Shown here piece by piece: positions 1 to 64,000 of a stretch of 64,000 nt of DNA. The DNA is taken from NCBI RefSeq assembly GCF_020723905.1, contig NZ_DYHZ01000001.1:303501-367500 (forward strand). The letters are read 5' to 3'. The DNA comes from Anaerolinea thermophila. Lineage in GTDB: Bacteria > Chloroflexota > Anaerolineae > Anaerolineales > Anaerolineaceae. The position numbers and the translations under genes are program-made. The stretch's first letter is position 1. Each line of letters begins with the position of its first letter. A model generated the notes under the pieces. It had not been told where the DNA came from, did no database searches, and saw only the letters and a list, made by a program, of their open reading frames with translations.

Positions 1-279
1 ACGGGTCTGCGAAACCGTGCTGAGGTCATTGGCATTGACAACTGACATGTCAACGGTGATTTCGGGATGCCGCTCCTGGAATTGTTTGTTGAACGATTCC
101 ATGAAGGCAACCATGGGCGGGTTTTGGTGAACCAGCACGCGCAGAGTAACTTTTTGTGCAGGCTTCTCACCCTGGGGTTGAGCGCTCTCCGTAGCAGTGG
201 CTTGGGGAGTGCCGCAGGCAGCCAGAAGGGTGGCAAAAACCACCATCAGGCTTAAGACGATAGATATTTTTTTGGACAT
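1..279 (-). CDS. Sugar ABC transporter substrate-binding lipoprotein, N-terminal part only
   Basis: The frame stays open to the window edge, so only the first 93 residues are visible. It starts at the ATG at 279, with AGGAG eight bases upstream. Residues 1-22 form a lipoprotein signal: lysines, a hydrophobic stretch and the lipobox LAAC with Cys22. A short Gln/Pro/Thr linker follows, then a beta-strand reading KVTLRVLVHQNPP and the text FNKQFQERHPEITVDMSV, which is the usual start of family 1 (sugar) extracellular binding proteins. It would be tethered outside the membrane and deliver sugars to an ABC permease encoded further left. It lies just downstream of the LacI-sensor hybrid kinase on the same strand, which suggests that protein controls it. 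I see no clear promoter in the 165-base gap (280-444). The substrate cannot be told. Confidence 0.8.
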   Translation of the reverse strand, partial: MSKKISIVLSLMVVFATLLAACGTPQATATESAQPQGEKPAQKVTLRVLVHQNPPMVAFMESFNKQFQERHPEITVDMSVVNANDLSTVSQTR

Positions 280-444
280 TGCTTCTTCTCCTTCTACAAG
301 GTTTGGAAAATAGGAGTGGGGTTGATGGAATGACGTACCCTGCTTTCCATTGTAAGGATGAGGCTTTGCCCTTGTCTTGGAGAAAAGCGGCTTTGGAGTG
401 GATAAAACATAGAAACGGGTTTTCACGAGGTAGAGGCAAGAGCA

Positions 445-3400
445 TTAAGCACGTCGGAAAGCCTCTGGGGAGCGACCGGTTTCACGATGGAAAATCCGAC
501 TGAAGTATCCACTATCACTGAAACCCACCCTCATCGCAATTTCAGTCACACTTAATTCGGTTTCCTTTAACAACTTTTTGGCTTGATGGATGCGGTAACG
601 TTGTAAATACTTGATAGGCGTGGTCCCTAACTCCTGACGAAAGCAGAAGGTGAGATAATCCTCTGAAATATTCACGTATCGGGCAATATCGCTCCGCGTA
701 ATCGGCTGGGTGTAATTTTCATGGATAAATAGCATTGCCTTCCGCACCAGTCGCTGTGCTTCCTGGCTCAAACGGCGTCTGCGCTCCAGAACCGCACCGA
801 TATGTTCCATGGTTTCATCCATTGCAAACAAGCCTTTTTGCAACACAACTGCCACACCTTCATTCAATCGCGCCATATCGGCATCAGTCAGATCTTTACC
901 CGTAATCACAATGACCGGGATGTTGCTCGCCCAGTGGGCTTCACGCATGGCTTGCAGCACAGCGAAGCCATCCATTTCCGGCATTTGCAGATCCAGCAGA
1001 ACCAGGTCCACTTTTTCTTTCAGCAAAACATTGAGCGCCTCGCGCCCATTTTGCGCCACAAACACACGATTGGTGGGAGAATGCAGGCGAATCATGCGCA
1101 CATACATATCCAGCGCATTGACATCATCGTCAACAACCAGAAAAGTGCGCACAGTTTGCGCCGGCGCTTCCGAAAGCGCCAGGTGTTGATCAATGGCGCG
1201 CAGGAGCGCTTCGGGTTCAATGGGTTTGGTCAGGTAATTCAGATTGAGCAGTGCTTCACCCTGACCGGAAGCATTGTAAAACATCACTGGAATTTCTCGC
1301 GCCGCTACCAGGCTTTTAATGGTCTTCATCGCGTTCCATGCCATGCTGGCTTCATTCTTCACATCCAAAACGATGGCATCTGGCGGGTTGAGTACCAGTT
1401 GTGCCTGCCACACTTTTGGCTGGTCAAGCGGTGCCTGAATCAGGTGCACGCCCTGCTGACGCAGCCGTTCTACCAGAGACTGACGGTCTTCGGGAACCTG
1501 AAACAACCAGAGAATGGTTTTACCAGTAGATGGCTTTTGGGCAGTGGGGAGAGCGTCATCCGTCGACGGGGAAATTTCAGGCAACTTCACTGTGAAAGTT
1601 GCCCCTTCCCCCGGAACGCCGCTCGAAGAGACCTCAATCCTGCCGCCGTGCATTTCTACAAGGGTTTTGCAAATTGCCAGCCCCAGCCCCAAACCGGGAT
1701 AGCCCCCCTCAACACTGCGTTCGGAGCGGTAAAAGGTGTCAAAAATCCTGGCTTGCTCTTCAGGAGAAATACCCATGCCGGTATCGCGCACGCTGATGCA
1801 AACCTGCCCATCCTCTGTCGAAACAGACAGACTGACCTCACCGGTTGCTGTGAATTTAACGGCATTATTGACCAGATTCAGGGCAATCTGGCGCAATCGA
1901 ACCCGATCGCCCCATACCCAGGGACCATTTTCGGGAAGTTCAGCGCGCCAGGTCAACCCCTTATCCAGAGCCAGTTGATTTCCACTTTCGGCTACCACCC
2001 GTAAAGTTTCGCCCAAATTAACGGCTTCAAATTGCAATCGTAACTGTCCCGCATCGCTGGAAGCCAGGTCAATGACATCCCCCAACAACCCGCCCAGGTG
2101 CTGGGCATAGGCATGGATTCGCTCCAAATCGCGACGAATGTTCTCAGGCAGGGAAGCGGTTTGTTCCTCGCTCTCTTCCAGAACAAGCCCGCTTAAGCCC
2201 ACAATCAAATTCAGCGGTGCGCGTAATTCATGGCTGATGGTGGAAAGGAACCGGCTTTTCAGACGATTGGCTTCTTCAGCGGCACGCCGTGCTTCGGTGG
2301 CTTGACGGTAGAGACGAGCCGCATTCAGCGTACTGCCCAGTTGTTGCACAATCGCCCCGTATAAATCCATGTGCTCGGTACCGAACGCCATAAAACCAAT
2401 TTGCCCGCCCGGGATCATCAAAGGAATCAGAGACAACTGAAAAGAGCGATCCTGTGGAAACAGCCCCTCAGGAGGATAATCCTGACTGCGAAAACGACGC
2501 AGAGGTTGTTCAGGATCAAGAGCATTACGCAACACACTCCAGGCAAAGGGGTCATCGCCTTCCGGCTCAAATGTAATCACATGGCACAGGTCAATGCCCA
2601 GATCAGGCAGGTAGCGAGCAAGGGTCTGGTAAATTTGCTCTTCTTCCAGAGCGGTCAGCAACCGGGCAGTGAGTAAACTTAACCGGCTGGAAGTCCAGCG
2701 CTCATGGAGCCCATACAGACGATACTGTCGCTGCATTTGTGCGCTGATTGCCACGCGGGCTTCATCCAGCAACGACTGTCCGAAGGGGTTATTTCCGCGT
2801 TCCTTGAGGCTCTGACCAAGCAGGGAAATCGCATCCTGCCAGATATGCGCATCGTCCTGAGTCTGGACGGTGCGCTCCAGGACTTCGCTCAAGGTTGAGA
2901 GAAAGGCACGCGGATCTCCAGTATTCAGGCTGGTCTCAAATGCCTCCGTTAAGTTGCGGCAGAGGATAATCGTTTCCTTCTCAGACAGATCGAACACCTG
3001 TTTTTGAATGTGCGCGGCAATTTGCTGGAACAGGGGCTGCTGGGGTGAGATGGAAACAGATGCCGCCGATCCTGATCCACAACCACAGGATTGCCGAACG
3101 ACCAGAGACGTGTTCACCTCAGATAACAGGGGGAGAGGATTGCCAAGAGTCAGATGCTGCCACATCTGTTCCACTGCCTGATAACCCATGTTGAAAAGGG
3201 GAACGTGCACGCTCGTCAGAGGAGGCTGCTGAACGGTTCCCTCAAGGCGATTGTCAAAGCCAATCACAGCCACATCTTCGGGAATGCGCAATCCAGCCTG
3301 TTTCAAAGCATCCATTGCCCCAATTGCCGATTCATCATTGCTGGCAATCAGGGCATCAAACTCAGCGCCGCTTGCAAGGATTTGTTGAGCACCGGTAAAG

Positions 3401-3993
3401 CCGCCGTCGTACACATGCCGTCCAAAGACAATCAGTCGCTCGTCCTGCGCCAGCCCAAATTCCGCACAGGCTCTCCGAAACGTATTCAAACGCCTTCCCG
3501 TATCCCCTTCCAGGTCGTCCAGAGAACCTGCCAGAAAGGCAATTCGACGGCGTCCGTGTTCGATGAGATGCCGGACCACCGCCATCATTCCAGCAATATT
3601 GTTCGCCATGATAGTGGGACCGGACTCTCCAGACCCGATGAATAAAATCGGGAACCCGGTGGCTTGTAATTGTTGAAGGTATTCCGATCGTTCCGGAGAA
3701 TGCAGAGGGGTGAGAACAATTAAGCCATGCGTATTCCATGGTCCAACAGGGACAAAATCCTGATCCTTTGCAGCAAAGGGCCAGGCTGGACGGTATGGAT
3801 CGCTGGGACTGGCTGAAGGACCAATACCGCAGCCAAGCAACAAATTGCACTCCAATCTCTGCGCGGCACGACTCATTCCGCGAAAGATGGGCATTAAGTA
3901 ACTCAGATTTGTGGCTGTACGATAAAATTGCCAGCCGGCTAAAACGCCTATGGTAGGTCGAGAAGTGAAGGAAAAACGCGAGGGATAGCGCAT
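445..3993 (-). CDS. One-piece signalling protein: LacI-type sugar sensor, histidine kinase, two receivers, AraC DNA-binding domain
   Basis: 1182 residues with no membrane segment or signal peptide, so it should sense a sugar in the cytoplasm. Domains in order: a LacI/periplasmic-binding-like sensor without the LacI DNA-binding head (about 13-300, with the family text VAVIGFDN); a Cys-rich joint CGCG (303-306); a GAF-like region (about 430-560); a dimerisation/phosphoacceptor domain with SHELRAP, His588; an HATPase domain (N-box near 709, G-box DTGMG from 737, GLGLGLAI near 767); a degenerate receiver (about 825-940); an intact receiver with DDD at 955-957 and phosphoacceptor Asp1001; and two AraC helix-turn-helix motifs (1083-1182). 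Sensing, phosphorelay and DNA binding therefore sit in one chain, as in other hybrid two-component regulators of sugar uptake. The ATG at 3993 is the only ATG just before the sensor domain and has no good ribosome site. The likely target is the adjacent ABC transporter gene. Confidence 0.9.
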   Translation of the reverse strand: MRYPSRFSFTSRPTIGVLAGWQFYRTATNLSYLMPIFRGMSRAAQRLECNLLLGCGIGPSASPSDPYRPAWPFAAKDQDFVPVGPWNTHGLIVLTPLHSPERSEYLQQLQATGFPILFIGSGESGPTIMANNIAGMMAVVRHLIEHGRRRIAFLAGSLDDLEGDTGRRLNTFRRACAEFGLAQDERLIVFGRHVYDGGFTGAQQILASGAEFDALIASNDESAIGAMDALKQAGLRIPEDVAVIGFDNRLEGTVQQPPLTSVHVPLFNMGYQAVEQMWQHLTLGNPLPLLSEVNTSLVVRQSCGCGSGSAASVSISPQQPLFQQIAAHIQKQVFDLSEKETIILCRNLTEAFETSLNTGDPRAFLSTLSEVLERTVQTQDDAHIWQDAISLLGQSLKERGNNPFGQSLLDEARVAISAQMQRQYRLYGLHERWTSSRLSLLTARLLTALEEEQIYQTLARYLPDLGIDLCHVITFEPEGDDPFAWSVLRNALDPEQPLRRFRSQDYPPEGLFPQDRSFQLSLIPLMIPGGQIGFMAFGTEHMDLYGAIVQQLGSTLNAARLYRQATEARRAAEEANRLKSRFLSTISHELRAPLNLIVGLSGLVLEESEEQTASLPENIRRDLERIHAYAQHLGGLLGDVIDLASSDAGQLRLQFEAVNLGETLRVVAESGNQLALDKGLTWRAELPENGPWVWGDRVRLRQIALNLVNNAVKFTATGEVSLSVSTEDGQVCISVRDTGMGISPEEQARIFDTFYRSERSVEGGYPGLGLGLAICKTLVEMHGGRIEVSSSGVPGEGATFTVKLPEISPSTDDALPTAQKPSTGKTILWLFQVPEDRQSLVERLRQQGVHLIQAPLDQPKVWQAQLVLNPPDAIVLDVKNEASMAWNAMKTIKSLVAAREIPVMFYNASGQGEALLNLNYLTKPIEPEALLRAIDQHLALSEAPAQTVRTFLVVDDDVNALDMYVRMIRLHSPTNRVFVAQNGREALNVLLKEKVDLVLLDLQMPEMDGFAVLQAMREAHWASNIPVIVITGKDLTDADMARLNEGVAVVLQKGLFAMDETMEHIGAVLERRRRLSQEAQRLVRKAMLFIHENYTQPITRSDIARYVNISEDYLTFCFRQELGTTPIKYLQRYRIHQAKKLLKETELSVTEIAMRVGFSDSGYFSRIFHRETGRSPEAFRRA

Positions 3994-4305
3994 ATTTTAT
4001 CTGACGCAGGGTGTTTTTACTCACCTTACATTTAAAGAATAACATAGAGTACTGACTGGTACAATCTTCTGAAGAGACTTCAACCCTTCTGGCGGGTGAA
4101 AGCAATCCGGGCGCAATCCATCCATAGATTTTGTGAGATTATGACGGACAAAACCGATGGGAAACGCTTATGTCATCTGGGGCAAAAAGGTTTTCAGAAA
4201 GCCCTGCCATCCCCCTGAAAAGCATACACAAACATGATACAAGCACCCCTCGAACGGTTAAATCCCATGTATATTATCATCAGAAATCAACAGGAGGAAC
4301 CTGAT
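3994..4305. other. Intergenic region between divergent genes
   Basis: About 310 bases separate the hybrid kinase (minus) from the unknown gene at 4306 (plus), so promoters in both directions are expected. TAAAAT directly before the kinase ATG and TATATT at about 4270 before the right-hand gene could be -10 boxes, but neither has a convincing -35 partner. I see no RNA gene, repeat or terminator here. Confidence 0.3.
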
Positions 4306-4887
4306 ATGACTCACCCCCAACCTGCGGAATTATTCATCCAGTTTTTCCACAAAGTCCTGCCGGCTTATTCTCCTCAGGCGGATAATCTTCTTTCCCAGAT
4401 TGATCCCGAAACCCTTTCCTCTTTGAATTTCCGCTACATTTTCTCAGTAGAAAAAATGATTGAAATCAGCCATATGATTGAGGACGCTGTTATGCATGCT
4501 CAGCGCCCTGCAGATTTTCATGTCTCCTTCCAACTGTTCTCCCGTCTCCAGGATCAAATAACCCGCTACCAGGAACTTGCCGGGAAGGTTGAATGCTTAC
4601 GGATATATGGCGTTCCGGATGTCCCTCCCGTAGAATTGCCGAATACCGTTTATATTGACACCTCAAACACTCCTCTCACGAAATACTGGTTTCTGGTTGC
4701 CTACGCCCCTGATTTAAGCATGACGCTTGTAGCAGAAGAGATCCCCTCTCCCCTTTCTGCTCCTGCTCAGCGGAGTTATGAAGGGTTTTATACCTTCGAA
4801 ACCGAGATTGCCTATAAGGTGCTCAACCTGATACATCAGATTTTCCCGGAATCCATTCCTGCTCCCATCCCTCCTGAGTTACTTTAA
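4306..4887 (+). CDS. Protein of unknown function, 193 aa
   Basis: I do not recognise this family. The ATG at 4306 is preceded by AGGAGG with good spacing; an upstream in-frame ATG at 4234 has no ribosome site and would add 24 unlikely residues. The product is soluble, with no signal peptide or membrane span, and slightly acidic. It is rich in Pro, Phe and Gln. The N-terminal half looks mostly helical (QLFSRLQDQITRYQELAGKV), and the middle contains VYIDTSNTPLTKYWFLVAYAPDLSMTLVAEE, probably beta strands. The FAD oxidoreductase gene begins four bases after its stop, so the two are probably co-transcribed and translationally coupled. A link to that enzyme is a guess from position only. Confidence 0.6.
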   Translation: MTHPQPAELFIQFFHKVLPAYSPQADNLLSQIDPETLSSLNFRYIFSVEKMIEISHMIEDAVMHAQRPADFHVSFQLFSRLQDQITRYQELAGKVECLRIYGVPDVPPVELPNTVYIDTSNTPLTKYWFLVAYAPDLSMTLVAEEIPSPLSAPAQRSYEGFYTFETEIAYKVLNLIHQIFPESIPAPIPPELL

Positions 4888-4891
4888 TCTC

Positions 4892-6337
4892 ATGCAGATT
4901 GTGGTCATTGGCGCAGGGATAGGCGGACTCACAACTGCCGCTTTGCTTTTGAAAGCCGGGCATCGGGTTACCGTTCTGGAAGCCCAGACCTATCCCGGAG
5001 GAAGCGCCGGAACCTTCTTTCACAAAGGCTACCGGTTTGACGCCGGGGCTACCCTGGCTGGAGGATTTCAACCCGGCGGACCTCATACCCGGTTAGCGGA
5101 GATACTCGATCTGACCTATCCCACCCGCCCCATTCAAGACGCCGGCTGGGTGGTGCACCTTCCCCATCGCCAGATATTCCAGTGGAGCGACCCGCAAAAG
5201 TGGCAGGAAGAAATGAACCGTCATTTTCCCTACAGCCGCTCCTTCTGGAAACTTCAGCGTTTTCTGGCAAACCGGGTCTGGGATTTATCCAGCCGCAGTG
5301 TGCCTCTTCCTCCCCAGTCGGTCCGTGAAGGGATTGCCCTGCTGAAAGCGCTCCGTCCCGACACTCTCGGCACAGTTCCTTTCTTTTTCTCCCGTGTTAA
5401 AGATGTGTTCCCACGCCAGTGGACGGCTGAGTTTAAGACCTTTGTGGATGCCCAGTTGCTCATTTCTGCTCAAACCACTTCCGAGCATGCCTCCCTGCTG
5501 TATGGGAGCGCCGCCATGGATCTGCCACGCCGGGGCATTCACATGGTAGAAGGAGGAATGGGAACACTGTCTTCAGTCCTGGTGGACTGGATTCGCAACC
5601 ATGGCGGGAGGGTTCTTTTCCGGGAAGAAGTCACTCATGTTGAAGTCCAGAAAGGGCGTGCCCATCAAGTGCGTACCCGCAAGGGAAACACCTATCCCTG
5701 CGATGCACTGGTTGCCAATATGACGCCATGGGGTTGGGCAAAGGTACTCGGCGATTCACTTCCAGAGGCGATTCAAAAAGAGATCCAGCAAACCCGGCGA
5801 ATGTGGGGAGCATTTGTCATCCATCTGGGCGTGGATGCCAGCACAGTCAACACCCCCATCACACACCATCAAATCATCGGCTCCATCGAACAACCGCTGG
5901 GAGAAACCAACTCCATCTTTCTTTCCCTCTCCCCCCTGGATGACCCCAGCCGGGCGCCTGAAGGCATGCGCGCGGCAACGCTCTCCACCCACACCGAGCC
6001 GCTGGGTTGGTTTTCCTTAAGCGAAGAAGCCTATCAGCGGCGAAAGGCGCAGTACACCGAACAGTGTCTGAGCCTTGTGGAACGGGAATTTCCCGGTTTT
6101 CGCTCCGCAATTCGCCTTTGCCTTGCCGGTACGCCCCGAACTTATGCATTCTATACCCGGCGTCCCTGGGGGATGGTGGGAGGTTTTCCACAAACGTCTT
6201 TGATCCACATTCGTGGGCCGCAAAGCGGTCTCCCCAATGCATGGCTGGTGGGCGACTCGGTATTCCCGGGGCAATCTACCGCAGGGGTCACACTGGGCGC
6301 CATGCGGGTGGCAAATCTCATCTTACAATCCCTGTAA
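4892..6337 (+). CDS. FAD-dependent oxidoreductase of the phytoene desaturase (CrtI/CrtD/CrtISO-like) family
   Basis: 481 residues, the usual size for this family. Residues 3-31 are a Rossmann FAD-binding motif, VVIGAGIGGL followed by the strand ending VLEAQ. PGGSAGTF (about 36-43) is the typical second part of the dinucleotide site. The C-terminus has the family's other FAD signature, WLVGDSVFPGQSTAGVTLGA (about 449-468). Members desaturate or isomerise carotenoids, but related enzymes act on other polyisoprenoids, and no other carotenoid gene is nearby. The exact reaction is therefore open. It starts four bases after the preceding gene without its own ribosome site, so it probably relies on coupling. 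Family assignment is solid; substrate assignment is not. Confidence 0.75.
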   Translation: MQIVVIGAGIGGLTTAALLLKAGHRVTVLEAQTYPGGSAGTFFHKGYRFDAGATLAGGFQPGGPHTRLAEILDLTYPTRPIQDAGWVVHLPHRQIFQWSDPQKWQEEMNRHFPYSRSFWKLQRFLANRVWDLSSRSVPLPPQSVREGIALLKALRPDTLGTVPFFFSRVKDVFPRQWTAEFKTFVDAQLLISAQTTSEHASLLYGSAAMDLPRRGIHMVEGGMGTLSSVLVDWIRNHGGRVLFREEVTHVEVQKGRAHQVRTRKGNTYPCDALVANMTPWGWAKVLGDSLPEAIQKEIQQTRRMWGAFVIHLGVDASTVNTPITHHQIIGSIEQPLGETNSIFLSLSPLDDPSRAPEGMRAATLSTHTEPLGWFSLSEEAYQRRKAQYTEQCLSLVEREFPGFRSAIRLCLAGTPRTYAFYTRRPWGMVGGFPQTSLIHIRGPQSGLPNAWLVGDSVFPGQSTAGVTLGAMRVANLILQSL

Positions 6338-6368
6338 CAAAGCATCTGATTTCTGTGTCTCACATCAC

Positions 6369-6396
6369 TTGACCCGGTGTGGGTTTGTTCTATACT
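6369..6396 (+). promoter_or_regulatory. Sigma-70-type promoter of the CRISPR-Cas operon
   Basis: TTGACC (6369-6374) and TATACT (6391-6396) are separated by 16 bases. A transcript would start about 18 bases before the ATG at 6421, leaving room for the AAGGAAAGGTG ribosome site. It is the only good promoter I see ahead of the same-strand run of genes ending with cas2. Confidence 0.55.
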
Positions 6397-6420
6397 GATA
6401 AGGAAAGGTGACACTCCCTG

Positions 6421-7320
6421 ATGATGCCGTTCCTGCACCATCACCCATCTACGCTTATCGCAACGCTGGGGAGCGAGCCACAGGTGATTACCGCGGGGCT
6501 GGATGTATTGCTGGCAAAAGGGGAAAATATTCAGCGAGTAGAGATCATCCACACCAGCGCATCCGCAGGTCACCCCATCCATGAAGCGGTTGAACGACTC
6601 CAACAATCCCGTCAGGATTACAGCGCACCCTTAAGGGAAGCATTCTATTTTCATCCTGTACGGGTCAATGGCAAACCCGTTGTGGATGTGGAAAGTTCCG
6701 CTGCCAGTCAGGCGGTATTTCGTTTGCTGTATACCTGTGTGTGGGAAGCCAAACAACGCGAGGATACCGTGCACCTGCTGATTGCCGGCGGAAGGAAGAC
6801 CATGTCCATTTACGGCATGGTTGTGGCGCAAATGCTTTTTGACGAGACAGATCACCTCTGGCATTTGTTCTCCGAGGGAGAATTTCTGACCTCCAAACGC
6901 CTGCACCCTCAGCCAGGCGATCGAGTGGAATTGAGCGAAATTCCGGTCATCCGCTGGAGTGAGATTTCTCCCATTGTAAGCAGTTTGCGTACCATCCGGG
7001 ATGCTGCCATGGCACTGGAGAGCATCCGCTCTTTCCAGATGGAACGCCGGAGCAAAGAAGTGGAGCGTTTTGTAGAAAGCCAATTGACCCCAGGGGAAAA
7101 GCGGGTGGTGGCTTGCCTCCTGGAGGAAGGCGAAGGAGATGAAGATATCGCCGCCCGCCTTCATCTTTCTCCGCGCACGGTGGAACAACACCTGCGATCG
7201 GTGTATGCCAAAGCACAGTCCTTTTGGGGGTTGGAGCGAGTCACCCGATCCAGTTTAATTGTGTTGCTCAGTCCATACCGATGGACAAATATAGGGGAAA
7301 ACCCGCATGACAAGTCATAA
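6421..7320 (+). CDS. CARF-like (NE0113-type) CRISPR protein fused to a LuxR-type DNA-binding domain
   Basis: 299 residues in two parts. Residues 11-170 resemble the NE0113 CRISPR-associated family, whose Rossmann-like fold binds cyclic oligoadenylates: TLGSEPQVIT (15-24) matches its first strand-loop, and the LLIAGGRKTM loop (119-128) matches its second conserved loop. Residues 222-284 are a LuxR/GerE helix-turn-helix: LTPGEKRVV, then DEDIAARLHLSPRTVEQHL, with the recognition helix at about 250-264. A helical stretch (about 181-220) joins them. By analogy with Csa3, a CARF protein with a winged helix, it should be a transcription factor switched by the Cas10 messenger. Some NE0113-like proteins are called ring nucleases, so it might also degrade the messenger. 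It is the first gene of the Csm operon and the one nearest the promoter, which suits autoregulation. Family is inferred from motifs; function is untested. Confidence 0.7.
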   Translation: MMPFLHHHPSTLIATLGSEPQVITAGLDVLLAKGENIQRVEIIHTSASAGHPIHEAVERLQQSRQDYSAPLREAFYFHPVRVNGKPVVDVESSAASQAVFRLLYTCVWEAKQREDTVHLLIAGGRKTMSIYGMVVAQMLFDETDHLWHLFSEGEFLTSKRLHPQPGDRVELSEIPVIRWSEISPIVSSLRTIRDAAMALESIRSFQMERRSKEVERFVESQLTPGEKRVVACLLEEGEGDEDIAARLHLSPRTVEQHLRSVYAKAQSFWGLERVTRSSLIVLLSPYRWTNIGENPHDKS

Positions 7321-7446
7321 GAAATTCGATACACTCAAAATGCTTATGCTGTTCGTCGAAGGGCTGGAGGGGGAAGGACACCAGCCAGGGGGGAAATGAC
7401 CGACGAGCAGCATTTCCTTTACTATGTGGACTTAAGGAGGGAACGC

Positions 7447-9969
7447 ATGAACGAACAGGTTTTCTACGCGGCGCTGGCAGGACTGTTGCACGACATTGGA
7501 AAGTTTGCCCTGCGGGCAGGAGAGGGTGCCACCCGTGTGTGGGATGATTCGGCACAGCGCGACTACAAATACAAACACGCCCTGCTCAGTGAAGATTTTG
7601 TTCAAAAATATGTCCCCGAGGTCTGGCAGAGCCAGATTAAACTGGCAGTTGGCGGGCACCACACTCCGCACAACCGTCTGGCGAATGCCGTAGCGCTGGC
7701 TGACCGCCTTTCGGCAGGGGAGCGCGCCGACCCCATCCCCAATGAAGAAAAGCGAGACAACCACCCGGCACAGTTGGTCTCCATTTTCTCAGATGTGCAT
7801 CTTCAAGCAGATAAGGTGGAGGATGTCTACTGGCCCTTAAGAGCCCTGGAATTGAGTGAGAAGAGTCTCTTCCCTACCGGTAAGAAAGATAATCCCTGGA
7901 AGGAGTACGAGCAACTGTATAACGATTTCGCCCAACGGGTAAGCAGGTTAAAAGATGCTTTTCAGGGCAGCAACCATCTGCCTCTCTATCTCGAAAGCCT
8001 GCTGGCAGAAATGCAGACAGCGCTATGGTGTGTTCCCTCGGCATATTACAACACCAGACCAGACATCAGCCTTTACGATCACAGCCGCATGACCGCCGCA
8101 CTGACAGCGGCACTGTATGACAGTTCGATGCTGACCGATGAACAGTTGAATGAATTTGCCCGCCAGCCTGAAGCAGTTGACCAGGAACTGGTGGTGCTGG
8201 TTGGCGGTGACCTGACCGGCGTGCAGAGTTTTCTTTACACCATCACCTCGCGCGGCGCAGCCAGCGGCCTGCGCGGACGTTCGTTTTATCTGCAATTGCT
8301 GGGGCTGGTGATTGCCCGCTTTGTGCTGAATCAACTCGATCTACCCATCACCAACCTGATTTACGCTGGCGGCGGCAATTTTTACCTGATTGCCCGCCGG
8401 GAAGACGCTAAAAAACTGCCCGAAATTCAGGCGCAGGTCTCCCGTGCCCTCTTCAACGAGCATCAGGGCGAATTGGGGTTGATTTTGCAGGCACGCCCGC
8501 TGAATGGCCAGCACTTTTTCAATGGCAACATTCGCACCGAATGGGACGGGCTGATCGGCCAAATTAACGCCGCCAAGTTGAAGCGTCTGGAAGGGCTGGA
8601 GGCGGATCTTGCCCGCGTCTTTGAGCCACATGGTGTGGGTGGAAGTACGCCGCAACAGTGCGCCGTGTGCGGACGGGAGCACTCCGGGGTCAAAGTGAGG
8701 CAGGTGGATGAAGGTGTGGCGCAAACGGTCAACAAATGCCCGGTGTGCGAATCCTACGAAGAACTGGGCAAACTGCTGCGCAAGGCACAATACCTGGTGT
8801 TACAGCCGTGCAAACCTGACCTGCCAGATCAGATTACCCTGCAAGCCGGACGCGGATGGCAGGAAATGACCCGCCGCTTCGGTTATCAGGTAGAGGTGCT
8901 GGAGGAACTCAAGCATGAGCCGCAGGGAATTGTGTTTGCGCTGAACGACAACGCCTGGCACGCCCGCACGCCGCACCCAAGCCGCGCCATTGCCCGCTAC
9001 CTGCTGGTCAATGTGACGCCGATTCTGACCGAACAGGAGCATAAAGATCTGTACGGCAAGGTAGATGATCTGCCCGTAGCGGGTTCGGTCAAGCCGCTGA
9101 GCGTTCTGGAGGAGCAGGCACACGGCATCCGGCGCGTGGGAGTTCTGCGCATGGATGTGGACAACCTCGGCAAAATCTTTGCTGAGGGATTGGGCAAAAA
9201 TGCCACCCTTTCGCGAATTGCATCGCTCAGTTTTACCATCAGCCTGTTCTTTGAGGGCTGGGTGGGGCAGATTGCCGAACACATGAAGAAAGAATATGGC
9301 GAACGTCTGTATTCCATTTACTCCGGCGGTGATGATCTGTTCTTTGTGGGCAGTTGGGATGCGGTGGTGGAATTTGCCATCCGACTGCGGCGCGACCTGA
9401 GCCGGTTTACCGGCAACCACCCCGATATTCATCCAAGCGGCGGAATCGTGCTGGTGGGCGGCAAATACCCGCTGTATCAGGCTGCCGAAGAAGCCGGCGC
9501 TGCCGAAGAACAGGCAAAGGCATACCGGTGGTGGGAAAACAGCAAAGAGCGGGAAAAAGACGCGCTCAGTTTTCTGGGACAGGCGCTCAACTGGCAGCGG
9601 TTTGGCTACCATGACTGTGAGTCACCAGACGAAAATACCGCGCATGCCCTGATGCACCGCTTGAAGGAGATGGTGCAGGATAATCAGAACCGCGCCCTGA
9701 TTGGCAAACTGATTCGCCTGCACGAGTTATACCTGAACGCCCTGGAAAAACGGCAGAAGAAGGGCGAGGATGTCAACCGGAATCATCAACAGCAGGTCTT
9801 GTGGGGGCCCTGGAACTGGCTGGCGGAGTATCACCTCAGCCGCATCAAAGGTGTACCCAAACAAGATGTGGATGAACTGCGCGAACGCCTGAAACGGGAT
9901 CAATTCCGTAGCATTGAATGGATTGGATTGGCTGCCCGCTGGGCAGAGTTGATAACCCGCAAATCTTGA
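7447..9969 (+). CDS. csm1: Cas10/Csm1, type III-A large subunit
   Basis: 840 residues. The ATG at 7447 follows AAGGAGGGA and starts the protein six residues before the HD domain; the upstream ATG at 7396 lacks a ribosome site. The N-terminal HD nuclease is intact by eye: His15-Asp16 in LLHDIGK, then GGHHTP and ALADRL. The two CxxC pairs Cys405/Cys408 and Cys431/Cys434 form the zinc-binding site. The second Palm domain has the GGDD motif at 627-630 (YSGGDDLFF), which in this family makes cyclic oligoadenylates from ATP once target RNA is bound. The chain should therefore both cut DNA and signal. It is followed by csm2 at 13 bases and is part of one long operon. A 126-base gap with no recognised feature separates it from the regulator gene upstream. 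Confidence 0.97.
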   Translation: MNEQVFYAALAGLLHDIGKFALRAGEGATRVWDDSAQRDYKYKHALLSEDFVQKYVPEVWQSQIKLAVGGHHTPHNRLANAVALADRLSAGERADPIPNEEKRDNHPAQLVSIFSDVHLQADKVEDVYWPLRALELSEKSLFPTGKKDNPWKEYEQLYNDFAQRVSRLKDAFQGSNHLPLYLESLLAEMQTALWCVPSAYYNTRPDISLYDHSRMTAALTAALYDSSMLTDEQLNEFARQPEAVDQELVVLVGGDLTGVQSFLYTITSRGAASGLRGRSFYLQLLGLVIARFVLNQLDLPITNLIYAGGGNFYLIARREDAKKLPEIQAQVSRALFNEHQGELGLILQARPLNGQHFFNGNIRTEWDGLIGQINAAKLKRLEGLEADLARVFEPHGVGGSTPQQCAVCGREHSGVKVRQVDEGVAQTVNKCPVCESYEELGKLLRKAQYLVLQPCKPDLPDQITLQAGRGWQEMTRRFGYQVEVLEELKHEPQGIVFALNDNAWHARTPHPSRAIARYLLVNVTPILTEQEHKDLYGKVDDLPVAGSVKPLSVLEEQAHGIRRVGVLRMDVDNLGKIFAEGLGKNATLSRIASLSFTISLFFEGWVGQIAEHMKKEYGERLYSIYSGGDDLFFVGSWDAVVEFAIRLRRDLSRFTGNHPDIHPSGGIVLVGGKYPLYQAAEEAGAAEEQAKAYRWWENSKEREKDALSFLGQALNWQRFGYHDCESPDENTAHALMHRLKEMVQDNQNRALIGKLIRLHELYLNALEKRQKKGEDVNRNHQQQVLWGPWNWLAEYHLSRIKGVPKQDVDELRERLKRDQFRSIEWIGLAARWAELITRKS

Positions 9970-9982
9970 CAGGAGGAATGAG

Positions 9983-10414
9983 ATGAGTGCAATAACCGAA
10001 AACGACGTAAAAAAGATCATCACCCAGGATGCAACCGGTGAACTGCTGGTGCGAATGGCAGACAATTTCGGAAAGGAGTTGAAAGAACTGAATCTTTCCA
10101 CCAGCCAGATTCGCAGCCTGTTCGGAGAGGTGCGTCAGATTCAGGGCGAATGGGCGGTTGCCCGCCAGAAAGGACCGCAGGCAGAGGCTGAGCGCCAGAA
10201 GGTGCTGCGCCGGCTGATTCTGCTCAAACCCAAGATGGAATACCGCGCCCGCCGCGAGCGCGGTCAGGCGGTGCGCACGCTGGTGGACGTGCTGAAACCG
10301 GCACTGGATGCGGTGACCCAGGCACCAGCCGACAAGCAGGATGAGTACTTCAACCGCTTCGTCGAATTCTTCGAAGCCATTCTTGCCTACCACAAAGCCT
10401 ATGGCGGTAACTAA
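9983..10414 (+). CDS. csm2: Csm2, small subunit of the type III-A complex
   Basis: 143 residues, almost entirely helical and highly charged, as expected for the Csm small subunit that lines the crRNA-target duplex. AGGAGG lies six bases before the ATG at 9983. The opening, NDVKKIITQDATGELLVRMA, and the FNRFVEFFEAILAYHK end match the family. It sits between csm1 and csm3 in the usual order. Nothing is missing or unusual. Confidence 0.93.
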   Translation: MSAITENDVKKIITQDATGELLVRMADNFGKELKELNLSTSQIRSLFGEVRQIQGEWAVARQKGPQAEAERQKVLRRLILLKPKMEYRARRERGQAVRTLVDVLKPALDAVTQAPADKQDEYFNRFVEFFEAILAYHKAYGGN

Positions 10415-10447
10415 TACCCCGCACAGTTTCAATTTCAGGAGGTTATG

Positions 10448-11257
10448 ATGAACAACAACAGCATTCAACTCAAAGGGCGCGTTTTGATTCGTTTCGATGT
10501 GGTTGCCAAAACCGGGCTGCACATTGGCGGCACCGAATCCGGCATTGAAATTGGCGGGGTGGACAAAACCGTCATCCGCGACCCGCTGACCAACCGCCCC
10601 TACATCCCTGGCTCCAGCCTGCGCGGCAAGATGCGCAGTTTGCTGGAAAAGTACAAAGGGCTGAAGCAAAACCAGCGCATTGGACAGGGATACATCCATT
10701 CCTGCGGAGCAGACAAGAGCGATACCCTGCAAACCTATCTGAATTGTGATGTCTGCACCACCTTTGGCGTGCCGGGCGAACGCGACTTTGCCACCCCCAC
10801 CCGCCTGATTGTGCGGGATGTCTTCATGAACGAGGACAGTGCAAGACAACTGGAAGATGCCGGCACCGACCTGCCCTATACCGAGGTGAAGACTGAAGTT
10901 TCGATTGACCGGGTCACATCGGCAGCCAACCCACGCCAGATGGAGCGTGTGCCAGCCGGTACCCGTTTCAGCGGGGCGGAACTGGTGTACTCCATCTATG
11001 ATGGGGCGAACTGCGACGCCAGAAAGGATGTGGAACGCCTGAAAGTGATTGTTGAAGGGCTGCAGTTGTTGCTGGATGATTACCTGGGCGGGCTGGGCAG
11101 CCGCGGTTCCGGCAAGGTGGATATCGAAGAGATTTGTGTGGAATGGCGCGGTAAGGATTACAGCGCCAAACCGATCGAACTGGGCAAATTTAAAACGGTT
11201 GCAGATTTTGCTGGCGGGCTGGCTTCGCTCCAGCAAACCATCCTTTCTCAGTTATAG
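10448..11257 (+). CDS. csm3: Csm3, backbone subunit and target-RNA nuclease
   Basis: 269 residues from the second of two adjacent ATGs; AGGAGG at 10437-10442 is five bases from 10448 but only two from 10445. It is a RAMP protein with the family text TGLHIGG and YIPGSSLRGKMRSL. Asp39, in GGVD, aligns with the catalytic Asp33 of Streptococcus thermophilus Csm3, so target RNA should be cut every six bases. The late glycine-rich loop GGLGSRGSGKV is present. A Cys-bearing insertion, SCGADKSDTLQTYLNCDVC, may bind a metal; it is absent from the streptococcal protein as I remember it. Confidence 0.96.
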   Translation: MNNNSIQLKGRVLIRFDVVAKTGLHIGGTESGIEIGGVDKTVIRDPLTNRPYIPGSSLRGKMRSLLEKYKGLKQNQRIGQGYIHSCGADKSDTLQTYLNCDVCTTFGVPGERDFATPTRLIVRDVFMNEDSARQLEDAGTDLPYTEVKTEVSIDRVTSAANPRQMERVPAGTRFSGAELVYSIYDGANCDARKDVERLKVIVEGLQLLLDDYLGGLGSRGSGKVDIEEICVEWRGKDYSAKPIELGKFKTVADFAGGLASLQQTILSQL

Positions 11258-11266
11258 GAGGGTGTT

Positions 11267-12385
11267 ATGCCACCCTTTGAAGTGTATGCCCTCAAACTGA
11301 AGGGCGCTATACGGGTTGGAAGGCGCGGACTGGAACTGGAAGATACCCTTGCAACCATTCCTTCGGATACGCTGTTCAGTGCGTTGACGTCTGCGCTGAC
11401 CGCCTGTGGGGAGGATCCAGCGGCTTTCTTACAGCCTTTTCTCAGCGATCCGCCCCAGCCGCCCTTTTTGCTGACTTCCACCTTTCCATACGCCGGCGGG
11501 GTACGCTTTTACCCGGCGCCGCTGGACTGGACAGGCACGCTCAGCACAGATAACCTGCGCGATTACGGAAAACGAATCAAAAAAGTCCAGTTTCTGTCTG
11601 AAGGGTTATTCCGGCGTCTGCTGCAGGGTGAGCCGCTGGATGAGTTCCTTTTTCCGAAGGAGGAACATCAGCCGCCCGAGAAGGGAGTCACCCTGCAGGG
11701 CTGGCAGTTGTGGCTGACGGTGGAAGAAGTCAAATTCCTGCCGCCCGCCATGCAATTGCCAGAAAATAAACGGTTTGCCCTGCGGCGCCAGAAGGTGTGG
11801 CAGCGCGCCCGTCAGCCTCACGTCACCGTGGACCGCATCCGTCAAGCATCAGATATTTTCCACACTGTGCAGATTCATTTCCAAAAAGGGTGCGGGTTGT
11901 GGTTTGGCGTGCAGTGGCTGGTAGATGAACAGCATCCCAGCCGGGCGCTGTTGCGGCAGGCGGTTGACTATCTGCAATTGAGCGGGCTGGGCGGTAAACG
12001 CTCCATCGGCTTTGGCGGATTTGAAGTGTGCGAGGGCTTCCCGCAAAACCTGCCTTGGGAACTGCCCACCGTCCGTCCTGGTGAAGCGGTTTTCCTGCTC
12101 AGCCGCTACCACCCGCGCCCTGCGGAACTGCCGGATGCGCTGAAAAATGGCCGCTATCAGTTGATCAGCGTGGGCGGCTGGAGCGACCCCTCTGGCAGGG
12201 AAAATTTGTTGCGCCAGCGCGTACTGATGGTCAGCGAAGGCAGCCGCCTGTTTCTGCCCGAATACCCGGCCGGAAATGTATGCGATGTTTCGCCGCGTCA
12301 GGCGGGCAGTCTGCCGCACCCCATTTACCGCTACGGGCTGGCTTGCGGGGCAGGGTTGAAGGCGCAAGGAGGTAAACATGCCTGA
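11267..12385 (+). CDS. csm4: Csm4, crRNA 5'-handle-binding subunit
   Basis: 372 residues. A GGAGGG ribosome site precedes the ATG at 11267, ten bases after csm3. The start, FEVYALKLKGAIRVGR, is the first RAMP strand. DTLATIPSDTLFSALTSAL is the typical Csm4 segment, and the glycine-rich loop SGLGGKRSIGFGGFEV lies at about 240-255. Csm4 caps the complex at the 5' end of the crRNA and contacts Cas10. The length is somewhat above the common 300 residues, with extra C-terminal sequence. Its last eight bases overlap csm5, which points to coupled translation. Confidence 0.93.
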   Translation: MPPFEVYALKLKGAIRVGRRGLELEDTLATIPSDTLFSALTSALTACGEDPAAFLQPFLSDPPQPPFLLTSTFPYAGGVRFYPAPLDWTGTLSTDNLRDYGKRIKKVQFLSEGLFRRLLQGEPLDEFLFPKEEHQPPEKGVTLQGWQLWLTVEEVKFLPPAMQLPENKRFALRRQKVWQRARQPHVTVDRIRQASDIFHTVQIHFQKGCGLWFGVQWLVDEQHPSRALLRQAVDYLQLSGLGGKRSIGFGGFEVCEGFPQNLPWELPTVRPGEAVFLLSRYHPRPAELPDALKNGRYQLISVGGWSDPSGRENLLRQRVLMVSEGSRLFLPEYPAGNVCDVSPRQAGSLPHPIYRYGLACGAGLKAQGGKHA

Positions 12386-13517
12386 ATATACGCTCTTCGA
12401 GGTGCAGGTTTCCACGATCACCCCGTTGCACATCGGCAGCGGAGTGGAACTGCTCAATCAGTATGATTACGCCATTCACAGCGGTCAAACCTGGCGAATT
12501 GACCACAACCGTCTGCTGGAAGCGCAGAAGATTGACGACCCGCGCCAGCTGGCGATTATCTCCCAACGACCACCGCAGGAACTGCTCGAAGAGAGCGACT
12601 ACCGTCCGGACAGCCCCTTCTTCCGCTATGTTCTCAAGGGCGTGCCGCGCGCTACCGGCGAGGGTGCCGTGCTGCGCGAGCAACTTAAGGATGTCTATGA
12701 CCGCCCGTACCTGCCCGGCAGTTCCCTGAAGGGCGCCCTGCGCACCGCGCTGGCGGCTGGTCTGTGGAAACAGCAGGGCTTACGGTTGGACATCAGCCGC
12801 CTGGGTCGGAACCCCAAATTTGCCGCGCAGGAACTGGAACGCTCTCTGCTGGGCGCCAATCCCAACCGGGACCTGCTGCGCGCCCTGCAGATCAGCGACA
12901 GTTTGCCATTGCCTGCCAGCCAGACCTTGATGGTTGTGAACGCGCGGGTGATTAACCGCGGCGGCAAACTGGCTTCGCCCATCGAAATGGAAGCCATTCG
13001 TCCGGATGTAACCTTTGAACTGACCATGAAAGTGGACACGGCGCTGTTTTCCGAGTGGGCAAAACACGCCGGACTGAAATTCAACGCCGAGAGCGCCCTG
13101 CTGGGGCTTCCGGCACTGGTCAACAGACGATCGCTGGAACAGGCGCGCCGTGAAAAAGCCTGGTTTGCGAATATTCCCAATGCCGGGGGACTGATCTCAT
13201 TCTACGACCAGATCCTGAAAAGCAACCTGAAGCCCAACCAGATGCTGGTGTGTCTGGGCTGGGGCACCGGCTGGGAAAGCAAAACCTTTGGGGAGCAGAT
13301 GTTTTCCAGCCAGCAGGTGCGCGAGGCGCTGCTGCGGCAGTTCCACATGGCGCGCGGACGACGCAAATCTGAGGACCCCTTCCCCCTCTCACGCCGGGTG
13401 GCGGCCTCTTTTAAGAAAGCCGCAGACGGAAGGGTGTATGAAACTCCTGCCCTGCCGCTGGGATGGGTGCTGGTGCAGTTTAAGGTGGTTAAGGGAAACC
13501 AATCCCTGTGGAGGTGA
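12378..13517 (+). CDS. csm5: Csm5, crRNA 3'-end subunit
   Basis: 379 residues. The ribosome site AAGGAGG and the ATG at 12378 lie inside the end of csm4. The start, FEVQVSTITPLHIGSG, is the first RAMP strand and glycine loop, and YLPGSSLKGALRTAL (about 112-126) is the family signature. WGTGWESKTFG near the C-terminus is typical of the Csm5 glycine-rich region. The subunit sits at the 3' end of the crRNA and helps its trimming. Its stop codon at 13515-13517 falls within the csx1 ribosome-binding stretch, so the two are tightly linked. Confidence 0.93.
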   Translation: MPEYTLFEVQVSTITPLHIGSGVELLNQYDYAIHSGQTWRIDHNRLLEAQKIDDPRQLAIISQRPPQELLEESDYRPDSPFFRYVLKGVPRATGEGAVLREQLKDVYDRPYLPGSSLKGALRTALAAGLWKQQGLRLDISRLGRNPKFAAQELERSLLGANPNRDLLRALQISDSLPLPASQTLMVVNARVINRGGKLASPIEMEAIRPDVTFELTMKVDTALFSEWAKHAGLKFNAESALLGLPALVNRRSLEQARREKAWFANIPNAGGLISFYDQILKSNLKPNQMLVCLGWGTGWESKTFGEQMFSSQQVREALLRQFHMARGRRKSEDPFPLSRRVAASFKKAADGRVYETPALPLGWVLVQFKVVKGNQSLWR

Positions 13518-13519
13518 AT

Positions 13520-14857
13520 ATGACGCATACGGTCATTACGTTTATGAGCGCAACCCCGCGTGAAACTACCTATCAATTTGCATACGATCCAGAAACTTAT
13601 TCCGGCATGATATTTGGTGAAGCCCTCTTAAGTCGTCGCAGAAAAGAAAAAATGCCCTTTGACCGTCTCTTGTTGTGTGTCACCGATAGTCTGTATGAAG
13701 AATTGGAAAAGTTTAATAAAGGGCAGATTGATGATGAAAATAGGCTGCCCTATCTTGAAAAAGTCAAGAAAATATTGAACGATCTCGAAAATGAACCAGA
13801 TGTTGAAATTCTCAAAATAAAGACAGGCAGAAACACAAACGAAGTTTGGGATATTTTCAACACGGTGACCGAGAGAATTGAAAAGGAAGAGCAGGTTTCG
13901 TTTGACATTACCCATGGGCTGCGTTCAATTCCTTTCATGGTCTTTCTTTTTGCCGCATTTCTGAAATCTGCAAAAGATGTGGAAATTAAGGCAATTTTAT
14001 ACGGTGCTGCTGACTTGACGGATAAAACTACAAACGTTGCTCCGGTGATTGACCTGACCCCCTTTGTGGAAATGCTGGACTGGATCAACGCAACCGAGTT
14101 CTTTGTAAAAACCGGCAATGCAGAACCGATGGCACACCTGCTTGAAAAGAGAGGGGAGAGAAAACAAAACGAAGCGGCTCGTGTGCTGCGCGATATATCT
14201 AAGGCTGCTTCCTTATGCCAGCCTTTCAGCCTCGCAGAAAAAGCTGCCAGATTAGATCAATCTCTGAAAAAAGCCGCCGAATCGTTTTCTCATACCTCTA
14301 AACCGTTTTCTATTTTGGCAAATCGCATCGTAGAAGTTTATCAACCGTTCGTCTTGCCAAAATCGATCAATAAAGACCAAATTTTATCAGACAAGGATGC
14401 GCTGGATTTTTTGAAGCAGGAATGGCATTTGATTGAATGGTATCGTAAGAATGGACAAATTCTTCAAGCATTTACGCTGGCACGCGAGTACGCTGTTGAT
14501 CTTGTCATGTGGCGAATTCGAAAATCTATCCATTTTGATCTGAAAAAGCGTGAAGAAACCAGTCAGACCATTACGGAGATAGCCAAACTTTCTCAAAAAG
14601 ATAGTCAAATCTCTTTGGGCTTGCAATGGCTTCAACAGAATGAAAACGAGGCTAAAGAAGTATCCCAATTCCTTAACGAAATCTTTCAAACGAGAAATGA
14701 TTTGGCTCACGCGGGACATAAATCCAGCGGGATGAGTTTAAGCACCCTTGAAAAAAAAGAAGCTCTTCTAGACAAACTTGCCCAACAATGCGAGTGCTGG
14801 GGCATTCCCTCTCCGGTCGAAGTCCCGCCCTCCGATGCGGGTACACACCCTGATTAG
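13520..14857 (+). CDS. csx1: Csx1-type CARF-HEPN ribonuclease (DxTHG family)
   Basis: 445 residues from the ATG at 13520, five bases after GGAGG; an in-frame GTG at 13508 overlaps csm5 and is less likely. The N-terminal CARF domain has the DxTHG motif at 129-133 (DITHGLRSIP), used to bind cyclic tetra-adenylate in this family. The C-terminal HEPN domain carries R-x4-H as Arg392-His397 (RNDLAH), the RNA-cutting site. Target recognition by Cas10 would thus switch on unspecific RNA cleavage. The DNA is visibly AT-richer than every neighbouring gene, with frequent AAA, GAA and AAT codons, while csm5 before it and csx15 after it are GC-rich. This suggests a separate origin. Family assignment is firm; the exact messenger size is inferred. 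Confidence 0.92.
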   Translation: MTHTVITFMSATPRETTYQFAYDPETYSGMIFGEALLSRRRKEKMPFDRLLLCVTDSLYEELEKFNKGQIDDENRLPYLEKVKKILNDLENEPDVEILKIKTGRNTNEVWDIFNTVTERIEKEEQVSFDITHGLRSIPFMVFLFAAFLKSAKDVEIKAILYGAADLTDKTTNVAPVIDLTPFVEMLDWINATEFFVKTGNAEPMAHLLEKRGERKQNEAARVLRDISKAASLCQPFSLAEKAARLDQSLKKAAESFSHTSKPFSILANRIVEVYQPFVLPKSINKDQILSDKDALDFLKQEWHLIEWYRKNGQILQAFTLAREYAVDLVMWRIRKSIHFDLKKREETSQTITEIAKLSQKDSQISLGLQWLQQNENEAKEVSQFLNEIFQTRNDLAHAGHKSSGMSLSTLEKKEALLDKLAQQCECWGIPSPVEVPPSDAGTHPD

Positions 14858-14867
14858 AGGTATTCCC

Positions 14868-15272
14868 ATGCTTTTACTCAACTTTTCTCACCCGCTTACC
14901 CCTGCGCAAATGGCGCAGATCGAAGCCCTCACCCAGCAACCTCTGGAAAAGGTGCTGGACTTTGCCGTGCATTTTGATAACAACGAACCTTTTATCCCGC
15001 AACTGCGCGCGCTGATGGAGCAAATCCCGCTCACCCCCGCTCAGTGGCAGAATGAGGCGGTTCTCGTCAACCCGCCTTCGCTTAATTTCATCACCGCCCT
15101 GCTCCTTGCCGAACTGCACGGGCGCATGGGGTACTTCCCCCCCATCGTGCGTCTGCGCCCCAGGGCGGGCAGTCTACCCCCTCAGTACGAGGTGGCAGAA
15201 ATCCTGAACCTGAACGAGGTACGCGAACGCGCCCGCGCCAACCGCTACATCTCCGGAGGCAATGGAGCATGA
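14868..15272 (+). CDS. csx15: Csx15, small CRISPR accessory protein and candidate ring nuclease
   Basis: 134 residues from the ATG at 14868, with AGAGGT just upstream; an earlier in-frame ATG lies deep inside csx1 and is unlikely. MLLLNFSHPLTPAQ, LVNPPSLNFI and LAELHGRMGYFPPIVRLRP are text I recognise from Csx15. Proteins of this group have been proposed to bind or degrade cyclic oligoadenylates. Its place directly after the messenger-activated nuclease fits an off-switch. The stop overlaps the cas6 start by four bases (ATGA), so it belongs to the operon. GC content returns to the level of the locus here. Activity cannot be read from sequence. Confidence 0.85.
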   Translation: MLLLNFSHPLTPAQMAQIEALTQQPLEKVLDFAVHFDNNEPFIPQLRALMEQIPLTPAQWQNEAVLVNPPSLNFITALLLAELHGRMGYFPPIVRLRPRAGSLPPQYEVAEILNLNEVRERARANRYISGGNGA

Positions 15273-16126
15273 GCGCGGTTTCCCCACTGCTCTCGCTGGT
15301 GCTGACCCTGCGCCCCGTGGATAGCGACCGTCCTGAGGGAACTTTGCCGCGCTGGTGGGGACGCGCGGCGCATGCCCTGCTGCTGGACACGGTGCGCCGC
15401 GCCGATGCCGCGCTGGCAAAATCGCTCCACGATGAAAGCGCGCTCAAGCCCTTCACCGTCTCCAGTTTGATGGGGCATTTCTCCGGCGGAAAACTCGATT
15501 CCCGGCAAACCTGCACCCTGCGCTTCACCGCGCTGATCCCCGAACTGGCGCACATCCTGCTGGACTCCTTCCAGCCCGGGCGCGAAGTACAACTGGACTA
15601 TCAGAGGTTCCGCATTGAAGCCGTCGCCCAACAGCCCGGGGAACATGCGTGGGCGGGAAACAGCGCCTGGGAAGTCCTGGCAGGAAATTCCATTATGGGG
15701 AACACGCCGCCGCGGCGCGTCTCCCTGCTGTTTGCCAGCCCTACCACCTTTCGAGTGAACGAGCGCCTGATCCCCCTGCCACTGCCCGACCTGGTTTTCA
15801 ACAGTTTACTGCAGCGCTGGAACGCGTATGCCCCGCTGGCATTTCCCGAGGAAGTGCGCCGATACGCCGCTGAATGTCTGCAAATTTCCGCCTACCGCCT
15901 GAACAGCGCGGCAGTGCGTACGCAGGAAGACGCCCTGCGCATTGGAGGGGTGGGGCAGGTGACCTTCACCGCCCGCCCCTACGACCGCTACTGGATGAGC
16001 ATCATCCACACCCTGGCGCAGTTTGCCCTGTATGCCGGGGTGGGAGCCTCCACCACAATGGGACTGGGACAGGCGCGGATGATGATGCCCTCCGAAGATC
16101 AACACCGAGAACATTCTGAACCTTAA
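15269..16126 (+). CDS. cas6: Cas6 pre-crRNA endoribonuclease
   Basis: 285 residues with two ferredoxin-like RAMP halves. The C-terminal glycine-rich loop GVGASTTMGLGQARM (about 260-274) is the Cas6 signature. His35, in WGRAAHALLL, is at the usual place for the catalytic histidine. It cuts the repeat transcript eight bases from its 3' end, leaving each crRNA with the repeat-derived 5' tag ATTAAGAC. It starts inside the last codons of csx15 and is followed 30 bases later by cas1. Confidence 0.93.
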   Translation: MSAVSPLLSLVLTLRPVDSDRPEGTLPRWWGRAAHALLLDTVRRADAALAKSLHDESALKPFTVSSLMGHFSGGKLDSRQTCTLRFTALIPELAHILLDSFQPGREVQLDYQRFRIEAVAQQPGEHAWAGNSAWEVLAGNSIMGNTPPRRVSLLFASPTTFRVNERLIPLPLPDLVFNSLLQRWNAYAPLAFPEEVRRYAAECLQISAYRLNSAAVRTQEDALRIGGVGQVTFTARPYDRYWMSIIHTLAQFALYAGVGASTTMGLGQARMMMPSEDQHREHSEP

Positions 16127-16156
16127 CAACCGAATTTTTTCAAGGGGGAGAAAGAC

Positions 16157-17170
16157 ATGCCTCCACTGTATGTCGTCCAGCAAAACAGCAAATTACGCCT
16201 GAACAACCGGCGCGTGCAGGTGGAACAGGAAACCGATGAAGGTACGCAGGTGCTGGTCCAGATTCCCATCGGTCAGGTCTCTGAAATTGTGCTGTTCGGC
16301 AACATCGGGCTGACCACGCCGCTCATTGATGCTCTGCTCTATGAAGGGATTCCGGTCATCTTTCTGACCCGCGATGGCGATTACCGCGGCTCGCTGAACG
16401 GAACGCTGACCCCGCATGTGCCTCTCCGGCGGGCACAGTACCGCGCCCTGGAAAAGCCGGCGTTTATCCTCGAAATGGCAAAAGGGTTGGTGCGCGCCAA
16501 GTTGCGTCATCAACGCACCCTGCTGCAACGGCACAACCGTCCCCCGCAATCGGATCCAGAGATTGCTCAAGTGATCGAGCGGATGGGGCAAGCCATAGAT
16601 GAGGTCGAACGCAAAACCAGTCTTTCCAGTCTGCGCGGGCTGGAAGGAGCGGCTACAGCGGCATACTTCAGCGGCTACCGGCGGCTCTTTGACCCCGAAT
16701 GGAAGTTTGACGCCCGCCTGAGACGCCCGCCGCCCGATCCGGTCAACGCCCTGCTTTCACTGGGGTACACCCTGCTGGCGCAGGACTGCGCCGCCGCCGT
16801 ACAGGCGGTGGGACTGGACCCTTACGCCGGTTTCCTTCACGAGGTGGCATACAACCGTCCGGCGCTGGGGTTAGACCTGCTGGAGGAATTTCGCCCACTG
16901 GTGGACGGGGTCGTGCTGTGGGTATGTCGTTCGGGTAAGATTCGCCCCGATCAATTTACGCCGGGACCTCCCGAACGCCCGGTTGTGCTGGATGAGACCG
17001 GAAAACGCGACTTCATCTACGCCTTTGAAGAACGTATGGACACGCGCTTCACCCATCCACTGGCAAAACAGTCGTTAACGATGCGCCAGTGCCTCATCGA
17101 GCAGGCACGCCAGATTGCGCACCGCATTCTGGAAGACCGACCAGGCTATGAGGATATGGGCTTCCGCTGA
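16157..17170 (+). CDS. cas1: Cas1 integrase
   Basis: 337 residues, normal length. An AAGGGGGAG ribosome site precedes the ATG at 16157. The N-terminal beta domain has IPIGQVSEIVLFGNIGLTTP, and the helical domain holds the metal ligands: Glu163 (LRGLEGAATAAYF), His228 (FLHEVAYNRP) and the acidic group Asp240-Leu-Leu-Glu243-Glu244 (LDLLEEFRP). Together with Cas2 it inserts new spacers. A one-base overlap with cas2 (TGATG) shows coupling. No reverse transcriptase is fused or adjacent, so spacers are probably taken from DNA. Confidence 0.97.
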   Translation: MPPLYVVQQNSKLRLNNRRVQVEQETDEGTQVLVQIPIGQVSEIVLFGNIGLTTPLIDALLYEGIPVIFLTRDGDYRGSLNGTLTPHVPLRRAQYRALEKPAFILEMAKGLVRAKLRHQRTLLQRHNRPPQSDPEIAQVIERMGQAIDEVERKTSLSSLRGLEGAATAAYFSGYRRLFDPEWKFDARLRRPPPDPVNALLSLGYTLLAQDCAAAVQAVGLDPYAGFLHEVAYNRPALGLDLLEEFRPLVDGVVLWVCRSGKIRPDQFTPGPPERPVVLDETGKRDFIYAFEERMDTRFTHPLAKQSLTMRQCLIEQARQIAHRILEDRPGYEDMGFR

Positions 17171-17460
17171 TGAGCGAAGGGCGCAGTTTTTACGTGCTGG
17201 CATACGATATCAGCGACGACCGCCGCCGTCTGAAACTGGCGCGGCTGATGGAATCGCTGGGGGTGCGCGTGCAGGGCAGTGTGTTTGAAGCCTACCTGAC
17301 CGCGCGCGAACTGGAACATCTTTTGCGCCGATGCAGGAAAATCATGAAGACGGAAGAAGACAGTTTGCGCATTTACCGCCTGTGCGCCGCCTGCCGGCAG
17401 GAAATCCGAACTGAAGGAAAAGGACATGTGACCCCACCACCGCAGGTCACCGTGATTTAA
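17170..17460 (+). CDS. cas2: Cas2 adaptation subunit
   Basis: 96 residues. FYVLAYDISDDRRRLKLARL contains the conserved first-strand aspartate (Asp13), and GVRVQGSVFEAYL is the second family motif. It forms the structural core of the Cas1-Cas2 integrase. It is the last gene of the operon; the leader and array begin right after its stop, so the integrase genes sit at the end where new spacers enter. A large perfect inverted repeat begins six bases downstream. Confidence 0.96.
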   Translation: MSEGRSFYVLAYDISDDRRRLKLARLMESLGVRVQGSVFEAYLTARELEHLLRRCRKIMKTEEDSLRIYRLCAACRQEIRTEGKGHVTPPPQVTVI

Positions 17461-17465
17461 AAGGA

Positions 17466-17529
17466 TTTTGCGTACCCCCCCTCCATTTCAGGGCATTTCG
17501 GGGCATTTTTTCAGGGGGGGTACGCAAAA
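17466..17529. repeat. Perfect 16-bp inverted repeat between cas2 and the CRISPR leader promoter
   Basis: The left arm TTTTGCGTACCCCCCC (17466-17481) is matched exactly by GGGGGGGTACGCAAAA (17514-17529), with a 32-base loop that holds two copies of GGGCATTT. Pairing continues outward past a one-base bulge (GATTTT against AAAAATC). It could be the end signal of the cas operon, a protein-binding site, or a docking point for integration machinery. It lacks a clean T-run directly after the right arm, so it is not a standard terminator. Confidence 0.6.
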
Positions 17530-17585
17530 ATCGGGCAGGTGGAAGACGAAACCACTCTGCCGGAGAGAAAGGCATGGAAAAAGAC

Positions 17586-17614
17586 TTGATTTTTGAAAAA
17601 AGATGTGCTATTCT
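17586..17614 (+). promoter_or_regulatory. CRISPR leader promoter
   Basis: TTGATT (17586-17591) and TATTCT (17609-17614) are 17 bases apart. Transcription would start near 17621 and enter the first repeat at 17675. Two small stem-loops, CCCC/GGGG and CTACC/GGTAG, lie between promoter and array. The direction agrees with the degenerate last repeat at the far end. Confidence 0.5.
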
Positions 17615-17674
17615 GGAAACAGTTCCCCCTGCGGGGGCACTTCTACCGGCAGGTAGTGGATGGGCAAAAGTGCA

Positions 17675-18819
17675 GTCTGAATCAAAGAAGACCCGAAAGG
17701 GTATTAAGACGCATTTCGTGACCAGGTAGAACGGGAACTTCTGGCATTTGGTCTGAATCAAAGAAGACCCGAAAGGGTATTAAGACGCTCCCGCGATTTT
17801 CACAGTCTTTAAATCTTTGAAGGTCAGTCTGAATCAAAGAAGACCCGAAAGGGTATTAAGACTCCAGACGGACTGGAAGACGTCTTTCACGTGGCTCTTG
17901 GTCTGAATCAAAGAAGACCCGAAAGGGTATTAAGACAGATGAGATTGCTGCATGGTGGCGCAGTCAAGGGATTGTGGGTCTGAATCAAAGAAGACCCGAA
18001 AGGGTATTAAGACATCACGGCGGTGAACAGGATGTCACCCCTAGCGTCTGTTTGTCTGAATCAAAGAAGACCCGAAAGGGTATTAAGACATTCTCTCGAA
18101 AATTGGGAGAAGGCTTGGCGTGTCGGTCTGAATCAAAGAAGACCCGAAAGGGTATTAAGACGCACGTGACACGGGCTCGCGCGTCGCAAAGCCGCCCATG
18201 GGTCTGAATCAAAGAAGACCCGAAAGGGTATTAAGACTTTCTGAGAGGATTTTTCTCAAGTGCTTCCTTGTACAGTCTGAATCAAAGAAGACCCGAAAGG
18301 GTATTAAGACGGATAGGGTTTGGAGCGAAATCCTGAAGAGGTGCGACGGTCTGAATCAAAGAAGACCCGAAAGGGTATTAAGACATAAACATCAACCCAA
18401 TATCTTTCATAGTCTTGCGCAATTAGTCTGAATCAAAGAAGACCCGAAAGGGTATTAAGACTGCAATGAGTAATTCACGCTTTTCGTCCATGTTGCCTCA
18501 GAGTCTGAATCAAAGAAGACCCGAAAGGGTATTAAGACTTTATATATAGCGCGATTTTTTTCGTGAGTTCCATTTTTTGTCTGAATCAAAGAAGACCCGA
18601 AAGGGTATTAAGACACTCTTATCTCGTCCACGTCATTGCCCCAGTAGGTCGGTCTGAATCAAAGAAGACCCGAAAGGGTATTAAGACGGTTTAGCCGTAG
18701 CCGGTGTGTCTGAATCAAAGAAGACCCGAAAGGGTATTAAGACATTTGAGCGATTGCGCTCAAATCATAGCGACCCACAATATGTCTGAATCAAAGAAGA
18801 CCCGAAAGGGTATTCAAGT
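17675..18819 (+). CRISPR. CRISPR array, 16 repeats of 36 bases and 15 spacers
   Basis: The repeat starts GTCTGAATCA, has a central ACCC-GAAA-GGGT hairpin, and ends ATTAAGAC. Repeats begin at 17675, 17751, 17827, 17901, 17978, 18054, 18126, 18202, 18275, 18349, 18426, 18503, 18579, 18652, 18708 and 18784. Repeats 1-15 appear identical. Repeat 16 matches for 31 bases and then diverges (CAAGT in place of AAGAC), as expected at the leader-distal end. Spacers are 36-41 bases except spacer 14 (18688-18707), which is only 20. Spacer 15 (18744-18783) contains a 9-bp perfect hairpin. The leader lies on the cas2 side, and transcription runs rightward. Confidence 0.99.
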
Positions 18820-18915
18820 AAAAACGGCGAAGGGGGAAAATGACAATCGCCGTCCTGTTCCACAAATATTCAAACCAATCTGATTGGAAAACCTCTTGAA
18901 GACCGCGTCGAACAC

Positions 18916-18943
18916 AAAAAAAAAACGGAGCGTGCTCTCCGTT
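18916..18943 (-). terminator. Intrinsic terminator reading leftward, toward the array
   Basis: AACGGAG (18924-18930) and CTCCGTT (18937-18943) form a 7-bp stem with a six-base loop. On the minus strand the stem is followed by ten T (18925-18916). It would stop transcripts from the aldo/keto reductase-aldolase operon before they run antisense through the CRISPR array. Confidence 0.7.
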
Positions 18944-18974
18944 AAGATTCAAAACACGAAAGGAGTTTTCAAGA

Positions 18975-19144
18975 ATGTCTGAAGAACTGCTTTATGAGGC
19001 TCAACTCACTGCGTGCACTGCGAAGCGCTGATGGAAGCAGATTACGATCCGCCGTTTCATAACTGTGCAATCTGCGACGAATGCTCCGAGACATACCACA
19101 ATGATCCACCCGACGAAAACGATCTGGAAGAGTTTGAGGCGTGA
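18975..19144 (+). pseudogene. Small zinc-ribbon-like gene broken by a frameshift
   Basis: AAAGGAG precedes the ATG at 18975, which opens MSEELLYEAQLT and then ends at a TGA at 19029. Reading on in another frame from about 19010 to the TGA at 19142 gives CVHCEALMEADYDPP, then CAICDEC and an acidic tail. Two CxxC pairs make this a likely small zinc-binding protein of about 55 residues if one base were changed near 19005-19012. It could be a recent pseudogene or a sequencing error; a programmed frameshift is less likely because I see no slippery run. The remaining 120 bases to the aldolase gene hold a near-copy of its ribosome-site context (CGAAAGGAAGTTTTCATG at 19181) leading a short frame of unclear meaning. 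Confidence 0.5.
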
Positions 19145-19266
19145 CCATTGAATAAGCGGAGAAACGATGCAATGCGTCCCCCCGAAAGGAAGTTTTCATG
19201 AAAGAGGGCAGAAAAGCGGGGAGGGATGACCGTCTCCGTTACCGGGATCGTTCTGACCCGTTGCCC

Positions 19267-20676
19267 CTACCCTGCCAGATCGGACATATCCTCTGAGGGC
19301 GTGGATTGCATCCAGTAATCTTCCAGGTAAAACGGCACTGCACGGGGATCAACCCACTGGCTGACCAGGGATCGCGTTCCGGCGCATCCCAGGCGTTCCA
19401 TCAATACGACAAACTGTTCTTCCCAGTCCTGCATCACCGCCTCATGGATCTCCTCCGGCAGACGCAGGAAGGTCTCTTTAAAAGGCGCCAGCGCGTGCAT
19501 ACGCACCGCGGCGTAGAACTGGGCATCGCTCTGATCGGCACGGCGTTCGTTGCGATAACGGGCATCCAGCCATGCCTGAACCGCCCGGAGATGATCCTCG
19601 GGCAGGTGCTCAAAAAATGTGTTCATGAAAGCCGTTGCCAGGTGCACCTCCAGCGTGCCGTAACGCACAAATGCCGGAAAAAGATCCAGCGGCAGGGTCG
19701 AAGCGCCATGCTGAACCACCCCGCCCATCCCGTAAACCTGCCGTGCCACCTGACCGAGACGCTGGATAGCCTCAAAATCAATGTTCACCGGCGCAAAAGA
19801 ACCATCCGCAAGGACAATCCCGCCGTGGGCAGAGCCGGTGTGAATGCTCACCTTGCTCAAACCCGCCGCATCGCCGGAAAGCGCGTGGAGCGCGCGCCGG
19901 AAAAGATGCATGAAGGCATGCAGTTCCTCTTCAGTAGTGACATGCCCTCCCACCTCGCCAATCTCCCCTCCGAGAGAAAAAGAAACCCCTTCAGGTTGTA
20001 GAGAACGGGCAAATGCCACCAGACTGGCGGTCAGGACGGCATTATCGAACTGCTGATCCTGCACCTGAGGATGGCGGAGATCCACCAGCGTGGAGGCATC
20101 CAGATCCATGTTGAAGAACCCCGCCAGCACCGCCTCGCGGATAAGCGCCTCAAGGGTGGTCTTTTCCTTCCAGCGCGGACGGTTTGCCGAGGCTTGAAAA
20201 TGGTCTCCCTGCAGAAAGACCGCACCGCGGTAGCCTTCGGCAATTGCCGCCGCCAGCACGGCAGTGGCATACTCCGCCAGACTTTGCCCCGTCCAGTCCA
20301 GTTCCACGCGGGCGATTTCAAAAATGAACATCCCGGCATCCAGGCGGCGGGCAGCGCGAAAGACGGCTCGTGCCCCCTCAAAGGGCAGCACGCGCAAATT
20401 GAAGGCTGGAGCAGTCCATGTAGCCAGGACCTCCCCTCGCGCACGCGCCCGGTACAATGCCTCTATGGAAGCAGGAAAAATGCCCAGAGATTGCGCCGCT
20501 CCGCGCACCAGAAAACGCGCCCATGCGGCGCGTTCCCCTTTTTCCAGCGCAGAAACTTCCACCAGGCGGTGAACGGTGCGGCGCAGGCGCGGCTCACTGC
20601 GCACCTGCACGGTCAAGCCGTCCCATGCAAGGCTGTCTTCGACCAGCGAAAGCAAACCCACAGGTAACAGGCTCAT
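19267..20676 (-). CDS. Class II (zinc) fructose/ketose-bisphosphate aldolase family protein
   Basis: 469 residues, longer than the usual 280-360 because of extra helical sequence at both ends. The zinc-site motifs of class II aldolases are present: LQGDHFQ (Asp158, His159), GGEIGEVGG (about 236-244), HTGSAHGG (His279 to Gly286) and VVQHGAST with His323. It should cleave a ketose (bis)phosphate into dihydroxyacetone phosphate and an aldehyde. It starts four bases after the aldo/keto reductase gene on the same strand without its own clear ribosome site, so the two form an operon. A reductase next to an aldolase suggests catabolism of an unusual sugar or polyol; which one cannot be said. Confidence 0.75.
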   Translation of the reverse strand: MSLLPVGLLSLVEDSLAWDGLTVQVRSEPRLRRTVHRLVEVSALEKGERAAWARFLVRGAAQSLGIFPASIEALYRARARGEVLATWTAPAFNLRVLPFEGARAVFRAARRLDAGMFIFEIARVELDWTGQSLAEYATAVLAAAIAEGYRGAVFLQGDHFQASANRPRWKEKTTLEALIREAVLAGFFNMDLDASTLVDLRHPQVQDQQFDNAVLTASLVAFARSLQPEGVSFSLGGEIGEVGGHVTTEEELHAFMHLFRRALHALSGDAAGLSKVSIHTGSAHGGIVLADGSFAPVNIDFEAIQRLGQVARQVYGMGGVVQHGASTLPLDLFPAFVRYGTLEVHLATAFMNTFFEHLPEDHLRAVQAWLDARYRNERRADQSDAQFYAAVRMHALAPFKETFLRLPEEIHEAVMQDWEEQFVVLMERLGCAGTRSLVSQWVDPRAVPFYLEDYWMQSTPSEDMSDLAG

Positions 20677-20680
20677 AGGC

Positions 20681-21682
20681 TCAATCCGTAATTCGGGCTT
20701 TCATCCACTCATTGCTGTTGTGGAAATCAGCAACCGCATTCCCGGGATGAACAAGCGCATCAAAGAGCGGACGGTCTTCATCGCTCAGACGCATCTCCAG
20801 CACAGGCAATAACTCTTCCAGGTGCTCCAGCGTGCGCGGGCCAATGATCGGCGAGGTAATGCCGGGCTGATCCTTACACCACAACAGCGCCAGTTGAGAG
20901 GGGGTCATGCCGCGTTCCTGCGCCATTTGCGCCACTTTCCGGGCAACCTCCACTCCCCGGCGGGTAATGCGCTCCTGGAACATGGCGCCCATCCGTTCGG
21001 CGCGGGAACCGCCGGGAATTTCCCCGCTGGAATAGCGTCCGGACAAAATACCGCCCGCCAGCGGCGACCACGGCAGGAGCGCCAGTCCGTACTTTTGCGC
21101 CAGCGGCACCAGTTCATTTTCGATGCGTCGGTCCAGCAGGTTATAGGGGGGTTGCTCGCTGATATAACGCGCCAGACCGTACTTCTCGCTAACCGCCAGT
21201 GCCTCCATCACCATCCACGCGGGATGGGTGGAGCAACCGATATAACGCACCTTGCCCGAGCGCACCAGATCGTCAAAGGCGCGCAGGGTTTCATCTACAG
21301 GAACCTGTAAACCCGGGCGGTGCAGTTGATACAGATCAATATGATCAGTTTGCAGACGGCGCAGGGAGTCTTCGCAGGCTTTCAGAATGTGCAGCCGGGA
21401 AACACCGCTCTCATTGGGACCTTCCCCCATCTTCCCGTACACTTTCGTTGCCAGCACAACCGAGTCACGCCTGCCGCTCTCTTTGAGCGCCTTGCCTACA
21501 ATCACTTCAGACTGCCCGGCATTGTACACATTCGCAGTATCAATGAAGTTAATCCCGGCATCCAGTGCCCGATGAATGATGCGAATAGAGTCCTCTTCTG
21601 CCGTAGGACCGCCAAAGTTCATGGCTCCAAGACAAAGCGGTGAAACCATCACCCCAGTTCTACCCAGCATGCGATAGTCCAT
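20681..21682 (-). CDS. Aldo/keto reductase
   Basis: 333 residues. GAGGAGGGT lies before the ATG at 21682. The AKR tetrad is visible: Asp in FIDTANVYN with its Tyr (near 52-56), Lys in LATKVYG, and His in LYQLHRPG. It reduces aldehydes or ketones with NADPH, probably in the cytoplasm. The start MDYRMLGRTGVMVSPLCLGA is typical of the general bacterial AKR group (YajO/GSP69-like), which has no single substrate. It is the first gene of a two-gene operon with the class II aldolase and is divergent from the nucleotidyltransferase gene, with 163 bases between them. Confidence 0.9.
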   Translation of the reverse strand: MDYRMLGRTGVMVSPLCLGAMNFGGPTAEEDSIRIIHRALDAGINFIDTANVYNAGQSEVIVGKALKESGRRDSVVLATKVYGKMGEGPNESGVSRLHILKACEDSLRRLQTDHIDLYQLHRPGLQVPVDETLRAFDDLVRSGKVRYIGCSTHPAWMVMEALAVSEKYGLARYISEQPPYNLLDRRIENELVPLAQKYGLALLPWSPLAGGILSGRYSSGEIPGGSRAERMGAMFQERITRRGVEVARKVAQMAQERGMTPSQLALLWCKDQPGITSPIIGPRTLEHLEELLPVLEMRLSDEDRPLFDALVHPGNAVADFHNSNEWMKARITD

Positions 21683-21845
21683 TTTTGACCCTCCTCAAAT
21701 AAAGCAGTTACAATTTTAATTATAAGTCAATATTCAAAAAGTTTTCTCACGGCTCTCCTCGTTTCCAACCTGAAATTCACGCCTGCTTCCCTCTTTTTGG
21801 ACACACAGGCCAGAACCGTTAAAACCAGAGAAAGGAAAATGCCAC

Positions 21846-22637
21846 ATGATTGCCGGTCCGCAACCCTTTTCCCATGAAATTCGCATGACGCGAGCGCTGG
21901 AAATTGCCCGCAAAGTGCAGGCGCACTTTGGCAGGCGCACCCTTGCCGCGGGACTCTACGGCTCGCTGGCACGCCAGAGCGATGGTCCCTTTTCAGATAT
22001 TGAGATGCACGTTCTGATTGAGGGAATGGAGCCCGAACAGACGCTGGAATGGTCGGAAGGTCCCTGGAAAGCAGAAGTAAACCTGTACAGCCCGGAAATC
22101 TTCCTGGCGCAGGCGGCAGAACTGGACAGCGACTGGTCCATCACCCATGGAGGCTATGCGCATGTGCTGCCGCTTCTGGGGGATGCACAATGGTTTGCCC
22201 GGGCTCGAGAGCGCGTCTTCGACCACCCGGAAGAGGAAATCCGCACAGTGCTGGAAGAAGCCCTCATCGGCGATTTATACGAAATCATCGGAAAACTGCG
22301 CAACGCACGGGCGACCGGCAGCACCCACAGCGTACCCACCTGTGCCTTTTACGCGGCGCGCTTTTCTGTGTGCATTGCAGGATTGTGGAACCGCCATCTG
22401 TACACCAGCAGTTCGGTCCTGTATGACGAAGCCTTACAACTCCCTGACCGCCCGGCAGGGTTTGACGCCTTTCTGCGGCGCATCCTTCAGGGCAACCTGA
22501 ACGATGCTCAAGCCATTTTCGAAGAAGCCGATGCACTCTGGCTGGGGTTTGAAGAATGGGCAAACGCACACGGATTGACCCTCTACCGTAGGCTGGACGA
22601 CCTGCTTGCAGAAGTTCAGGATTCTCCGCGAACCTGA
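21846..22637 (+). CDS. Kanamycin nucleotidyltransferase-like protein (ANT(4') family)
   Basis: 263 residues, close to the 253 of staphylococcal kanamycin nucleotidyltransferase, with similarity along the whole chain as I remember that protein. [19 protein letters not shown] (36-54) holds the nucleotidyltransferase GS motif and the metal ligands Asp51 and Glu53. [14 protein letters not shown] and [16 protein letters not shown] follow in the same places. Glu146 ([10 protein letters not shown]) aligns with catalytic Glu145. The enzyme would transfer AMP from ATP to the 4'-hydroxyl of an aminoglycoside. Its base composition matches the neighbours and no mobile element is near, so it looks resident rather than recently acquired. 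Its last 22 bases overlap convergent gatB. The true substrate is unknown. Confidence 0.8.
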
Positions 22638-24085
22638 TCCTCCAGGCAACGGGTCAGTTCCTCGCGCACCATCTGCGGATTGGCTTTGCCCCGCGTCAGG
22701 CGCATCACCTGTCCGTAAAACCAGTTGAAGAGGGTTGATTTTCCCGAGCGGTATTTGTCCAGTTCTGCAGGATTTTCGCGCAACACCTGCGCAACGATGC
22801 GGGCAATCCACTCCGGATCAGACACCTGTTCCAGCCCCCGTTCTGCAATGATTTGCACGGCAGGCTTGCCCGACATACACATTTCCTGCAAAACTCCCTT
22901 GGCAGTATTCAGGTTGATTTGCCCTTCCACCGTGCGATCCAGCAGATCCGCAAAACCCTCCGGAGAAAGGCGCAGGACTTCCAGGGTTTGCCCCTGTTCA
23001 TTCAGCCGGGCAAGCAATTCCCCCGTCACCCAGGTTGCCGCCATACGTGCGGGGGCTCTTTTCAAGGCACCAACAACGCGGTCAAAGAAATCTGCCAGCG
23101 CGGGATCGCTGACCAGCAGGCGCGCTTCAGCGGGAGCCAGCCCCAGGGCTTCCACATACCGGCGTTGACGCTCCCATGGCAGTTCCGGTAAAGCGGCACG
23201 AATGGACTCCACCCATTCCGGAGTCACCACCAGCGGAGGCAAATCCGGTTCGGGAAAATAGCGATAGTCGTGGGCTTCTTCCTTGCTTCTCTGAGAAAAC
23301 GTGATTTCCTGCGCTTCGTCCCATCCCACCGTTTCCTGCTCTACCACCTCACCCCGGGAAAGTTTTCCCACCTGCACCTCAATCTGATAGGCTACAGCGC
23401 GTTCGAGGGAGCGAAAACTGTTCAGGTTTTTAATTTCAACCCGCGTGCCCAGGGTGGAACTTCCAGCCGGACGGACGGAAATGTTGGGCTCAATCCGCAG
23501 TGCCCCCTTTTCCATATCCCCGGAACTGGCTTGCAGGGTGCGCAACAGGATGCGCAGGGTTTGAGCGTACGCACGCACTTCCTGTGCCGAACGCAAATCC
23601 GGCTCGGAGACAATTTCCAGCAGGGGCACTCCGGCGCGGTTCAAATCCACCAGAGAGTACACTTCTCCATCGGCATGAACATGGCTCAGTTTACCGGTAT
23701 CTTCCTCCAGATGAACCCGGCGAATGCGAATTTCACGCCATCCCGATTCGGTTTCAATGGGCAGAATCCCGTTCACTGCCAGCGGTTGTTCGTACTGCGA
23801 AATCTGATACCCTTTGGGCAAGTCGGGATAAAAATAATTCTTCCGGGCAAACACGCTGACCGGATGGATCTGGCATCCCAGCGCCAGAGCAACGCGCAGG
23901 GCAAGTTCCACTGCCTGGCGATTGATCACCGGTAAAGTGCCCGGCATTCCGGCACAGATTGGACAAACCGCCACATTGGGCTCCGCCTGTGTCGAATCGA
24001 CCACCGGGCAGGAACAGAACATTTTGGAACGGGTCAGCAGTTCTGCATGAATTTCCAGACCAATTACAGCCTCAAAGGCGACCAT
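22616..24085 (-). CDS. gatB: Aspartyl/glutamyl-tRNA amidotransferase subunit B
   Basis: 489 residues, normal length. It opens [20 protein letters not shown] and has CPVC-type metal-site cysteines ([22 protein letters not shown]), [20 protein letters not shown] and the EDTGKLSH loop. The C-terminal YqeY-like tail is complete. With GatA and GatC, not in this window, it turns Glu-tRNA(Gln) or Asp-tRNA(Asn) into the amidated form. The ATG at 24085 is the family's normal start, but there is no ribosome site, and a terminator-like hairpin ends only ten bases upstream (see 24096-24129). Confidence 0.96.
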
Positions 24086-24095
24086 CTTAAAACAA

Positions 24096-24129
24096 AAGGG
24101 AGCGCAAAGGGATTCCCTCCGGCTCCCTT
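24096..24129 (-). terminator. Terminator or attenuator hairpin between ychF and gatB
   Basis: On the minus strand AAGGGAGC (24129-24122) pairs with GCTCCCTT (24103-24096) over 8 bp and is followed by a T-rich stretch (TTTTGTTTT). A nested GGGA/TCCC helix lies in the loop. It ends ychF transcription, yet gatB starts only ten bases later, so it may act as an attenuator for gatB. Confidence 0.6.
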
Positions 24130-24137
24130 CCTCCTTT

Positions 24138-25208
24138 CTAAATATTGAAACGGATGTTTAAAATATCGCCATCCTGAACGATATACTCTTTGCCTTCCAG
24201 GCGCAGTTTACCGTGGGCTTTGACCTCGTTCACCCCGCCCAGCGCCATGAGATCGTCATACGTCATCACCTCGGCGCGGATAAAACCCTTCTGTAAATCA
24301 CTGTGAATGACCCCTGCCGCCTCGGGAGCCGTCGCGCCCTTACGAACCGTCCACGCCCGGCATTCATCGGGACCGACGGTGAAGAAGGATTGCAACCCTA
24401 ACAGGTCGTAGGACAGGCGAATCATCTTATTCAAACTGGGCTCGTCAATGCCGTATTCTTGCAGGAAAGCCGCGGCTTCCTCCGGAGGCAACTGGGCAAT
24501 TTCCATCTCCAGACGGCACTGTAAAGCCACCACCTTGCTGTGGCGGTGAGGGTAATCCACTACAGGTGGCTGCTGTCCCTCGGAGATGTTGAGAACCACC
24601 AGCATGGGCTTACGGCTCAGGAAGCCAAAACTGGAGAGCATTTTTTCTTCTTCGGGGTCCACATCCACATCGCGCAAAGGCTTTTCTGCCACCAGGGCTT
24701 CGTGGAAACGCTCAAACAGGGCAATCTCCCGGTCGATGGTGGCTTTATCGCGCCCGCCGCCCTTTTTGCGCTCCTCGTTCAGGCGCTCAAGTTTGCGCTC
24801 CACTGAGATCAAATCGTTGAGGATGAGTTCGCTCTCCATGCTCGCCAGATCACGCAAGGGATCAACGCTTCCGGCAGGATGAGGAACGTTTTCGTCCTCA
24901 AAACAGCGCACCACCTGAATGAAACCGTCCATCTGCGTCAACTGGTTGAGCAATGCCCCGGAGATGCCCGTTTTTGCCGCGCTCCCCTCCAGCCCGGCAA
25001 TATCGGCATAGGTCACTTTGGCGTAAATGGTCTTTTTGGGTTTAAACATCTCCGCCAGACGATCCACACGGGGATCCGGCACATCCACCACAGCGGTATG
25101 CACCTCCAGTTTACCGGATGCCATTCCGGTAGGCTGATTGCCCCGCGTTAAGGCATTGAAAAGGGTAGTTTTTCCCGATTGAGGTAAGCCAATGATACCT
25201 AATTTCAT
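24138..25208 (-). CDS. ychF: YchF/Ola1-type ribosome-associated ATPase
   Basis: 356 residues from the ATG at 25208, the normal start ([17 protein letters not shown]); an in-frame start nine codons upstream would add an atypical tail. The P-loop is GLPQSGKTT, with TYADIAGL as switch II. The G4 position reads LNIS rather than NKxD, typical for YchF proteins, which prefer ATP. The C-terminal TGS domain ends [20 protein letters not shown]. It binds ribosomes and takes part in translation and stress control. It faces the tRNA-Leu gene, with about 54 bases between them. Confidence 0.95.
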
Positions 25209-25262
25209 AAATTCAGAACCTTGACCCTTCTGCAAATTTTGTTTATACTCAGTACAGACCGA

Positions 25263-25344
25263 GCCGAAGTGGCGGAACAGGCAGACGCGCGCGACTCAAA
25301 ATCGCGTTCCGAAAGGAATGTGGGTTCGATTCCCACCTTCGGCA
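25263..25344 (+). tRNA. tRNA-Leu (anticodon CAA)
   Basis: Acceptor strands GCCGAAG and CTTCGGC pair fully, with discriminator A. The anticodon stem CGCGA/TCGCG encloses the loop CTCAAAA, giving anticodon CAA for codon UUG. The long variable arm (TTCCGAAAGGAAT) and GGTTCGATTCC T-arm are those of a class II leucine tRNA. The CCA end is not encoded. Confidence 0.95.
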
Positions 25345-25369
25345 CTGCAATTATAACAAACTACCCATG

Positions 25370-25396
25370 AAAAACCGCGCGGAGTTGCCGCGCGGT
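25370..25396 (-). terminator. Intrinsic terminator of the molybdopterin oxidoreductase gene
   Basis: ACCGCGCGG (25374-25382) and CCGCGCGGT (25388-25396) form a perfect 9-bp stem with a five-base loop. On the minus strand five T follow directly. In the plus direction ATTTTT comes six bases after the stem, so it may also end the tRNA-Leu transcript. Confidence 0.75.
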
Positions 25397-25423
25397 GCAC
25401 ATTTTTAAGAGCCTGAGTCGGGA

Positions 25424-26062
25424 TTAACCGTAACGCTCTTCCTTCCAGACGTCCGCCTCATTGTGATAACCCGCCATCTCCCAGAAGCCGGGACGGTCCT
25501 GCGCCATAAACTCCAACCCTCTCAGCCATTTTGCCCCTTTCCAGAGGTAAGGGGTTTTCAGGTCGGGGCGGTCAGGGATAAAACCGATCACCCCGCGCAG
25601 AGGGTAACCATGCTCCGGCTCGAGCGGCTTGCCGTCATAGTGAGTAGCCAGCAGGAAATTATCCTGCAAAACCACCTCCAGCGGCAAATTTGCGGTAAAG
25701 CCGTATTCAGCGTGTTGCATGACGAAACGCGCGGTCGGCTTCAGACGCAACAGTCCTGAATCAATCAGGGAGCGCACCGAAACCCCTTCCCAAACGGTAT
25801 CAAATTTGCTCCACTTGGTCACACAGTGCAAATCCATTTTCACCTGCGTTCGGGGCAACTGATTAAATTCCTCCCAGGTCAACCTCAAAGGCTGTTCCAC
25901 CTCACCCCATATCCGAAAATCCCAGGTAGCAGGATTAAATGTAGGCACCGGTCCGTAATGCAGGACGGGGAACTTCTGGGTCAGCGCCTGTCCGGGGGGT
26001 AAACGCCCCGCGGCGCGCATGGCTTCCTCTTCTTGTTTTCGCTTCAGGATGTGATCGAACAT
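25424..26062 (-). CDS. Sulfite-oxidase-type molybdopterin oxidoreductase (cytoplasmic YedY-like)
   Basis: 212 residues from the ATG at 26062, with GGAGG five bases upstream. It consists of the oxidoreductase molybdopterin-binding domain alone. Cys80, in MDLHCVTKWS, is the expected molybdenum ligand. GYTANLPLEV-like text (YGFTANLPLEVVL), HGYPLR and GAKWLRGLEF are family motifs. There is no signal peptide, Tat motif or haem domain, so it differs from exported MsrP/YedY and should work in the cytoplasm. Its substrate is unknown. No molybdenum cofactor genes are in the window. It stands alone between tRNA-Leu and the divergent kinase gene. Confidence 0.85.
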   Translation of the reverse strand: MFDHILKRKQEEEAMRAAGRLPPGQALTQKFPVLHYGPVPTFNPATWDFRIWGEVEQPLRLTWEEFNQLPRTQVKMDLHCVTKWSKFDTVWEGVSVRSLIDSGLLRLKPTARFVMQHAEYGFTANLPLEVVLQDNFLLATHYDGKPLEPEHGYPLRGVIGFIPDRPDLKTPYLWKGAKWLRGLEFMAQDRPGFWEMAGYHNEADVWKEERYG

Positions 26063-26164
26063 GGCAACCTCCAATGCTGATTATACCGGACTCTTTCGCT
26101 CCATTTCCAGCAATTCCCGCAGGAAGGCTGTACACCCGATTGTGAAATGTAGAACAATCGTGTA

Positions 26165-26193
26165 TTAACAATCTGGACAATATCAGGTAAAAT
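26165..26193 (+). promoter_or_regulatory. Promoter of the GAF-GAF sensor kinase gene
   Basis: TTAACA (26165-26170) and TAAAAT (26188-26193) are separated by 17 bases. The transcript would start only about seven bases before the ATG at 26207, with no ribosome site visible, so the message would be nearly leaderless. Confidence 0.4.
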
Positions 26194-26206
26194 AAAAGAA
26201 ACCTTT

Positions 26207-27895
26207 ATGGAAACCAGCCTGCTTACCCGGGAACAATTATTAGATCGTCTGGCAGCATTACACCGCGCCAGTCTTGAACTGGTAAGCGATATCAGCATTG
26301 ACTCCCTGATTGAACGGATTGCGCATCTGGCTCGCGAACAGGTTGGCGCCCGGTATGCCGCTGTTGGCATTCTGGACGAGAACGGCAACCTTGCCCGCTT
26401 CATCCCGGTAGGCATGAGCCATGAAGAGATTGCCCGCATGGCGCACCCGCCGAAAGGTCTGGGATTGATTGGCGCACTGATGCGCGGCACCCAGAGCATT
26501 CGCCTGGCACGGATTTCCAATGATCCGCGCAGTGTGGGTTTTCCGCCTCACCACCCTCCCATGGAATCTTTCCTCGGCGTACCTATCCGCCATGCGGATC
26601 AGAACCTCGGACAGATTTATTTGACCGACAAAATTGACGCGCCGGAATTCACTGCTGACGATCAGGCGGTCATCGAAATGCTGGCAGCCTATGCCGGAGT
26701 AGCCCTTGCGAATGCCCGTCTGTTGCAGAAAATCACCCAGCGTGAAGCGGAACTGACCCGACGCAATGAAAACCTGGCACTGCTCAACGAGATGGCAAGT
26801 ACGCTGGCAACCTCCAGCGATGTGCGTCAGATTCTGGGCAAGGCGCTGGAGCAATTGATGGACTATCTGGACTTAGAGGTAGGAGAAATCTATCTGCGCG
26901 AGGATGACAGCCCGTTCTTAAATCTATGTGTCCATCAAGGGGAAGCCGTTCCGCACTTATGGTTAAGCACCTCTTTTCGTCTGGGTGATGGGATCGTCGG
27001 AAATATCGCCCTGGCGCAAACGCCCCGCATTATTGACCTTGCCAGGCCACAAAATCCTGCCGAAACAGAGACCTTCCACCCGGCACTGCTGGAAAGCGAT
27101 GTCCGCTACCTGGCATGTTTCCCCCTGCAGGGACGCACCGGAACGCTGGGCGTGCTCTGTGCAGGCATCAATCATACCCTCCCCTTTGATGAACTGGAAA
27201 CCCAGTTCCTCTCGGCAATCAGTTTCTGGGTCAGCACCGCGCTGGAAAACACCTACCTCAACGTGCAACAACGCCGTCTGGCGGTGCTGGAAGAGCGCGA
27301 GCGCATTGGCATGGACCTGCACGACGGCATCATCCAGGACATTTACGCAGTCGGGTTGACTCTGGAACACGCCCGCCTGCTGATGAACGACGATCCCGAA
27401 GCCGCCAGACAGCGCATTGATCAGGCTATCACCGACTTAAACAACACCATCCGTGATATCCGCGCCTATATCCTGGACCTGCGCCCGCGAAAACTGCACG
27501 AAGAGAATCTGATGGACGGATTAAGGCGGCTGGTGGCGGAATTCCGCGCCAACACGCAGGTAGAAGTGCAGTTGCAGGCCATCCCCAATGAAAGTATCAA
27601 TTTGCCCCAGCCGGCGGCACTGGCGCTCTTTCACATCTGTCAGGAAGCGCTGGCAAACATTGCCAAACATGCCCATGCCCGCCATGTCAGCATTACCCTG
27701 TGGACAAGCAATCAGCGCACCCTGCTGGAAATTAACGATGATGGCGTGGGCTTTGACGTAAGCAAAACGCGGCAGGTCATTGGACATGGGTTAGCCAACA
27801 TGCAAACCCGCGCCCACCAGGCTGGTGGTGAAATCGAGTTTTCCTCCGAGCCCGGAAACGGCACAACCATCCTCGTCTGGGTACCCAACCGATAA
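26207..27895 (+). CDS. NarL-type sensor histidine kinase with two GAF domains
   Basis: 562 residues with no membrane span. The first GAF domain covers about 20-175 and the second about 195-350. The HisKA_3 phosphoacceptor domain follows with His372 (MDLHDGIIQDIYAVGL). The HATPase domain has EALANIAKHAHA (N-box), DDGVGFD and GHGLANM. Such kinases usually phosphorylate a LuxR/NarL-type response regulator, but none is adjacent, so the partner lies elsewhere. The GAF domains may sense redox state, gases or small molecules; no haem or cluster ligands stand out. The stop is directly followed by the ATG of ubiE, which puts both in one transcript and suggests a respiratory link. Confidence 0.9.
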   Translation: METSLLTREQLLDRLAALHRASLELVSDISIDSLIERIAHLAREQVGARYAAVGILDENGNLARFIPVGMSHEEIARMAHPPKGLGLIGALMRGTQSIRLARISNDPRSVGFPPHHPPMESFLGVPIRHADQNLGQIYLTDKIDAPEFTADDQAVIEMLAAYAGVALANARLLQKITQREAELTRRNENLALLNEMASTLATSSDVRQILGKALEQLMDYLDLEVGEIYLREDDSPFLNLCVHQGEAVPHLWLSTSFRLGDGIVGNIALAQTPRIIDLARPQNPAETETFHPALLESDVRYLACFPLQGRTGTLGVLCAGINHTLPFDELETQFLSAISFWVSTALENTYLNVQQRRLAVLEERERIGMDLHDGIIQDIYAVGLTLEHARLLMNDDPEAARQRIDQAITDLNNTIRDIRAYILDLRPRKLHEENLMDGLRRLVAEFRANTQVEVQLQAIPNESINLPQPAALALFHICQEALANIAKHAHARHVSITLWTSNQRTLLEINDDGVGFDVSKTRQVIGHGLANMQTRAHQAGGEIEFSSEPGNGTTILVWVPNR

Positions 27896-28603
27896 ATGGC
27901 ACAGCACCTTCAAGGTCCAGAACGCGCTCAAGCTGTCCGTGGCATGTTCACCCGCATTGCACGGCAATATGACCTCATGAATCGGCTGATGACTGCTGGC
28001 ATGGATTTGCGCTGGCGGAAAGAAGTCATCCGCCGCGCCCATCTGCGCCCCCACAGCCGGTTGCTGGATCTGGGAACGGGAACAGGCGACCTGGCGCGCG
28101 AAGCCCTGCAGCAGGAACCCACCTCTCAGGTTGTGGCTGCCGATTTTACCCTGGAAATGATGCGGGTGGGTCAACAACGCCATTCCCAGCCACAGCAGTG
28201 GTGCGATGCAGACGCTCTGCATCTCCCCTTTCCCGATCAAACTTTCGATGCAGTCGTCTCCGGATTCCTGTTAAGAAACGTCATCGATCTGGATACCGCG
28301 CTTAAAGAACAGGTGCGGGTGCTCCGTCCGCAGGGATGGATTGTAGCGCTGGACACTACCCGCCCGCAGGAAAACTTTCTTTCTCCCTTTGTGCGCTTTT
28401 ATATGAAACGGATTATCCCCCTCCTGGGAAGGCTGATTGCCATGGCTCCCGATGCTTACACCTACCTGCCAGAAACCAGTACGGCTTTTCTCAGTGCAGA
28501 AGCATTGCAGGCTCGTTTTGAGCAGGCAGGATTGACTCACGCCGGATTCCGCCGGTTGAATTTTGGTACCGTCGCCATCCACTGGGGACAAAAACCGGCT
28601 TAA
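27896..28603 (+). CDS. ubiE: Demethylmenaquinone methyltransferase
   Basis: 235 residues. It has VRGMFTRIARQYDLMNRLMTAG, the family start, then the SAM loop LDLGTGTGDLA (about 58-68), DFTLEMM and the FLLRNVIDLDTALKE region, ending in WG. It methylates demethylmenaquinone to menaquinone, the probable quinone pool for the Act complex encoded to the right. It begins immediately after the sensor kinase stop without its own ribosome site. It overlaps the convergent CBS gene by four bases. The ubiE name is used in the broad menG/ubiE sense, since no ubiquinone genes are present. Confidence 0.9.
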   Translation: MAQHLQGPERAQAVRGMFTRIARQYDLMNRLMTAGMDLRWRKEVIRRAHLRPHSRLLDLGTGTGDLAREALQQEPTSQVVAADFTLEMMRVGQQRHSQPQQWCDADALHLPFPDQTFDAVVSGFLLRNVIDLDTALKEQVRVLRPQGWIVALDTTRPQENFLSPFVRFYMKRIIPLLGRLIAMAPDAYTYLPETSTAFLSAEALQARFEQAGLTHAGFRRLNFGTVAIHWGQKPA

Positions 28604-29046
28604 CGCCCGAACTTATCGCCGGTGATATACCCCTCCAGGTCATCAATCATCGTCGCCTGCCCTTCGATGACCTTCTTCACCACATCCCCGATAGAGATCA
28701 CTCCCACCAGTTTCCCTTCCTGAACGACTGGCAGGTGGCGAATGTGAGCACGGGTCATTAATTGCATGCATTCTTCCACCGTCGTCTGAGGGGTAACAGT
28801 AATGACCTCTTCGGTCATGAAGGCTTTGATGGGCGCATCCAGCACACAGGCACGATGACGGGCGATTTCCCGGACAATATCGCGTTCAGAGACAATCCCC
28901 GCAACACGATCCCCATCCAGGACAAGCAAAGCCCCCACATTCTTCTCTGCCAGCCGCAGGATTGTGGTCAGCAAGGTATCGTCGGGAGAAACCGCCCAGA
29001 CCTGGCTTCCCTTTTCCCGCAGGATATCCTCAACTCTGGAATACAT
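28600..29046 (-). CDS. CBS-domain protein
   Basis: 148 residues made of two CBS repeats: first about 8-60 (VWAVSPDDTLLTTILRLAEK, GIVSERDIVREIA), second about 72-125 (VITVTPQTTVEECMQLM, IRHLPVV, GVISIGDVVKKVI). The ATG at 29046 follows GGAGGG; an in-frame GTG four codons upstream is part of that ribosome site. CBS pairs bind adenine nucleotides such as AMP, ATP or NAD. Single-domain proteins of this type are common in bacteria and archaea, and their partners are usually unknown. It lies downstream of the Act operon terminator, convergent with ubiE. Confidence 0.9.
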   Translation of the reverse strand: MYSRVEDILREKGSQVWAVSPDDTLLTTILRLAEKNVGALLVLDGDRVAGIVSERDIVREIARHRACVLDAPIKAFMTEEVITVTPQTTVEECMQLMTRAHIRHLPVVQEGKLVGVISIGDVVKKVIEGQATMIDDLEGYITGDKFGR

Positions 29047-29133
29047 CGTTCCCTCCACTCCAAAAGATTAATTTATATTATATACAAATCCGATTTTTTG
29101 CACCCACACAATCCATTTTGTGATGTTTTTCAC

Positions 29134-29170
29134 AAAAAAATTCCCCCACCGTACAATCACGGCGGGGGAA
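29134..29170 (-). terminator. Terminator of the Act operon
   Basis: The minus strand reads TTCCCCCGCCGT, a loop, then ACGGTGGGGGAA (29170-29141), giving 11 pairs with one mismatch, directly followed by seven T (29140-29134). It lies 21 bases after the actE stop. Confidence 0.85.
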
Positions 29171-29190
29171 TAAGAGGGGGGACTTGCGCC

Positions 29191-29712
29191 TCAAGGATTG
29201 GCCTGTTTCTGGAGGAAACGCACGTAATTCACCACATCCCAACGCATCTGGGGTTCCGGCAAATTCTGGATGAGGGATGGCATGGCGCCTTCCACCCCAT
29301 TGGTGATGGTCAAGAACAGTTCCCCGTCGGAGAGGGTAACCGACCTGCCTTCCAGTAAACTGACCGGTTTGCGGGGCTGGAGGAATGCCGCAAAGGGACC
29401 ATTGCCCTTACCGGTGGCTCCATGGCAGATCTGGCAGTTGATTTCGTACTGGGTTTTGCCCCGCTGAAGAGAGGCTTCATCGGCAGGGACAGGATTGGTC
29501 GGCGCACCCAGTTCAGGAATATACGCCGCGCCCTGAATCGGCACCGAGCGGGCAGGCAACGGTAGAGGGTCTTCCTGCGTCCCAAATGAGGGCTGGATTT
29601 CCATGAAACTGACCCACTCAATTTTGATGATGTCGTAAGTAAACAGCAACCCCACCAGCAAAGGGGTTACAGCAAGCCCCAAGACAATCAGCAAACGTTT
29701 CAGAACAGCCAT
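29191..29712 (-). CDS. actE: ActE, monohaem cytochrome c of alternative complex III
   Basis: 173 residues. Residues 4-24 form an uncleaved or signal-type hydrophobic segment. The single haem site CQICH is at 93-97, and a Met in GAMPSL near 144 can be the axial ligand. It should face the outside, take electrons from the Fe-S and multihaem subunits, and pass them to a soluble acceptor or oxidase. It is the last gene of the operon; its start overlaps the end of actD by 13 bases, and the terminator follows. Confidence 0.85.
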   Translation of the reverse strand: MAVLKRLLIVLGLAVTPLLVGLLFTYDIIKIEWVSFMEIQPSFGTQEDPLPLPARSVPIQGAAYIPELGAPTNPVPADEASLQRGKTQYEINCQICHGATGKGNGPFAAFLQPRKPVSLLEGRSVTLSDGELFLTITNGVEGAMPSLIQNLPEPQMRWDVVNYVRFLQKQANP

Positions 29713-30239
29713 AGTTTCTTTGCCTCCGCTCGATGAACAATCTCAGCGCCCAGGGCGGTCAGGGCTTCGTGCATTCTGGCATCCAGTTCCGCCGGAGCAG
29801 AAAACAACACCCCAATATACCCATCGCTGATGCGCTCATCATATCCCTGCGGCCCATAAGAGGGAGAAATTGTCTCCACAAACACGCCAATGAAGGTGCT
29901 GATGAGCAAACCCAGCATGGTCAGTTCAAAAATGGTCACAAACGAGGTCGGGATGGTCTGAAATGCCATACCGCCTACCCGAATGGGATACAGCAAAGGC
30001 GTACCGAAGTTGAAGAACAACGCGGTAAGGAAACCCACCAGCGCTCCGGAAATACCAATCAGTGGAATGCGCGTCCAGGTCATGGGACGTCCAAGCATTT
30101 TTTCCTGAAGAGGCGCTCCGGAGATGACCGAAATCTCGTGGTCGGAGATGCCCATCTCCCGCAACACCTGAATGGCTTCTGCGGCTTCGTTTAACTGTTC
30201 TTCTTTGAACAGCGCCAGATGAACAATGTCTCGCGGCAT
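29700..30239 (-). CDS. actD: ActD, membrane subunit of alternative complex III (DUF3341)
   Basis: 179 residues. The first 55 form a ferredoxin-like soluble part (ALFKEEQLNEAAEAIQVLREMG), and two membrane spans lie at about 60-80 and 98-122. This is the ActD layout. It has no cofactor and is thought to hold the complex together. AAAGGAGG lies just before the ATG at 30239. Its length is normal. Confidence 0.85.
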   Translation of the reverse strand: MPRDIVHLALFKEEQLNEAAEAIQVLREMGISDHEISVISGAPLQEKMLGRPMTWTRIPLIGISGALVGFLTALFFNFGTPLLYPIRVGGMAFQTIPTSFVTIFELTMLGLLISTFIGVFVETISPSYGPQGYDERISDGYIGVLFSAPAELDARMHEALTALGAEIVHRAEAKKLWLF

Positions 30240-30251
30240 ATCTCCTCCTTT

Positions 30252-31691
30252 TTATTCCAGTTCCGAAACCGTTGGAACTCTGGCTTTTCCAATCTGGCGA
30301 ATCATGTGGGCTTCCTGACCTTCCCGCACTTCCCAGACCGGCACCATGGGGATGAAGCGTGAAGCCAGCATGTAAAGCAGGATGAACAACGCCAGCGTGC
30401 CGATGGAAATGATGATCTCAATGCGCGGGACATACGTTCCCCAGTCAAAGGGGAAGCGCTGATGGGCAAGTGTCATGGGAACGATGGTGTAGCGCTCGAA
30501 GTACATACCCACGTTGATCAACAGGGTGATGATGAGCATTACCCAGGGCGTGCGGCGAATCCGGCGGTTCCATAACGTCAACCATGGAATCACCACGTTG
30601 AACACGATCATTGACCACCAGATCCACGCATCAGGACCGCTGGAATGGAAGAAGAGCACCTTCCGCACCGCTTCGTAGCCGCCATACCAGGAAACCAGAT
30701 AGTCGTTGAAGAAGAAATACGCCCATGCCATGGAGAACACCAGCAACAGTTTCCCGAGCGCGTCCAGATGTTCTTTGCGGATGAAGTAATCCATGTGCTT
30801 GAGCGTGGCGCGCAGGATAACCAGAATGGTCACCACCGCCGAGACACCGGAGAGAATTGCCCCTACGATGAAATAAGGGCCGAAAATGGTAGAGTTCCAT
30901 ACCGGCGTTTGCGAAACAGCAAAGTCCCACGAAACAATGGTATGCACCGAGAACATCACCGGGATGATGGCAAAGGCGAAAATGGTGATGGCTTTACGTA
31001 ACCGCGCCCATTCTGCCTCGGTGCCTCGCCATCCCAGCGCCAGGGCCTTGTACACCGCATGCCGCCATCCCTTGGTGCGGTCACGCGCCATGGCTAGATC
31101 GGGAATGAGCGGCAGATACAGATAAATGGTGCTGGACAACAGATACGTGGTGATTGCCAGAAAATCCCACACCAGTGGAGAGCGGAAATTGGGCCAGAGC
31201 CAGCGCGCATTGGGGTAGGGAATCATCCAGTAGAACACCCATACCCGCCCCAGGTGAATGAGCGGGTACAGCGCACCCGCCGCCAGACCAAAGGTGGTCA
31301 TTAATTCTGCGGCGCGGGTAAACGGACGGCGAAATTCAGCCTTGAAGACCCGCAAAATGGCAGAGACAAACGTACCCGCATGACTGATGCCAATCCAGAA
31401 CACAAAGGTGACGATGAATACCCCCCAGTACACGGGTTTACGCACCCCGGCAAGCCCGATACCGGTTGCGATCATATAACCCCAGGCGCCGAAGAGGCAT
31501 ACCAGCACTACCACCGCCAGAAACGCCACCACAGCCCAGTAGCGTGGGGTGGTATGCACCATGGACTCCATCACCATGCGGTTGAGTTCCTCGCGAGGGC
31601 GAGGGTCAAACATCAACTGCTCACGCAGTTCGGCTTCTTCATCATCAACGCCGTGGATAGGGGTGGACAGAGATTTTGCTTCAACCGCCAT
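30252..31691 (-). CDS. actC: ActC, NrfD/PsrC-type quinol-binding membrane subunit
   Basis: 479 residues with about ten membrane helices, the NrfD/PsrC fold. It has a cytoplasmic N-terminal tail (DDEEAELREQLMFDPRP). The quinol-site region ISHAGTFVSAILRVFKAEFRRP is well conserved. It would oxidise menaquinol and may translocate protons. It overlaps the end of the Fe-S subunit gene by 11 bases. In complete Act operons a second NrfD-like protein, ActF, follows, but here ActC is the only one. Confidence 0.93.
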   Translation of the reverse strand: MAVEAKSLSTPIHGVDDEEAELREQLMFDPRPREELNRMVMESMVHTTPRYWAVVAFLAVVVLVCLFGAWGYMIATGIGLAGVRKPVYWGVFIVTFVFWIGISHAGTFVSAILRVFKAEFRRPFTRAAELMTTFGLAAGALYPLIHLGRVWVFYWMIPYPNARWLWPNFRSPLVWDFLAITTYLLSSTIYLYLPLIPDLAMARDRTKGWRHAVYKALALGWRGTEAEWARLRKAITIFAFAIIPVMFSVHTIVSWDFAVSQTPVWNSTIFGPYFIVGAILSGVSAVVTILVILRATLKHMDYFIRKEHLDALGKLLLVFSMAWAYFFFNDYLVSWYGGYEAVRKVLFFHSSGPDAWIWWSMIVFNVVIPWLTLWNRRIRRTPWVMLIITLLINVGMYFERYTIVPMTLAHQRFPFDWGTYVPRIEIIISIGTLALFILLYMLASRFIPMVPVWEVREGQEAHMIRQIGKARVPTVSELE

Positions 31692-32403
31692 AGGTTCCCT
31701 CTCCCTTCAAATAGGTGACTTTTGGCTCAGTGCCCAGTTCCTCCAGCAGGGTATAACGCCGCTGATTACGCGCCGCCTTGCTCACCCGGCTGTCCGGATC
31801 GCTCAAATCGCCAAAAATAATCGCATCAGTTGGACAGGCCTGTGCGCAGGCAGGGACAATTTCGCCATCCCGGACAGCCCGCCCTTCGGCTTTGGCGCGT
31901 TCCTGCCCTTCGTAAATGCGCTGGACACAGAAGGTGCATTTTTCCATCACACCCCGCCGCCGAACGGTCACGTTTGGATTGAGGTAATAATTCATCGGCG
32001 TGGGGATTTGCTGACTGTAATCGAACCAGTTGAAACTGCGGGCAATGTAGGGACAGTTGTTGGCGCAGTAACGGGTGCCGATACAGCGGTTGTACACCTG
32101 CAGGTTGATTTGTTGTTCTTCGCTGTGCACGGTGGCAAATACCGGACAAACCGGTTCGCAGGGAGCGCGTCCGCACTGCTGGCACATCACCGGCTGATAA
32201 TGGGGAGAAATATCTGGATACTCCCCCTCCCAGTACCGTTGAACGCGAATCCAGTGCATCCCGCGTCCATAACCGGCATCTTCCTCGCCCGTCCAGGGGA
32301 TGTTGTTTTCCATGGCGCAGGCGGTCACACAGGCGTTGCATCCCGTGCACACATCCAGATCAATGACCATACCCCAGCGACCTGTTTGCTTTTCTTCAGC
32401 CAT
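31681..32403 (-). CDS. ActB iron-sulfur half (B2) as a separate protein
   Basis: 240 residues carrying four cluster sites. Site 1 starts with Cys19, 22, 25, 29; site 2 with Cys74, 77, 82, 86; site 3 with Cys107, 113, 117; the last group is Cys156, 159, 186, 190. In the third group the second cysteine is replaced by Thr110 (CIGTRYCANNCP), which fits a [3Fe-4S] cluster as known for ActB. The protein has no Tat signal of its own and probably travels with the B1 partner. In characterised complexes B1 and B2 are one chain; here they are separate genes with a 30-base gap. AGGAGG precedes the ATG. Confidence 0.9.
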   Translation of the reverse strand: MAEEKQTGRWGMVIDLDVCTGCNACVTACAMENNIPWTGEEDAGYGRGMHWIRVQRYWEGEYPDISPHYQPVMCQQCGRAPCEPVCPVFATVHSEEQQINLQVYNRCIGTRYCANNCPYIARSFNWFDYSQQIPTPMNYYLNPNVTVRRRGVMEKCTFCVQRIYEGQERAKAEGRAVRDGEIVPACAQACPTDAIIFGDLSDPDSRVSKAARNQRRYTLLEELGTEPKVTYLKGEGTYGG

Positions 32404-32433
32404 ATTGCTCCTCCTGATGACTTGCTGACACCT

Positions 32434-34560
32434 TTAATGTTCTCCGTAAACCCCGCTCTTCGATTCCAGCCGGGACAGCGGGCGGCGTTTACCGGTAGGT
32501 TCGAGGCGCACTTTTGTATCGCCCACTGCCAGATCTCCGACAGTGTTGGTCAGACTCTGAATGACCTCTGCCGGATTCACTCCGCGCCCCTCAGCAAAAC
32601 GCCCCAGCGCCGTGTGCCCCTGTCCAAAGGGGACGGCAACCGTATCGGGACGAATGGCGGGGTAGAGATAGGCTACCGCTTCAATCTGCCCGGCAGAGGA
32701 TACCAGCCGCACAATATCATCGTTATGAATACCCAGTTCTTCAGCCGTTTTGGGGTTAATCTCCACCCAGGTATTCCACATGACTGTGGTCATCGGGTCA
32801 GGGGTTTCCTGTAACCAGGGACGGTTGGCGCCACTGCCATCGCCCATCTGCGTGGGATACACCACCAGATGGAAAGTCTTTTCTCCGGCACGCTCGGGTA
32901 AAAGCACCTTTGCCGGGACAGTGCTGAGATCCGCCGAATCCGGAGACTCTCCCACATCCTCCCAGTAGCCGCCCTGTTGAAGGAAACGCGCCCAGAAGGT
33001 CGCCAGTTCTGGAGCACCACTGCGCTGGAAAACCGGTTGAAGTTTCTGCTGGATGAAGTCTACCTCGTCGGTATAGGGCAAACCCGAAGCGGCGATCAGC
33101 ACATCCACGGTCGCGCGCGTATCGTACAACGGAACCACCACCGGCTGTGCCGCAGAAATGGCAAACCGCGGAGTGCCCGCCAGCACGCGAACATACCCAA
33201 AACCTTCCAGCGGGCTGTGATCGGGGAAGACGTAATCTGCAAACAGGGAAGTCTCATCGGGGAAAGTGGCAAAGGAAATTACCTGCCGGACCTTGCTTAA
33301 GGCTTGTTCAAACCCCAGCGATTTGGGGAGTTCAAACAGCGGATTGGCGCCATGGATGAAAAGCGTATCCACCTCTCCCGCCTGCATGCGCTGAATGAGA
33401 GTTTGAACCGATTCCAGGGAGTCGGCTTTTTCTTCTCCGGCAATCAGGAACACGCCGCCCGGCTGTCCAACCCGACCCAGCGCCACATTAAGAGCGAAAA
33501 TTTGCAGGGCGTTTTCAAGCCCACTGGCATGTCCCAGTGCCCCGCCACCCGGTAAAAAGAGGGGACGCTCTGCGCGGGCAATCAACTGCGCCAGATGCTC
33601 CAGTTTTTCCTGCGGAATACCGGCGGCTTGAGCGACTGCCTCCACATTGACGCCGCGGTAGTTGTTTTCCAGCATTTCCGGCATACGCACAGCGCCGCTT
33701 TCGACAAGCAGTTTGCCCAACGCCATGGCAACCGCGCCCTCTGTGCCTGGGGTGAGGGGGTACCATTCATCTGCGCTTCCGGCAGTGAGGGAAAGACGAG
33801 GCTCAAACGCCACCAGATAACCCCGCTTTTTCAGAGGCTCCCCCCTGCGGCGGAAATCGCCGAAGGCACGGCTGTAAGCCACCGGCGAGAGCCAGGTTTC
33901 CAGGAAATTCGCGCCAAACGACAGCACCAGATCGGCGTCAGCCAGATCAAAGAACGGTAAAGTGGCTTTCCCAAACACCTGACGGGCGGCTTCTACCAGC
34001 GTCGCGCGGGCTTCAAACATGCCCAGAGCACCAAACCGCACAGGCGCAGGCATCCCTTTCGTCCGGGTGAGTTCCTCAACGAAATCAAACACATGATCGG
34101 CATTCAAGCCCAGATAAAAGGCTACCCGCTGAGGGTCACCGTTCAATGCAGAACGCACGATTTCAATGGCTTCATCCCAGGAAAGGGCTTCCGTGCGAGC
34201 ATCTCCGCGCCGGGATCTGCGCACGGGGGTTTTGTAGCGGTCCGGGTTGTACAGCCCCTGCACTGCTGTGAGCCCTCGCGGGCAGAGTTTTCCACGGTTG
34301 ACCGGGTGCGCCGGATTGCCCTCGGCTTTGATGGCACGTCCCTCAAAGGTACGCATGATCATCCCGCACCCTGCAGGGCATTCGCGGCAGGCGGTGGCAT
34401 AATAGGTGCTTTTGCCAATCTGGCTGTATTCCGGCATCTCGGTATAAGGGCGCCGCAGGACATAACGGGAAGCCGGACCGCATCCCGTCAGTACCGCTGT
34501 GGCGGCAATCCCCAATCCGGTGAGTTTTAGAAAATTTCGGCGGGTAAGTTTCTCGCTCAT
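32434..34560 (-). CDS. ActB molybdopterin-like half (B1), Tat lipoprotein
   Basis: 708 residues from the ATG at 34560, preceded by AAGGACAGGT; an upstream in-frame start overlaps actA and would hide the signal. Residues 6-12 are a Tat motif (TRRNFLK), followed by a hydrophobic stretch and LTGC with Cys27, a lipobox. The rest is a molybdopterin oxidoreductase fold (LSFGANFLETWLSPVAYSRA, LFIHGANPLFELPKSLGF, a C-terminal barrel). In known Act complexes this domain has no molybdenum. This protein nevertheless keeps a full cluster motif, Cys58-x2-Cys61-x3-Cys65-x27-Cys93, so a [4Fe-4S] cluster, and perhaps a pterin, cannot be excluded. Confidence 0.88.
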   Translation of the reverse strand: MSEKLTRRNFLKLTGLGIAATAVLTGCGPASRYVLRRPYTEMPEYSQIGKSTYYATACRECPAGCGMIMRTFEGRAIKAEGNPAHPVNRGKLCPRGLTAVQGLYNPDRYKTPVRRSRRGDARTEALSWDEAIEIVRSALNGDPQRVAFYLGLNADHVFDFVEELTRTKGMPAPVRFGALGMFEARATLVEAARQVFGKATLPFFDLADADLVLSFGANFLETWLSPVAYSRAFGDFRRRGEPLKKRGYLVAFEPRLSLTAGSADEWYPLTPGTEGAVAMALGKLLVESGAVRMPEMLENNYRGVNVEAVAQAAGIPQEKLEHLAQLIARAERPLFLPGGGALGHASGLENALQIFALNVALGRVGQPGGVFLIAGEEKADSLESVQTLIQRMQAGEVDTLFIHGANPLFELPKSLGFEQALSKVRQVISFATFPDETSLFADYVFPDHSPLEGFGYVRVLAGTPRFAISAAQPVVVPLYDTRATVDVLIAASGLPYTDEVDFIQQKLQPVFQRSGAPELATFWARFLQQGGYWEDVGESPDSADLSTVPAKVLLPERAGEKTFHLVVYPTQMGDGSGANRPWLQETPDPMTTVMWNTWVEINPKTAEELGIHNDDIVRLVSSAGQIEAVAYLYPAIRPDTVAVPFGQGHTALGRFAEGRGVNPAEVIQSLTNTVGDLAVGDTKVRLEPTGKRRPLSRLESKSGVYGEH

Positions 34561-34580
34561 ACCTGTCCTTTCGCGGCTTT

Positions 34581-35123
34581 TTAGTAATGGCAAAGCGAAC
34601 AGTCGGAAAGACGCGCCCACTTTTCTTTGGGCTGTTTGCTGTGACAATCCAGACACCAGCCCATATTCTGGCGGGGAATGGGTTGAGCAACGGTCACTTT
34701 TTTCATATCCCCGTGGCAGGTTTCACAAGCCACGCCAGCAGCAACATGAGGACGATGATTAAACCGGACGAAATCAGGTTGAATGAAGACCGGCACCCAG
34801 GGGATTTCCTCGCCGTTAGCCACATACTGCGCCAGTTTTTGCAGTTCGGGGGAAGTTTTGGTCTTGGCAACCTGCTGATGGCATCCCCAGCACAGACTGG
34901 AAGAGGGTAACCCTGCACTTGCCCCCCATTGCGCCCCGGGATGGCAATAAAGACAGGGGATGCCCGCACCCACATGGAAGTTATGCGGAAATTGAATCGG
35001 TTGCGGAGGGGGTTGTTGCGTCAGGTAAATACCGCCGACAGCGCCCCCCAGTAAAATCAGCACCACGATGCCTATCGTAATGCGAAACCACGGCTGCAAG
35101 TACCATGGAATAAGTTTGGACAT
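34581..35123 (-). CDS. actA: ActA, pentahaem cytochrome c of alternative complex III
   Basis: 180 residues. A membrane anchor lies at about 15-35. Five CxxCH sites are at 57-61, 78-82, 133-137, 157-161 and 175-179, the last almost at the C-terminus. Extra histidines (NFH, FNHRPH) can be distal ligands, as in cytochrome c7/c3-like proteins. ActA would conduct electrons from the Fe-S subunit to ActE. It lies upstream of the B1 gene with 20 bases between them. Confidence 0.92.
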   Translation of the reverse strand: MSKLIPWYLQPWFRITIGIVVLILLGGAVGGIYLTQQPPPQPIQFPHNFHVGAGIPCLYCHPGAQWGASAGLPSSSLCWGCHQQVAKTKTSPELQKLAQYVANGEEIPWVPVFIQPDFVRFNHRPHVAAGVACETCHGDMKKVTVAQPIPRQNMGWCLDCHSKQPKEKWARLSDCSLCHY

Positions 35124-35165
35124 GAAACGAGGCTCCTTTCTTCGTCAGGCTCGACTTGCAGAGAA

Positions 35166-36143
35166 TTACTGTTTCTTTCCTCGAATGACCCAGACAATGA
35201 CAAAAATCACACCAATCAGGAAAACGCCCAGTACGAGCGCAAACCCCAGCCCGGTGAACAACGCCCCAAAGGCGGTGAGCACCCCTGTAAGGACATTTCG
35301 GGCAGGACCGCCCGGCTGAGCCGCCGGCGCAGGAGTGGCTTCACCCAGAGAGGGGGACTGCTGGACTTCCATGCCGGAGGGAAGACTCTGGGCATACAGC
35401 AAAACATCTCTTCCCTGTTGAGCCGTCCACCCCAATTCATATCCGATCACCATCTCCGTTCCGGGGGTACCGAAACGCGTCTTGTGCAGAAAACGCCACG
35501 GATCAAGTTGTGCCAGAGTGCCCAGGGTCGCATCCCGTCCTTCAAAGCGGAAACGCAGGGTGGTGCCATCTTCTCCGTGACAGCGTGCGCATTGCGCCTC
35601 ATACAGGGCTTTACCACTGGCGGAATCCCCCCCGAGGACTTTGAAGGTCTTTGGGTCAATATACTCGTTGTCGTTGATCAGTGCGGTTTTGAGGAAATGC
35701 GCCAGGGCTTTTAAGTCCGATTCAGAAAGATAGGGAGAAAAATCGTGCTGGGGATCTTTTTTACCGCTCAAGGTTGCCACAATGTCCTCTTCGGTGCTTT
35801 GAGTGACGGCAGGAAAAACCCCCGGAAAACCGGTATAGCGGTCGCTTCCCTCGCGGTAGGCGCCGTCTTTGCCCTGATAATCCCATCCATGGCAGGAAAC
35901 ACACCGCCACGTTTCGGCTCCACTGCGGGTATTGGTCGTCTGGCGATCCCAGATGGGCATGTTGCCCTGCGGCGGTTGAACCCCTAATGCCGCATACCAG
36001 TTATCGTAGAGCAGAGCGCCGCGGGTCACGTCTGAATCTTGCCCCAACGCCCGTGCCTGCACCTGCTCCATCCAGCCAACCAGCACAACCAATCCGACGA
36101 CCAGAAACAGCAAACCTGCCTTTATCAAGCCCTTGCTTTTCAT
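35166..36143 (-). CDS. Membrane-anchored dihaem cytochrome c, first gene of the Act operon
   Basis: 325 residues. An N-terminal signal or anchor (about 8-25) is followed by two cytochrome c domains with haem sites CVSCH (81-85) and CARCH (185-189). A Pro/Ala linker (about 262-282) and a C-terminal membrane span (about 290-318) ending in RGKKQ complete it. It could carry electrons between the Act complex and a terminal acceptor, or serve as a variant subunit. It does not correspond to any of the ActA-ActF subunits I know. AAGGAGC precedes the ATG at 36143, and the operon promoter lies just upstream. Confidence 0.85.
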   Translation of the reverse strand: MKSKGLIKAGLLFLVVGLVVLVGWMEQVQARALGQDSDVTRGALLYDNWYAALGVQPPQGNMPIWDRQTTNTRSGAETWRCVSCHGWDYQGKDGAYREGSDRYTGFPGVFPAVTQSTEEDIVATLSGKKDPQHDFSPYLSESDLKALAHFLKTALINDNEYIDPKTFKVLGGDSASGKALYEAQCARCHGEDGTTLRFRFEGRDATLGTLAQLDPWRFLHKTRFGTPGTEMVIGYELGWTAQQGRDVLLYAQSLPSGMEVQQSPSLGEATPAPAAQPGGPARNVLTGVLTAFGALFTGLGFALVLGVFLIGVIFVIVWVIRGKKQ

Positions 36144-36164
36144 GGGATGCTCCTTGGCAATGGT

Positions 36165-36225
36165 CTATCGAATGTTCTTCTCTTCACAAAATTATAACAA
36201 TTTTGCTCCGAACTATCGAACATTA
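36165..36225 (-). promoter_or_regulatory. Promoter and likely operator of the Act operon
   Basis: On the minus strand a perfect TATAAT (36196-36191) lies about 48 bases before the first ATG, inside the palindrome CAAAATT-N5-AATTTTG (36187-36205). TTCGAT 18 bases upstream is a weak -35. CTATCGAA occurs twice on the plus strand, at 36165 and 36213, flanking the -10 box. A weak -35 plus flanking repeats suggests control by a DNA-binding protein. Confidence 0.5.
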
Positions 36226-36344
36226 AGGGGTGATTAATGGGTGATTGGGATGTATGATGTTTTCTCGCCCTGCTGTGATGAAACCCGCCTTTATGAATCT
36301 GTAATCATTATGACTCATTTTTGAAAAACAGGTAAAATGAAACT

Positions 36345-37574
36345 GTGGGCGAATTTCATCTGGTCGATTTAACGCAAATGACCTATGGCGGCGAAGCCAT
36401 GGGACGTCTGCCCGATGGGCGGGCGGTATTTGTACCGTTTGCACTTGCCGGAGAACGGGTACTGGTGAAGTTAACCGAAGAAAAACGCGGTTTTGCCCGC
36501 GCTACCCTGATGGATGTCGTACAGCCCTCGCCGGCACGCATTCGACCCCGCTGTCCGCACTTTGCGCAGTGCGGCGGATGCCATTACCAGCACATGGATT
36601 ACTCCCTGCAGTTGACGGTCAAGCAATCTATCCTGACGGAGCAACTGCAGCGCATCGGTGGTATTGCGGACCCGCCTGTGCGGTTGATCATCCCCTCACC
36701 ACAAGCCTGGAACTACCGCAACACCGTGCAGTTTCACCTCACCCCGGATGGGCAACTGGGCTTTCGCGCCACCGACGACCGCACAGTTATTCCCGTTCAG
36801 GAATGTCATCTGCCGGAAGAGGCGCTGCTGGAGATCTGGAAGCAAATTCAGGCTGAACCTCTGCCGGACCTGGAACGTCTCTCCCTGCGGCTTGGCGCGG
36901 ATGGGGAGATTCTGCTGGTTCTGGAAAGTCTGGAGACGAACCCGCCTGCAATTTCAGTAGAAGAACTGCCTGTTTCTGTGGCGCATATGGGACCAGCCGG
37001 AACGCTGGTGCTGGCTGGCGATGACCATGTGGTGATGGAAGTGCTGGGACGCCCCTTCCGCGTATCGGCGGGATCTTTCTTCCAGGTGAATACCCCCATG
37101 GCAGAAGCCATGGTGAAACATGTCCTCTCTCTGCTGCCTGCAGATCAACCGGGGACGGTGCTGGACGTGTATTGCGGGGTTGGATTGTTCAGCGCATTTC
37201 TGGCGCCGCGCGCGCGGAATCTCATTGGCATCGAGTCGGCGCCCAGCGCCTGCGATGATTTTGCCGTCAACCTGGACGAATTTGATCATGTGTCGCTGTA
37301 CATGGGAACGGCAGAGGAAATTCTGCCGTCCTTACAGGTACATCCCGAAGTCATTGTGGTGGATCCGCCCCGCGCAGGGCTGGAACTGGCAGCCCTGGAT
37401 GCCATTCTAAGCATGGGCGCCCCCACGATCATTTACATCTCGTGCGACCCCGCCACCCTGGCACGGGACGCCAAACGGCTGATTCGCGGCGGATACCGGC
37501 TGGAACAGACTACTCCGTTTGACCTCTTCCCGCAAACCTACCACATTGAAAGCATCAGCCTGTTTCAGCGTTAA
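36345..37574 (+). CDS. 23S rRNA (uracil-5-)-methyltransferase, RumA/RlmD-like
   Basis: 409 residues starting at a GTG, 12 bases after AGGT; no ATG gives the complete N-terminus. A TRAM domain covers about 1-60. Cysteines in CPHFAQCGGCHYQ with a later EC form the [4Fe-4S] site. The SAM motif is VLDVYCGVGLFSAFL (about 270-284). The nucleophile Cys lies in YISCDPATLARD (about 365-376), and Glu in the closing helix is present. It methylates U in rRNA or tRNA. The family includes RlmD, RlmC and TrmA, and I cannot tell which uridine is the target. Confidence 0.88.
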   Translation: MGEFHLVDLTQMTYGGEAMGRLPDGRAVFVPFALAGERVLVKLTEEKRGFARATLMDVVQPSPARIRPRCPHFAQCGGCHYQHMDYSLQLTVKQSILTEQLQRIGGIADPPVRLIIPSPQAWNYRNTVQFHLTPDGQLGFRATDDRTVIPVQECHLPEEALLEIWKQIQAEPLPDLERLSLRLGADGEILLVLESLETNPPAISVEELPVSVAHMGPAGTLVLAGDDHVVMEVLGRPFRVSAGSFFQVNTPMAEAMVKHVLSLLPADQPGTVLDVYCGVGLFSAFLAPRARNLIGIESAPSACDDFAVNLDEFDHVSLYMGTAEEILPSLQVHPEVIVVDPPRAGLELAALDAILSMGAPTIIYISCDPATLARDAKRLIRGGYRLEQTTPFDLFPQTYHIESISLFQR

Positions 37575-37626
37575 TCTTCCATAGCCTTTCAGCGTTTTGG
37601 GGGTTGACTCTATCAGGAGGTGCAAA

Positions 37627-38931
37627 ATGGTTTCTCCAACCGTTCAACAGCAGGTTTACGCACGGGATATTACCCTGTCGCTTTTAGAACGCTTATTTCC
37701 AACTGATCGGTTGGATAGCGTTCGTTTCCGATTATGGGACGGCACTCACTATCCTCAAGGGGATTTTCCCGGTAGTGCCACAATTGTGCTCAACCATCCC
37801 GGCGCCCTGCGCGCCATGTTGTTGCCCGGTACCGAGGTCGGGCTGGTGGAAGCCTATCTGTACAATGACTTTGATATTGAAGGGAATATTGAAGCAGTGT
37901 TCCCTCTGGCAGAAATACTGGCAGAGCGCACCAACCAGTGGCAGAAGAAACTGGATATCGCCCGGGACCTCTTGCGCCTGCCCAACCAGCAGAATCCGCG
38001 CATCAGCAAACGCGGAGCGGCACGACTCTCCGGAAAACCCCATTCCATTGAACGAGACCGACAGGCAGTACGCTACCACTACGACGTTTCCAATGATTTT
38101 TACAGCCTCTTCCTGGGGAAGCGCATGGTGTATTCCTGCGCATACTTTGAATCGCCAGACCGGGATCTGGACACCGCGCAGGAACACAAACTGGAATATA
38201 TCTGCCGAAAATTAAGATTGAAGCCGGGACAAAAGATTCTCGATCTGGGATGTGGCTGGGGTGGACTGGTGATCTACGCCGCCGAGAAATACGGAGTGGA
38301 CGCCACCGGCATCACCCTCAGTGAACCACAAGCCAGCCTGGCTCAGCAACGCATTGCCGAAGCAGGGTTACAGGCGCGCGCCCGCGTGCGGGTTCAGGAC
38401 TACCGGGAAGTGGAAGAATGGGAACAATACGATGCGCTGGTCAGCGTAGGGATGTTTGAACATGTGGGCGAGAAACTTTTACCGGTCTATTTTGAGCGGG
38501 CATACCGACTGCTCAAACCGGGTGGAGTTTTCCTGAACCACGGGATTGCCCGGCGCGCCATCGAAAAAGGCTGGAATCCGCAATCCTTCTCGAATGCTTA
38601 CGTCTTTCCCGATGGTGAACTGGTGCCCATTTCCACCACCCTGCGCGCCGCCGAAGAGGCTGGCTTTGAAGTGCGCGATGTGGAAAGCCTGCGCGAACAC
38701 TATGCCCTGACGCTCAGACACTGGGTTGCCCGTCTGGAGGCGCATCACGCAGAAGCCCTGCAGTTTGTGGAAGAGCCCACCTACCGGGTCTGGCGCATCT
38801 ACATGTCCGGTTCGGCGCACGGCTTTGCCACCGGGCGATTGAACATCTATCAAAGTTTGCTGGTGAAACCTGCCGCTCAGGGCGCAAGCGGGTTCCCCCT
38901 GACCCGGCGCGACTGGTATGATGCAGGGTGA
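37627..38931 (+). CDS. Cyclopropane-fatty-acyl-phospholipid synthase family protein
   Basis: 434 residues from the ATG at 37627, with AGGAGGTG six bases upstream. The N-terminal part is the usual lipid-binding domain. YHYDVSNDFYSLFLGKRMVYSCAYF (about 148-172) and the SAM loop ILDLGCGWGGLVIYAA (about 205-220) identify the family. The later NHGIARR and YRVWRIYMSGSAHGF text is also typical. It would add a methylene or methyl group to unsaturated membrane lipids. The gene stands 52 bases after the rRNA methyltransferase. A promoter for the next gene begins about 26 bases after its stop. Confidence 0.9.
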   Translation: MVSPTVQQQVYARDITLSLLERLFPTDRLDSVRFRLWDGTHYPQGDFPGSATIVLNHPGALRAMLLPGTEVGLVEAYLYNDFDIEGNIEAVFPLAEILAERTNQWQKKLDIARDLLRLPNQQNPRISKRGAARLSGKPHSIERDRQAVRYHYDVSNDFYSLFLGKRMVYSCAYFESPDRDLDTAQEHKLEYICRKLRLKPGQKILDLGCGWGGLVIYAAEKYGVDATGITLSEPQASLAQQRIAEAGLQARARVRVQDYREVEEWEQYDALVSVGMFEHVGEKLLPVYFERAYRLLKPGGVFLNHGIARRAIEKGWNPQSFSNAYVFPDGELVPISTTLRAAEEAGFEVRDVESLREHYALTLRHWVARLEAHHAEALQFVEEPTYRVWRIYMSGSAHGFATGRLNIYQSLLVKPAAQGASGFPLTRRDWYDAG

Positions 38932-38956
38932 TGAAAAAAATAATCCTCAAAGAAAC

Positions 38957-39100
38957 TTGACTTGAAACCCAAATCTTGCTAGGATGAATACGGTAAACAT
39001 TTCATTTCTGCAAGGTCAGGGAAAACCTTTTCCACTGAAAGCGTCTGCGTTTCGATCATCTTTTCTCTCCCGGCAAGAAGAGCACCTCTCTTCTTGTTTT
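38957..39100 (+). promoter_or_regulatory. Promoter and structured leader of the subtilase gene
   Basis: TTGACT (38957-38962) and TAGGAT (38980-38985), 17 bases apart, start a leader of about 225 bases. It contains a perfect 8-bp hairpin, CAAGAAGA/TCTTCTTG (39074-39096), followed by TTTT, a possible attenuator. A strong AGAAAGGAGG (39111-39120) lies about 100 bases before the protease ATG. A short frame beginning GTG at 39121 stays open up to the protease start, where its TGA overlaps the ATG. No known riboswitch is recognised. Confidence 0.4.
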
Positions 39101-39217
39101 GTGGTGTCCCAGAAAGGAGGTGGTTCAGCGAAATTCCCGGCAAGGCGTGCCTGCATCATCACCTGATTCAATCTGTTTCTCTAGTAATTCTTTCGCTAAA
39201 CGAGGAGACACTCACGT

Positions 39218-42200
39218 ATGAAACCCCAAAAACTTCTTTGGAATGTTCTTTCTGTCATCATGGTTGTGGCGCTGGTGTTTGGGTGGAACTCCCCTGCGCC
39301 GGTCGTAGCGCAATCCAGCGGTCCGACGGAACGACCGCAGTTTAAGGCTGAACGCCTTTCTGGCGAAGTTTCTACCGATGCGGTGGAGCGGCTGAGTCAG
39401 AAGAGCGGTATTGTGGATATTGTCGTTGAACTGGAAGGCGAACCAACCGCGGTGACCTTTGCCAAAGCCCGCGAGACCATGGGTCTGGAAAGCGCTAACG
39501 AACTGGCTGCCAGTCGTCTGCAGGCTTTGCAGGCGGCACAGGCAACCCTGCTTTCCAGAATGACCGCGGCGGGCATTGGGCAAAAGGTGCTTTTCCAGAC
39601 CCAGCGCGTCTTCAACGGCATTTACATGAAAGTCGATGCCAGCAAAGTGCGCGAAATTTCCAGACTGCCGGGCGTCAAGGGCGTATATCCGCTGGTGCCC
39701 AAGGAACTGGATAACAACTACAGCGTACCGCTGATCGGCGCCCCGCAGGTCTGGCAGAATTACTTTGTGCGAGGCGAAGGCGTCAAGGTCGGCATCATTG
39801 ATACCGGTATTGACTACCTGCACACCGACTTCGGTGGTCCAGGCACCGGTTATGACACCAACGACTTCACCGTTGATGAACCCGGCTTTGCCGATGGTTA
39901 CCCCAGTGCCAAAGTGGTGGGCGGCTACGACTTTGCGGGCGATGCCTACGATGCCAGCAATCCTGCCAGCGTGCCTCAACCCGACCCTGACCCGATGGAC
40001 TGCAACGGACATGGTTCGCATGTAGCCGGCACTGTGGCTGGATTTGGCACCAACACCGATGGCACCACCTACACGGGTGGTTACAGCACTACCACACCGT
40101 TTACCACTGCCATGGACATCGGTCCGGGCGTAGCGCCGCTGGCAAAACTGTATGCCCTGCGCGTTTTCGGGTGCAGTGGCTCCACCAATCTGACCGATGC
40201 TGCTATCGAATGGGCAACCGACCCGAACGGTGACGGTAAATTCGATGACCGCCTGGATGTCATCAACATGTCACTGGGGTCCTCCTATGGGTCCGAATTT
40301 GACACCTCAGCGGTGGCATCCAACAACGCCGCGCTGGTGGGGGTAATTGTGGTGGCTTCGGCAGGCAACAGTGCGGATACCCACTATATCACCGGAGCGC
40401 CGGGCGTGGCAACCCGCGCCATCAGTGTGGCTTCGTCACAGGATGCCGGAAACATCAACACCACCAGCCAGTTCCGTGTGAATACCGGTAGTCTGGCGGG
40501 CCTTCACCCGGCTCTGGAAGCCGCCTTTGGGCCTGATCTGGCAGTGGTAGGCGACGTTACCGCCGATCTTGCTTACGATTCAACCAACCCCCTGGGGTGC
40601 AACGCATTCGCCCCGGGAACCTTTACAGGTAAAGTTGCCCTGATCAGTCGTGGAACCTGTACCTTTGTTGCCAAGGTCAAGAATGCCCAGAACGCTGGCG
40701 CTGTAGCGGTGATCGTGTTCAACAATGCAGCGGGTGAACCCTTTGTCATGGGCGGAAGCGATCCCACTATCACCATTCCTTCGGTAATGACCAGCCTTCC
40801 TGTTGGAAATGCATTGATTACCGCACTGGGCTCTGAAACCGTAAACGTGACCCTCTCCGCGCAGTGGCGATACACCCGCCGTGCCGATGCCGGTCCCAAT
40901 CCTGCGCTGGTTGACCTCCCATCTTCCTTCACCAGCCGCGGGCCGCGCCGGGTGGATTCCGCCCTTAAGCCGGACATCTCCGCCCCCGGCGATACAATTT
41001 ACTCGGTTGCGGTGAGAACCGGAAAATACGGCACCAGCATGAGCGGCACGTCCATGGCGGCGCCGCACATGACCGGCGTGATGGCTTTGATGCGCCAGTG
41101 GAAACCCACCTGGACGGTGGAAGAACTCAAAGCCAATGTGATGAACACCGCCAGTTATGACATCACCCCCGGAGCCACTAAATTTGCGCCGCAACGGGTA
41201 GGCGCCGGGCGGGTGAATGTACCAGCCGCATTGACCAACGAGGTCGTCCTCTACAACGCGCAGGATGCAGGCGCCGTGAGCGTTTCGTTCGGTGCGCCGC
41301 AGGTTACCGCGCTGACCTCCTGGACCAAGACGGTGCGGGTGGTGAACAAGGGCGGCACTGCCGTGACCTACACACCCTCGATCGTCCAGCGCACACAGGT
41401 TCCCGGCGTGACCTTTGAACTGCTCGATAGCAGTGATGCGCCGCTGACCAGCCTGACCGTGCCGGCAGGCGGAAGTGTGGAATTCAAACTGAAGATGACC
41501 GCAGACCCTGCCGGAATGACCCACCCGCGCGATGCCACGATGAGTTCCGCCCAGACGATCTCCAGGTTCTGGATGGCAGAAGCCAGCGGGTTGATCGTAT
41601 TGACCCCAGCCAGCGGTACGGCGTTGCGCCTGCCTTACTACGCCGCCCCGCGCCCGGCTTCCACCCTGCGCGCCGCTTCGAGCAGTGTGACAGTGGACGG
41701 AACTGGTTACGCTGAGGTGACCACCACCGGTACGAATGTTGATACCAGTAGCATTGCCGCACCGCCCGTCGGAGAAATTGCTCTGATCACCGCCTTTGAA
41801 CTGATGGGTACCAGCCCCAACGAGAATCTGAACACCGGCAATCCGGCACTGGAAGCAGTGCTGGACGGCGCCGACCTGAAGTACATTGGCGCAATGACCG
41901 ATGCCCACCTCTACCCGACAACCGGTGTGGAAGATCCTGATGCGGTGATGTATTTTGGCATTGCCACCCACGGGCAGTGGTCCACGCTCAACGAAGTTGA
42001 ATTCGACATTTACATTGACGTGAATCAGGACGGTGTTGACGACTACGTGCTCTTTACCTGGAACTACGGGCGGGCAACAGGCGGTAGCAACCCCACCGAT
42101 ACATTTGTGACGGTGCTGTACAATCTCTCTACCGGAAGCATGATGGTCGAATCCTATGTGAATGCCGTATCCCCCGCTTATCTGGACACCGTCGTTTTCA

Positions 42201-42556
42201 ATAACAGCGTGGTGGTCCTGCCGGTGTACACGGCAGATTTCCTCACCAGCGCCGACAGCGAGTTCGACTTCTACGTGGTCACCTTTGCCCGCGAAGCGGA
42301 TAACGCAGTGGATGTGAGTGACGTCATGACCTATGACGCAGCCCATCCGGCGCTGGATACCTCGGGTGGATTCACGGGCTTGCCGGTCTGGTTCTACGGT
42401 GACGACATCCCCGTGCAGGTGGACTACACCGTCGGACGTGATGCTGGCGACCTGCTCCTGCTCTACCATCACAACGCCGAGGATGCCACGGTCAAACGGG
42501 CTGAGGTGGTAAAGGTATTTGACCGCTTCACCTATGTGCCGGTTATCCTGAAGTAA
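39218..42556 (+). CDS. Secreted subtilisin-like serine protease with PA domain
   Basis: 1112 residues. A signal peptide covers about 1-31 (ends VVAQ). An inhibitor-I9 propeptide follows to about 165. The catalytic triad is Asp195 (GIIDTGID), His265 (NGHGSHVAGT) and Ser612 (GTSMAAPHM). A PA domain (about 430-560, VALISRGTCTFVAKVKNAQ) is inserted in the catalytic domain. From about 680 come Fn3-like beta domains and a calcium-style stretch DIYIDVNQDGVDDYVLF. The protein ends FTYVPVILK, with no membrane anchor or LPxTG. It should digest proteins or peptides outside the cell, and may stay on the surface. It has its own promoter and a strong terminator. GAGGAG precedes the ATG. Confidence 0.93.
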   Translation: MKPQKLLWNVLSVIMVVALVFGWNSPAPVVAQSSGPTERPQFKAERLSGEVSTDAVERLSQKSGIVDIVVELEGEPTAVTFAKARETMGLESANELAASRLQALQAAQATLLSRMTAAGIGQKVLFQTQRVFNGIYMKVDASKVREISRLPGVKGVYPLVPKELDNNYSVPLIGAPQVWQNYFVRGEGVKVGIIDTGIDYLHTDFGGPGTGYDTNDFTVDEPGFADGYPSAKVVGGYDFAGDAYDASNPASVPQPDPDPMDCNGHGSHVAGTVAGFGTNTDGTTYTGGYSTTTPFTTAMDIGPGVAPLAKLYALRVFGCSGSTNLTDAAIEWATDPNGDGKFDDRLDVINMSLGSSYGSEFDTSAVASNNAALVGVIVVASAGNSADTHYITGAPGVATRAISVASSQDAGNINTTSQFRVNTGSLAGLHPALEAAFGPDLAVVGDVTADLAYDSTNPLGCNAFAPGTFTGKVALISRGTCTFVAKVKNAQNAGAVAVIVFNNAAGEPFVMGGSDPTITIPSVMTSLPVGNALITALGSETVNVTLSAQWRYTRRADAGPNPALVDLPSSFTSRGPRRVDSALKPDISAPGDTIYSVAVRTGKYGTSMSGTSMAAPHMTGVMALMRQWKPTWTVEELKANVMNTASYDITPGATKFAPQRVGAGRVNVPAALTNEVVLYNAQDAGAVSVSFGAPQVTALTSWTKTVRVVNKGGTAVTYTPSIVQRTQVPGVTFELLDSSDAPLTSLTVPAGGSVEFKLKMTADPAGMTHPRDATMSSAQTISRFWMAEASGLIVLTPASGTALRLPYYAAPRPASTLRAASSSVTVDGTGYAEVTTTGTNVDTSSIAAPPVGEIALITAFELMGTSPNENLNTGNPALEAVLDGADLKYIGAMTDAHLYPTTGVEDPDAVMYFGIATHGQWSTLNEVEFDIYIDVNQDGVDDYVLFTWNYGRATGGSNPTDTFVTVLYNLSTGSMMVESYVNAVSPAYLDTVVFNNSVVVLPVYTADFLTSADSEFDFYVVTFAREADNAVDVSDVMTYDAAHPALDTSGGFTGLPVWFYGDDIPVQVDYTVGRDAGDLLLLYHHNAEDATVKRAEVVKVFDRFTYVPVILK

Positions 42557-42574
42557 TTCCTCTTGTATTTCACC

Positions 42575-42615
42575 TCAATCCCCTCGAGAATTCCCTCGAG
42601 GGGATTGATTTTTTT
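42575..42615 (+). terminator. Strong intrinsic terminator after the subtilase gene
   Basis: A perfect 14-bp stem (TCAATCCCCTCGAG at 42575-42588 and its complement at 42595-42608) with a six-base loop is followed by seven T (42609-42615). Confidence 0.95.
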
Positions 42616-42630
42616 CATCCGGATTCGGTC

Positions 42631-42636
42631 TATAAT
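42631..42636 (+). promoter_or_regulatory. -10 box of hutI, leaderless arrangement
   Basis: A perfect TATAAT ends seven bases before the ATG at 42643, so transcription would start at or next to the start codon. The -35 is unclear: TTGATT at 42605-42610 is 20 bases upstream and is part of the preceding terminator. Confidence 0.45.
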
Positions 42637-42642
42637 CTTAAC

Positions 42643-43890
42643 ATGCTCATCCACTCTGCCCGTCAACTGCTCACGTTTGCCGGGGGACCGCAACGGGGAA
42701 AAGCGCTGGGAAACCCTGGCATCATTGAAGATGGCGCACTGCTCATTCGGGGTGAACAGATTGCCGATGTTGGCACAACTGCCGACCTGCTGGCAAAATA
42801 TCCCACCGAACCCCGCCTGGATGCCCGGGGAAAAGTGGTCATGCCGGGGTTTGTGGACCCACACACCCATCTGGTTTTCGCCGGCGACCGCGCTGTTGAG
42901 TTCGAGATGCGCCTGCAGGGCAAAACGTATCTGGAAATCCTGCAAGCCGGCGGGGGAATTCTCTCCACCGTGCGGGCAACGCGCTCTGCCAGCCTTGAAA
43001 CACTGGTCGCCTTAGCCGCCGAACGCGCCGGGGTGATGTTACGTCACGGCACCACCACTGCTGAAGCCAAAACCGGGTACGGGCTGGAATGGCAATCTGA
43101 ATTGCGTCAAATGGAAGCCCTGCTTCGTCTGGACGAACTTAACCGGCTGGAAATTCACCCCACCTTTCTGGCGGCGCACGCCATCCCTGAAGAGTACCGT
43201 GACACCCCCAATGAATACGTCGATCAAATTTGTAATATGATGTTACCGGAACTGCGCCGCTGGTGGATTCGTCACGCCAATGCCCGCCCGCTCCCTTTTG
43301 TGGATGTATTCTGTGAACGGGGCGCGTTTACTCTGCCGCAGTCCCGCCGGATTCTCGAAACCGCCCGCGCATTGGGCTTCCCGCTCAAAATCCACGCGGA
43401 TGAGTTTGAAAATCTGGGCGCCGCAGGCATGGCTATGGAACTGGGTGCTGTCTCGGTAGATCATCTGGTGAAGACCTCACCCGAGGAAATTGAACGCCTG
43501 GGCACAAGCCAGACCGTTGCCGTAAGCCTTCCCTGCACACCCTTTGGACTGGCAGAATCGGAATACACCCCTGCCAGAGCCATTCTGGAAGCCAATGGCA
43601 TCCTTGCGCTTGCCAGCGATTTCAATCCCGGCACTGCCTGGTGCGGTAACATGCAGTTCGTCATTGCGCTGGCGTGCCGGTACCTGAAACTCACCCCGGC
43701 GCAAGCCATTGCCGCGGCAACCATCAATGCGGCGGCGGCAATTCGACAGGAACACCGCATCGGCTCGCTGGAGGTGGGCAAGCAGGCGGACGTGCTCATC
43801 CTCTCCGTGGACGATTACCGTCATCTGGGGTACCGCTTCGGGGTCAATCTGGTTGAACAGGTCATCAAACGTGGGAAGGTCATGAAATGA
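42643..43890 (+). CDS. hutI: Imidazolonepropionase
   Basis: 415 residues, normal length. GKVVMPGFVDPHTHLVFAG carries the metal ligands His74 and His76, followed by GDRAVEFEMRLQGKTYLEI, characteristic of HutI. Later come the AAHAIPEEYR histidine and SDFNPGT. It opens the imidazolone ring in histidine breakdown, giving formiminoglutamate. No other hut gene is present here, so the pathway is split. There is no ribosome site, consistent with a leaderless message. Its last four bases (ATGA) overlap the start of the tubulin-like gene. Confidence 0.95.
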   Translation: MLIHSARQLLTFAGGPQRGKALGNPGIIEDGALLIRGEQIADVGTTADLLAKYPTEPRLDARGKVVMPGFVDPHTHLVFAGDRAVEFEMRLQGKTYLEILQAGGGILSTVRATRSASLETLVALAAERAGVMLRHGTTTAEAKTGYGLEWQSELRQMEALLRLDELNRLEIHPTFLAAHAIPEEYRDTPNEYVDQICNMMLPELRRWWIRHANARPLPFVDVFCERGAFTLPQSRRILETARALGFPLKIHADEFENLGAAGMAMELGAVSVDHLVKTSPEEIERLGTSQTVAVSLPCTPFGLAESEYTPARAILEANGILALASDFNPGTAWCGNMQFVIALACRYLKLTPAQAIAAATINAAAAIRQEHRIGSLEVGKQADVLILSVDDYRHLGYRFGVNLVEQVIKRGKVMK

Positions 43891-46250
43891 ACCGTGGAGC
43901 GTTAGTCATCGGGTTGGGCGGAATCGGCGCGCAGATCGTAGCGCGCCTGCGCCAGAAACTTGCCATTGAGCCATCTTCCCTGGAAACGCGGATTCAAATG
44001 TTAGCCCTCGATCGGCACCAACCCACAGGGACGACCGGCAAACTGCCGCAAACTCACGCTTTTCTGACCCGCCTCGATGCGGCGAAAGGTCAGGCAGAGT
44101 CAGCGCAGCAAACCCGCGGTGGGGTAAGAACCCTGTTTGTGGAGGATCTTCAGCGGGGCAGCGCTTCCCAGGTCCTGGGGATTCTGAACGAAGCGCTTGA
44201 AGCCCTCAAACAAAAAGAAGTACACCGGCTGGACGTATTCATTGTCGCCAGCACTTTTGGCTTGACGGGAAGCGCCTGGGCTGTGGATATGGCGCACCTG
44301 TGCCGCTACCTTGCTTCCGGGATGAAACCCCGGGTGACAGGCGTCTTTCTGACACCGGAAGCCCTGCAAACCAGCCTGCCCATCCAGCGCGAACACCGCC
44401 TGCGTCACTTTGTGGTGCTTAAAGAACTGGAAGCCTTGCAGCGAGAACGCCCGTGGAACAAACCCTATCCGCTGTATTCCTCCTCTCCTGTGGAGGAGGT
44501 CCCCACTGGGCTAAACCAGCGTCCTTTCGATAGCGTGCAGATTCTGGATTGCAACGCCCGCGAATTGCCTGCCGAAGTGCACGCCATCCCGACCGCTGCC
44601 GACATCCTTTTCTACCAGATGGATGCTCAGGTCAGCGCTGTGCTGGAAGAAGCCGCTGAATATTCGCCCTATCGGGGAAACGCCTGCTTCGATACGGTGG
44701 GCGTGTATTCGATCGTCCATCCCAGCCACCATTTGCTGAATCAAGCCCGTTATCAATTGATCCTGGACTGTTTGCAAACCTTCCTGCCGGTAGAATGCGA
44801 TCCCATCAGCGAGGTTCCTCTTCATCTGGTTGAACCGCTGGCCCTTCGCCCGGATTCGCCTTACGGGAAACTGAGCGAGTGGCTGAAAGGACTTCACCGT
44901 TCGGGGATTTTGCAGGATATCGTCCAGGTTGCCGAAATTCCTGCCAATCAATGGGAAGCGCAACGCGAACGCCTGAAAACCCGTGGGCTGACTGCCTGGA
45001 AAATGGTCCTGTATCAGGCGGAGGGCGCAGAACATGCCTTACCTTCCGGCGCCGAGATGCCCGAAAGCCTTCAACCCTTCCGCGAGGCGCACTGGAATAT
45101 TTTCCTGCACGCCCTGGTTGAACGCCTTACCACCCCGGACCCCAAAATGGGAACGCCGGGGCTTTACCTGGAACGTCTGCTGGAAGCGGCACGGCGATAT
45201 GTCGCCGATTTACAGGCTATTTTAAACCTCTGGGAAAAACAGGGTGAAAAGGCTGAGGATGAAACGCTCCGTCAGCAAATTCGCGAGGCGCAACAGCAGT
45301 GGGAATCGCGCCGCCGTTCCTTCACCGGTAAATTAATTCCAGGACACGTGCAGGATGCTGAACGTCAATTTCTGGAACTCAAACAAAAGCAGGTCTTCTA
45401 TCATCAGCGGGAGGTGGTGGTAAAAACCATTCTGGAAATTGCCGAAAAAATGGCAACCCTGCTGGAGAAACTGAACGGTTTCTACCAGAACCTGCTCCAG
45501 GCGTTAATTTTCCATCCAGACAGCGTCTATAACATTGCCCGTATAGAACTGGCTGGATTGAAACGCGAACTGGAGAAAGAAGAACGCATCCCTTCCCGGG
45601 AACTGGTCATTGATGAGCACTTTGAGCGTCATCGCCTTCAATCCGTCAAACAGGGTTTTCTGGAAGAGTTTCCGGCACAGATCGAACAATTCCTGCACTC
45701 TGGCGTGATCCGCGCTGAATGGGAACAGGGCGGGTTTTGCATTCCTCTTCCTGTAGAACGTGCCTCAGACAGCGAAGGCGAGGAACTGGATTTGAGCGAT
45801 CCCCGTTTATCGCCCGAAGCCCTTGCCAGCCACCTCATCCGTATGCTGGGAGAGACCTTTTCGACATGGTTGCTTCGTGAACAGCCCGGCAACACCGTGT
45901 TGAGTTTTCTCCATTACCTCTCCAGCCGTGCAGATTTGATTGCTCAACGCATGGCGCAAAAAAGTGAGCCGCTTCTGCGCACCATCTCACCGGTGCAGAA
46001 CCTGCGCAGTTTCCTGTTCATGCCGGCATCCAGCATTCCTCTGGAAAGTCCTTATCCGCTTTCTTTACGTGGGGAACTGCATGCACTCATCGGGGATATC
46101 TACCTGATTCAAGCCGAAAACCCCAGCAATCTTGCCCTGTTCAGGGTATACCACGGGATTAGTCTGGATCAAATGTGGACACTGGAAGAAAATGAGCCCC
46201 GCCCTCTCAACCCTGCCGAACTCAAGCCCCACATTCTATGGATTGTTTGA
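43887..46250 (+). CDS. Tubulin-like (Tubulin_2-type) protein
   Basis: 787 residues without signal peptide or membrane span. The start, ALVIGLGGIGAQIVARLRQKL (GLGGIG at 9-14), and the loop ASTFGLTGSAWAVDM (121-135) resemble the nucleotide-binding strand and the GGTGSG-like loop of bacterial tubulin-like proteins, with the latter degenerate. The middle (about 395-580) is long, charged and helical with coiled-coil character (EDETLRQQIREAQQQWESRR). The rest is not recognised. Such proteins are poorly characterised and often lie near genes for other large assemblies. Here it is translationally coupled to hutI by an ATGA overlap. The family call is tentative. Confidence 0.5.
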   Translation: MNRGALVIGLGGIGAQIVARLRQKLAIEPSSLETRIQMLALDRHQPTGTTGKLPQTHAFLTRLDAAKGQAESAQQTRGGVRTLFVEDLQRGSASQVLGILNEALEALKQKEVHRLDVFIVASTFGLTGSAWAVDMAHLCRYLASGMKPRVTGVFLTPEALQTSLPIQREHRLRHFVVLKELEALQRERPWNKPYPLYSSSPVEEVPTGLNQRPFDSVQILDCNARELPAEVHAIPTAADILFYQMDAQVSAVLEEAAEYSPYRGNACFDTVGVYSIVHPSHHLLNQARYQLILDCLQTFLPVECDPISEVPLHLVEPLALRPDSPYGKLSEWLKGLHRSGILQDIVQVAEIPANQWEAQRERLKTRGLTAWKMVLYQAEGAEHALPSGAEMPESLQPFREAHWNIFLHALVERLTTPDPKMGTPGLYLERLLEAARRYVADLQAILNLWEKQGEKAEDETLRQQIREAQQQWESRRRSFTGKLIPGHVQDAERQFLELKQKQVFYHQREVVVKTILEIAEKMATLLEKLNGFYQNLLQALIFHPDSVYNIARIELAGLKRELEKEERIPSRELVIDEHFERHRLQSVKQGFLEEFPAQIEQFLHSGVIRAEWEQGGFCIPLPVERASDSEGEELDLSDPRLSPEALASHLIRMLGETFSTWLLREQPGNTVLSFLHYLSSRADLIAQRMAQKSEPLLRTISPVQNLRSFLFMPASSIPLESPYPLSLRGELHALIGDIYLIQAENPSNLALFRVYHGISLDQMWTLEENEPRPLNPAELKPHILWIV

Positions 46251-46297
46251 TATCCTGACCTTCCCCGGTATAATCCACCCAGCAAGGAGACCTTTTT

Positions 46298-46933
46298 ATG
46301 CCCACCATTGAACAGGCGCGCGGCTGGTACGTCGGCGCCGACAGCGTACACGATTTTGACCACATCCTGCGAGTTTATCAGACCGCCCAACGTCTGGGCA
46401 CCCTTGAAGGCGCCGACTGGGAAATTCTGCACGCGGCAGTACTTTTGCACGACGCCGTGGGAAGCGCGCCGGGAGAAACAGCCCGCAAGGAACATCACCT
46501 TGCCTCGGCGGAATTTGCCGCCCTCGTATTGCGCGCCGAAGGGTGGAGCACAGAACGCATTGAAGCCGTTCAGCACTGCATCCGCGCCCACCGCTATCGC
46601 GGAACTGGAGAAACTCCCCGAACTGTTGAAGCCAGAGTGCTGTTCGACGCCGATAAACTGGACGTGCTCGGCGCAGTCGGCGTGGCACGGGTCATTGCCT
46701 ACGCCGCACTGAATGGACAGCCCTTTTACGCGGAACCTTCCCGGCAATTCCTGGAAACCGGCACCCTCGAACCCGGAGAGCCACACAGCGCCTACCATGA
46801 ATACCTGTTCAAATTGAGGAAAATCAAAGAGCGCCTGTTCACTGCCAGCGCACGCCAGATGGCTGAGGAACGTGATGCCTATTTGCGGGAATTTTTCGAA
46901 CGATTTGCCCGCGAATCACGCGGTGAAGCCTAG
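46298..46933 (+). CDS. HD-domain phosphohydrolase
   Basis: 211 residues. AAGGAG precedes the ATG at 46298. The HD metal site is complete: His18 and His22 in SVHDFDHILRVY, His51-Asp52 in LLHDAVG, and DADKLD later. EHHLASAEFA provides extra ligands. It is like the YedJ/uncharacterised HD phosphohydrolases that act on nucleotides or other phosphoesters. The exact substrate is unknown. It overlaps the convergent SDR gene by four bases. Confidence 0.85.
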   Translation: MPTIEQARGWYVGADSVHDFDHILRVYQTAQRLGTLEGADWEILHAAVLLHDAVGSAPGETARKEHHLASAEFAALVLRAEGWSTERIEAVQHCIRAHRYRGTGETPRTVEARVLFDADKLDVLGAVGVARVIAYAALNGQPFYAEPSRQFLETGTLEPGEPHSAYHEYLFKLRKIKERLFTASARQMAEERDAYLREFFERFARESRGEA

Positions 46934-47736
46934 ATCAATCCCGACAGCCGCGCACTGATATCCCACAGTTGCGCGCATACCTCGCGGTCTTCCGCCAGCG
47001 GATGACAGGGAGCCATCTGTCCATGCTCAAAATATTTTCCCGTCACCCCTTCCAGATCTGGCGCCGTGACCAGAAATACGCTGGTTGCCGCCCCTTCCTC
47101 CAGAGAAGACCCTTGCAGGGAAGGGAACGCCTCGCGAAGCATTTTGGTGGCAACCACGCCCGGATGAAGGCTGTTCGAGGTCACCCCTTTGCCCTCCATG
47201 CGGCGCGCCAGTTCTGCTGCAAAGAGCACATTCATGAGTTTGCTGGCGGCATACGCGCGGGAACCCGTGTACCCCTGCTCCATTTGCAGGTCTTCCAGAT
47301 TCAGACGTCCGTTGCGGTGCATGACCGAACTCACCGTCACCACACGCGCCGGCGCGCTGGACTGTAATAACCCAAGAAGAAGATTGGTGAGCAGAAAATG
47401 CGCCAGATGATTGACGGCAAAATTCATTTCGAAACCGTCGCGGCTGAGCAGGCGCTGATGGAGAAATACCCCGGCGTTGTTGACAAGAGCATCCAGACGC
47501 GGTGTGAGGGAAAGCACCACCCGCGCCAGTTGACGCACCTCCTCCAGCGAACTGAAATCGGCATTCAGGCAGGTGATATCTGCCTGCGGCACCTGGCGGA
47601 GAATCTCCCGTCTGGCTTCTTCCCCCCGCCGGAGATTGCGTCCATGGAGAAATACGCGCCATCCTCTGCGCGCCAGTTCCAGAGCGGTTTGCTTTCCAAT
47701 ACCATCCGTTGAGCCGGTAATTAAGACGGTTTTCAT
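46930..47736 (-). CDS. Short-chain dehydrogenase/reductase (retinol-dehydrogenase-like)
   Basis: 268 residues. The cofactor loop is TGSTDGIGKQ (7-16), NNAG is near 86-89, and the active site has VSSVMHR with a later YAASK. HGRNLRRGEEA at the second strand (Arg after the strand) suggests NADP(H). Its closest general type is the RDH/WW-domain oxidoreductase-like group. The substrate is unknown. It is a single gene between the HD hydrolase and tRNA-Ser. Confidence 0.88.
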   Translation of the reverse strand: MKTVLITGSTDGIGKQTALELARRGWRVFLHGRNLRRGEEARREILRQVPQADITCLNADFSSLEEVRQLARVVLSLTPRLDALVNNAGVFLHQRLLSRDGFEMNFAVNHLAHFLLTNLLLGLLQSSAPARVVTVSSVMHRNGRLNLEDLQMEQGYTGSRAYAASKLMNVLFAAELARRMEGKGVTSNSLHPGVVATKMLREAFPSLQGSSLEEGAATSVFLVTAPDLEGVTGKYFEHGQMAPCHPLAEDREVCAQLWDISARLSGLI

Positions 47737-47780
47737 CGTGTCAGTGCATTTTCCAGTATAGAGAGTTATTTAAAAAAAGA

Positions 47781-47869
<89 letters not shown>

Positions 47870-47913
47870 AGACTCGCCTTTTTCGTGTGGCGGGCGATAT
47901 TATACCATAATTT

Positions 47914-49182
47914 TTACGAAGATTGGTCCTCAGACTGCGAGAGGGTGCTCAAATCGCCTGTACGGCTCCAGCGCACCTGATTGCGATTGAAGAGGTCAAT
48001 CAAGGTACGGCGGGTGAAGAGGTGACGGTGACGTACTGGACCCCGCAGGGCAAACTGATAAGCCAGATCGGCTACCTCAAACGCAGCCTGAGGACGCCCC
48101 ATGGCGGCGGCGTTCTGCGCCCGTTCCTGCAACAAACGCCGGTCATCCATCAACCAGTGCGCCATGACCTCCAGTACTTCCAGGTCACTGCGGGCTAAAT
48201 CGCCCGCTCCTCCTCTAACAACCAGTTCGGCATTGCCCGTTTCCTGTCCGGGGATGACATCAATCAACATCATCGGACAGCCCGCCGCCAGCGATTCGGT
48301 CACGATCAGTCCGCCGGCTTTGGTCATCACACAATCTGCCGCCAGAAGCATATCGGGCATGTTGGTGACGAACTCATAGAGGTGCACCGGCACATGCCAC
48401 TCAACTTCCTGAAGTTGCGCGTAAAGATTTTCGTCTTTGCCTGCCACCACGGCTAACTGTAATGGCGCGCCAAAATGGTTGAGCACGTTGAGGGAATCCA
48501 GCAAACGATCCACCCGGCGACTGCCCACCGCCAGAACAGTGGTCAAATCTTCCCGCCAGCCCAGGGCGCGCCTCAAGGAAAGTTTATCTCTCCCTTCCCT
48601 GCGGTTCAGCGCCGGATTGACCGGAATGCCGGTAATGTAGACCTGTTCCGGGCTTAACCCGTAGTTAATGGCTAAATCGCGCACGATTTCATTGGGTACC
48701 AGACAGGCATCCACGGCTTTGTTGAACCACATGCGGTGCACGGTTGCCAGATCGGTCACCACTGTGAGCAGAGGAATATCGCGCCCGAACATGATGAAGA
48801 TGGCTTCCAGCGGGCTCAGGTACATGGGGTAGGTGGTGATGATCACGTCGGGTTGGGTCTCGCGCACCAGGTCAAGCATGACTTCGTAAAGCAATACGGT
48901 AAAAGCGCTTTCTACAATGGCGCTGGTGATGATCGTATCGCTGGCATCGTAACCCAGTTTGTACAGTTCGGGCACGCGGCGCACCAGACGATCATAATCC
49001 GCCTGTGAATCGCGCAGGAAAAATGGCGTGCGGCGGTCATCGAGAGGATTGACCACAATGGTTTCCACCAGATCCCCGTACTTCTGCTTCAACGCCATGT
49101 CCACAGCATTTGCGGCACTGCGATGCCCAAAACCAGCATCCGCAGTCAGAATCAGCACCCGTTTTTTTTCACCGTTTCCCAT
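47914..49182 (-). CDS. Diacylglycerol glycosyltransferase (MGDG-synthase-like, GT28)
   Basis: 422 residues from the ATG at 49182, nine bases after GGAGG; a start six codons earlier overlaps that site. The N-terminal RVLILTADAGFGHRSAANAV is the MGDG synthase start, and the middle GIPVNPAL and C-terminal TKAGGLIVTESLAAGCPMMLIDVIPGQE form the UDP-sugar and acceptor sites of GT28. It would put glucose or galactose on diacylglycerol to make membrane glycolipids, acting at the inner membrane face. Its start overlaps the end of the cinA-like gene by 14 bases, so they are co-transcribed. Confidence 0.85.
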   Translation of the reverse strand: MGNGEKKRVLILTADAGFGHRSAANAVDMALKQKYGDLVETIVVNPLDDRRTPFFLRDSQADYDRLVRRVPELYKLGYDASDTIITSAIVESAFTVLLYEVMLDLVRETQPDVIITTYPMYLSPLEAIFIMFGRDIPLLTVVTDLATVHRMWFNKAVDACLVPNEIVRDLAINYGLSPEQVYITGIPVNPALNRREGRDKLSLRRALGWREDLTTVLAVGSRRVDRLLDSLNVLNHFGAPLQLAVVAGKDENLYAQLQEVEWHVPVHLYEFVTNMPDMLLAADCVMTKAGGLIVTESLAAGCPMMLIDVIPGQETGNAELVVRGGAGDLARSDLEVLEVMAHWLMDDRRLLQERAQNAAAMGRPQAAFEVADLAYQFALRGPVRHRHLFTRRTLIDLFNRNQVRWSRTGDLSTLSQSEDQSS

Positions 49183-49705
49183 GGAAAAATTCCTCCTCAT
49201 CCAGTAACTCTTCTCGTATCATACTCAATGCCTTGTGAGCGGAAAGGGCTTTGTTCTGGAGACGGTCTCCCTGCCAGAGAAAACGCTCCACCCGCCGGGT
49301 GGCAGGCGTTTCCACCGCAATCCACACCAGCCCTACCGGTTTTTCAGGCGTCCCGCCGCCGGGACCGACAATGCCCGTCACGCCAACGCCAACCAGTCTC
49401 TCCAGAGCCACCTGATCGGCAAACAAATGCCGGACGCCTGTTGCCATGGCACAGGCTACTTCCTTGCTCACCGCCCCAAATTGCATCAGAATTGTTTCAG
49501 GAACATTGAGCAAAGTTTGCTTGACCCCGTTGGCGTAAGCAACAATGCCCCCCAGATAATAATCCGAAGAGCCCGGGATGTCTGTAATCCAGTTGCCAAT
49601 CAGACCGCCAGTACAGGACTCTGCCGTGACAAGATACCAGCCACGCTGGCGTAACAGAACCCCAACTTCCTGAGACAGACTCAGAATTTCTTTTTCAGTC
49701 ACCAT
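49169..49705 (-). CDS. pncC: CinA-type nicotinamide-nucleotide amidase
   Basis: 178 residues from the ATG at 49705; a start seven codons upstream is also possible, and neither has a good ribosome site. It has the stand-alone C-terminal CinA domain: TAESCTGGLIGNWIT (catalytic Ser/Lys region), GGIVAYANGVKQTLL, GVTGIVGPGGGTPEKPVGLVWIA. It hydrolyses NMN to nicotinate mononucleotide in NAD recycling. It is the first gene of a two-gene unit with the glycosyltransferase. Confidence 0.9.
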   Translation of the reverse strand: MVTEKEILSLSQEVGVLLRQRGWYLVTAESCTGGLIGNWITDIPGSSDYYLGGIVAYANGVKQTLLNVPETILMQFGAVSKEVACAMATGVRHLFADQVALERLVGVGVTGIVGPGGGTPEKPVGLVWIAVETPATRRVERFLWQGDRLQNKALSAHKALSMIREELLDEEEFFHGKR

Positions 49706-49759
49706 AGTCAATTGATGATAACACAACCCTTACCCAATCCTGCAATTTAAGAGCGTTCA

Positions 49760-49864
49760 ATGGACAAATTGTCTCTTAAAGTATTCGCCTTGCGGAAGCG
49801 CAAAAACCTGCAGGGAGAAACTGCACGCCGGCTCTTGCAAAACAACTTCTTCCCCGAGGAGTAA
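49760..49864 (+). CDS. Possible 34-residue basic protein
   Basis: An ATG-TAA frame that is short, with many Lys, Arg, Leu and Asn. It lies between divergent cinA/pncC and the xylB terminator and has only a weak AAGAG upstream. It could be chance; I do not recognise it. Apart from this frame and the terminator, the gap 49706-49909 shows nothing. Confidence 0.2.
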   Translation: MDKLSLKVFALRKRKNLQGETARRLLQNNFFPEE

Positions 49865-49890
49865 AAACGCCCCGCGTTGATACGGGGCGT
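49863..49890 (-). terminator. Terminator after xylB
   Basis: ACGCCCCG (49867-49874) and CGGGGCGT (49883-49890) form an 8-bp stem. On the minus strand five T (49867-49863) follow. It lies 20 bases after the xylB stop. Confidence 0.85.
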
Positions 49891-49909
49891 TGAACGCAGT
49901 CAAAACAGG

Positions 49910-51406
49910 TCACCATGTGCTGAGAGTATGGGAAAGATCCCGAAGCGCCGGATACAACTGCCGGTAACCCTGATAGGCTTTCTGGTAAAAGGCTACCCCC
50001 TCAGGCCGCGGAGCGGTAGAACCGGTAATGCGGATGGCAGAAGAACAGGCATCGTCCACGGTCTTCCAGACTCCTGCTCCCACGGCAGCCAGGAGCGCCG
50101 CGCCGTAAGCCGCGCCTTCGGTGGTATTGACCGTCACCAGTTCGGCATCAAACACATCCGCAAGAATCTGCCGCCACAGCAGACTGCGGGCACCGCCGCC
50201 AGAAACCCTCACCTGCTCAATATGCGTTAAGCCGGATGATTTCATCAATTCAAAGCCATCCCGCAAGCCAAACGCCACACCTTCCAGCACAGCACGGGTC
50301 ATATGGGCGCGGGTGTGCCGGACTGTCAAGCCCACAAACGCGCCGCGCGCCAGCGGATCAGGATGGGGCGTGCGTTCTCCGGTCAGATAAGGCAGGAAAA
50401 GCAAACCCTCGCTCCCCATGGGCACATCGGTAGCAGGCTCCAGCAAGTCGTCATATGAGACTCCCGGGGCAAGGGCATCGCGGAACCAGCGCAGGCTTCC
50501 CGCGGCGGAAAGCATCACACCCATGAGATGCCAGCGGCCCGGCACCGAGTGGCAGAAAGCATGCAGGCGCCCCTCTGGCTCGATGAATGGCTCACCGGTT
50601 GTGGCAAAGACCACCCCTGAAGTTCCCAGGGTCAGGGCAACAATGCCCGGCTGAACCGCGCCCACTCCTACGGCTTGCGCCGCCTGATCACCCCCGCCCG
50701 CCATGACCGGCGTTCCCGCTTTCAGGCCGGTGACACGGGCTGCCTCGGCATTCAGGCGACCGGTAATTTGCGGGCCTTCAAAGGTTTTGGGCAACCACTC
50801 CCGTGGAATCTCCAGCGCGTTGAGCACTTCATCTGACCAGGTGCGCTGACGTAAGTCAAACAAAATGGTCCCTGCCCCATCCGCGCAATCCACGGCAAAC
50901 TCGCCAGTCAGGCAGTAGCGCACATAATCCTTTGGCAGAAGAATGTGACGCACGCGGGCATAGATGTCCGGTTCGTTCTCACGCACCCAGAGGATTTTTG
51001 GCGCGGTAAAACCGGTGAGGGCATCATTACCGGTAATCTGAATCAGCCGGGACTTGCCCAGACGCTCACGAATCTCATCGCACTGCCGGGCCGTGCGCTG
51101 ATCATTCCACAAAATCGCCGGGCGCAGGACGTTGCCCTCTTCATCCAGCAGGGTCAGCCCGTGCATTTGACCGGTTAGCCCAATCCCCAGCACGGTACTG
51201 CCATCCACGCCGCATTGTTGCAGGACCTTGCGGATACTGTTCACTGTACCCGCCCACCAGTCCTGCGGGTCCTGCTCGCTCCACAGGGGGAAGGGGGTGT
51301 AGAGCGGTTGCTCGGTGGTTGCCGTACCCACCACCTGACCCTGTTCGTCCATCAACAGGGCTTTTACGCCGGTTGTAGAGACATCAATTCCCAGAAAGTA
51401 CGTCAT
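49910..51406 (-). CDS. xylB: Xylulokinase
   Basis: 498 residues, normal length. It is an FGGY kinase: FLGIDVSTTGVKALLMDEQG at the N-terminus (phosphate loop), LTGQMHGLTLLD with WNDQRTA, then MAGGGDQAAQAVGVG with the catalytic Asp. The C-terminal FGGY signature region reads VRVSGGGARSLLWRQILADV. It phosphorylates D-xylulose to enter the pentose phosphate route. GGAGG precedes the ATG. It lies 17 bases after the acetyl-xylan esterase gene on the same strand, which fits use of xylan fragments. Confidence 0.93.
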   Translation of the reverse strand: MTYFLGIDVSTTGVKALLMDEQGQVVGTATTEQPLYTPFPLWSEQDPQDWWAGTVNSIRKVLQQCGVDGSTVLGIGLTGQMHGLTLLDEEGNVLRPAILWNDQRTARQCDEIRERLGKSRLIQITGNDALTGFTAPKILWVRENEPDIYARVRHILLPKDYVRYCLTGEFAVDCADGAGTILFDLRQRTWSDEVLNALEIPREWLPKTFEGPQITGRLNAEAARVTGLKAGTPVMAGGGDQAAQAVGVGAVQPGIVALTLGTSGVVFATTGEPFIEPEGRLHAFCHSVPGRWHLMGVMLSAAGSLRWFRDALAPGVSYDDLLEPATDVPMGSEGLLFLPYLTGERTPHPDPLARGAFVGLTVRHTRAHMTRAVLEGVAFGLRDGFELMKSSGLTHIEQVRVSGGGARSLLWRQILADVFDAELVTVNTTEGAAYGAALLAAVGAGVWKTVDDACSSAIRITGSTAPRPEGVAFYQKAYQGYRQLYPALRDLSHTLSTW

Positions 51407-51423
51407 GATTGAACCTCCAGAAA

Positions 51424-52398
51424 TTACAGGGGTAAAAACTCGCTTAAAAAGGCTAACTTGGCTTCGCTCTGATAAGTGCCTCCGCCCTCATGGTTGTTGA
51501 ACTCGTACACCCGCATTTGCTTGAATCCGGCATAATGATTGTAAGCGGCGTACACCGTCGAAGGCGGGCAAATGGTATCCATTAAGCCCACCGAGAAGAG
51601 AGCGGCGGCTCTGGCACGGGCGGCAAAATTCATGCCGTCAAAGTACGCCAGCGTCTGGAAAACCCGCTCGACCTTATCACGGTGGGTTTTACAGTAATTC
51701 GCAATCTCAGCGTAGGGATACGTATCCACCAGTTGGGTAGCACGGCGGAAGTGGCAGAGGAAAGGCACATCCGGCATTGCCACGCGCACCTCCGGGCACA
51801 GCCCGGCAACCGCCAGGGTGATTCCCCCACCCTGACTCCCTCCGGTGATGGCAATCCTGCTGGAATCCACCTCAGGGCAGGCTTGCGCCGCCTCCACAGC
51901 ACGCACCGCATCGGTAAATACCCGGCGGTAGTAGTAGGTGTACGGGCTTAAGATGCCGCGGGTCATGAAACCGGGATATTGCGGGTTAGTTCCCTCCGGC
52001 TCCGGATCGGGAGTATCGCCGGGCTGCCAGGCACTCCCCTGTCCGCGCGTATCCATGACCAGGGTAGCATAACCACAGGAGGGCCAGAAAAGCCAGTTGA
52101 AAGGCGAGCCACGCCCACCGCCATAACCAATATACTCCACCACACAGGGCAGTTTGCCCTGCCGGTTCACCGGCAACAACAGCCAGCCTTTGATGGTTTG
52201 TCCACCATAACCGGAAAAAGAGACATCATACGCCTCCAGCGTCTTCAACCCGACTTCCACCCGCTCAAAACGGGCGTTGAGGGGGAACTGACGGGCTTCG
52301 CTGAGAGTGGTCTGCCAGAAGGCATCGAAGTCTTCCGGCTCTCCGCGCGCGGGCTGATACCTTTGCAGTTCTTCAAAGGAAAGGTCAAAAAACGCCAT
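51424..52398 (-). CDS. Acetyl-xylan esterase / cephalosporin-C deacetylase (CE7)
   Basis: 324 residues, normal for carbohydrate esterase family 7. The start, [11 protein letters not shown], is typical, and RGQGSAWQ is the CE7 RGQ motif. The triad is Ser188 (GGSQGGG), Asp274 ([10 protein letters not shown]) and His303 (NNHEGG). No signal peptide, so it removes acetyl groups from imported xylo-oligosaccharides in the cytoplasm. It forms an operon with xylB. GGAGG lies before the ATG. Confidence 0.93.
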
Positions 52399-52610
52399 GG
52401 TTTTCCTCCGGCTGATTCAGAAACAGAACAGGATGAACGATAACATTCTCATTAAAGCACGATTTTTGTGCAAGAGAAGGCAGAAACGCCCATTTTTTAA
52501 GAAAATACCCTGATCTTGCCGTTCAGAAAACTACCCATTAACAAAGATTGTCATTGAGCATTTCCATCCCTATCTTTTTCCCGGGCAATGAAGAGATTAA
52601 AACCGGCAAC

Positions 52611-52673
52611 GCTGTTCTCAGGGATGAGGCGGAACAAGGCTGTTTTACCTCTGGAAAAATTTCCCTGAACAGC
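52611..52673. repeat. Interrupted inverted repeat in the axe-lacI gap
   Basis: GCTGTTCTCAGGGA (52611-52624) pairs with TCCCTGAACAGC (52662-52673), giving 12 pairs with a two-base bulge around a 37-base loop. The gap between axe and lacI is about 360 bases. Besides this element and the promoter below, it holds a small GCAC-TTTTT-GTGC hairpin near 52460. Confidence 0.35.
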
Positions 52674-52682
52674 CGAAAATTC

Positions 52683-52733
52683 TTGACATTCAGGAAAACA
52701 CGCCTTATACTCAATGCGAACGTTCGCACGAAC
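52683..52733 (+). promoter_or_regulatory. Consensus promoter with LacI-type operator
   Basis: TTGACA (52683-52688) and TATACT (52706-52711) are separated by 17 bases. The perfect palindrome TGCGAACGTTCGCA (52715-52728) covers the transcription start, and GTTCGCACGAAC (52722-52733) is a second, overlapping palindrome. The CG-centred palindrome is the usual form of a LacI-family operator, so the adjacent regulator probably represses its own operon. Confidence 0.75.
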
Positions 52734-52756
52734 ATTTTGGGAGGAAACAAAAAGAG

Positions 52757-53833
52757 ATGAATCCCCCTAAACGCGCCACGCTGAAAGAAGTTGCCCGTCT
52801 CGCCGGGGTCAGTTACCAGACGGTATCCAAAGTGCTGAACGGTCAGGTGCAGTTACCTGCGGCAACCGAAGCCCGTATCTGGGAAGCCGTGCAAGCGTTG
52901 AATTACATCCCCAACCATACCGCGCGCAGTTTACGCTCCCGGCGCAGTCATACCATCGCCTATTGCTGGGCGCCTACGGCAACAGGGCAGGCAAACCCCA
53001 TTCTGGACGAATTGCTCCAGTCCATGGTGCAGGCGGCAGAACGACAGGGATATTACCTGCTTTGTTTCCCCAATCAGCCTGACCCCCAACGCCTGCGCGA
53101 AGCCTACCGGGAGTTAATTGATTCGGGCAGGGTGGACGGTTTTATCCTGTCCAGCGTGGAGTATGAAGACCCGCGCATCCTGTATCTGATGGAACGGCGT
53201 TTCCCCTTTGTGGCATTCGGACGGTCCAACCCGGAGTATCAGTTTCCCAGCATTGATATTGACGGCGGGCTGGGGATGCTGAAAGTGGTGCGGCATCTGG
53301 TCGAACGCGGACACCGCCGCATTGCCGCGCTCACCTGGCCCCCCGAATCGCGGGTCGGCGCGAACCGCATTGCCGGATTCCTGCAGGGGCTAATCGAAGC
53401 CGGCATTCCCCCCGTTCCGGAATGGATGGAACGCGGCGAGGGCGTGCCTGCTTTCGGATATCAAGCCACCCTGCGTCTGCTTGCGCTTCCAGAATCCATG
53501 CGCCCAACAGCAATTGTAGCCTTCAACGATGCGATGGCGCTGGGCGCAGTGCGTGCGGCACAGCAACTGGGCTACCGGGTAGGGAGCGAGATTGCCATCA
53601 CCGGCTTTGACGACACCCCCCTTGCCCGTTACACCATTCCTCCCCTCACCTCCGTTCGCCAGCCCATCTGGGAAGTCGGCGAGCGACTGGTCAACCGCCT
53701 CATTACCCTGTTAGACCATCCAGATATTTCCTCCCCGTATTGCGAGTTGATTGAACCCGAACTGATCATCCGCGCCTCCAGCACGGGAGAAGAAATCCCT
53801 CTGGATCAAGATCACCCTTATCTTTACCCATAG
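52757..53833 (+). CDS. LacI-family transcriptional regulator
   Basis: 358 residues. The DNA-binding head is ATLKEVARLAGVSYQTVSKVLNG (about 7-29) with the hinge LNYIPNHTARSLRS. The sugar-binding part follows, with GFDDTPLARYTIPPLTSVRQP near the C-terminus. GGGAGG lies upstream of the ATG. It is the first gene of an operon with GH65 and beta-phosphoglucomutase, so the inducer is likely an alpha-glucobiose or its phosphate. Autoregulation is indicated by the palindrome at the promoter. Confidence 0.93.
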   Translation: MNPPKRATLKEVARLAGVSYQTVSKVLNGQVQLPAATEARIWEAVQALNYIPNHTARSLRSRRSHTIAYCWAPTATGQANPILDELLQSMVQAAERQGYYLLCFPNQPDPQRLREAYRELIDSGRVDGFILSSVEYEDPRILYLMERRFPFVAFGRSNPEYQFPSIDIDGGLGMLKVVRHLVERGHRRIAALTWPPESRVGANRIAGFLQGLIEAGIPPVPEWMERGEGVPAFGYQATLRLLALPESMRPTAIVAFNDAMALGAVRAAQQLGYRVGSEIAITGFDDTPLARYTIPPLTSVRQPIWEVGERLVNRLITLLDHPDISSPYCELIEPELIIRASSTGEEIPLDQDHPYLYP

Positions 53834-53845
53834 AAAGGAATCTGT

Positions 53846-56041
53846 ATGTCATCTTCTCTGTGGACTGTTACCGAAGAGACGTTCAACCCCCAGACACTGC
53901 ATCACAGTGAAACGGTCTTCACTTCTGGGAACGGTTATCTGGAAAGCCGCGGAGCCTTCGAGGAAGGTTATCCCGGCGAACGCCGCACCACCTTCCTGCA
54001 CGGCGTATTCGACGACATTCCCATTAGTTTTACAGAACTGGTCAATGCTCCCGACTGGCTGGAACTGCACCTCTTTCTGGACGGGGAATTCTTCCGTCTG
54101 GATCGCGGGCAAATTCTCACCTACCGGCGGACGCTGGATTTGCGCAACGGGCGGGTAAGCCGAACGGTGCGCTGGCGCAGTCCACAGGGGAAAACCACCC
54201 GATTGGAATTTGAACGATTTGCCTCGCTTGCCGATGAACATGTGCTGATTCTACGGGTGCAAATCACCCCGGAAGATTACAGCGGCACGCTGGAAGTGCG
54301 CGCTGGCTGGAGCGGGGATGTGGATAACCTGAACTACAAACACTGGGAGTGGCTGGCACAACAGGCAACTCCGGAAATTTGCGCTCTGCACGTACGCACC
54401 CAGGCAACCCGTGTGGAACTGGGAGCGGCGTCCCGGCTGACGCTGACGCCCGATTTGCCCGCCGAAATCTCCGCCTGGGATGTGCATAATCACCCCACTC
54501 AGGTGCTGAAGACCTCCCTTGAACAGGGAAAGCCGCTGACCGTTGAAAAAACCGCGGTGTATTTCACCTCACGGGATGTGGACAACCCCTACCATGCAGC
54601 GCAGGAAAAACTGCTCAGCCTGCCCGTTCCGGCATGGGATGCCCTGTGGGAACCGCACACCCGCGCCTGGGAAGAAGACTGGCAAGCCTGCGATGTGGAA
54701 ATCGAAGGCGACGATGAAGCCCAGATTGCCGTGCGATTCAGCCTTTTCCAGTTGCTGGCGGCGGCTCCGCGCCATGATGAACGGGTTTCCATTGGAGCCA
54801 AAACCCTGAGCGGTTATGGCTACCGAGGACATGTCTTCTGGGATACCGAAATCTTCATGTTGCCGTTCTTCACCTACACCCGCCCGCACATTGCCCGCAA
54901 TTTACTGTCCTACCGCTATCACAACCTTGAAGGGGCACGGAAAAAAGCACGGGCAGGTGGCTTTCAGGGCGCACAATTCCCCTGGGAAAGCGCTGCCACG
55001 GGTGAAGAAGTCACCCCGACCTGGGTGCCGCATTTTGCCGACCGGACTCAGGTGGTGCGCATCTGGACGGGAGACATCGAAATCCACATCTCATCCATGG
55101 TGTGCTACGGCATCTGGCAGTACTGGAAAGCCACTGGCGATGAAGACTTTTTGCTGGAACGCGGTGCGCAAATTTTCTTTGAAGTGGCACGCTTCTGGGC
55201 AAGCCGGGCTGAGTGGAACGAACACACCGGTAAATACGAGTTCAATGATGTGATTGGACCGGATGAGTACCACGATCACGTGAACAACAACGCTTTCACC
55301 AACGCCTTTGCCCGCTGGACGCTGGAAAAAGCCGTGTGGCTGTTCGATTACCTTAAACAAAACCATCCCGGGGTTGCGGAAGGCTACATCCAGAATCTGC
55401 AAATGACTCCGGAAGAACTACAGCGGTGGCAGGAAGTTGCCCGGCGCATTGATTACGCAGTTGACCCGGAGACCGGACTGGTGGAGCAATTCAAGGGCTA
55501 CTTCCAGCGTCGCGATGTGGACCTGCAAGCCATGGAGCCGCGCACCGAATCGGTGCAGGTGATATTTGGCATCGAAGGCACCAATGAAACCCAGGTGCTC
55601 AAACAGCCCGATGTCTTGATGCTGGCTTATCTCTTGCCCGAACTGTTCGATAAGAAATCGCTACAGGTAAACTACGACTACTACACCCCCCGCACCGATC
55701 ATACCTATGGATCTTCGCTGGGTCCCTCAATCCAGGCCATCATGGCATGCCGGGTGGGCAAACAGGAAGACGCTTACGAACATTTCATGCGTGCCGCCCG
55801 CGCCGATTTACGGGACGTGCGCGGTAATGCTGGCGATGGCATTCACGGGGCATCTGCTGGCGGGGTGTGGCAGGCGGTGGTCTTTGGCTTTGGCGGTTTG
55901 CAATTCCACAACGGTACATGGACGGTAACCCCGCACCTGCCGCATCACTGGAAACGGCTGGTCTTCCGCTTTACCTGGCGTGGAAAATCTTATGTCATTG
56001 ATCTGCCCAACAAAGGTCCATTTTCGTCGGAGGAAGCATGA
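53846..56041 (+). CDS. Glycoside hydrolase family 65 disaccharide phosphorylase
   Basis: 731 residues, slightly short of the usual 750-790 but complete. The N-terminal beta-sandwich starts [20 protein letters not shown]. The catalytic acid is Glu474 in [16 protein letters not shown], and the phosphate site is in [14 protein letters not shown]-like text ([15 protein letters not shown]). It splits an alpha-linked glucobiose (maltose, kojibiose, nigerose or trehalose type) with phosphate to beta-glucose 1-phosphate and glucose. The beta-phosphoglucomutase gene directly follows with a four-base overlap, which supports a phosphorylase rather than a hydrolase. Which disaccharide is used cannot be read by eye. 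Confidence 0.92.
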
Positions 56042-56682
56042 TTCGCGCGGTGTTGTTTGATCTGGACGGGGTGCTGACCGACACTTCAGAATACCATTAC
56101 CTTGCCTGGAAGCGTCTGGCAGATGAACTGGGCATCCCTTTCGACCGTGAGGATAACGAAGCCCTGCGCGGGGTTTCCCGACGGGAGTCGCTGGTACTGT
56201 TGCTGAAAGGACGCCCTGCCACAGAAGAAGAGATGCAGGAATGGATGGATCGGAAAAACCGATATTATGTGGAATCCATCTCTCAAATGACTCCGGACAA
56301 CCTCTTGCCGGGCGCGCTGGATCTGCTCCATGAACTGCGGGAGAACGGCTATAAAACTGCCATTGTCTCATCGAGCAAGAACACCCCCATGGTGCTGGAA
56401 CGGTTAAACATCGCCAATTTGATGGACACTGTGGTAGACGGCAACGCACCAGCCCGCAGTAAACCCGCACCCGATTTATTCCTGCTGGCGGCAGAACGGT
56501 TGGGAGTCAGCCCTCAGGAATGTCTGGTGGTCGAGGATGCCGCAGCCGGTATTGATGCCGCCCGCGCCGCCGGGATGCGCACTCTGGGACTGGGACCGCG
56601 GGAGCGGGTAGGGCATGCCGACCTGGTATTGCCCGACCTGAAGGGGGTACACCTCTCCGATTTAAAGCCCGTACTGGAATAG
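56038..56682 (+). CDS. pgmB: Beta-phosphoglucomutase
   Basis: 214 residues, HAD superfamily. The nucleophile and acid are Asp8 and Asp10 ([11 protein letters not shown]). [13 protein letters not shown] and [10 protein letters not shown] are the cap signatures of this enzyme, SSSKN is motif II, and the metal pair is in [12 protein letters not shown]. It converts beta-glucose 1-phosphate from GH65 to glucose 6-phosphate. ATGA overlap with GH65 and a GGAGGAAGC site just before the ATG show coupled expression. Confidence 0.95.
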
Positions 56683-56693
56683 CAATTAAAAAT

Positions 56694-56735
56694 AAAGAGC
56701 CTCGCCAGTTTAAGCGGAAACCGGGAGGCTCTTTT
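56694..56735. terminator. Bidirectional terminator between pgmB and the GH3 gene
   Basis: AAAGAGCCTC (56694-56703) pairs with GAGGCTCTTT (56725-56734). The T stretch on the right serves pgmB, and the A stretch on the left serves the convergent beta-glucosidase gene. Confidence 0.8.
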
Positions 56736-56754
56736 GATTCTATTTACGAGAGGA

Positions 56755-59034
56755 TTATGCGTTGCCGTGCACTCTGGCAAGCAAATCGGCAACCACTGCC
56801 TCGGCAGGGGCGGGCAGACTGGCTTCCTGGAAGCCCAACACGCTGACCAGGGGCATATCCATCAGGAATCCCATCATGTCCATGCCGATCAGTTCATTGG
56901 ATTCTTCCCCGCCCCCCATCGTGCGCGCCATTTCGCGGCGCATTTGATCAAACATCGGTCCAAAGACTGCCTTACCGCGAGGATCCGCCAGCCATTCTCG
57001 CACAGTGGACTCCATATTTAGAATGCAGGGCAGTTCCAGTGTCGATTCAAGAGTTACCGTCAGGGTGTGGCGAATGTCCACAGAAGAAGCGCCGATGAGA
57101 ATATCAAACTCGCCGCTCTCGGTAATCCACTGGTGATATTCAGGATGGTAAAAGGCAAAGGCGCGGAAATCCAGCGGGATGGCAACTGTTTTGGTCTCGC
57201 CGGGCTGGAGTTCCACTTTGGCAAAGCCCTTCAATTCCTTGACCGGACGGGACAGAGATGCCTGACGATCATGCACATACACCTGGACGGTCTCCTTGCC
57301 CGCCATCTTGCCAGTATTGGTCACATCCACGTACACAGTCACGCCATCCACGTCGCGGAAGGTCGTTGCAGACACGCGCGGGTTGCTGTATGCAAAGGTC
57401 GTGTAGGAAAGCCCGTACCCAAAGGGGAAGAGCACGGGAACATCTCTGGCATCGTAGTATCGGTAACCAATGTACAGTCCCTCTCCATAGCGCACCTTGC
57501 CGGCTTCGCCGGGCCAGTTGAGGTAAGCGGGGGTATCTGCCAGACGCACCGGGAAGGTTTCCGCCAGTTTTCCGGATGGATTCACCTTACCGAAGAGGAT
57601 ATCCGCAATGGCACCGGCGCCCGCCTGTCCCATCATCCACGCCTCAAGCACTGCGGCAACGCCGTCAATCCACTCACTCATCACCACCGGTGCACCATTG
57701 TTCAGAATCACCACCGTGCCGGGTTGCTCCTTCGCCACCGCCTGGATAAGGGCAATCTGCTGTCGGGAGAGATCCAGGTCCTGGCGGTCATAACCCTCCG
57801 ATTCTTTGGAGGGCGGCAGAGCCACAAAAATGAGCGCCACATCGGCTTCACGGGCTACCCGAACGGCTTCGTCAATCATCTCGGGATGCAAACTTTCATC
57901 CGCTGCGTACCCTTCCACAAAAGTCCACTGAATCCCCTCGCCTTGCTTCCGCAGTTCATCCAGCGGCACATCCACCCGCGTGGGGTTGATGTTTGAACTG
58001 CCGCCGCCCTGGAAATAGGGCTCCCGGGCAGAGCGACCAATGACCGCAACTTTGCTGACCTCTCTCAAGGGCAATATGCCGTTGTTTTTCAACAGCACCA
58101 TGCCTTCGGCGGCAATCTCACGCGCCAGCCTATGATGGGCATCTGCATCAAAAGCGCCGCCTTTCGGCGTACGGAGGGCTTTATCCACCAGACGCAACAC
58201 GCGGCGGACGGACTCGTTGAGCGCTTCTTCGGAAAGTTGCCCGGATTTGACTGCCTCAACCAGAGCGCGCACATGCGCGGGCTTGGGACCCGGCATTTGA
58301 AGATCCAGTCCACCCGCAAGAGATTTCACCCGATCGCGCACCGCTCCCCAGTCCGAGACCACCACGCCCTCGAAACCCCATTCCTCTTTGAGGATTTCCG
58401 TCAACAGGTGGCGGTGTTCGGATGCAAATGTGCCGTTGACCTTGTTGTAAGCGCACATCACCGTCCAGGGTCTGGCACGCTTGACCGCCGCTTCAAAAGC
58501 AGGAAGGTAAATCTCCCTCAGGGTGCGCTCATCTACTTCAGCGCTGATGGTGAAGCGTTCAAACTCCTGATTGTTGGCGGCATAATGCTTGATGGACGTA
58601 CCAACACCCTTGCTCTGAATGCCGTTGATCAGAGCAACCGCCATCTCCCCCGCCAGATAGGGATCCTCCGAAAAATACTCAAAATTACGCCCGCCCAGAG
58701 GAGATCGTTTCATGTTCACACCGGGACCCAGCAAGATATCCACGTTCAGGGCAATGGCTTCTTCCGCCATGGCTTCTCCCATGCGCTGAAGAAGCGCAGG
58801 ATTCCAGGTGGAAGCCGTACAGGATGCCGTGGGGAAGCAGGTGGCAGGCAGGCTCTTCGCAGAGAGGGTGTTCGGGTCCGAGGCACGCCGCACGCCGTGG
58901 GGACCATCGGTCATCACAATAGAGGGAACGCCCAGGCGCTCGATTGCCAGGGTACTCCAGGGGGTTGCGCCAGTGCAAAAGGCGGCTTTTTCCTCCAGCG
59001 TCATTTGAGAGAGGATGGCTTCAATATCTAACAT
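56755..59034 (-). CDS. Glycoside hydrolase family 3 beta-glucosidase
   Basis: 759 residues. The GH3 N-terminal barrel has MTDGPHGVR, the substrate-site KHYAANNQE, and VVSDWGAV with nucleophile Asp228. A second alpha/beta domain follows (MVLLKNNGILPL, GRSAREPYFQGGGSSNINP), then a fibronectin-III-like domain ending about 655. The last 100 residues (MESTVREWLADPRG onward) form an additional helical region seen in some family members. It has no signal peptide, so it acts inside the cell on imported beta-glucosides or xylosides. GGAGTAAC lies before the ATG at 59034. Confidence 0.93.
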   Translation of the reverse strand: MLDIEAILSQMTLEEKAAFCTGATPWSTLAIERLGVPSIVMTDGPHGVRRASDPNTLSAKSLPATCFPTASCTASTWNPALLQRMGEAMAEEAIALNVDILLGPGVNMKRSPLGGRNFEYFSEDPYLAGEMAVALINGIQSKGVGTSIKHYAANNQEFERFTISAEVDERTLREIYLPAFEAAVKRARPWTVMCAYNKVNGTFASEHRHLLTEILKEEWGFEGVVVSDWGAVRDRVKSLAGGLDLQMPGPKPAHVRALVEAVKSGQLSEEALNESVRRVLRLVDKALRTPKGGAFDADAHHRLAREIAAEGMVLLKNNGILPLREVSKVAVIGRSAREPYFQGGGSSNINPTRVDVPLDELRKQGEGIQWTFVEGYAADESLHPEMIDEAVRVAREADVALIFVALPPSKESEGYDRQDLDLSRQQIALIQAVAKEQPGTVVILNNGAPVVMSEWIDGVAAVLEAWMMGQAGAGAIADILFGKVNPSGKLAETFPVRLADTPAYLNWPGEAGKVRYGEGLYIGYRYYDARDVPVLFPFGYGLSYTTFAYSNPRVSATTFRDVDGVTVYVDVTNTGKMAGKETVQVYVHDRQASLSRPVKELKGFAKVELQPGETKTVAIPLDFRAFAFYHPEYHQWITESGEFDILIGASSVDIRHTLTVTLESTLELPCILNMESTVREWLADPRGKAVFGPMFDQMRREMARTMGGGEESNELIGMDMMGFLMDMPLVSVLGFQEASLPAPAEAVVADLLARVHGNA

Positions 59035-59096
59035 GGGTTACTCCTTCTTAAGAACGGGAACAGATTTGAACGCTAACACAGCGAGAAACTGACTTG

Positions 59097-59134
59097 ATGA
59101 TACAATAATTACTTACAAAACACAAGGTAAGTAA
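59097..59134 (-). promoter_or_regulatory. Promoter and operator of the GH3 gene
   Basis: On the minus strand TTGTGT (59125-59120) and TATCAT (59102-59097) are 17 bases apart. The inverted repeat TTACTTAC/GTAAGTAA (59109-59116 and 59127-59134) straddles the -35 box, a typical operator position. A separate palindrome, CCACACCGGGTGTGG, lies at about 59172, between this promoter and the T-box promoter; its role is unknown. Confidence 0.45.
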
Positions 59135-59237
59135 GTTAAAAACTTTTCTCAGCCCTGCACATTAAATTTTCCCACACCGGGTGTGGAAATGCAAACTTTT
59201 TTTCATTGAATGAAGCGCTGGATGTGGAGTTTCCCCC

Positions 59238-59265
59238 TTGACATTCCCCCGCTTTCGCAGATAAT
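59238..59265 (+). promoter_or_regulatory. Promoter of the pheST T-box transcript
   Basis: TTGACA (59238-59243) and GATAAT (59260-59265) are 16 bases apart. The transcript would begin near 59272, just before stem I of the T-box. Confidence 0.7.
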
Positions 59266-59269
59266 AAAC

Positions 59270-59577
59270 CTCAACAACCTGACACCTTAAGTGAAAAGGC
59301 TGAGACGGAGGAAAGTAGGCGGGTGGGCACCGTCAGAGAGGCAGGGGCACAGGCTGGAACCCCGCCCGGAAGAAGCCCGCGCGAAGTTCCCTCCCGAGCC
59401 GTCCGGGGGAAAGCCCTGAGATCCCTCAGCGCGAGTAGTTCGGACCGCACACCCGGCGTTAACGGGTTACCAATCGCCCGGGTGGGCTGTTGGGAAAGTG
59501 GGTCAGAGAGATTCTGACCAAGATGGGTGGTACCGCGGGAAACCATTCCCGTCCCATGCAGGGGCGGGAATTTTTTC
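59270..59577 (+). ncRNA. T-box riboswitch, phenylalanine specific
   Basis: The conserved T-box GGGTGGTACCGCGG is at 59525-59538. The terminator is ATTCCCGTCCC (59545-59555) paired with GGGGCGGGAAT (59561-59571), then T residues to 59576. Stem I is closed by GACGG (59304-59308) with CCGTC downstream. Its 5' side has AGTA (59314-59317), and the 3' side has GAA (59383-59385) followed one base later by TTC (59387-59389), the specifier codon for Phe. Uncharged tRNA-Phe would pair with TTC and the T-box and allow transcription of pheST. Confidence 0.93.
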
Positions 59578-59609
59578 ATCAACAACCCTTCACCGGAATG
59601 GGAGGAAGA

Positions 59610-60641
59610 ATGGACGAACTGCAAGAACTGGAACGCATCCGTCAGGAGGGGCTGGAACGACTGGCAGAGGCAAACGATGCCGCCAGCCTGGAAGCCTGGC
59701 GGGTTGCTTACCTGGGACGGAATGCCCCGGTCATGCAGGTTTTCAGCCGCCTGGGGCAGGCGCCCAGAGAACTGCGCCCGCAAATTGGTCAAAGCGCCAA
59801 TGCCGTCAAACAGGCGCTGGAAGCGGCGTATCAGGAAAAACTGGAAGCCGTGCGCCGCGCTGCACTGGAAGAGGAATTGACCCGCCAGAAACTGGATGTG
59901 ACCCTGCCCGGTCGGCGTCCGTTTCTGGGTCGCTACCACATTGAAACCCAGACGATGCGGGAAATTTTACGCATTTTCACTTCAATGGGCTTTCAGGTGT
60001 ACAGTTCCCCGGATATCGAAACGGATGAGTACAACTTCACCTACCTGAACATCCCCCCGCATCACCCCGCGCGGGACATGTGGGACACCTTCTATCTGAC
60101 CACACCGGGCTTACTGCTGCGTACCCACACTTCACCGGGACAGATTCACGCCATGCGTCAGTTTGCTCCGGAGCCGGTACGGGTGGTGCTGCCAGGTATG
60201 TGCTACCGGTATGAACAGGCTGGTGCCCGCAAAGATATCCAGTTCACCCAGGTGGAATTACTCGCCGTAGGGTACGATATCACCTTTGCGGACCTGAAAG
60301 GCACTTTACAGGATTTTGCCGATCGCATTTTCGGCGAACGCCTGCGCACCCGTCTGCGCCCATCCTACTTCCCCTTCACCGAGCCCAGCGCAGAAATGGA
60401 CGTGGAATGCGTCATCTGTCACGGGAAGGGATGCAGTGTGTGCAAAGGCTCCGGATGGCTGGAGATCATGGGATGCGGCATGGTGCATCCGGTTGTCCTG
60501 CAACATGGCGGCTACGACCCGGCAAAGTTCACCGGCTTTGCCGCCGGCATGGGTCCCGGGCGCATTGCCATGTTGCGCCACGCCATTCAGGATATTCGTT
60601 CCCTTTATGAAAATGATGTCAGATTTCTGGAGCAGTTCTAA
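59610..60641 (+). CDS. pheS: Phenylalanyl-tRNA synthetase alpha subunit
   Basis: 343 residues from the ATG at 59610, with GGGAGG upstream; longer in-frame starts lie inside the T-box. The N-terminal coiled coil covers about 1-80. Class II motif 2 is near FTYLNIPPHHPARDMWDTFYL with LLRTHTSPGQIHAM, and motif 3 is in FTGFAAGMGPGRIAMLRHAI. FTEPSAEMDVECVICHGKGC includes the conserved FTEPS and a Cys pair that may bind zinc. It forms the alpha2beta2 enzyme with PheT encoded two bases downstream. Confidence 0.97.
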   Translation: MDELQELERIRQEGLERLAEANDAASLEAWRVAYLGRNAPVMQVFSRLGQAPRELRPQIGQSANAVKQALEAAYQEKLEAVRRAALEEELTRQKLDVTLPGRRPFLGRYHIETQTMREILRIFTSMGFQVYSSPDIETDEYNFTYLNIPPHHPARDMWDTFYLTTPGLLLRTHTSPGQIHAMRQFAPEPVRVVLPGMCYRYEQAGARKDIQFTQVELLAVGYDITFADLKGTLQDFADRIFGERLRTRLRPSYFPFTEPSAEMDVECVICHGKGCSVCKGSGWLEIMGCGMVHPVVLQHGGYDPAKFTGFAAGMGPGRIAMLRHAIQDIRSLYENDVRFLEQF

Positions 60642-60643
60642 CT

Positions 60644-63175
60644 ATGAAAGTCGTCCTTTCCTGGCTGAAAGAATTTGTGGATATTGACCTCAACCTTGAG
60701 GAACTGGCGCGCACGCTGACCATGGCAGGGCTGGAGGTGGAGGAAATCCAACTGGTTGGACTGCCCATGCCCCCGGCTGAGCGCCACGAATTTCACTACA
60801 GCGGGTTGACATGGGAGCCCGATAAAATCGTCGTTGCCCGGATTGACGAGGTGATGCCCCACCCCAACGCCGATCGTCTGGTCCTGTGCCGCCTGCACGA
60901 CGGTCAGCAGGAACATATTGTGTTGACCGGCGCCCCCAACCTGTTCGAGTATAAAGGCAAAGGGCCATTGCCCCAGCCGCTCAAAGTCGCCTATGCGAAA
61001 GAAGGCGCCCGGATTTACGATGGACACCAACCCGGGCAGGTGCTGACCACCTTAAAGCGCGCCAAGATTCGCGGCGTGGAATCCTATTCCATGGTGTGCT
61101 CTGAAAAAGAACTGGGCATTTCTGAGGAACACGAGGGCATCATCATCCTCGACCCGGATGCCCCAACCGGTATGCCACTGGTGGAATACATGGGCGATGC
61201 TGTTCTGGATGTATCCATCCTGCCCAGCATGGCGCGGTGCGCCTCGATCCTCGGCGTTGCCCGTGAGGTGGCAGCCCTGACCGGCAAGCCCCTGCGCCTG
61301 CCCCGTGCCACCCTGCCTGCAACAGGCGAAAGCATCCTGGGCAAAGCCTCCATTCAGATTACCGAACCCGAATACAACCCGCGCTTTGTGCTGGGGTTGA
61401 TTCGCAATGTGCGCATCCAGCCCAGCCCGTACAGGGTACAATTACGCCTGCGTCTGGCGGGCATGCGCCCCATCAACAACATCGTGGACGCCACCAACTA
61501 CGTCATGCTGGAAATTGGCGAACCCCTGCACGCTTTTGACTATCAGGCGCTGGTGCGGCGCGCTCAAGGCAACCCGCCTACCATCATCACCCGCCGCGCC
61601 AGACCCGGCGAAACCCTGACCACACTGGATGGCGTGGAACGCAAACTGGACGACTTCACCGTGCTGGTGTGCGATACGGCAGGTGCGCTTTCCATTGCCG
61701 GCGTGATGGGCGGTGCCGAAACCGAGGTGACCGAACAGACCACCGATGTACTGCTCGAAGGCGCCTCCTGGAATTTCATCAACATTCGCAAGACGGTTGC
61801 CGCGCAAAAACTCAATTCTGAAGCCGCCTACCGCTTCTCGCGCGGCGTCCATCCGGCGCTGGCACCTGAAGGGGTGAAACTGGGACTGGAACGCATGGCG
61901 TTGTGGAGCGGTGGAGAGATTGCCGCTGACCTCATTGACGCCTACCCTGTGCCCCACAAAGACCCGCAGGTTGACCTCACCGCTGCGGAGATCCGCCGCG
62001 CTCTGGGCATCCCGCTGAGCCTTGATGAGGCAGAAAACCTGCTCAGTCGGCTGGGATTCACCTGCCAGATCGAAGGCGATGTGCTTCATGTGCAGACTCC
62101 GCCTCATCGGCTGGACATTGGTGAGGGTCTGGTGGGCAAAGCCGACCTGATCGAGGAAATTGCCCGCCTGTACGGCTTTGACCGCATTCCGGCGCGCCGC
62201 CTGGCAGATCCTCTGCCCTCCCTGCAGGAAGACCCGAATCTAGCCCCCACCGATAAAGTGCGGGATGCGCTCGTCCGCCTTGGCTTACAGGAAGTCATCA
62301 CCTACCGCATGACCACCCCTGAACGCGAGCATCGTCTGTATCTGGACGACGCCCCCGAGCGCAACGCTCCTTATCTGACGCTGGCAAACCCCATCTCGCT
62401 GGATCGCAGTGTGATGCGGCGCAGTTTGCTGGCTTCGGTCATGGAGATTGCCGAGCGCAATACCCGCCTGCGCGAACGTCTGGCTTTATTCGAAATCGGT
62501 CCGGTTTTCCTTCCTGTGGAAGGGCAACCCCGCCCCGACGAGGATTGGAGGGTTGCTCTGGTACTGACCGGAACCCGACAGCCGCCGGCATGGGACCGCA
62601 AAGAAGCCACCCCCATGGATTTCTACGACTTCAAAGGCATCCTCGAAGGGCTTCTGGAAGCCCTGCACATCCCGGATGTGACCTTCCGCGCGGCGCAAAC
62701 CAGTACCTTCCACCCCGGCAAGTGCGCCGAGGCGCTTTCCGGCGATCGGGTGCTGGGCGTGTTTGGCGAACTGCATCCCAAAGTAAAAGAGCATTTTGAC
62801 TTCGGACCTGCGCCGGTGCTGGCAGGCGATTTCTCGCTGAAAGCCCTGCTGGAGAGCATGCCGGTGGCTTACGAAGTTGGCGCCGTGCCCGCCTTCCCGC
62901 CGGTTCTGGAAGACCTGGCTGTTGTTGTGGATGAATCCATCCCTGCAGCGCGGGTCGAAGAAGTCCTGCGGCAGGGCGGCGGTAAACTGCTCACCGCCGT
63001 ACGGCTGTTCGATATCTACCGCGGCGAGCAAATCGGCGCCGGGAAGAAGAGCCTGGCATACCGTCTGACCTATCAAGCCCTCGACCGCACCCTGACCGAC
63101 AAGGATGCCACTTCGATTCGCCAGCGCATCATCCGCCGATTGGAGCAGGAACTGGGCGCAAAGATTCGGGGTTAG
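60644..63175 (+). CDS. pheT: Phenylalanyl-tRNA synthetase beta subunit
   Basis: 843 residues, slightly longer than the common 790-810. It begins MKVVLSWLKEFVDIDL, followed by the EMAP-type tRNA-binding domain (about 45-160), the B3/B4 editing domain (about 215-400), B5 (about 410-485) and the C-terminal anticodon-binding ferredoxin domain (about 750-843). It carries proofreading of misacylated Tyr-tRNA. It follows pheS by two bases and shares the T-box. An insertion between the first strand region and the EMAP domain accounts for part of the extra length. Confidence 0.97.
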   Translation: MKVVLSWLKEFVDIDLNLEELARTLTMAGLEVEEIQLVGLPMPPAERHEFHYSGLTWEPDKIVVARIDEVMPHPNADRLVLCRLHDGQQEHIVLTGAPNLFEYKGKGPLPQPLKVAYAKEGARIYDGHQPGQVLTTLKRAKIRGVESYSMVCSEKELGISEEHEGIIILDPDAPTGMPLVEYMGDAVLDVSILPSMARCASILGVAREVAALTGKPLRLPRATLPATGESILGKASIQITEPEYNPRFVLGLIRNVRIQPSPYRVQLRLRLAGMRPINNIVDATNYVMLEIGEPLHAFDYQALVRRAQGNPPTIITRRARPGETLTTLDGVERKLDDFTVLVCDTAGALSIAGVMGGAETEVTEQTTDVLLEGASWNFINIRKTVAAQKLNSEAAYRFSRGVHPALAPEGVKLGLERMALWSGGEIAADLIDAYPVPHKDPQVDLTAAEIRRALGIPLSLDEAENLLSRLGFTCQIEGDVLHVQTPPHRLDIGEGLVGKADLIEEIARLYGFDRIPARRLADPLPSLQEDPNLAPTDKVRDALVRLGLQEVITYRMTTPEREHRLYLDDAPERNAPYLTLANPISLDRSVMRRSLLASVMEIAERNTRLRERLALFEIGPVFLPVEGQPRPDEDWRVALVLTGTRQPPAWDRKEATPMDFYDFKGILEGLLEALHIPDVTFRAAQTSTFHPGKCAEALSGDRVLGVFGELHPKVKEHFDFGPAPVLAGDFSLKALLESMPVAYEVGAVPAFPPVLEDLAVVVDESIPAARVEEVLRQGGGKLLTAVRLFDIYRGEQIGAGKKSLAYRLTYQALDRTLTDKDATSIRQRIIRRLEQELGAKIRG

Positions 63176-63176
63176 C

Positions 63177-63962
63177 GTGAACGACAATGAGGTGCTGGCA
63201 TACAACCGCCGGGCGTGGAATCGTCAGGTGGAGCAGGGAAACTGCTGGACGATTCCCGTGACCCATGAACAGGTAGAAGCCGCCCGTCGTGGGGAGTGGA
63301 GTATTTTTCTTACCCCGCTTATTCCCGTCCCCCGCGGGTGGTTTCCGCCTGCTGGTGCAGAGATTCTCTGCCTTGCCTCGGGCGGCGGACAGCAGGGTCC
63401 TTTGCTTGCCGCGGCAGGTTACCGTGTGACCGTGTTCGACCTTTCAGACGCGCAGTTGAACCGCGATCGCGAAGTGGCTGAGCGCGAAGGCTTGAACATC
63501 CGGCTGGTGCAGGGCGATATGCGGGATTTATCGGCATTTGCCGATGAATCTTTCGATACCATCGTCCATCCGGTCTCCAACTGCTTTTGTCCCGAGGTGC
63601 GTCCGGTGTGGCGCGAAGCATACCGGGTCCTGCGGCGTGGAGGCAGTTTGCTGGCGGGGTTTAACAACCCGGCGGTTTATCTGTTTGATACAACCGCCCT
63701 TTGGGAACAGCGCCGTCTGGAAGTGCGCTGGAAAATCCCTTATGACGATCTCCATGGGCTGAGCGAAGAAGAAAAACAGAAATACCGCGAAAAGGGGATT
63801 CCCCTGGAATTCAGTCATACATACAATGACCTGATTGGCGGTCAACTGGAAGCGGGCTTTGCCCTCACAGGCTTCTACGAAGACCGCAACCCTCCCGGAG
63901 AGGACGTTCTGAGCGAATACCTGCCGTGGTACTTTGCAACCCGAGCGGTCAAACTCAACTGA
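63177..63962 (+). CDS. Class I SAM-dependent methyltransferase
   Basis: 261 residues starting with a GTG one base after the pheT stop; longer frames overlap pheT and are unlikely. VLAYNRRAWNRQVEQG is a frequent start in this group. The SAM loop is ILCLASGGGQQGPLLAAAG (about 63-81), with VFDLSDAQL as the acidic strand end and LVQGDMRDL next. It resembles general small-molecule methyltransferases (Methyltransf_11/25). The substrate is unknown. It is the last gene of the pheST operon and is followed by a strong terminator. Confidence 0.85.
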   Translation: MNDNEVLAYNRRAWNRQVEQGNCWTIPVTHEQVEAARRGEWSIFLTPLIPVPRGWFPPAGAEILCLASGGGQQGPLLAAAGYRVTVFDLSDAQLNRDREVAEREGLNIRLVQGDMRDLSAFADESFDTIVHPVSNCFCPEVRPVWREAYRVLRRGGSLLAGFNNPAVYLFDTTALWEQRRLEVRWKIPYDDLHGLSEEEKQKYREKGIPLEFSHTYNDLIGGQLEAGFALTGFYEDRNPPGEDVLSEYLPWYFATRAVKLN

Positions 63963-63965
63963 CCT

Positions 63966-63997
63966 CATCCTCCCCCGACGGATTTCGGGGGAGGATG
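63966..63997 (+). terminator. Terminator of the pheST operon
   Basis: CATCCTCCCCCGA (63966-63978) and TCGGGGGAGGATG (63985-63997) form a perfect 13-bp stem with a six-base loop. The T-run begins at the window edge. Confidence 0.85.
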
Positions 63998-64000
63998 CTT

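Follow-up and report, generated by a model that had tools for sequence, protein, structure and literature searches.

Organization of the III-A locus

We analysed a stretch of 64,000 nucleotides from Anaerolinea thermophila (NCBI RefSeq assembly GCF_020723905.1, contig NZ_DYHZ01000001.1, positions 303,501 to 367,500 of the forward strand), hereafter the window, in which coordinates are counted from the first letter. A type III-A operon lies on one strand in the order regulator-cas10-csm2-csm3-csm4-csm5-csx1-csx15-cas6, followed by cas1, cas2 and a CRISPR array:

6421-7320 (+), CARF-LuxR(GerE) regulator gene, 299 aa (ORF, Pfam, PADLOC, AlphaFold2)
6445-6960 (+), CARF domain of the regulator, residues 9-180, Cas_NE0113/CARF3 type; G17-S18-E19 is motif I, G124-R125-K126 is motif II
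7084-7299 (+), GerE/LuxR-type helix-turn-helix (HTH) of the regulator, residues 222-293; recognition helix 251-269 at 7171-7227
7447-9969 (+), cas10/csm1, HD domain and GGDD; start placed by AAGGAGGG immediately 5', the ORF being open from 7396 too
9983-10414 (+), csm2 (profile matches)
10445-11257 (+), csm3 (profile match)
11267-12385 (+), csm4 (profile matches)
12378-13517 (+), csm5 (profile match)
13508-14857 (+), csx1-type CARF-HEPN effector (TIGR02221; PADLOC CARF2--CARF_HEPN; searched from 13520)
14868-15272 (+), csx15 (NF040560, 168.3 bits)
15269-16126 (+), cas6 (profile matches)
16157-17170 (+), presumably cas1 (tblastn relatives)
17170-17460 (+), presumably cas2 (tblastn relatives)
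17661-18825 (+), CRISPR array, 16 repeat copies

Assignment to III-A was based on TIGR02578 (660 bits) and on TIGR01870, TIGR02582, TIGR01903 and TIGR01899, all of which scored over their cut-offs. A member of the Csx15 family has been reported to degrade cA4, i.e., to be a ring nuclease (PMC13148439). Within the array, one repeat-to-repeat step (18638-18749) measures 56 nt vs. 72-77 nt elsewhere, leaving a spacer of ~20 nt. The second gene upstream of the regulator (ORF 4234-4884) encodes a DICT sensory domain (PF10069, 50.2 bits).

A CARF domain joined to a LuxR-type HTH

Pfam placed PF09623 (Cas_NE0113) on residues 19-184 of the regulator (114.7 bits, E 6.8e-33, cut-off 23) and PF00196 (GerE) on residues 221-264 (30.2 bits, E 3.4e-7, cut-off 23.5), the latter match covering positions 2-44 of the 57-position model. 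The PADLOC profile PDLC01851 matched residues 10-289 (E 5.7e-107); the PADLOC profiles span nearly the whole protein, and their model names mention no HTH. When the whole regulator was modelled by AlphaFold2 with an alignment of 100 homologues (pLDDT 94.2, pTM 0.87), the strands and helices of the CARF domain extended to about residue 177 and were followed by a long helix (195-221) and by the HTH helices 224-236, 240-247, 251-269, and 276-293. Compared with known folds, the CARF half was closest to Cad1-CARF (Z 18.1), Sso2081 (Z 17.3), and Sis0455 (Z 17.1).

Since CARF domain matches filled the entire VIA-align list of the whole-protein model, in which no GerE fold appeared, we modelled residues 190-299 separately, with 60 of the 100 homologue segments aligned (pLDDT 86.4). 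The fold matches of this model were EL222 (Z 10.8), FixJ (10.3), VraR (9.9), DosR (9.8), and NarL (9.5), with an rmsd of 1.5-1.7 Å over 65-66 residues to the isolated VraR, DosR and NarL domains. Some sigma region-4 domains matched it comparably (Z up to 9.8), and Foldseek E-values were weak (best 0.014, with nothing at E <= 0.001). The sequence profile of the family matched VraR (E 7.5e-11), NarL (E 3.2e-10), and Sso2081 (E 5e-10). DSSP assigned four helices and zero strands to the C-terminal domain in both regulator models, and the best matches were GerE folds; the MarR-like winged HTH that marks Csa3 was thus not found in this domain, and the Csa3 model TIGR01884 scored 18.1 bits on the regulator against a cut-off of 60.2.

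The first-pass annotation, made from the sequence alone, had read this ORF as an NE0113-type CARF domain fused to a LuxR-type HTH at the head of a Csm operon, and Pfam, predicted structure and the III-A gene order bear it out. Residues 222-284 are predicted to form a tetrahelical HTH with GerE-type matches (weak ones where Foldseek is taken by itself), while the N-terminal half has the predicted CARF fold and its G-R-K motif; the loops PQVIT (residues 20-24) and GGRKTM (residues 123-128), which the annotation had singled out, line up with motif I and motif II of the CARF domains of ring nucleases. On the profile matches and the predicted structures, we regard it as confirmed that ORF 6421-7320 encodes a Cas_NE0113-type CARF domain joined to a GerE/LuxR tetrahelical HTH.

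Distribution and genomic context of the family

Homologue loci were drawn from the best matches (100 regions, rather than every match, were retrieved). Of 106 family hits, 6 that were partial, split or weak were set aside, which left 100 full-length homologues. PF09623 matched 100/100 of these and GerE 91/100 at E <= 0.01. Since the PADLOC profiles PDLC01851, PDLC01855, and PDLC01036 also matched 100/100 (E <= 1e-10), the family is already contained in a public library, where it is labelled CARF3--CARF or WYL/Csx1 'CARF+WYL C'. In the organism's own family, Anaerolineaceae, 56 of 147 genomes matched at E <= 0.001, in many cases via the HTH alone; the class sample had regulator matches in 118 of 396 genomes (E <= 1e-12) and the phylum sample in 56 of 400 (E <= 1e-25). 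A scan of a named collection, which used the motifs of one clade and is no measure of range in other phyla, returned 104 relatives, of which 80 were kept; their titles named Chloroflexota with two exceptions, an unplaced bacterium and a Gammaproteobacteria MAG on a 3-kb contig. Isolates with homologues include Chloroflexus islandicus, Ktedonobacter racemifer, and Thermogemmatispora. No relatives were found in viral contigs.

At least 2.5 kb of upstream and at least 3 kb of downstream DNA were available for 65 of the 100 loci, and 9 of these 65 had no recognised core type III gene. In 54 of the 56 remaining loci, the regulator headed the type III operon with every same-strand core gene downstream of it, the exceptions being one locus with the regulator last (L041) and one with the regulator divergent (L136). 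This position was common to III-A loci, III-B (Cmr) loci and other loci with a Cmr2-like Cas10. The regulator tended to occur together with Cas10: among the 396 genomes, both were present in 91, the regulator only in 27, Cas10 only in 67, and neither in 211, counts from related genomes for which a Fisher test overstates significance; some of the 27 regulator-only genomes arise because the Cas10 model missed Cmr2-like Cas10 proteins (G149, L139). GGDD or GADD was present in 70 of 71 Cas10-like ORFs.

Ring-nuclease-family genes were frequent in the 100 loci (Csx15 in 38, AAA-Csx3-like in 49, both in 7), AAA-Csx3 being counted by similarity to one seed in which the Csx3 domain was confirmed (56.5 bits); among the 68 loci that span 12 kb or more, 7 had neither Csx15 nor AAA-Csx3. 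A divergent P-loop gene stood back to back with the regulator, sharing its upstream region, in 39/100 loci (including L114, L127, L128, L134, L106, L091, L100, L104, L142, and L118); in the single member scanned it was an AAA-Csx3 (Crn3-type) gene. One homologue (L042, G140 C45) had no recognised type III gene nearby, and from their sequences we take its neighbours to be a Clp/AAA chaperone and an Hsp70-like protein. In another (L026:6679-7545, G005), an in-frame TAG splits the CARF part from the linker and HTH, with operator and -10 (see below) intact.

A candidate operator in front of cas10

The regulatory sites predicted around the regulator gene are:

6369-6396 (+), predicted promoter-like site of the CARF-HTH gene, TTGACC-16-TATACT
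7291-7308 (+), candidate operator ATAGGGGAAAACCCGCAT, a 7-4-7 palindrome sharing its DNA with the 3' end of the regulator gene; no second exact copy in the genome
7307-7312 (+), -35 hexamer ATGACA of the predicted cas10 promoter; 2-nt overlap with the operator
7330-7335 (+), -10 hexamer TACACT of the predicted cas10 promoter, 21 nt downstream of the operator; transcription predicted to start at ~7342
7342-7446 (+), predicted cas10 leader, with stem 7346-7358/7401-7413 around G-rich loops

The DNA immediately 5' of the regulator gene (6338-6420) had been proposed as its target. This proposal was not supported: no shared operator was found there, and the conserved candidate operator lies instead at 7291-7308, before cas10. 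Upstream regions were searched for exact dyads, perfect inverted repeats by spacer, mismatched dyads and single words; in close relatives these searches revealed no shared operator, and only a -10 box stood above shuffles. Over all loci, perfect 8-nt inverted repeats showed a mild excess upstream (14, against a shuffled mean of 5 and maximum of 13), with no common word. The dyad GGCGGnCCGCC, present in 10/99 upstream regions, was rejected as an operator, as it represents P-loop codons of the divergent gene.

A word search of the upstream regions directed attention to the DNA that separates regulator and cas10, where palindromes were seen among the gap sequences listed. In a model-free count of perfect inverted repeats (7-nt arms, spacers of 3-5 nt), 17/98 gap regions contained such a repeat vs. 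3.3 in shuffled sequences; the same count gave 5/96 upstream of the regulator (2.8 shuffled) and 3/100 in the coding region (4.3). The recognition helix and the gene context, judged by eye and without a tree, served to assign loci to three clades, and the 22 of 101 loci that received no assignment were left unscored in the model test. An operator hit was a score that at most one of 200 dinucleotide shuffles reached, with the locus itself left out of the model. By this measure, the III-A operator (consensus ~ATASGGG-AAAA-YCCGCAT) was found in 18/20 loci, the III-B-type operator (ATAGGAA-aAAa-TTCCcAT) in 14/17, and the third-clade operator (ATCAGAG-aaat-cTCTGAa) in 16/42, all from seeds first picked by eye in sequences that were later scored; 26/42 third-clade and 3/17 III-B-type loci had no operator at threshold. 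A 22-nt version of the III-A model hit 17/20 loci, missing L031, L034, and L069.

Outside its own clade, and upstream of the regulator, each model hit 0-3 loci per set, as shown by the numbers of loci with hits (models in the order III-A, III-B-type, third clade):

III-A loci: gap 18, 3, 0 of 20; upstream of regulator 0, 0, 1 of 19
III-B-type loci: gap 0, 14, 0 of 17; upstream of regulator 1, 3, 0 of 17
Third-clade loci: gap 1, 3, 16 of 42; upstream of regulator 1, 1, 2 of 40

For comparison, we took type III loci from 20 genomes, out of 67 that had Cas10 but no regulator at E <= 1e-12; in two of them the upstream DNA was too short, and 2 of the 18 scored had operator hits. In one such genome (L282, G317 C82), a strong third-clade operator precedes cas10, with a -10 at 43 nt.

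In the window, the 22-nt III-A pattern has one match, where 0.00 are expected at <=3 mismatches, and in the whole genome the exact 18-nt operator occurs once. Further genome matches with 2 or 3 mismatches numbered 15, vs. 5 for a reversed control pattern; the best of them, with 2 mismatches, is at L256, where the ORFs alone were inspected.

Promoter geometry and the cas10 leader

The 18-nt operator model did not include the -10 box. In III-A, a TAnnnT box lay exactly 21 nt past the operator in 18/19 loci (mean per offset 0.3), L031 being left out. Among loci with a significant operator hit, the -10 lay at 43-44 nt past the operator in 11/14 III-B-type and 11/16 third-clade loci. With the -10 set at -12 to -7, the operator is centred at -42.5 in III-A and at about -64.5/-65.5 in the III-B-type and third clades, in which a weaker repeat often lies near -42.5 too. 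Since the distance of the III-A operator from the regulator stop codon varies from -41 to +88, the constraint acts on the DNA and not on the protein tail; given this variation and the fixed -10 spacing, we rejected mere protein coding as the reason for operator conservation.

The promoter elements bear on the direction of control. III-A -35 and -10 boxes have means of 4.3 and 4.2 of 6 consensus matches, respectively (18 loci), and the -35 of the window (ATGACA) has 5/6; third-clade -35 boxes are weaker (mean 3.2 of 6, 13 loci). LuxR/NarL-type activators are expected to have sites near -42.5 and further upstream, at ~-65. The regulator might conceivably be a repressor that, when free, sits over the cas10 -35 and is released by the messenger, so that the first cA4 derepresses the operon. 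The III-A palindrome does overlap the -35 by 2 nt, and repression is conceivable because a promoter with fairly good III-A boxes, and with a -35 of 5/6 in the window, might fire without an activator. However, a centre at -42.5 in III-A, and in most scored loci of the other clades a better site at ~-65 with a weaker one at ~-42.5, is the layout expected of an activator, and the third-clade -35 boxes are weak; for these reasons activation is preferred and we consider repression, the main alternative, unlikely, if worth keeping in mind.

The III-A cas10 leaders were compared over a set comprising 7342-7446 of the window and the gaps of L024-L030, L032-L036, L067, L075, and L076. They have a 5'-anchored stem of mostly unrelated sequence from locus to locus, and at least two runs of at least four G are present in 15/17 loops. 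The mean folding z was -2.0, with 10/17 leaders below -2 and 5/17 stems significant alone. Rfam gave three chance-level matches in the window, none of them at the cas10 leader. It is possible that the leader stem forms a second layer of control.

Recognition helix and paralogous circuits

To see where the clades differ within the protein, 14 III-A and 7 III-B-type proteins were compared in windows of 17 residues. The five most clade-discriminating of the 271 windows start at residues 251-255, i.e., in the recognition helix. In three genomes with two circuits (the window's own included, and a fourth, with the split gene L026, excluded), paralogues share 36-42% identity in the CARF domain vs. 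18-29% in the recognition helix. The second circuit of the window's own genome (L023, G000 C10:137686-145907) comprises a CARF-HTH paralogue with a separate operator, together with a Cmr operon and Csx15; its exact III-B operator occurs once in that genome, immediately behind the L023 gene. Recognition helix and operator differ in parallel between clades, which would be unexpected of a vestigial HTH.

Sensor or ring nuclease

The CARF domain has the fold of the Crn1/Csx14 enzymes Sso2081 and Sis0455 (Z about 17) and the same G-R-K in motif II. Ser11 of motif I is an important residue for cleavage in Sso2081, as Arg105/Lys106 of motif II are both in binding and in catalysis; motif I has been proposed as a signature of cleaving CARFs, and in Sis0455 the motif-I serine is seemingly not critical (PMC10018336). 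Unlike these enzymes, the regulator has an added HTH, and across its family the Crn1 serine position is occupied by Q (48), E (34), K (9), R (5), G (2), or A (1), with S or T in 0/99 members that have the residue; in the window regulator it is E19. By contrast with this loss, motif II is largely retained among the 100 homologues (G124 in 100, R125 in 90, K or R at 126 in 100), R125 being replaced in 10 members by P (9) or S (1). Asp75 of Sso2081 aligns near S92 of the regulator. Because the Crn1 serine is replaced in 99/99 members while G-R-K/R is mostly retained, we expect the regulator to be a sensor that would bind the messenger, not a ring nuclease.

Could the protein nonetheless be a Crn1/Csx14-like ring nuclease whose HTH is merely structural, as in the wHTH of Sso1393? 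Sso2081 is among its closest CARF relatives, by sequence profile and by fold, and the best NCBIfam matches are Csx14 and 'ring nuclease Csm6', both under cut-off; for the Crn1/Csx14 ring-nuclease models, TIGR03642 gave 65.4 vs. 90.35 bits and TIGR02584 39.9 vs. 80.65 bits. Sso1393, which consists of a CARF domain plus a wHTH, is described as degrading cA4 (PMC10018336). Against this, the family has lost the motif-I serine, a separate Csx15 or AAA-Csx3 gene is present in 61/68 loci of at least 12 kb, and the HTH and operator vary together. On these three grounds, ring nuclease activity was rejected as the main role, and we regard it as very improbable.

Proposed mechanism

With a probability of roughly 0.6, we consider the regulator to be a transcription factor that responds to the cyclic oligoadenylate of its own Cas10 by acting on the main promoter of the operon, most likely as an activator. 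The reading builds on the computed fold of both halves, the position at the operon head, the operator at its constant distance from the promoter and the parallel change of the recognition helix; from these we infer dimerisation, messenger binding, binding of the protein to the operator, and activation over repression. The regulator would be made from its own promoter (6369-6396) and form a dimer held by the CARF domains and probably by the LuxR-type domains too. The pair of HTHs would bind the palindrome at 7291-7308, whose centre falls at -42.5 relative to a second promoter (7307-7335). A messenger bound between the two CARF domains, most likely cA4, would act through the long helix 195-221 to change how the two HTHs are placed relative to each other. 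The messenger-bound regulator would then most likely activate the transcription of cas10-csm-csx1-csx15. This would amount to positive feedback, which Csx15 would dampen by destroying cA4. The first-pass annotation suggested that such a fusion, leading a Csm operon, might put transcription under the control of the Cas10 messenger; as judged from sequence and models, this is supported as a possibility.

The closest precedent is Csa3, a transcription factor with a CARF domain and a MarR-like winged HTH that has been studied in archaea, often with type I-A systems. Like the regulator, it has an N-terminal CARF domain and a C-terminal HTH, and it regulates cas genes in the manner of a messenger-linked transcription factor, the role proposed here for the regulator; its structure (2wte_A) aligns over both regulator domains (residues 9-291, Z 11.8), but with an rmsd of 12.6. 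The ligand cA4 has been shown for Csa3, and in vitro the promoter binding of the Saccharolobus protein is independent of cA4 (PMC8844856); therefore, messenger control of DNA binding is not to be assumed. The regulator might accordingly act as a local transcription factor that binds the operator irrespective of cyclic oligoadenylate, the CARF domain tuning stability or partner contacts, or sensing another nucleotide. What Csa3Sso does in vitro, i.e., bind cA4 and yet bind its promoter specifically without it, fits such a behaviour (PMC8844856), but motif II is conserved and the family is linked to Cas10 proteins in which a GGDD-type motif is retained, and we consider it improbable beside control by the messenger.

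Relation to known systems and significance

The regulator differs from Csa3 in having a GerE/LuxR tetrahelical HTH and an NE0113/CARF3-type CARF domain, in residing in bacterial Chloroflexota type III operons, and in its palindrome at -42.5 of cas10. It belongs, over nearly its full length, to the NE0113/CARF3 proteins (PF09623; PDLC01851, PDLC01855, PDLC01036). With LuxR/NarL/FixJ-type regulators (VraR, NarL, DosR, EL222), it shares the tetrahelical GerE domain. The lux box is a palindromic site at -42.5, and the palindrome of the regulator lies at the same position; the input of those proteins is a receiver, autoinducer-binding or LOV domain, whereas that of the regulator is a CRISPR CARF domain.

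The locus had been put forward as an undescribed regulatory arrangement, which stands in one respect and falls in another. We found no paper on the LuxR-type domain, the operator or the distribution of the NE0113 group, within a search that did not reach the 2020 CARF classification, which may list the architecture. Regulation of transcription by NE0113 CARF proteins was, however, already predicted in 2014 (PMC4012209), and the PADLOC profiles exist. A 2025 ring-nuclease survey limited proteins to 250 aa, which would have excluded the 299-aa regulator (PMC12409355), and a large 2024 survey put transcriptional regulators aside for later (PMC11229360); these two choices may explain why we came across no discussion of the NE0113 CARF-LuxR group. 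CARF-HTH transcription factors as such are known from Csa3, while the NE0113-LuxR protein together with its operator looks like a new regulator-operator system.

The roles of CARF-HTH proteins in type III loci have been little studied. The family described here offers a bacterial CARF-HTH protein with a candidate operator, a candidate promoter and a natural specificity swap, in which three recognition helices go with three palindromes; control of defence transcription by the Cas10 messenger is therefore testable. More tentatively, at somewhat short of even odds, we propose that in many Chloroflexota type III operons the Cas10 messenger activates the Cas10 operon via a CARF-LuxR protein at -42.5, in parallel variants (III-A, III-B, third clade) that would allow two circuits per cell without cross-talk. 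If true, such a messenger-driven loop would revise models of the strength and duration of type III immunity, and the messenger-gated promoter could serve as a tool.
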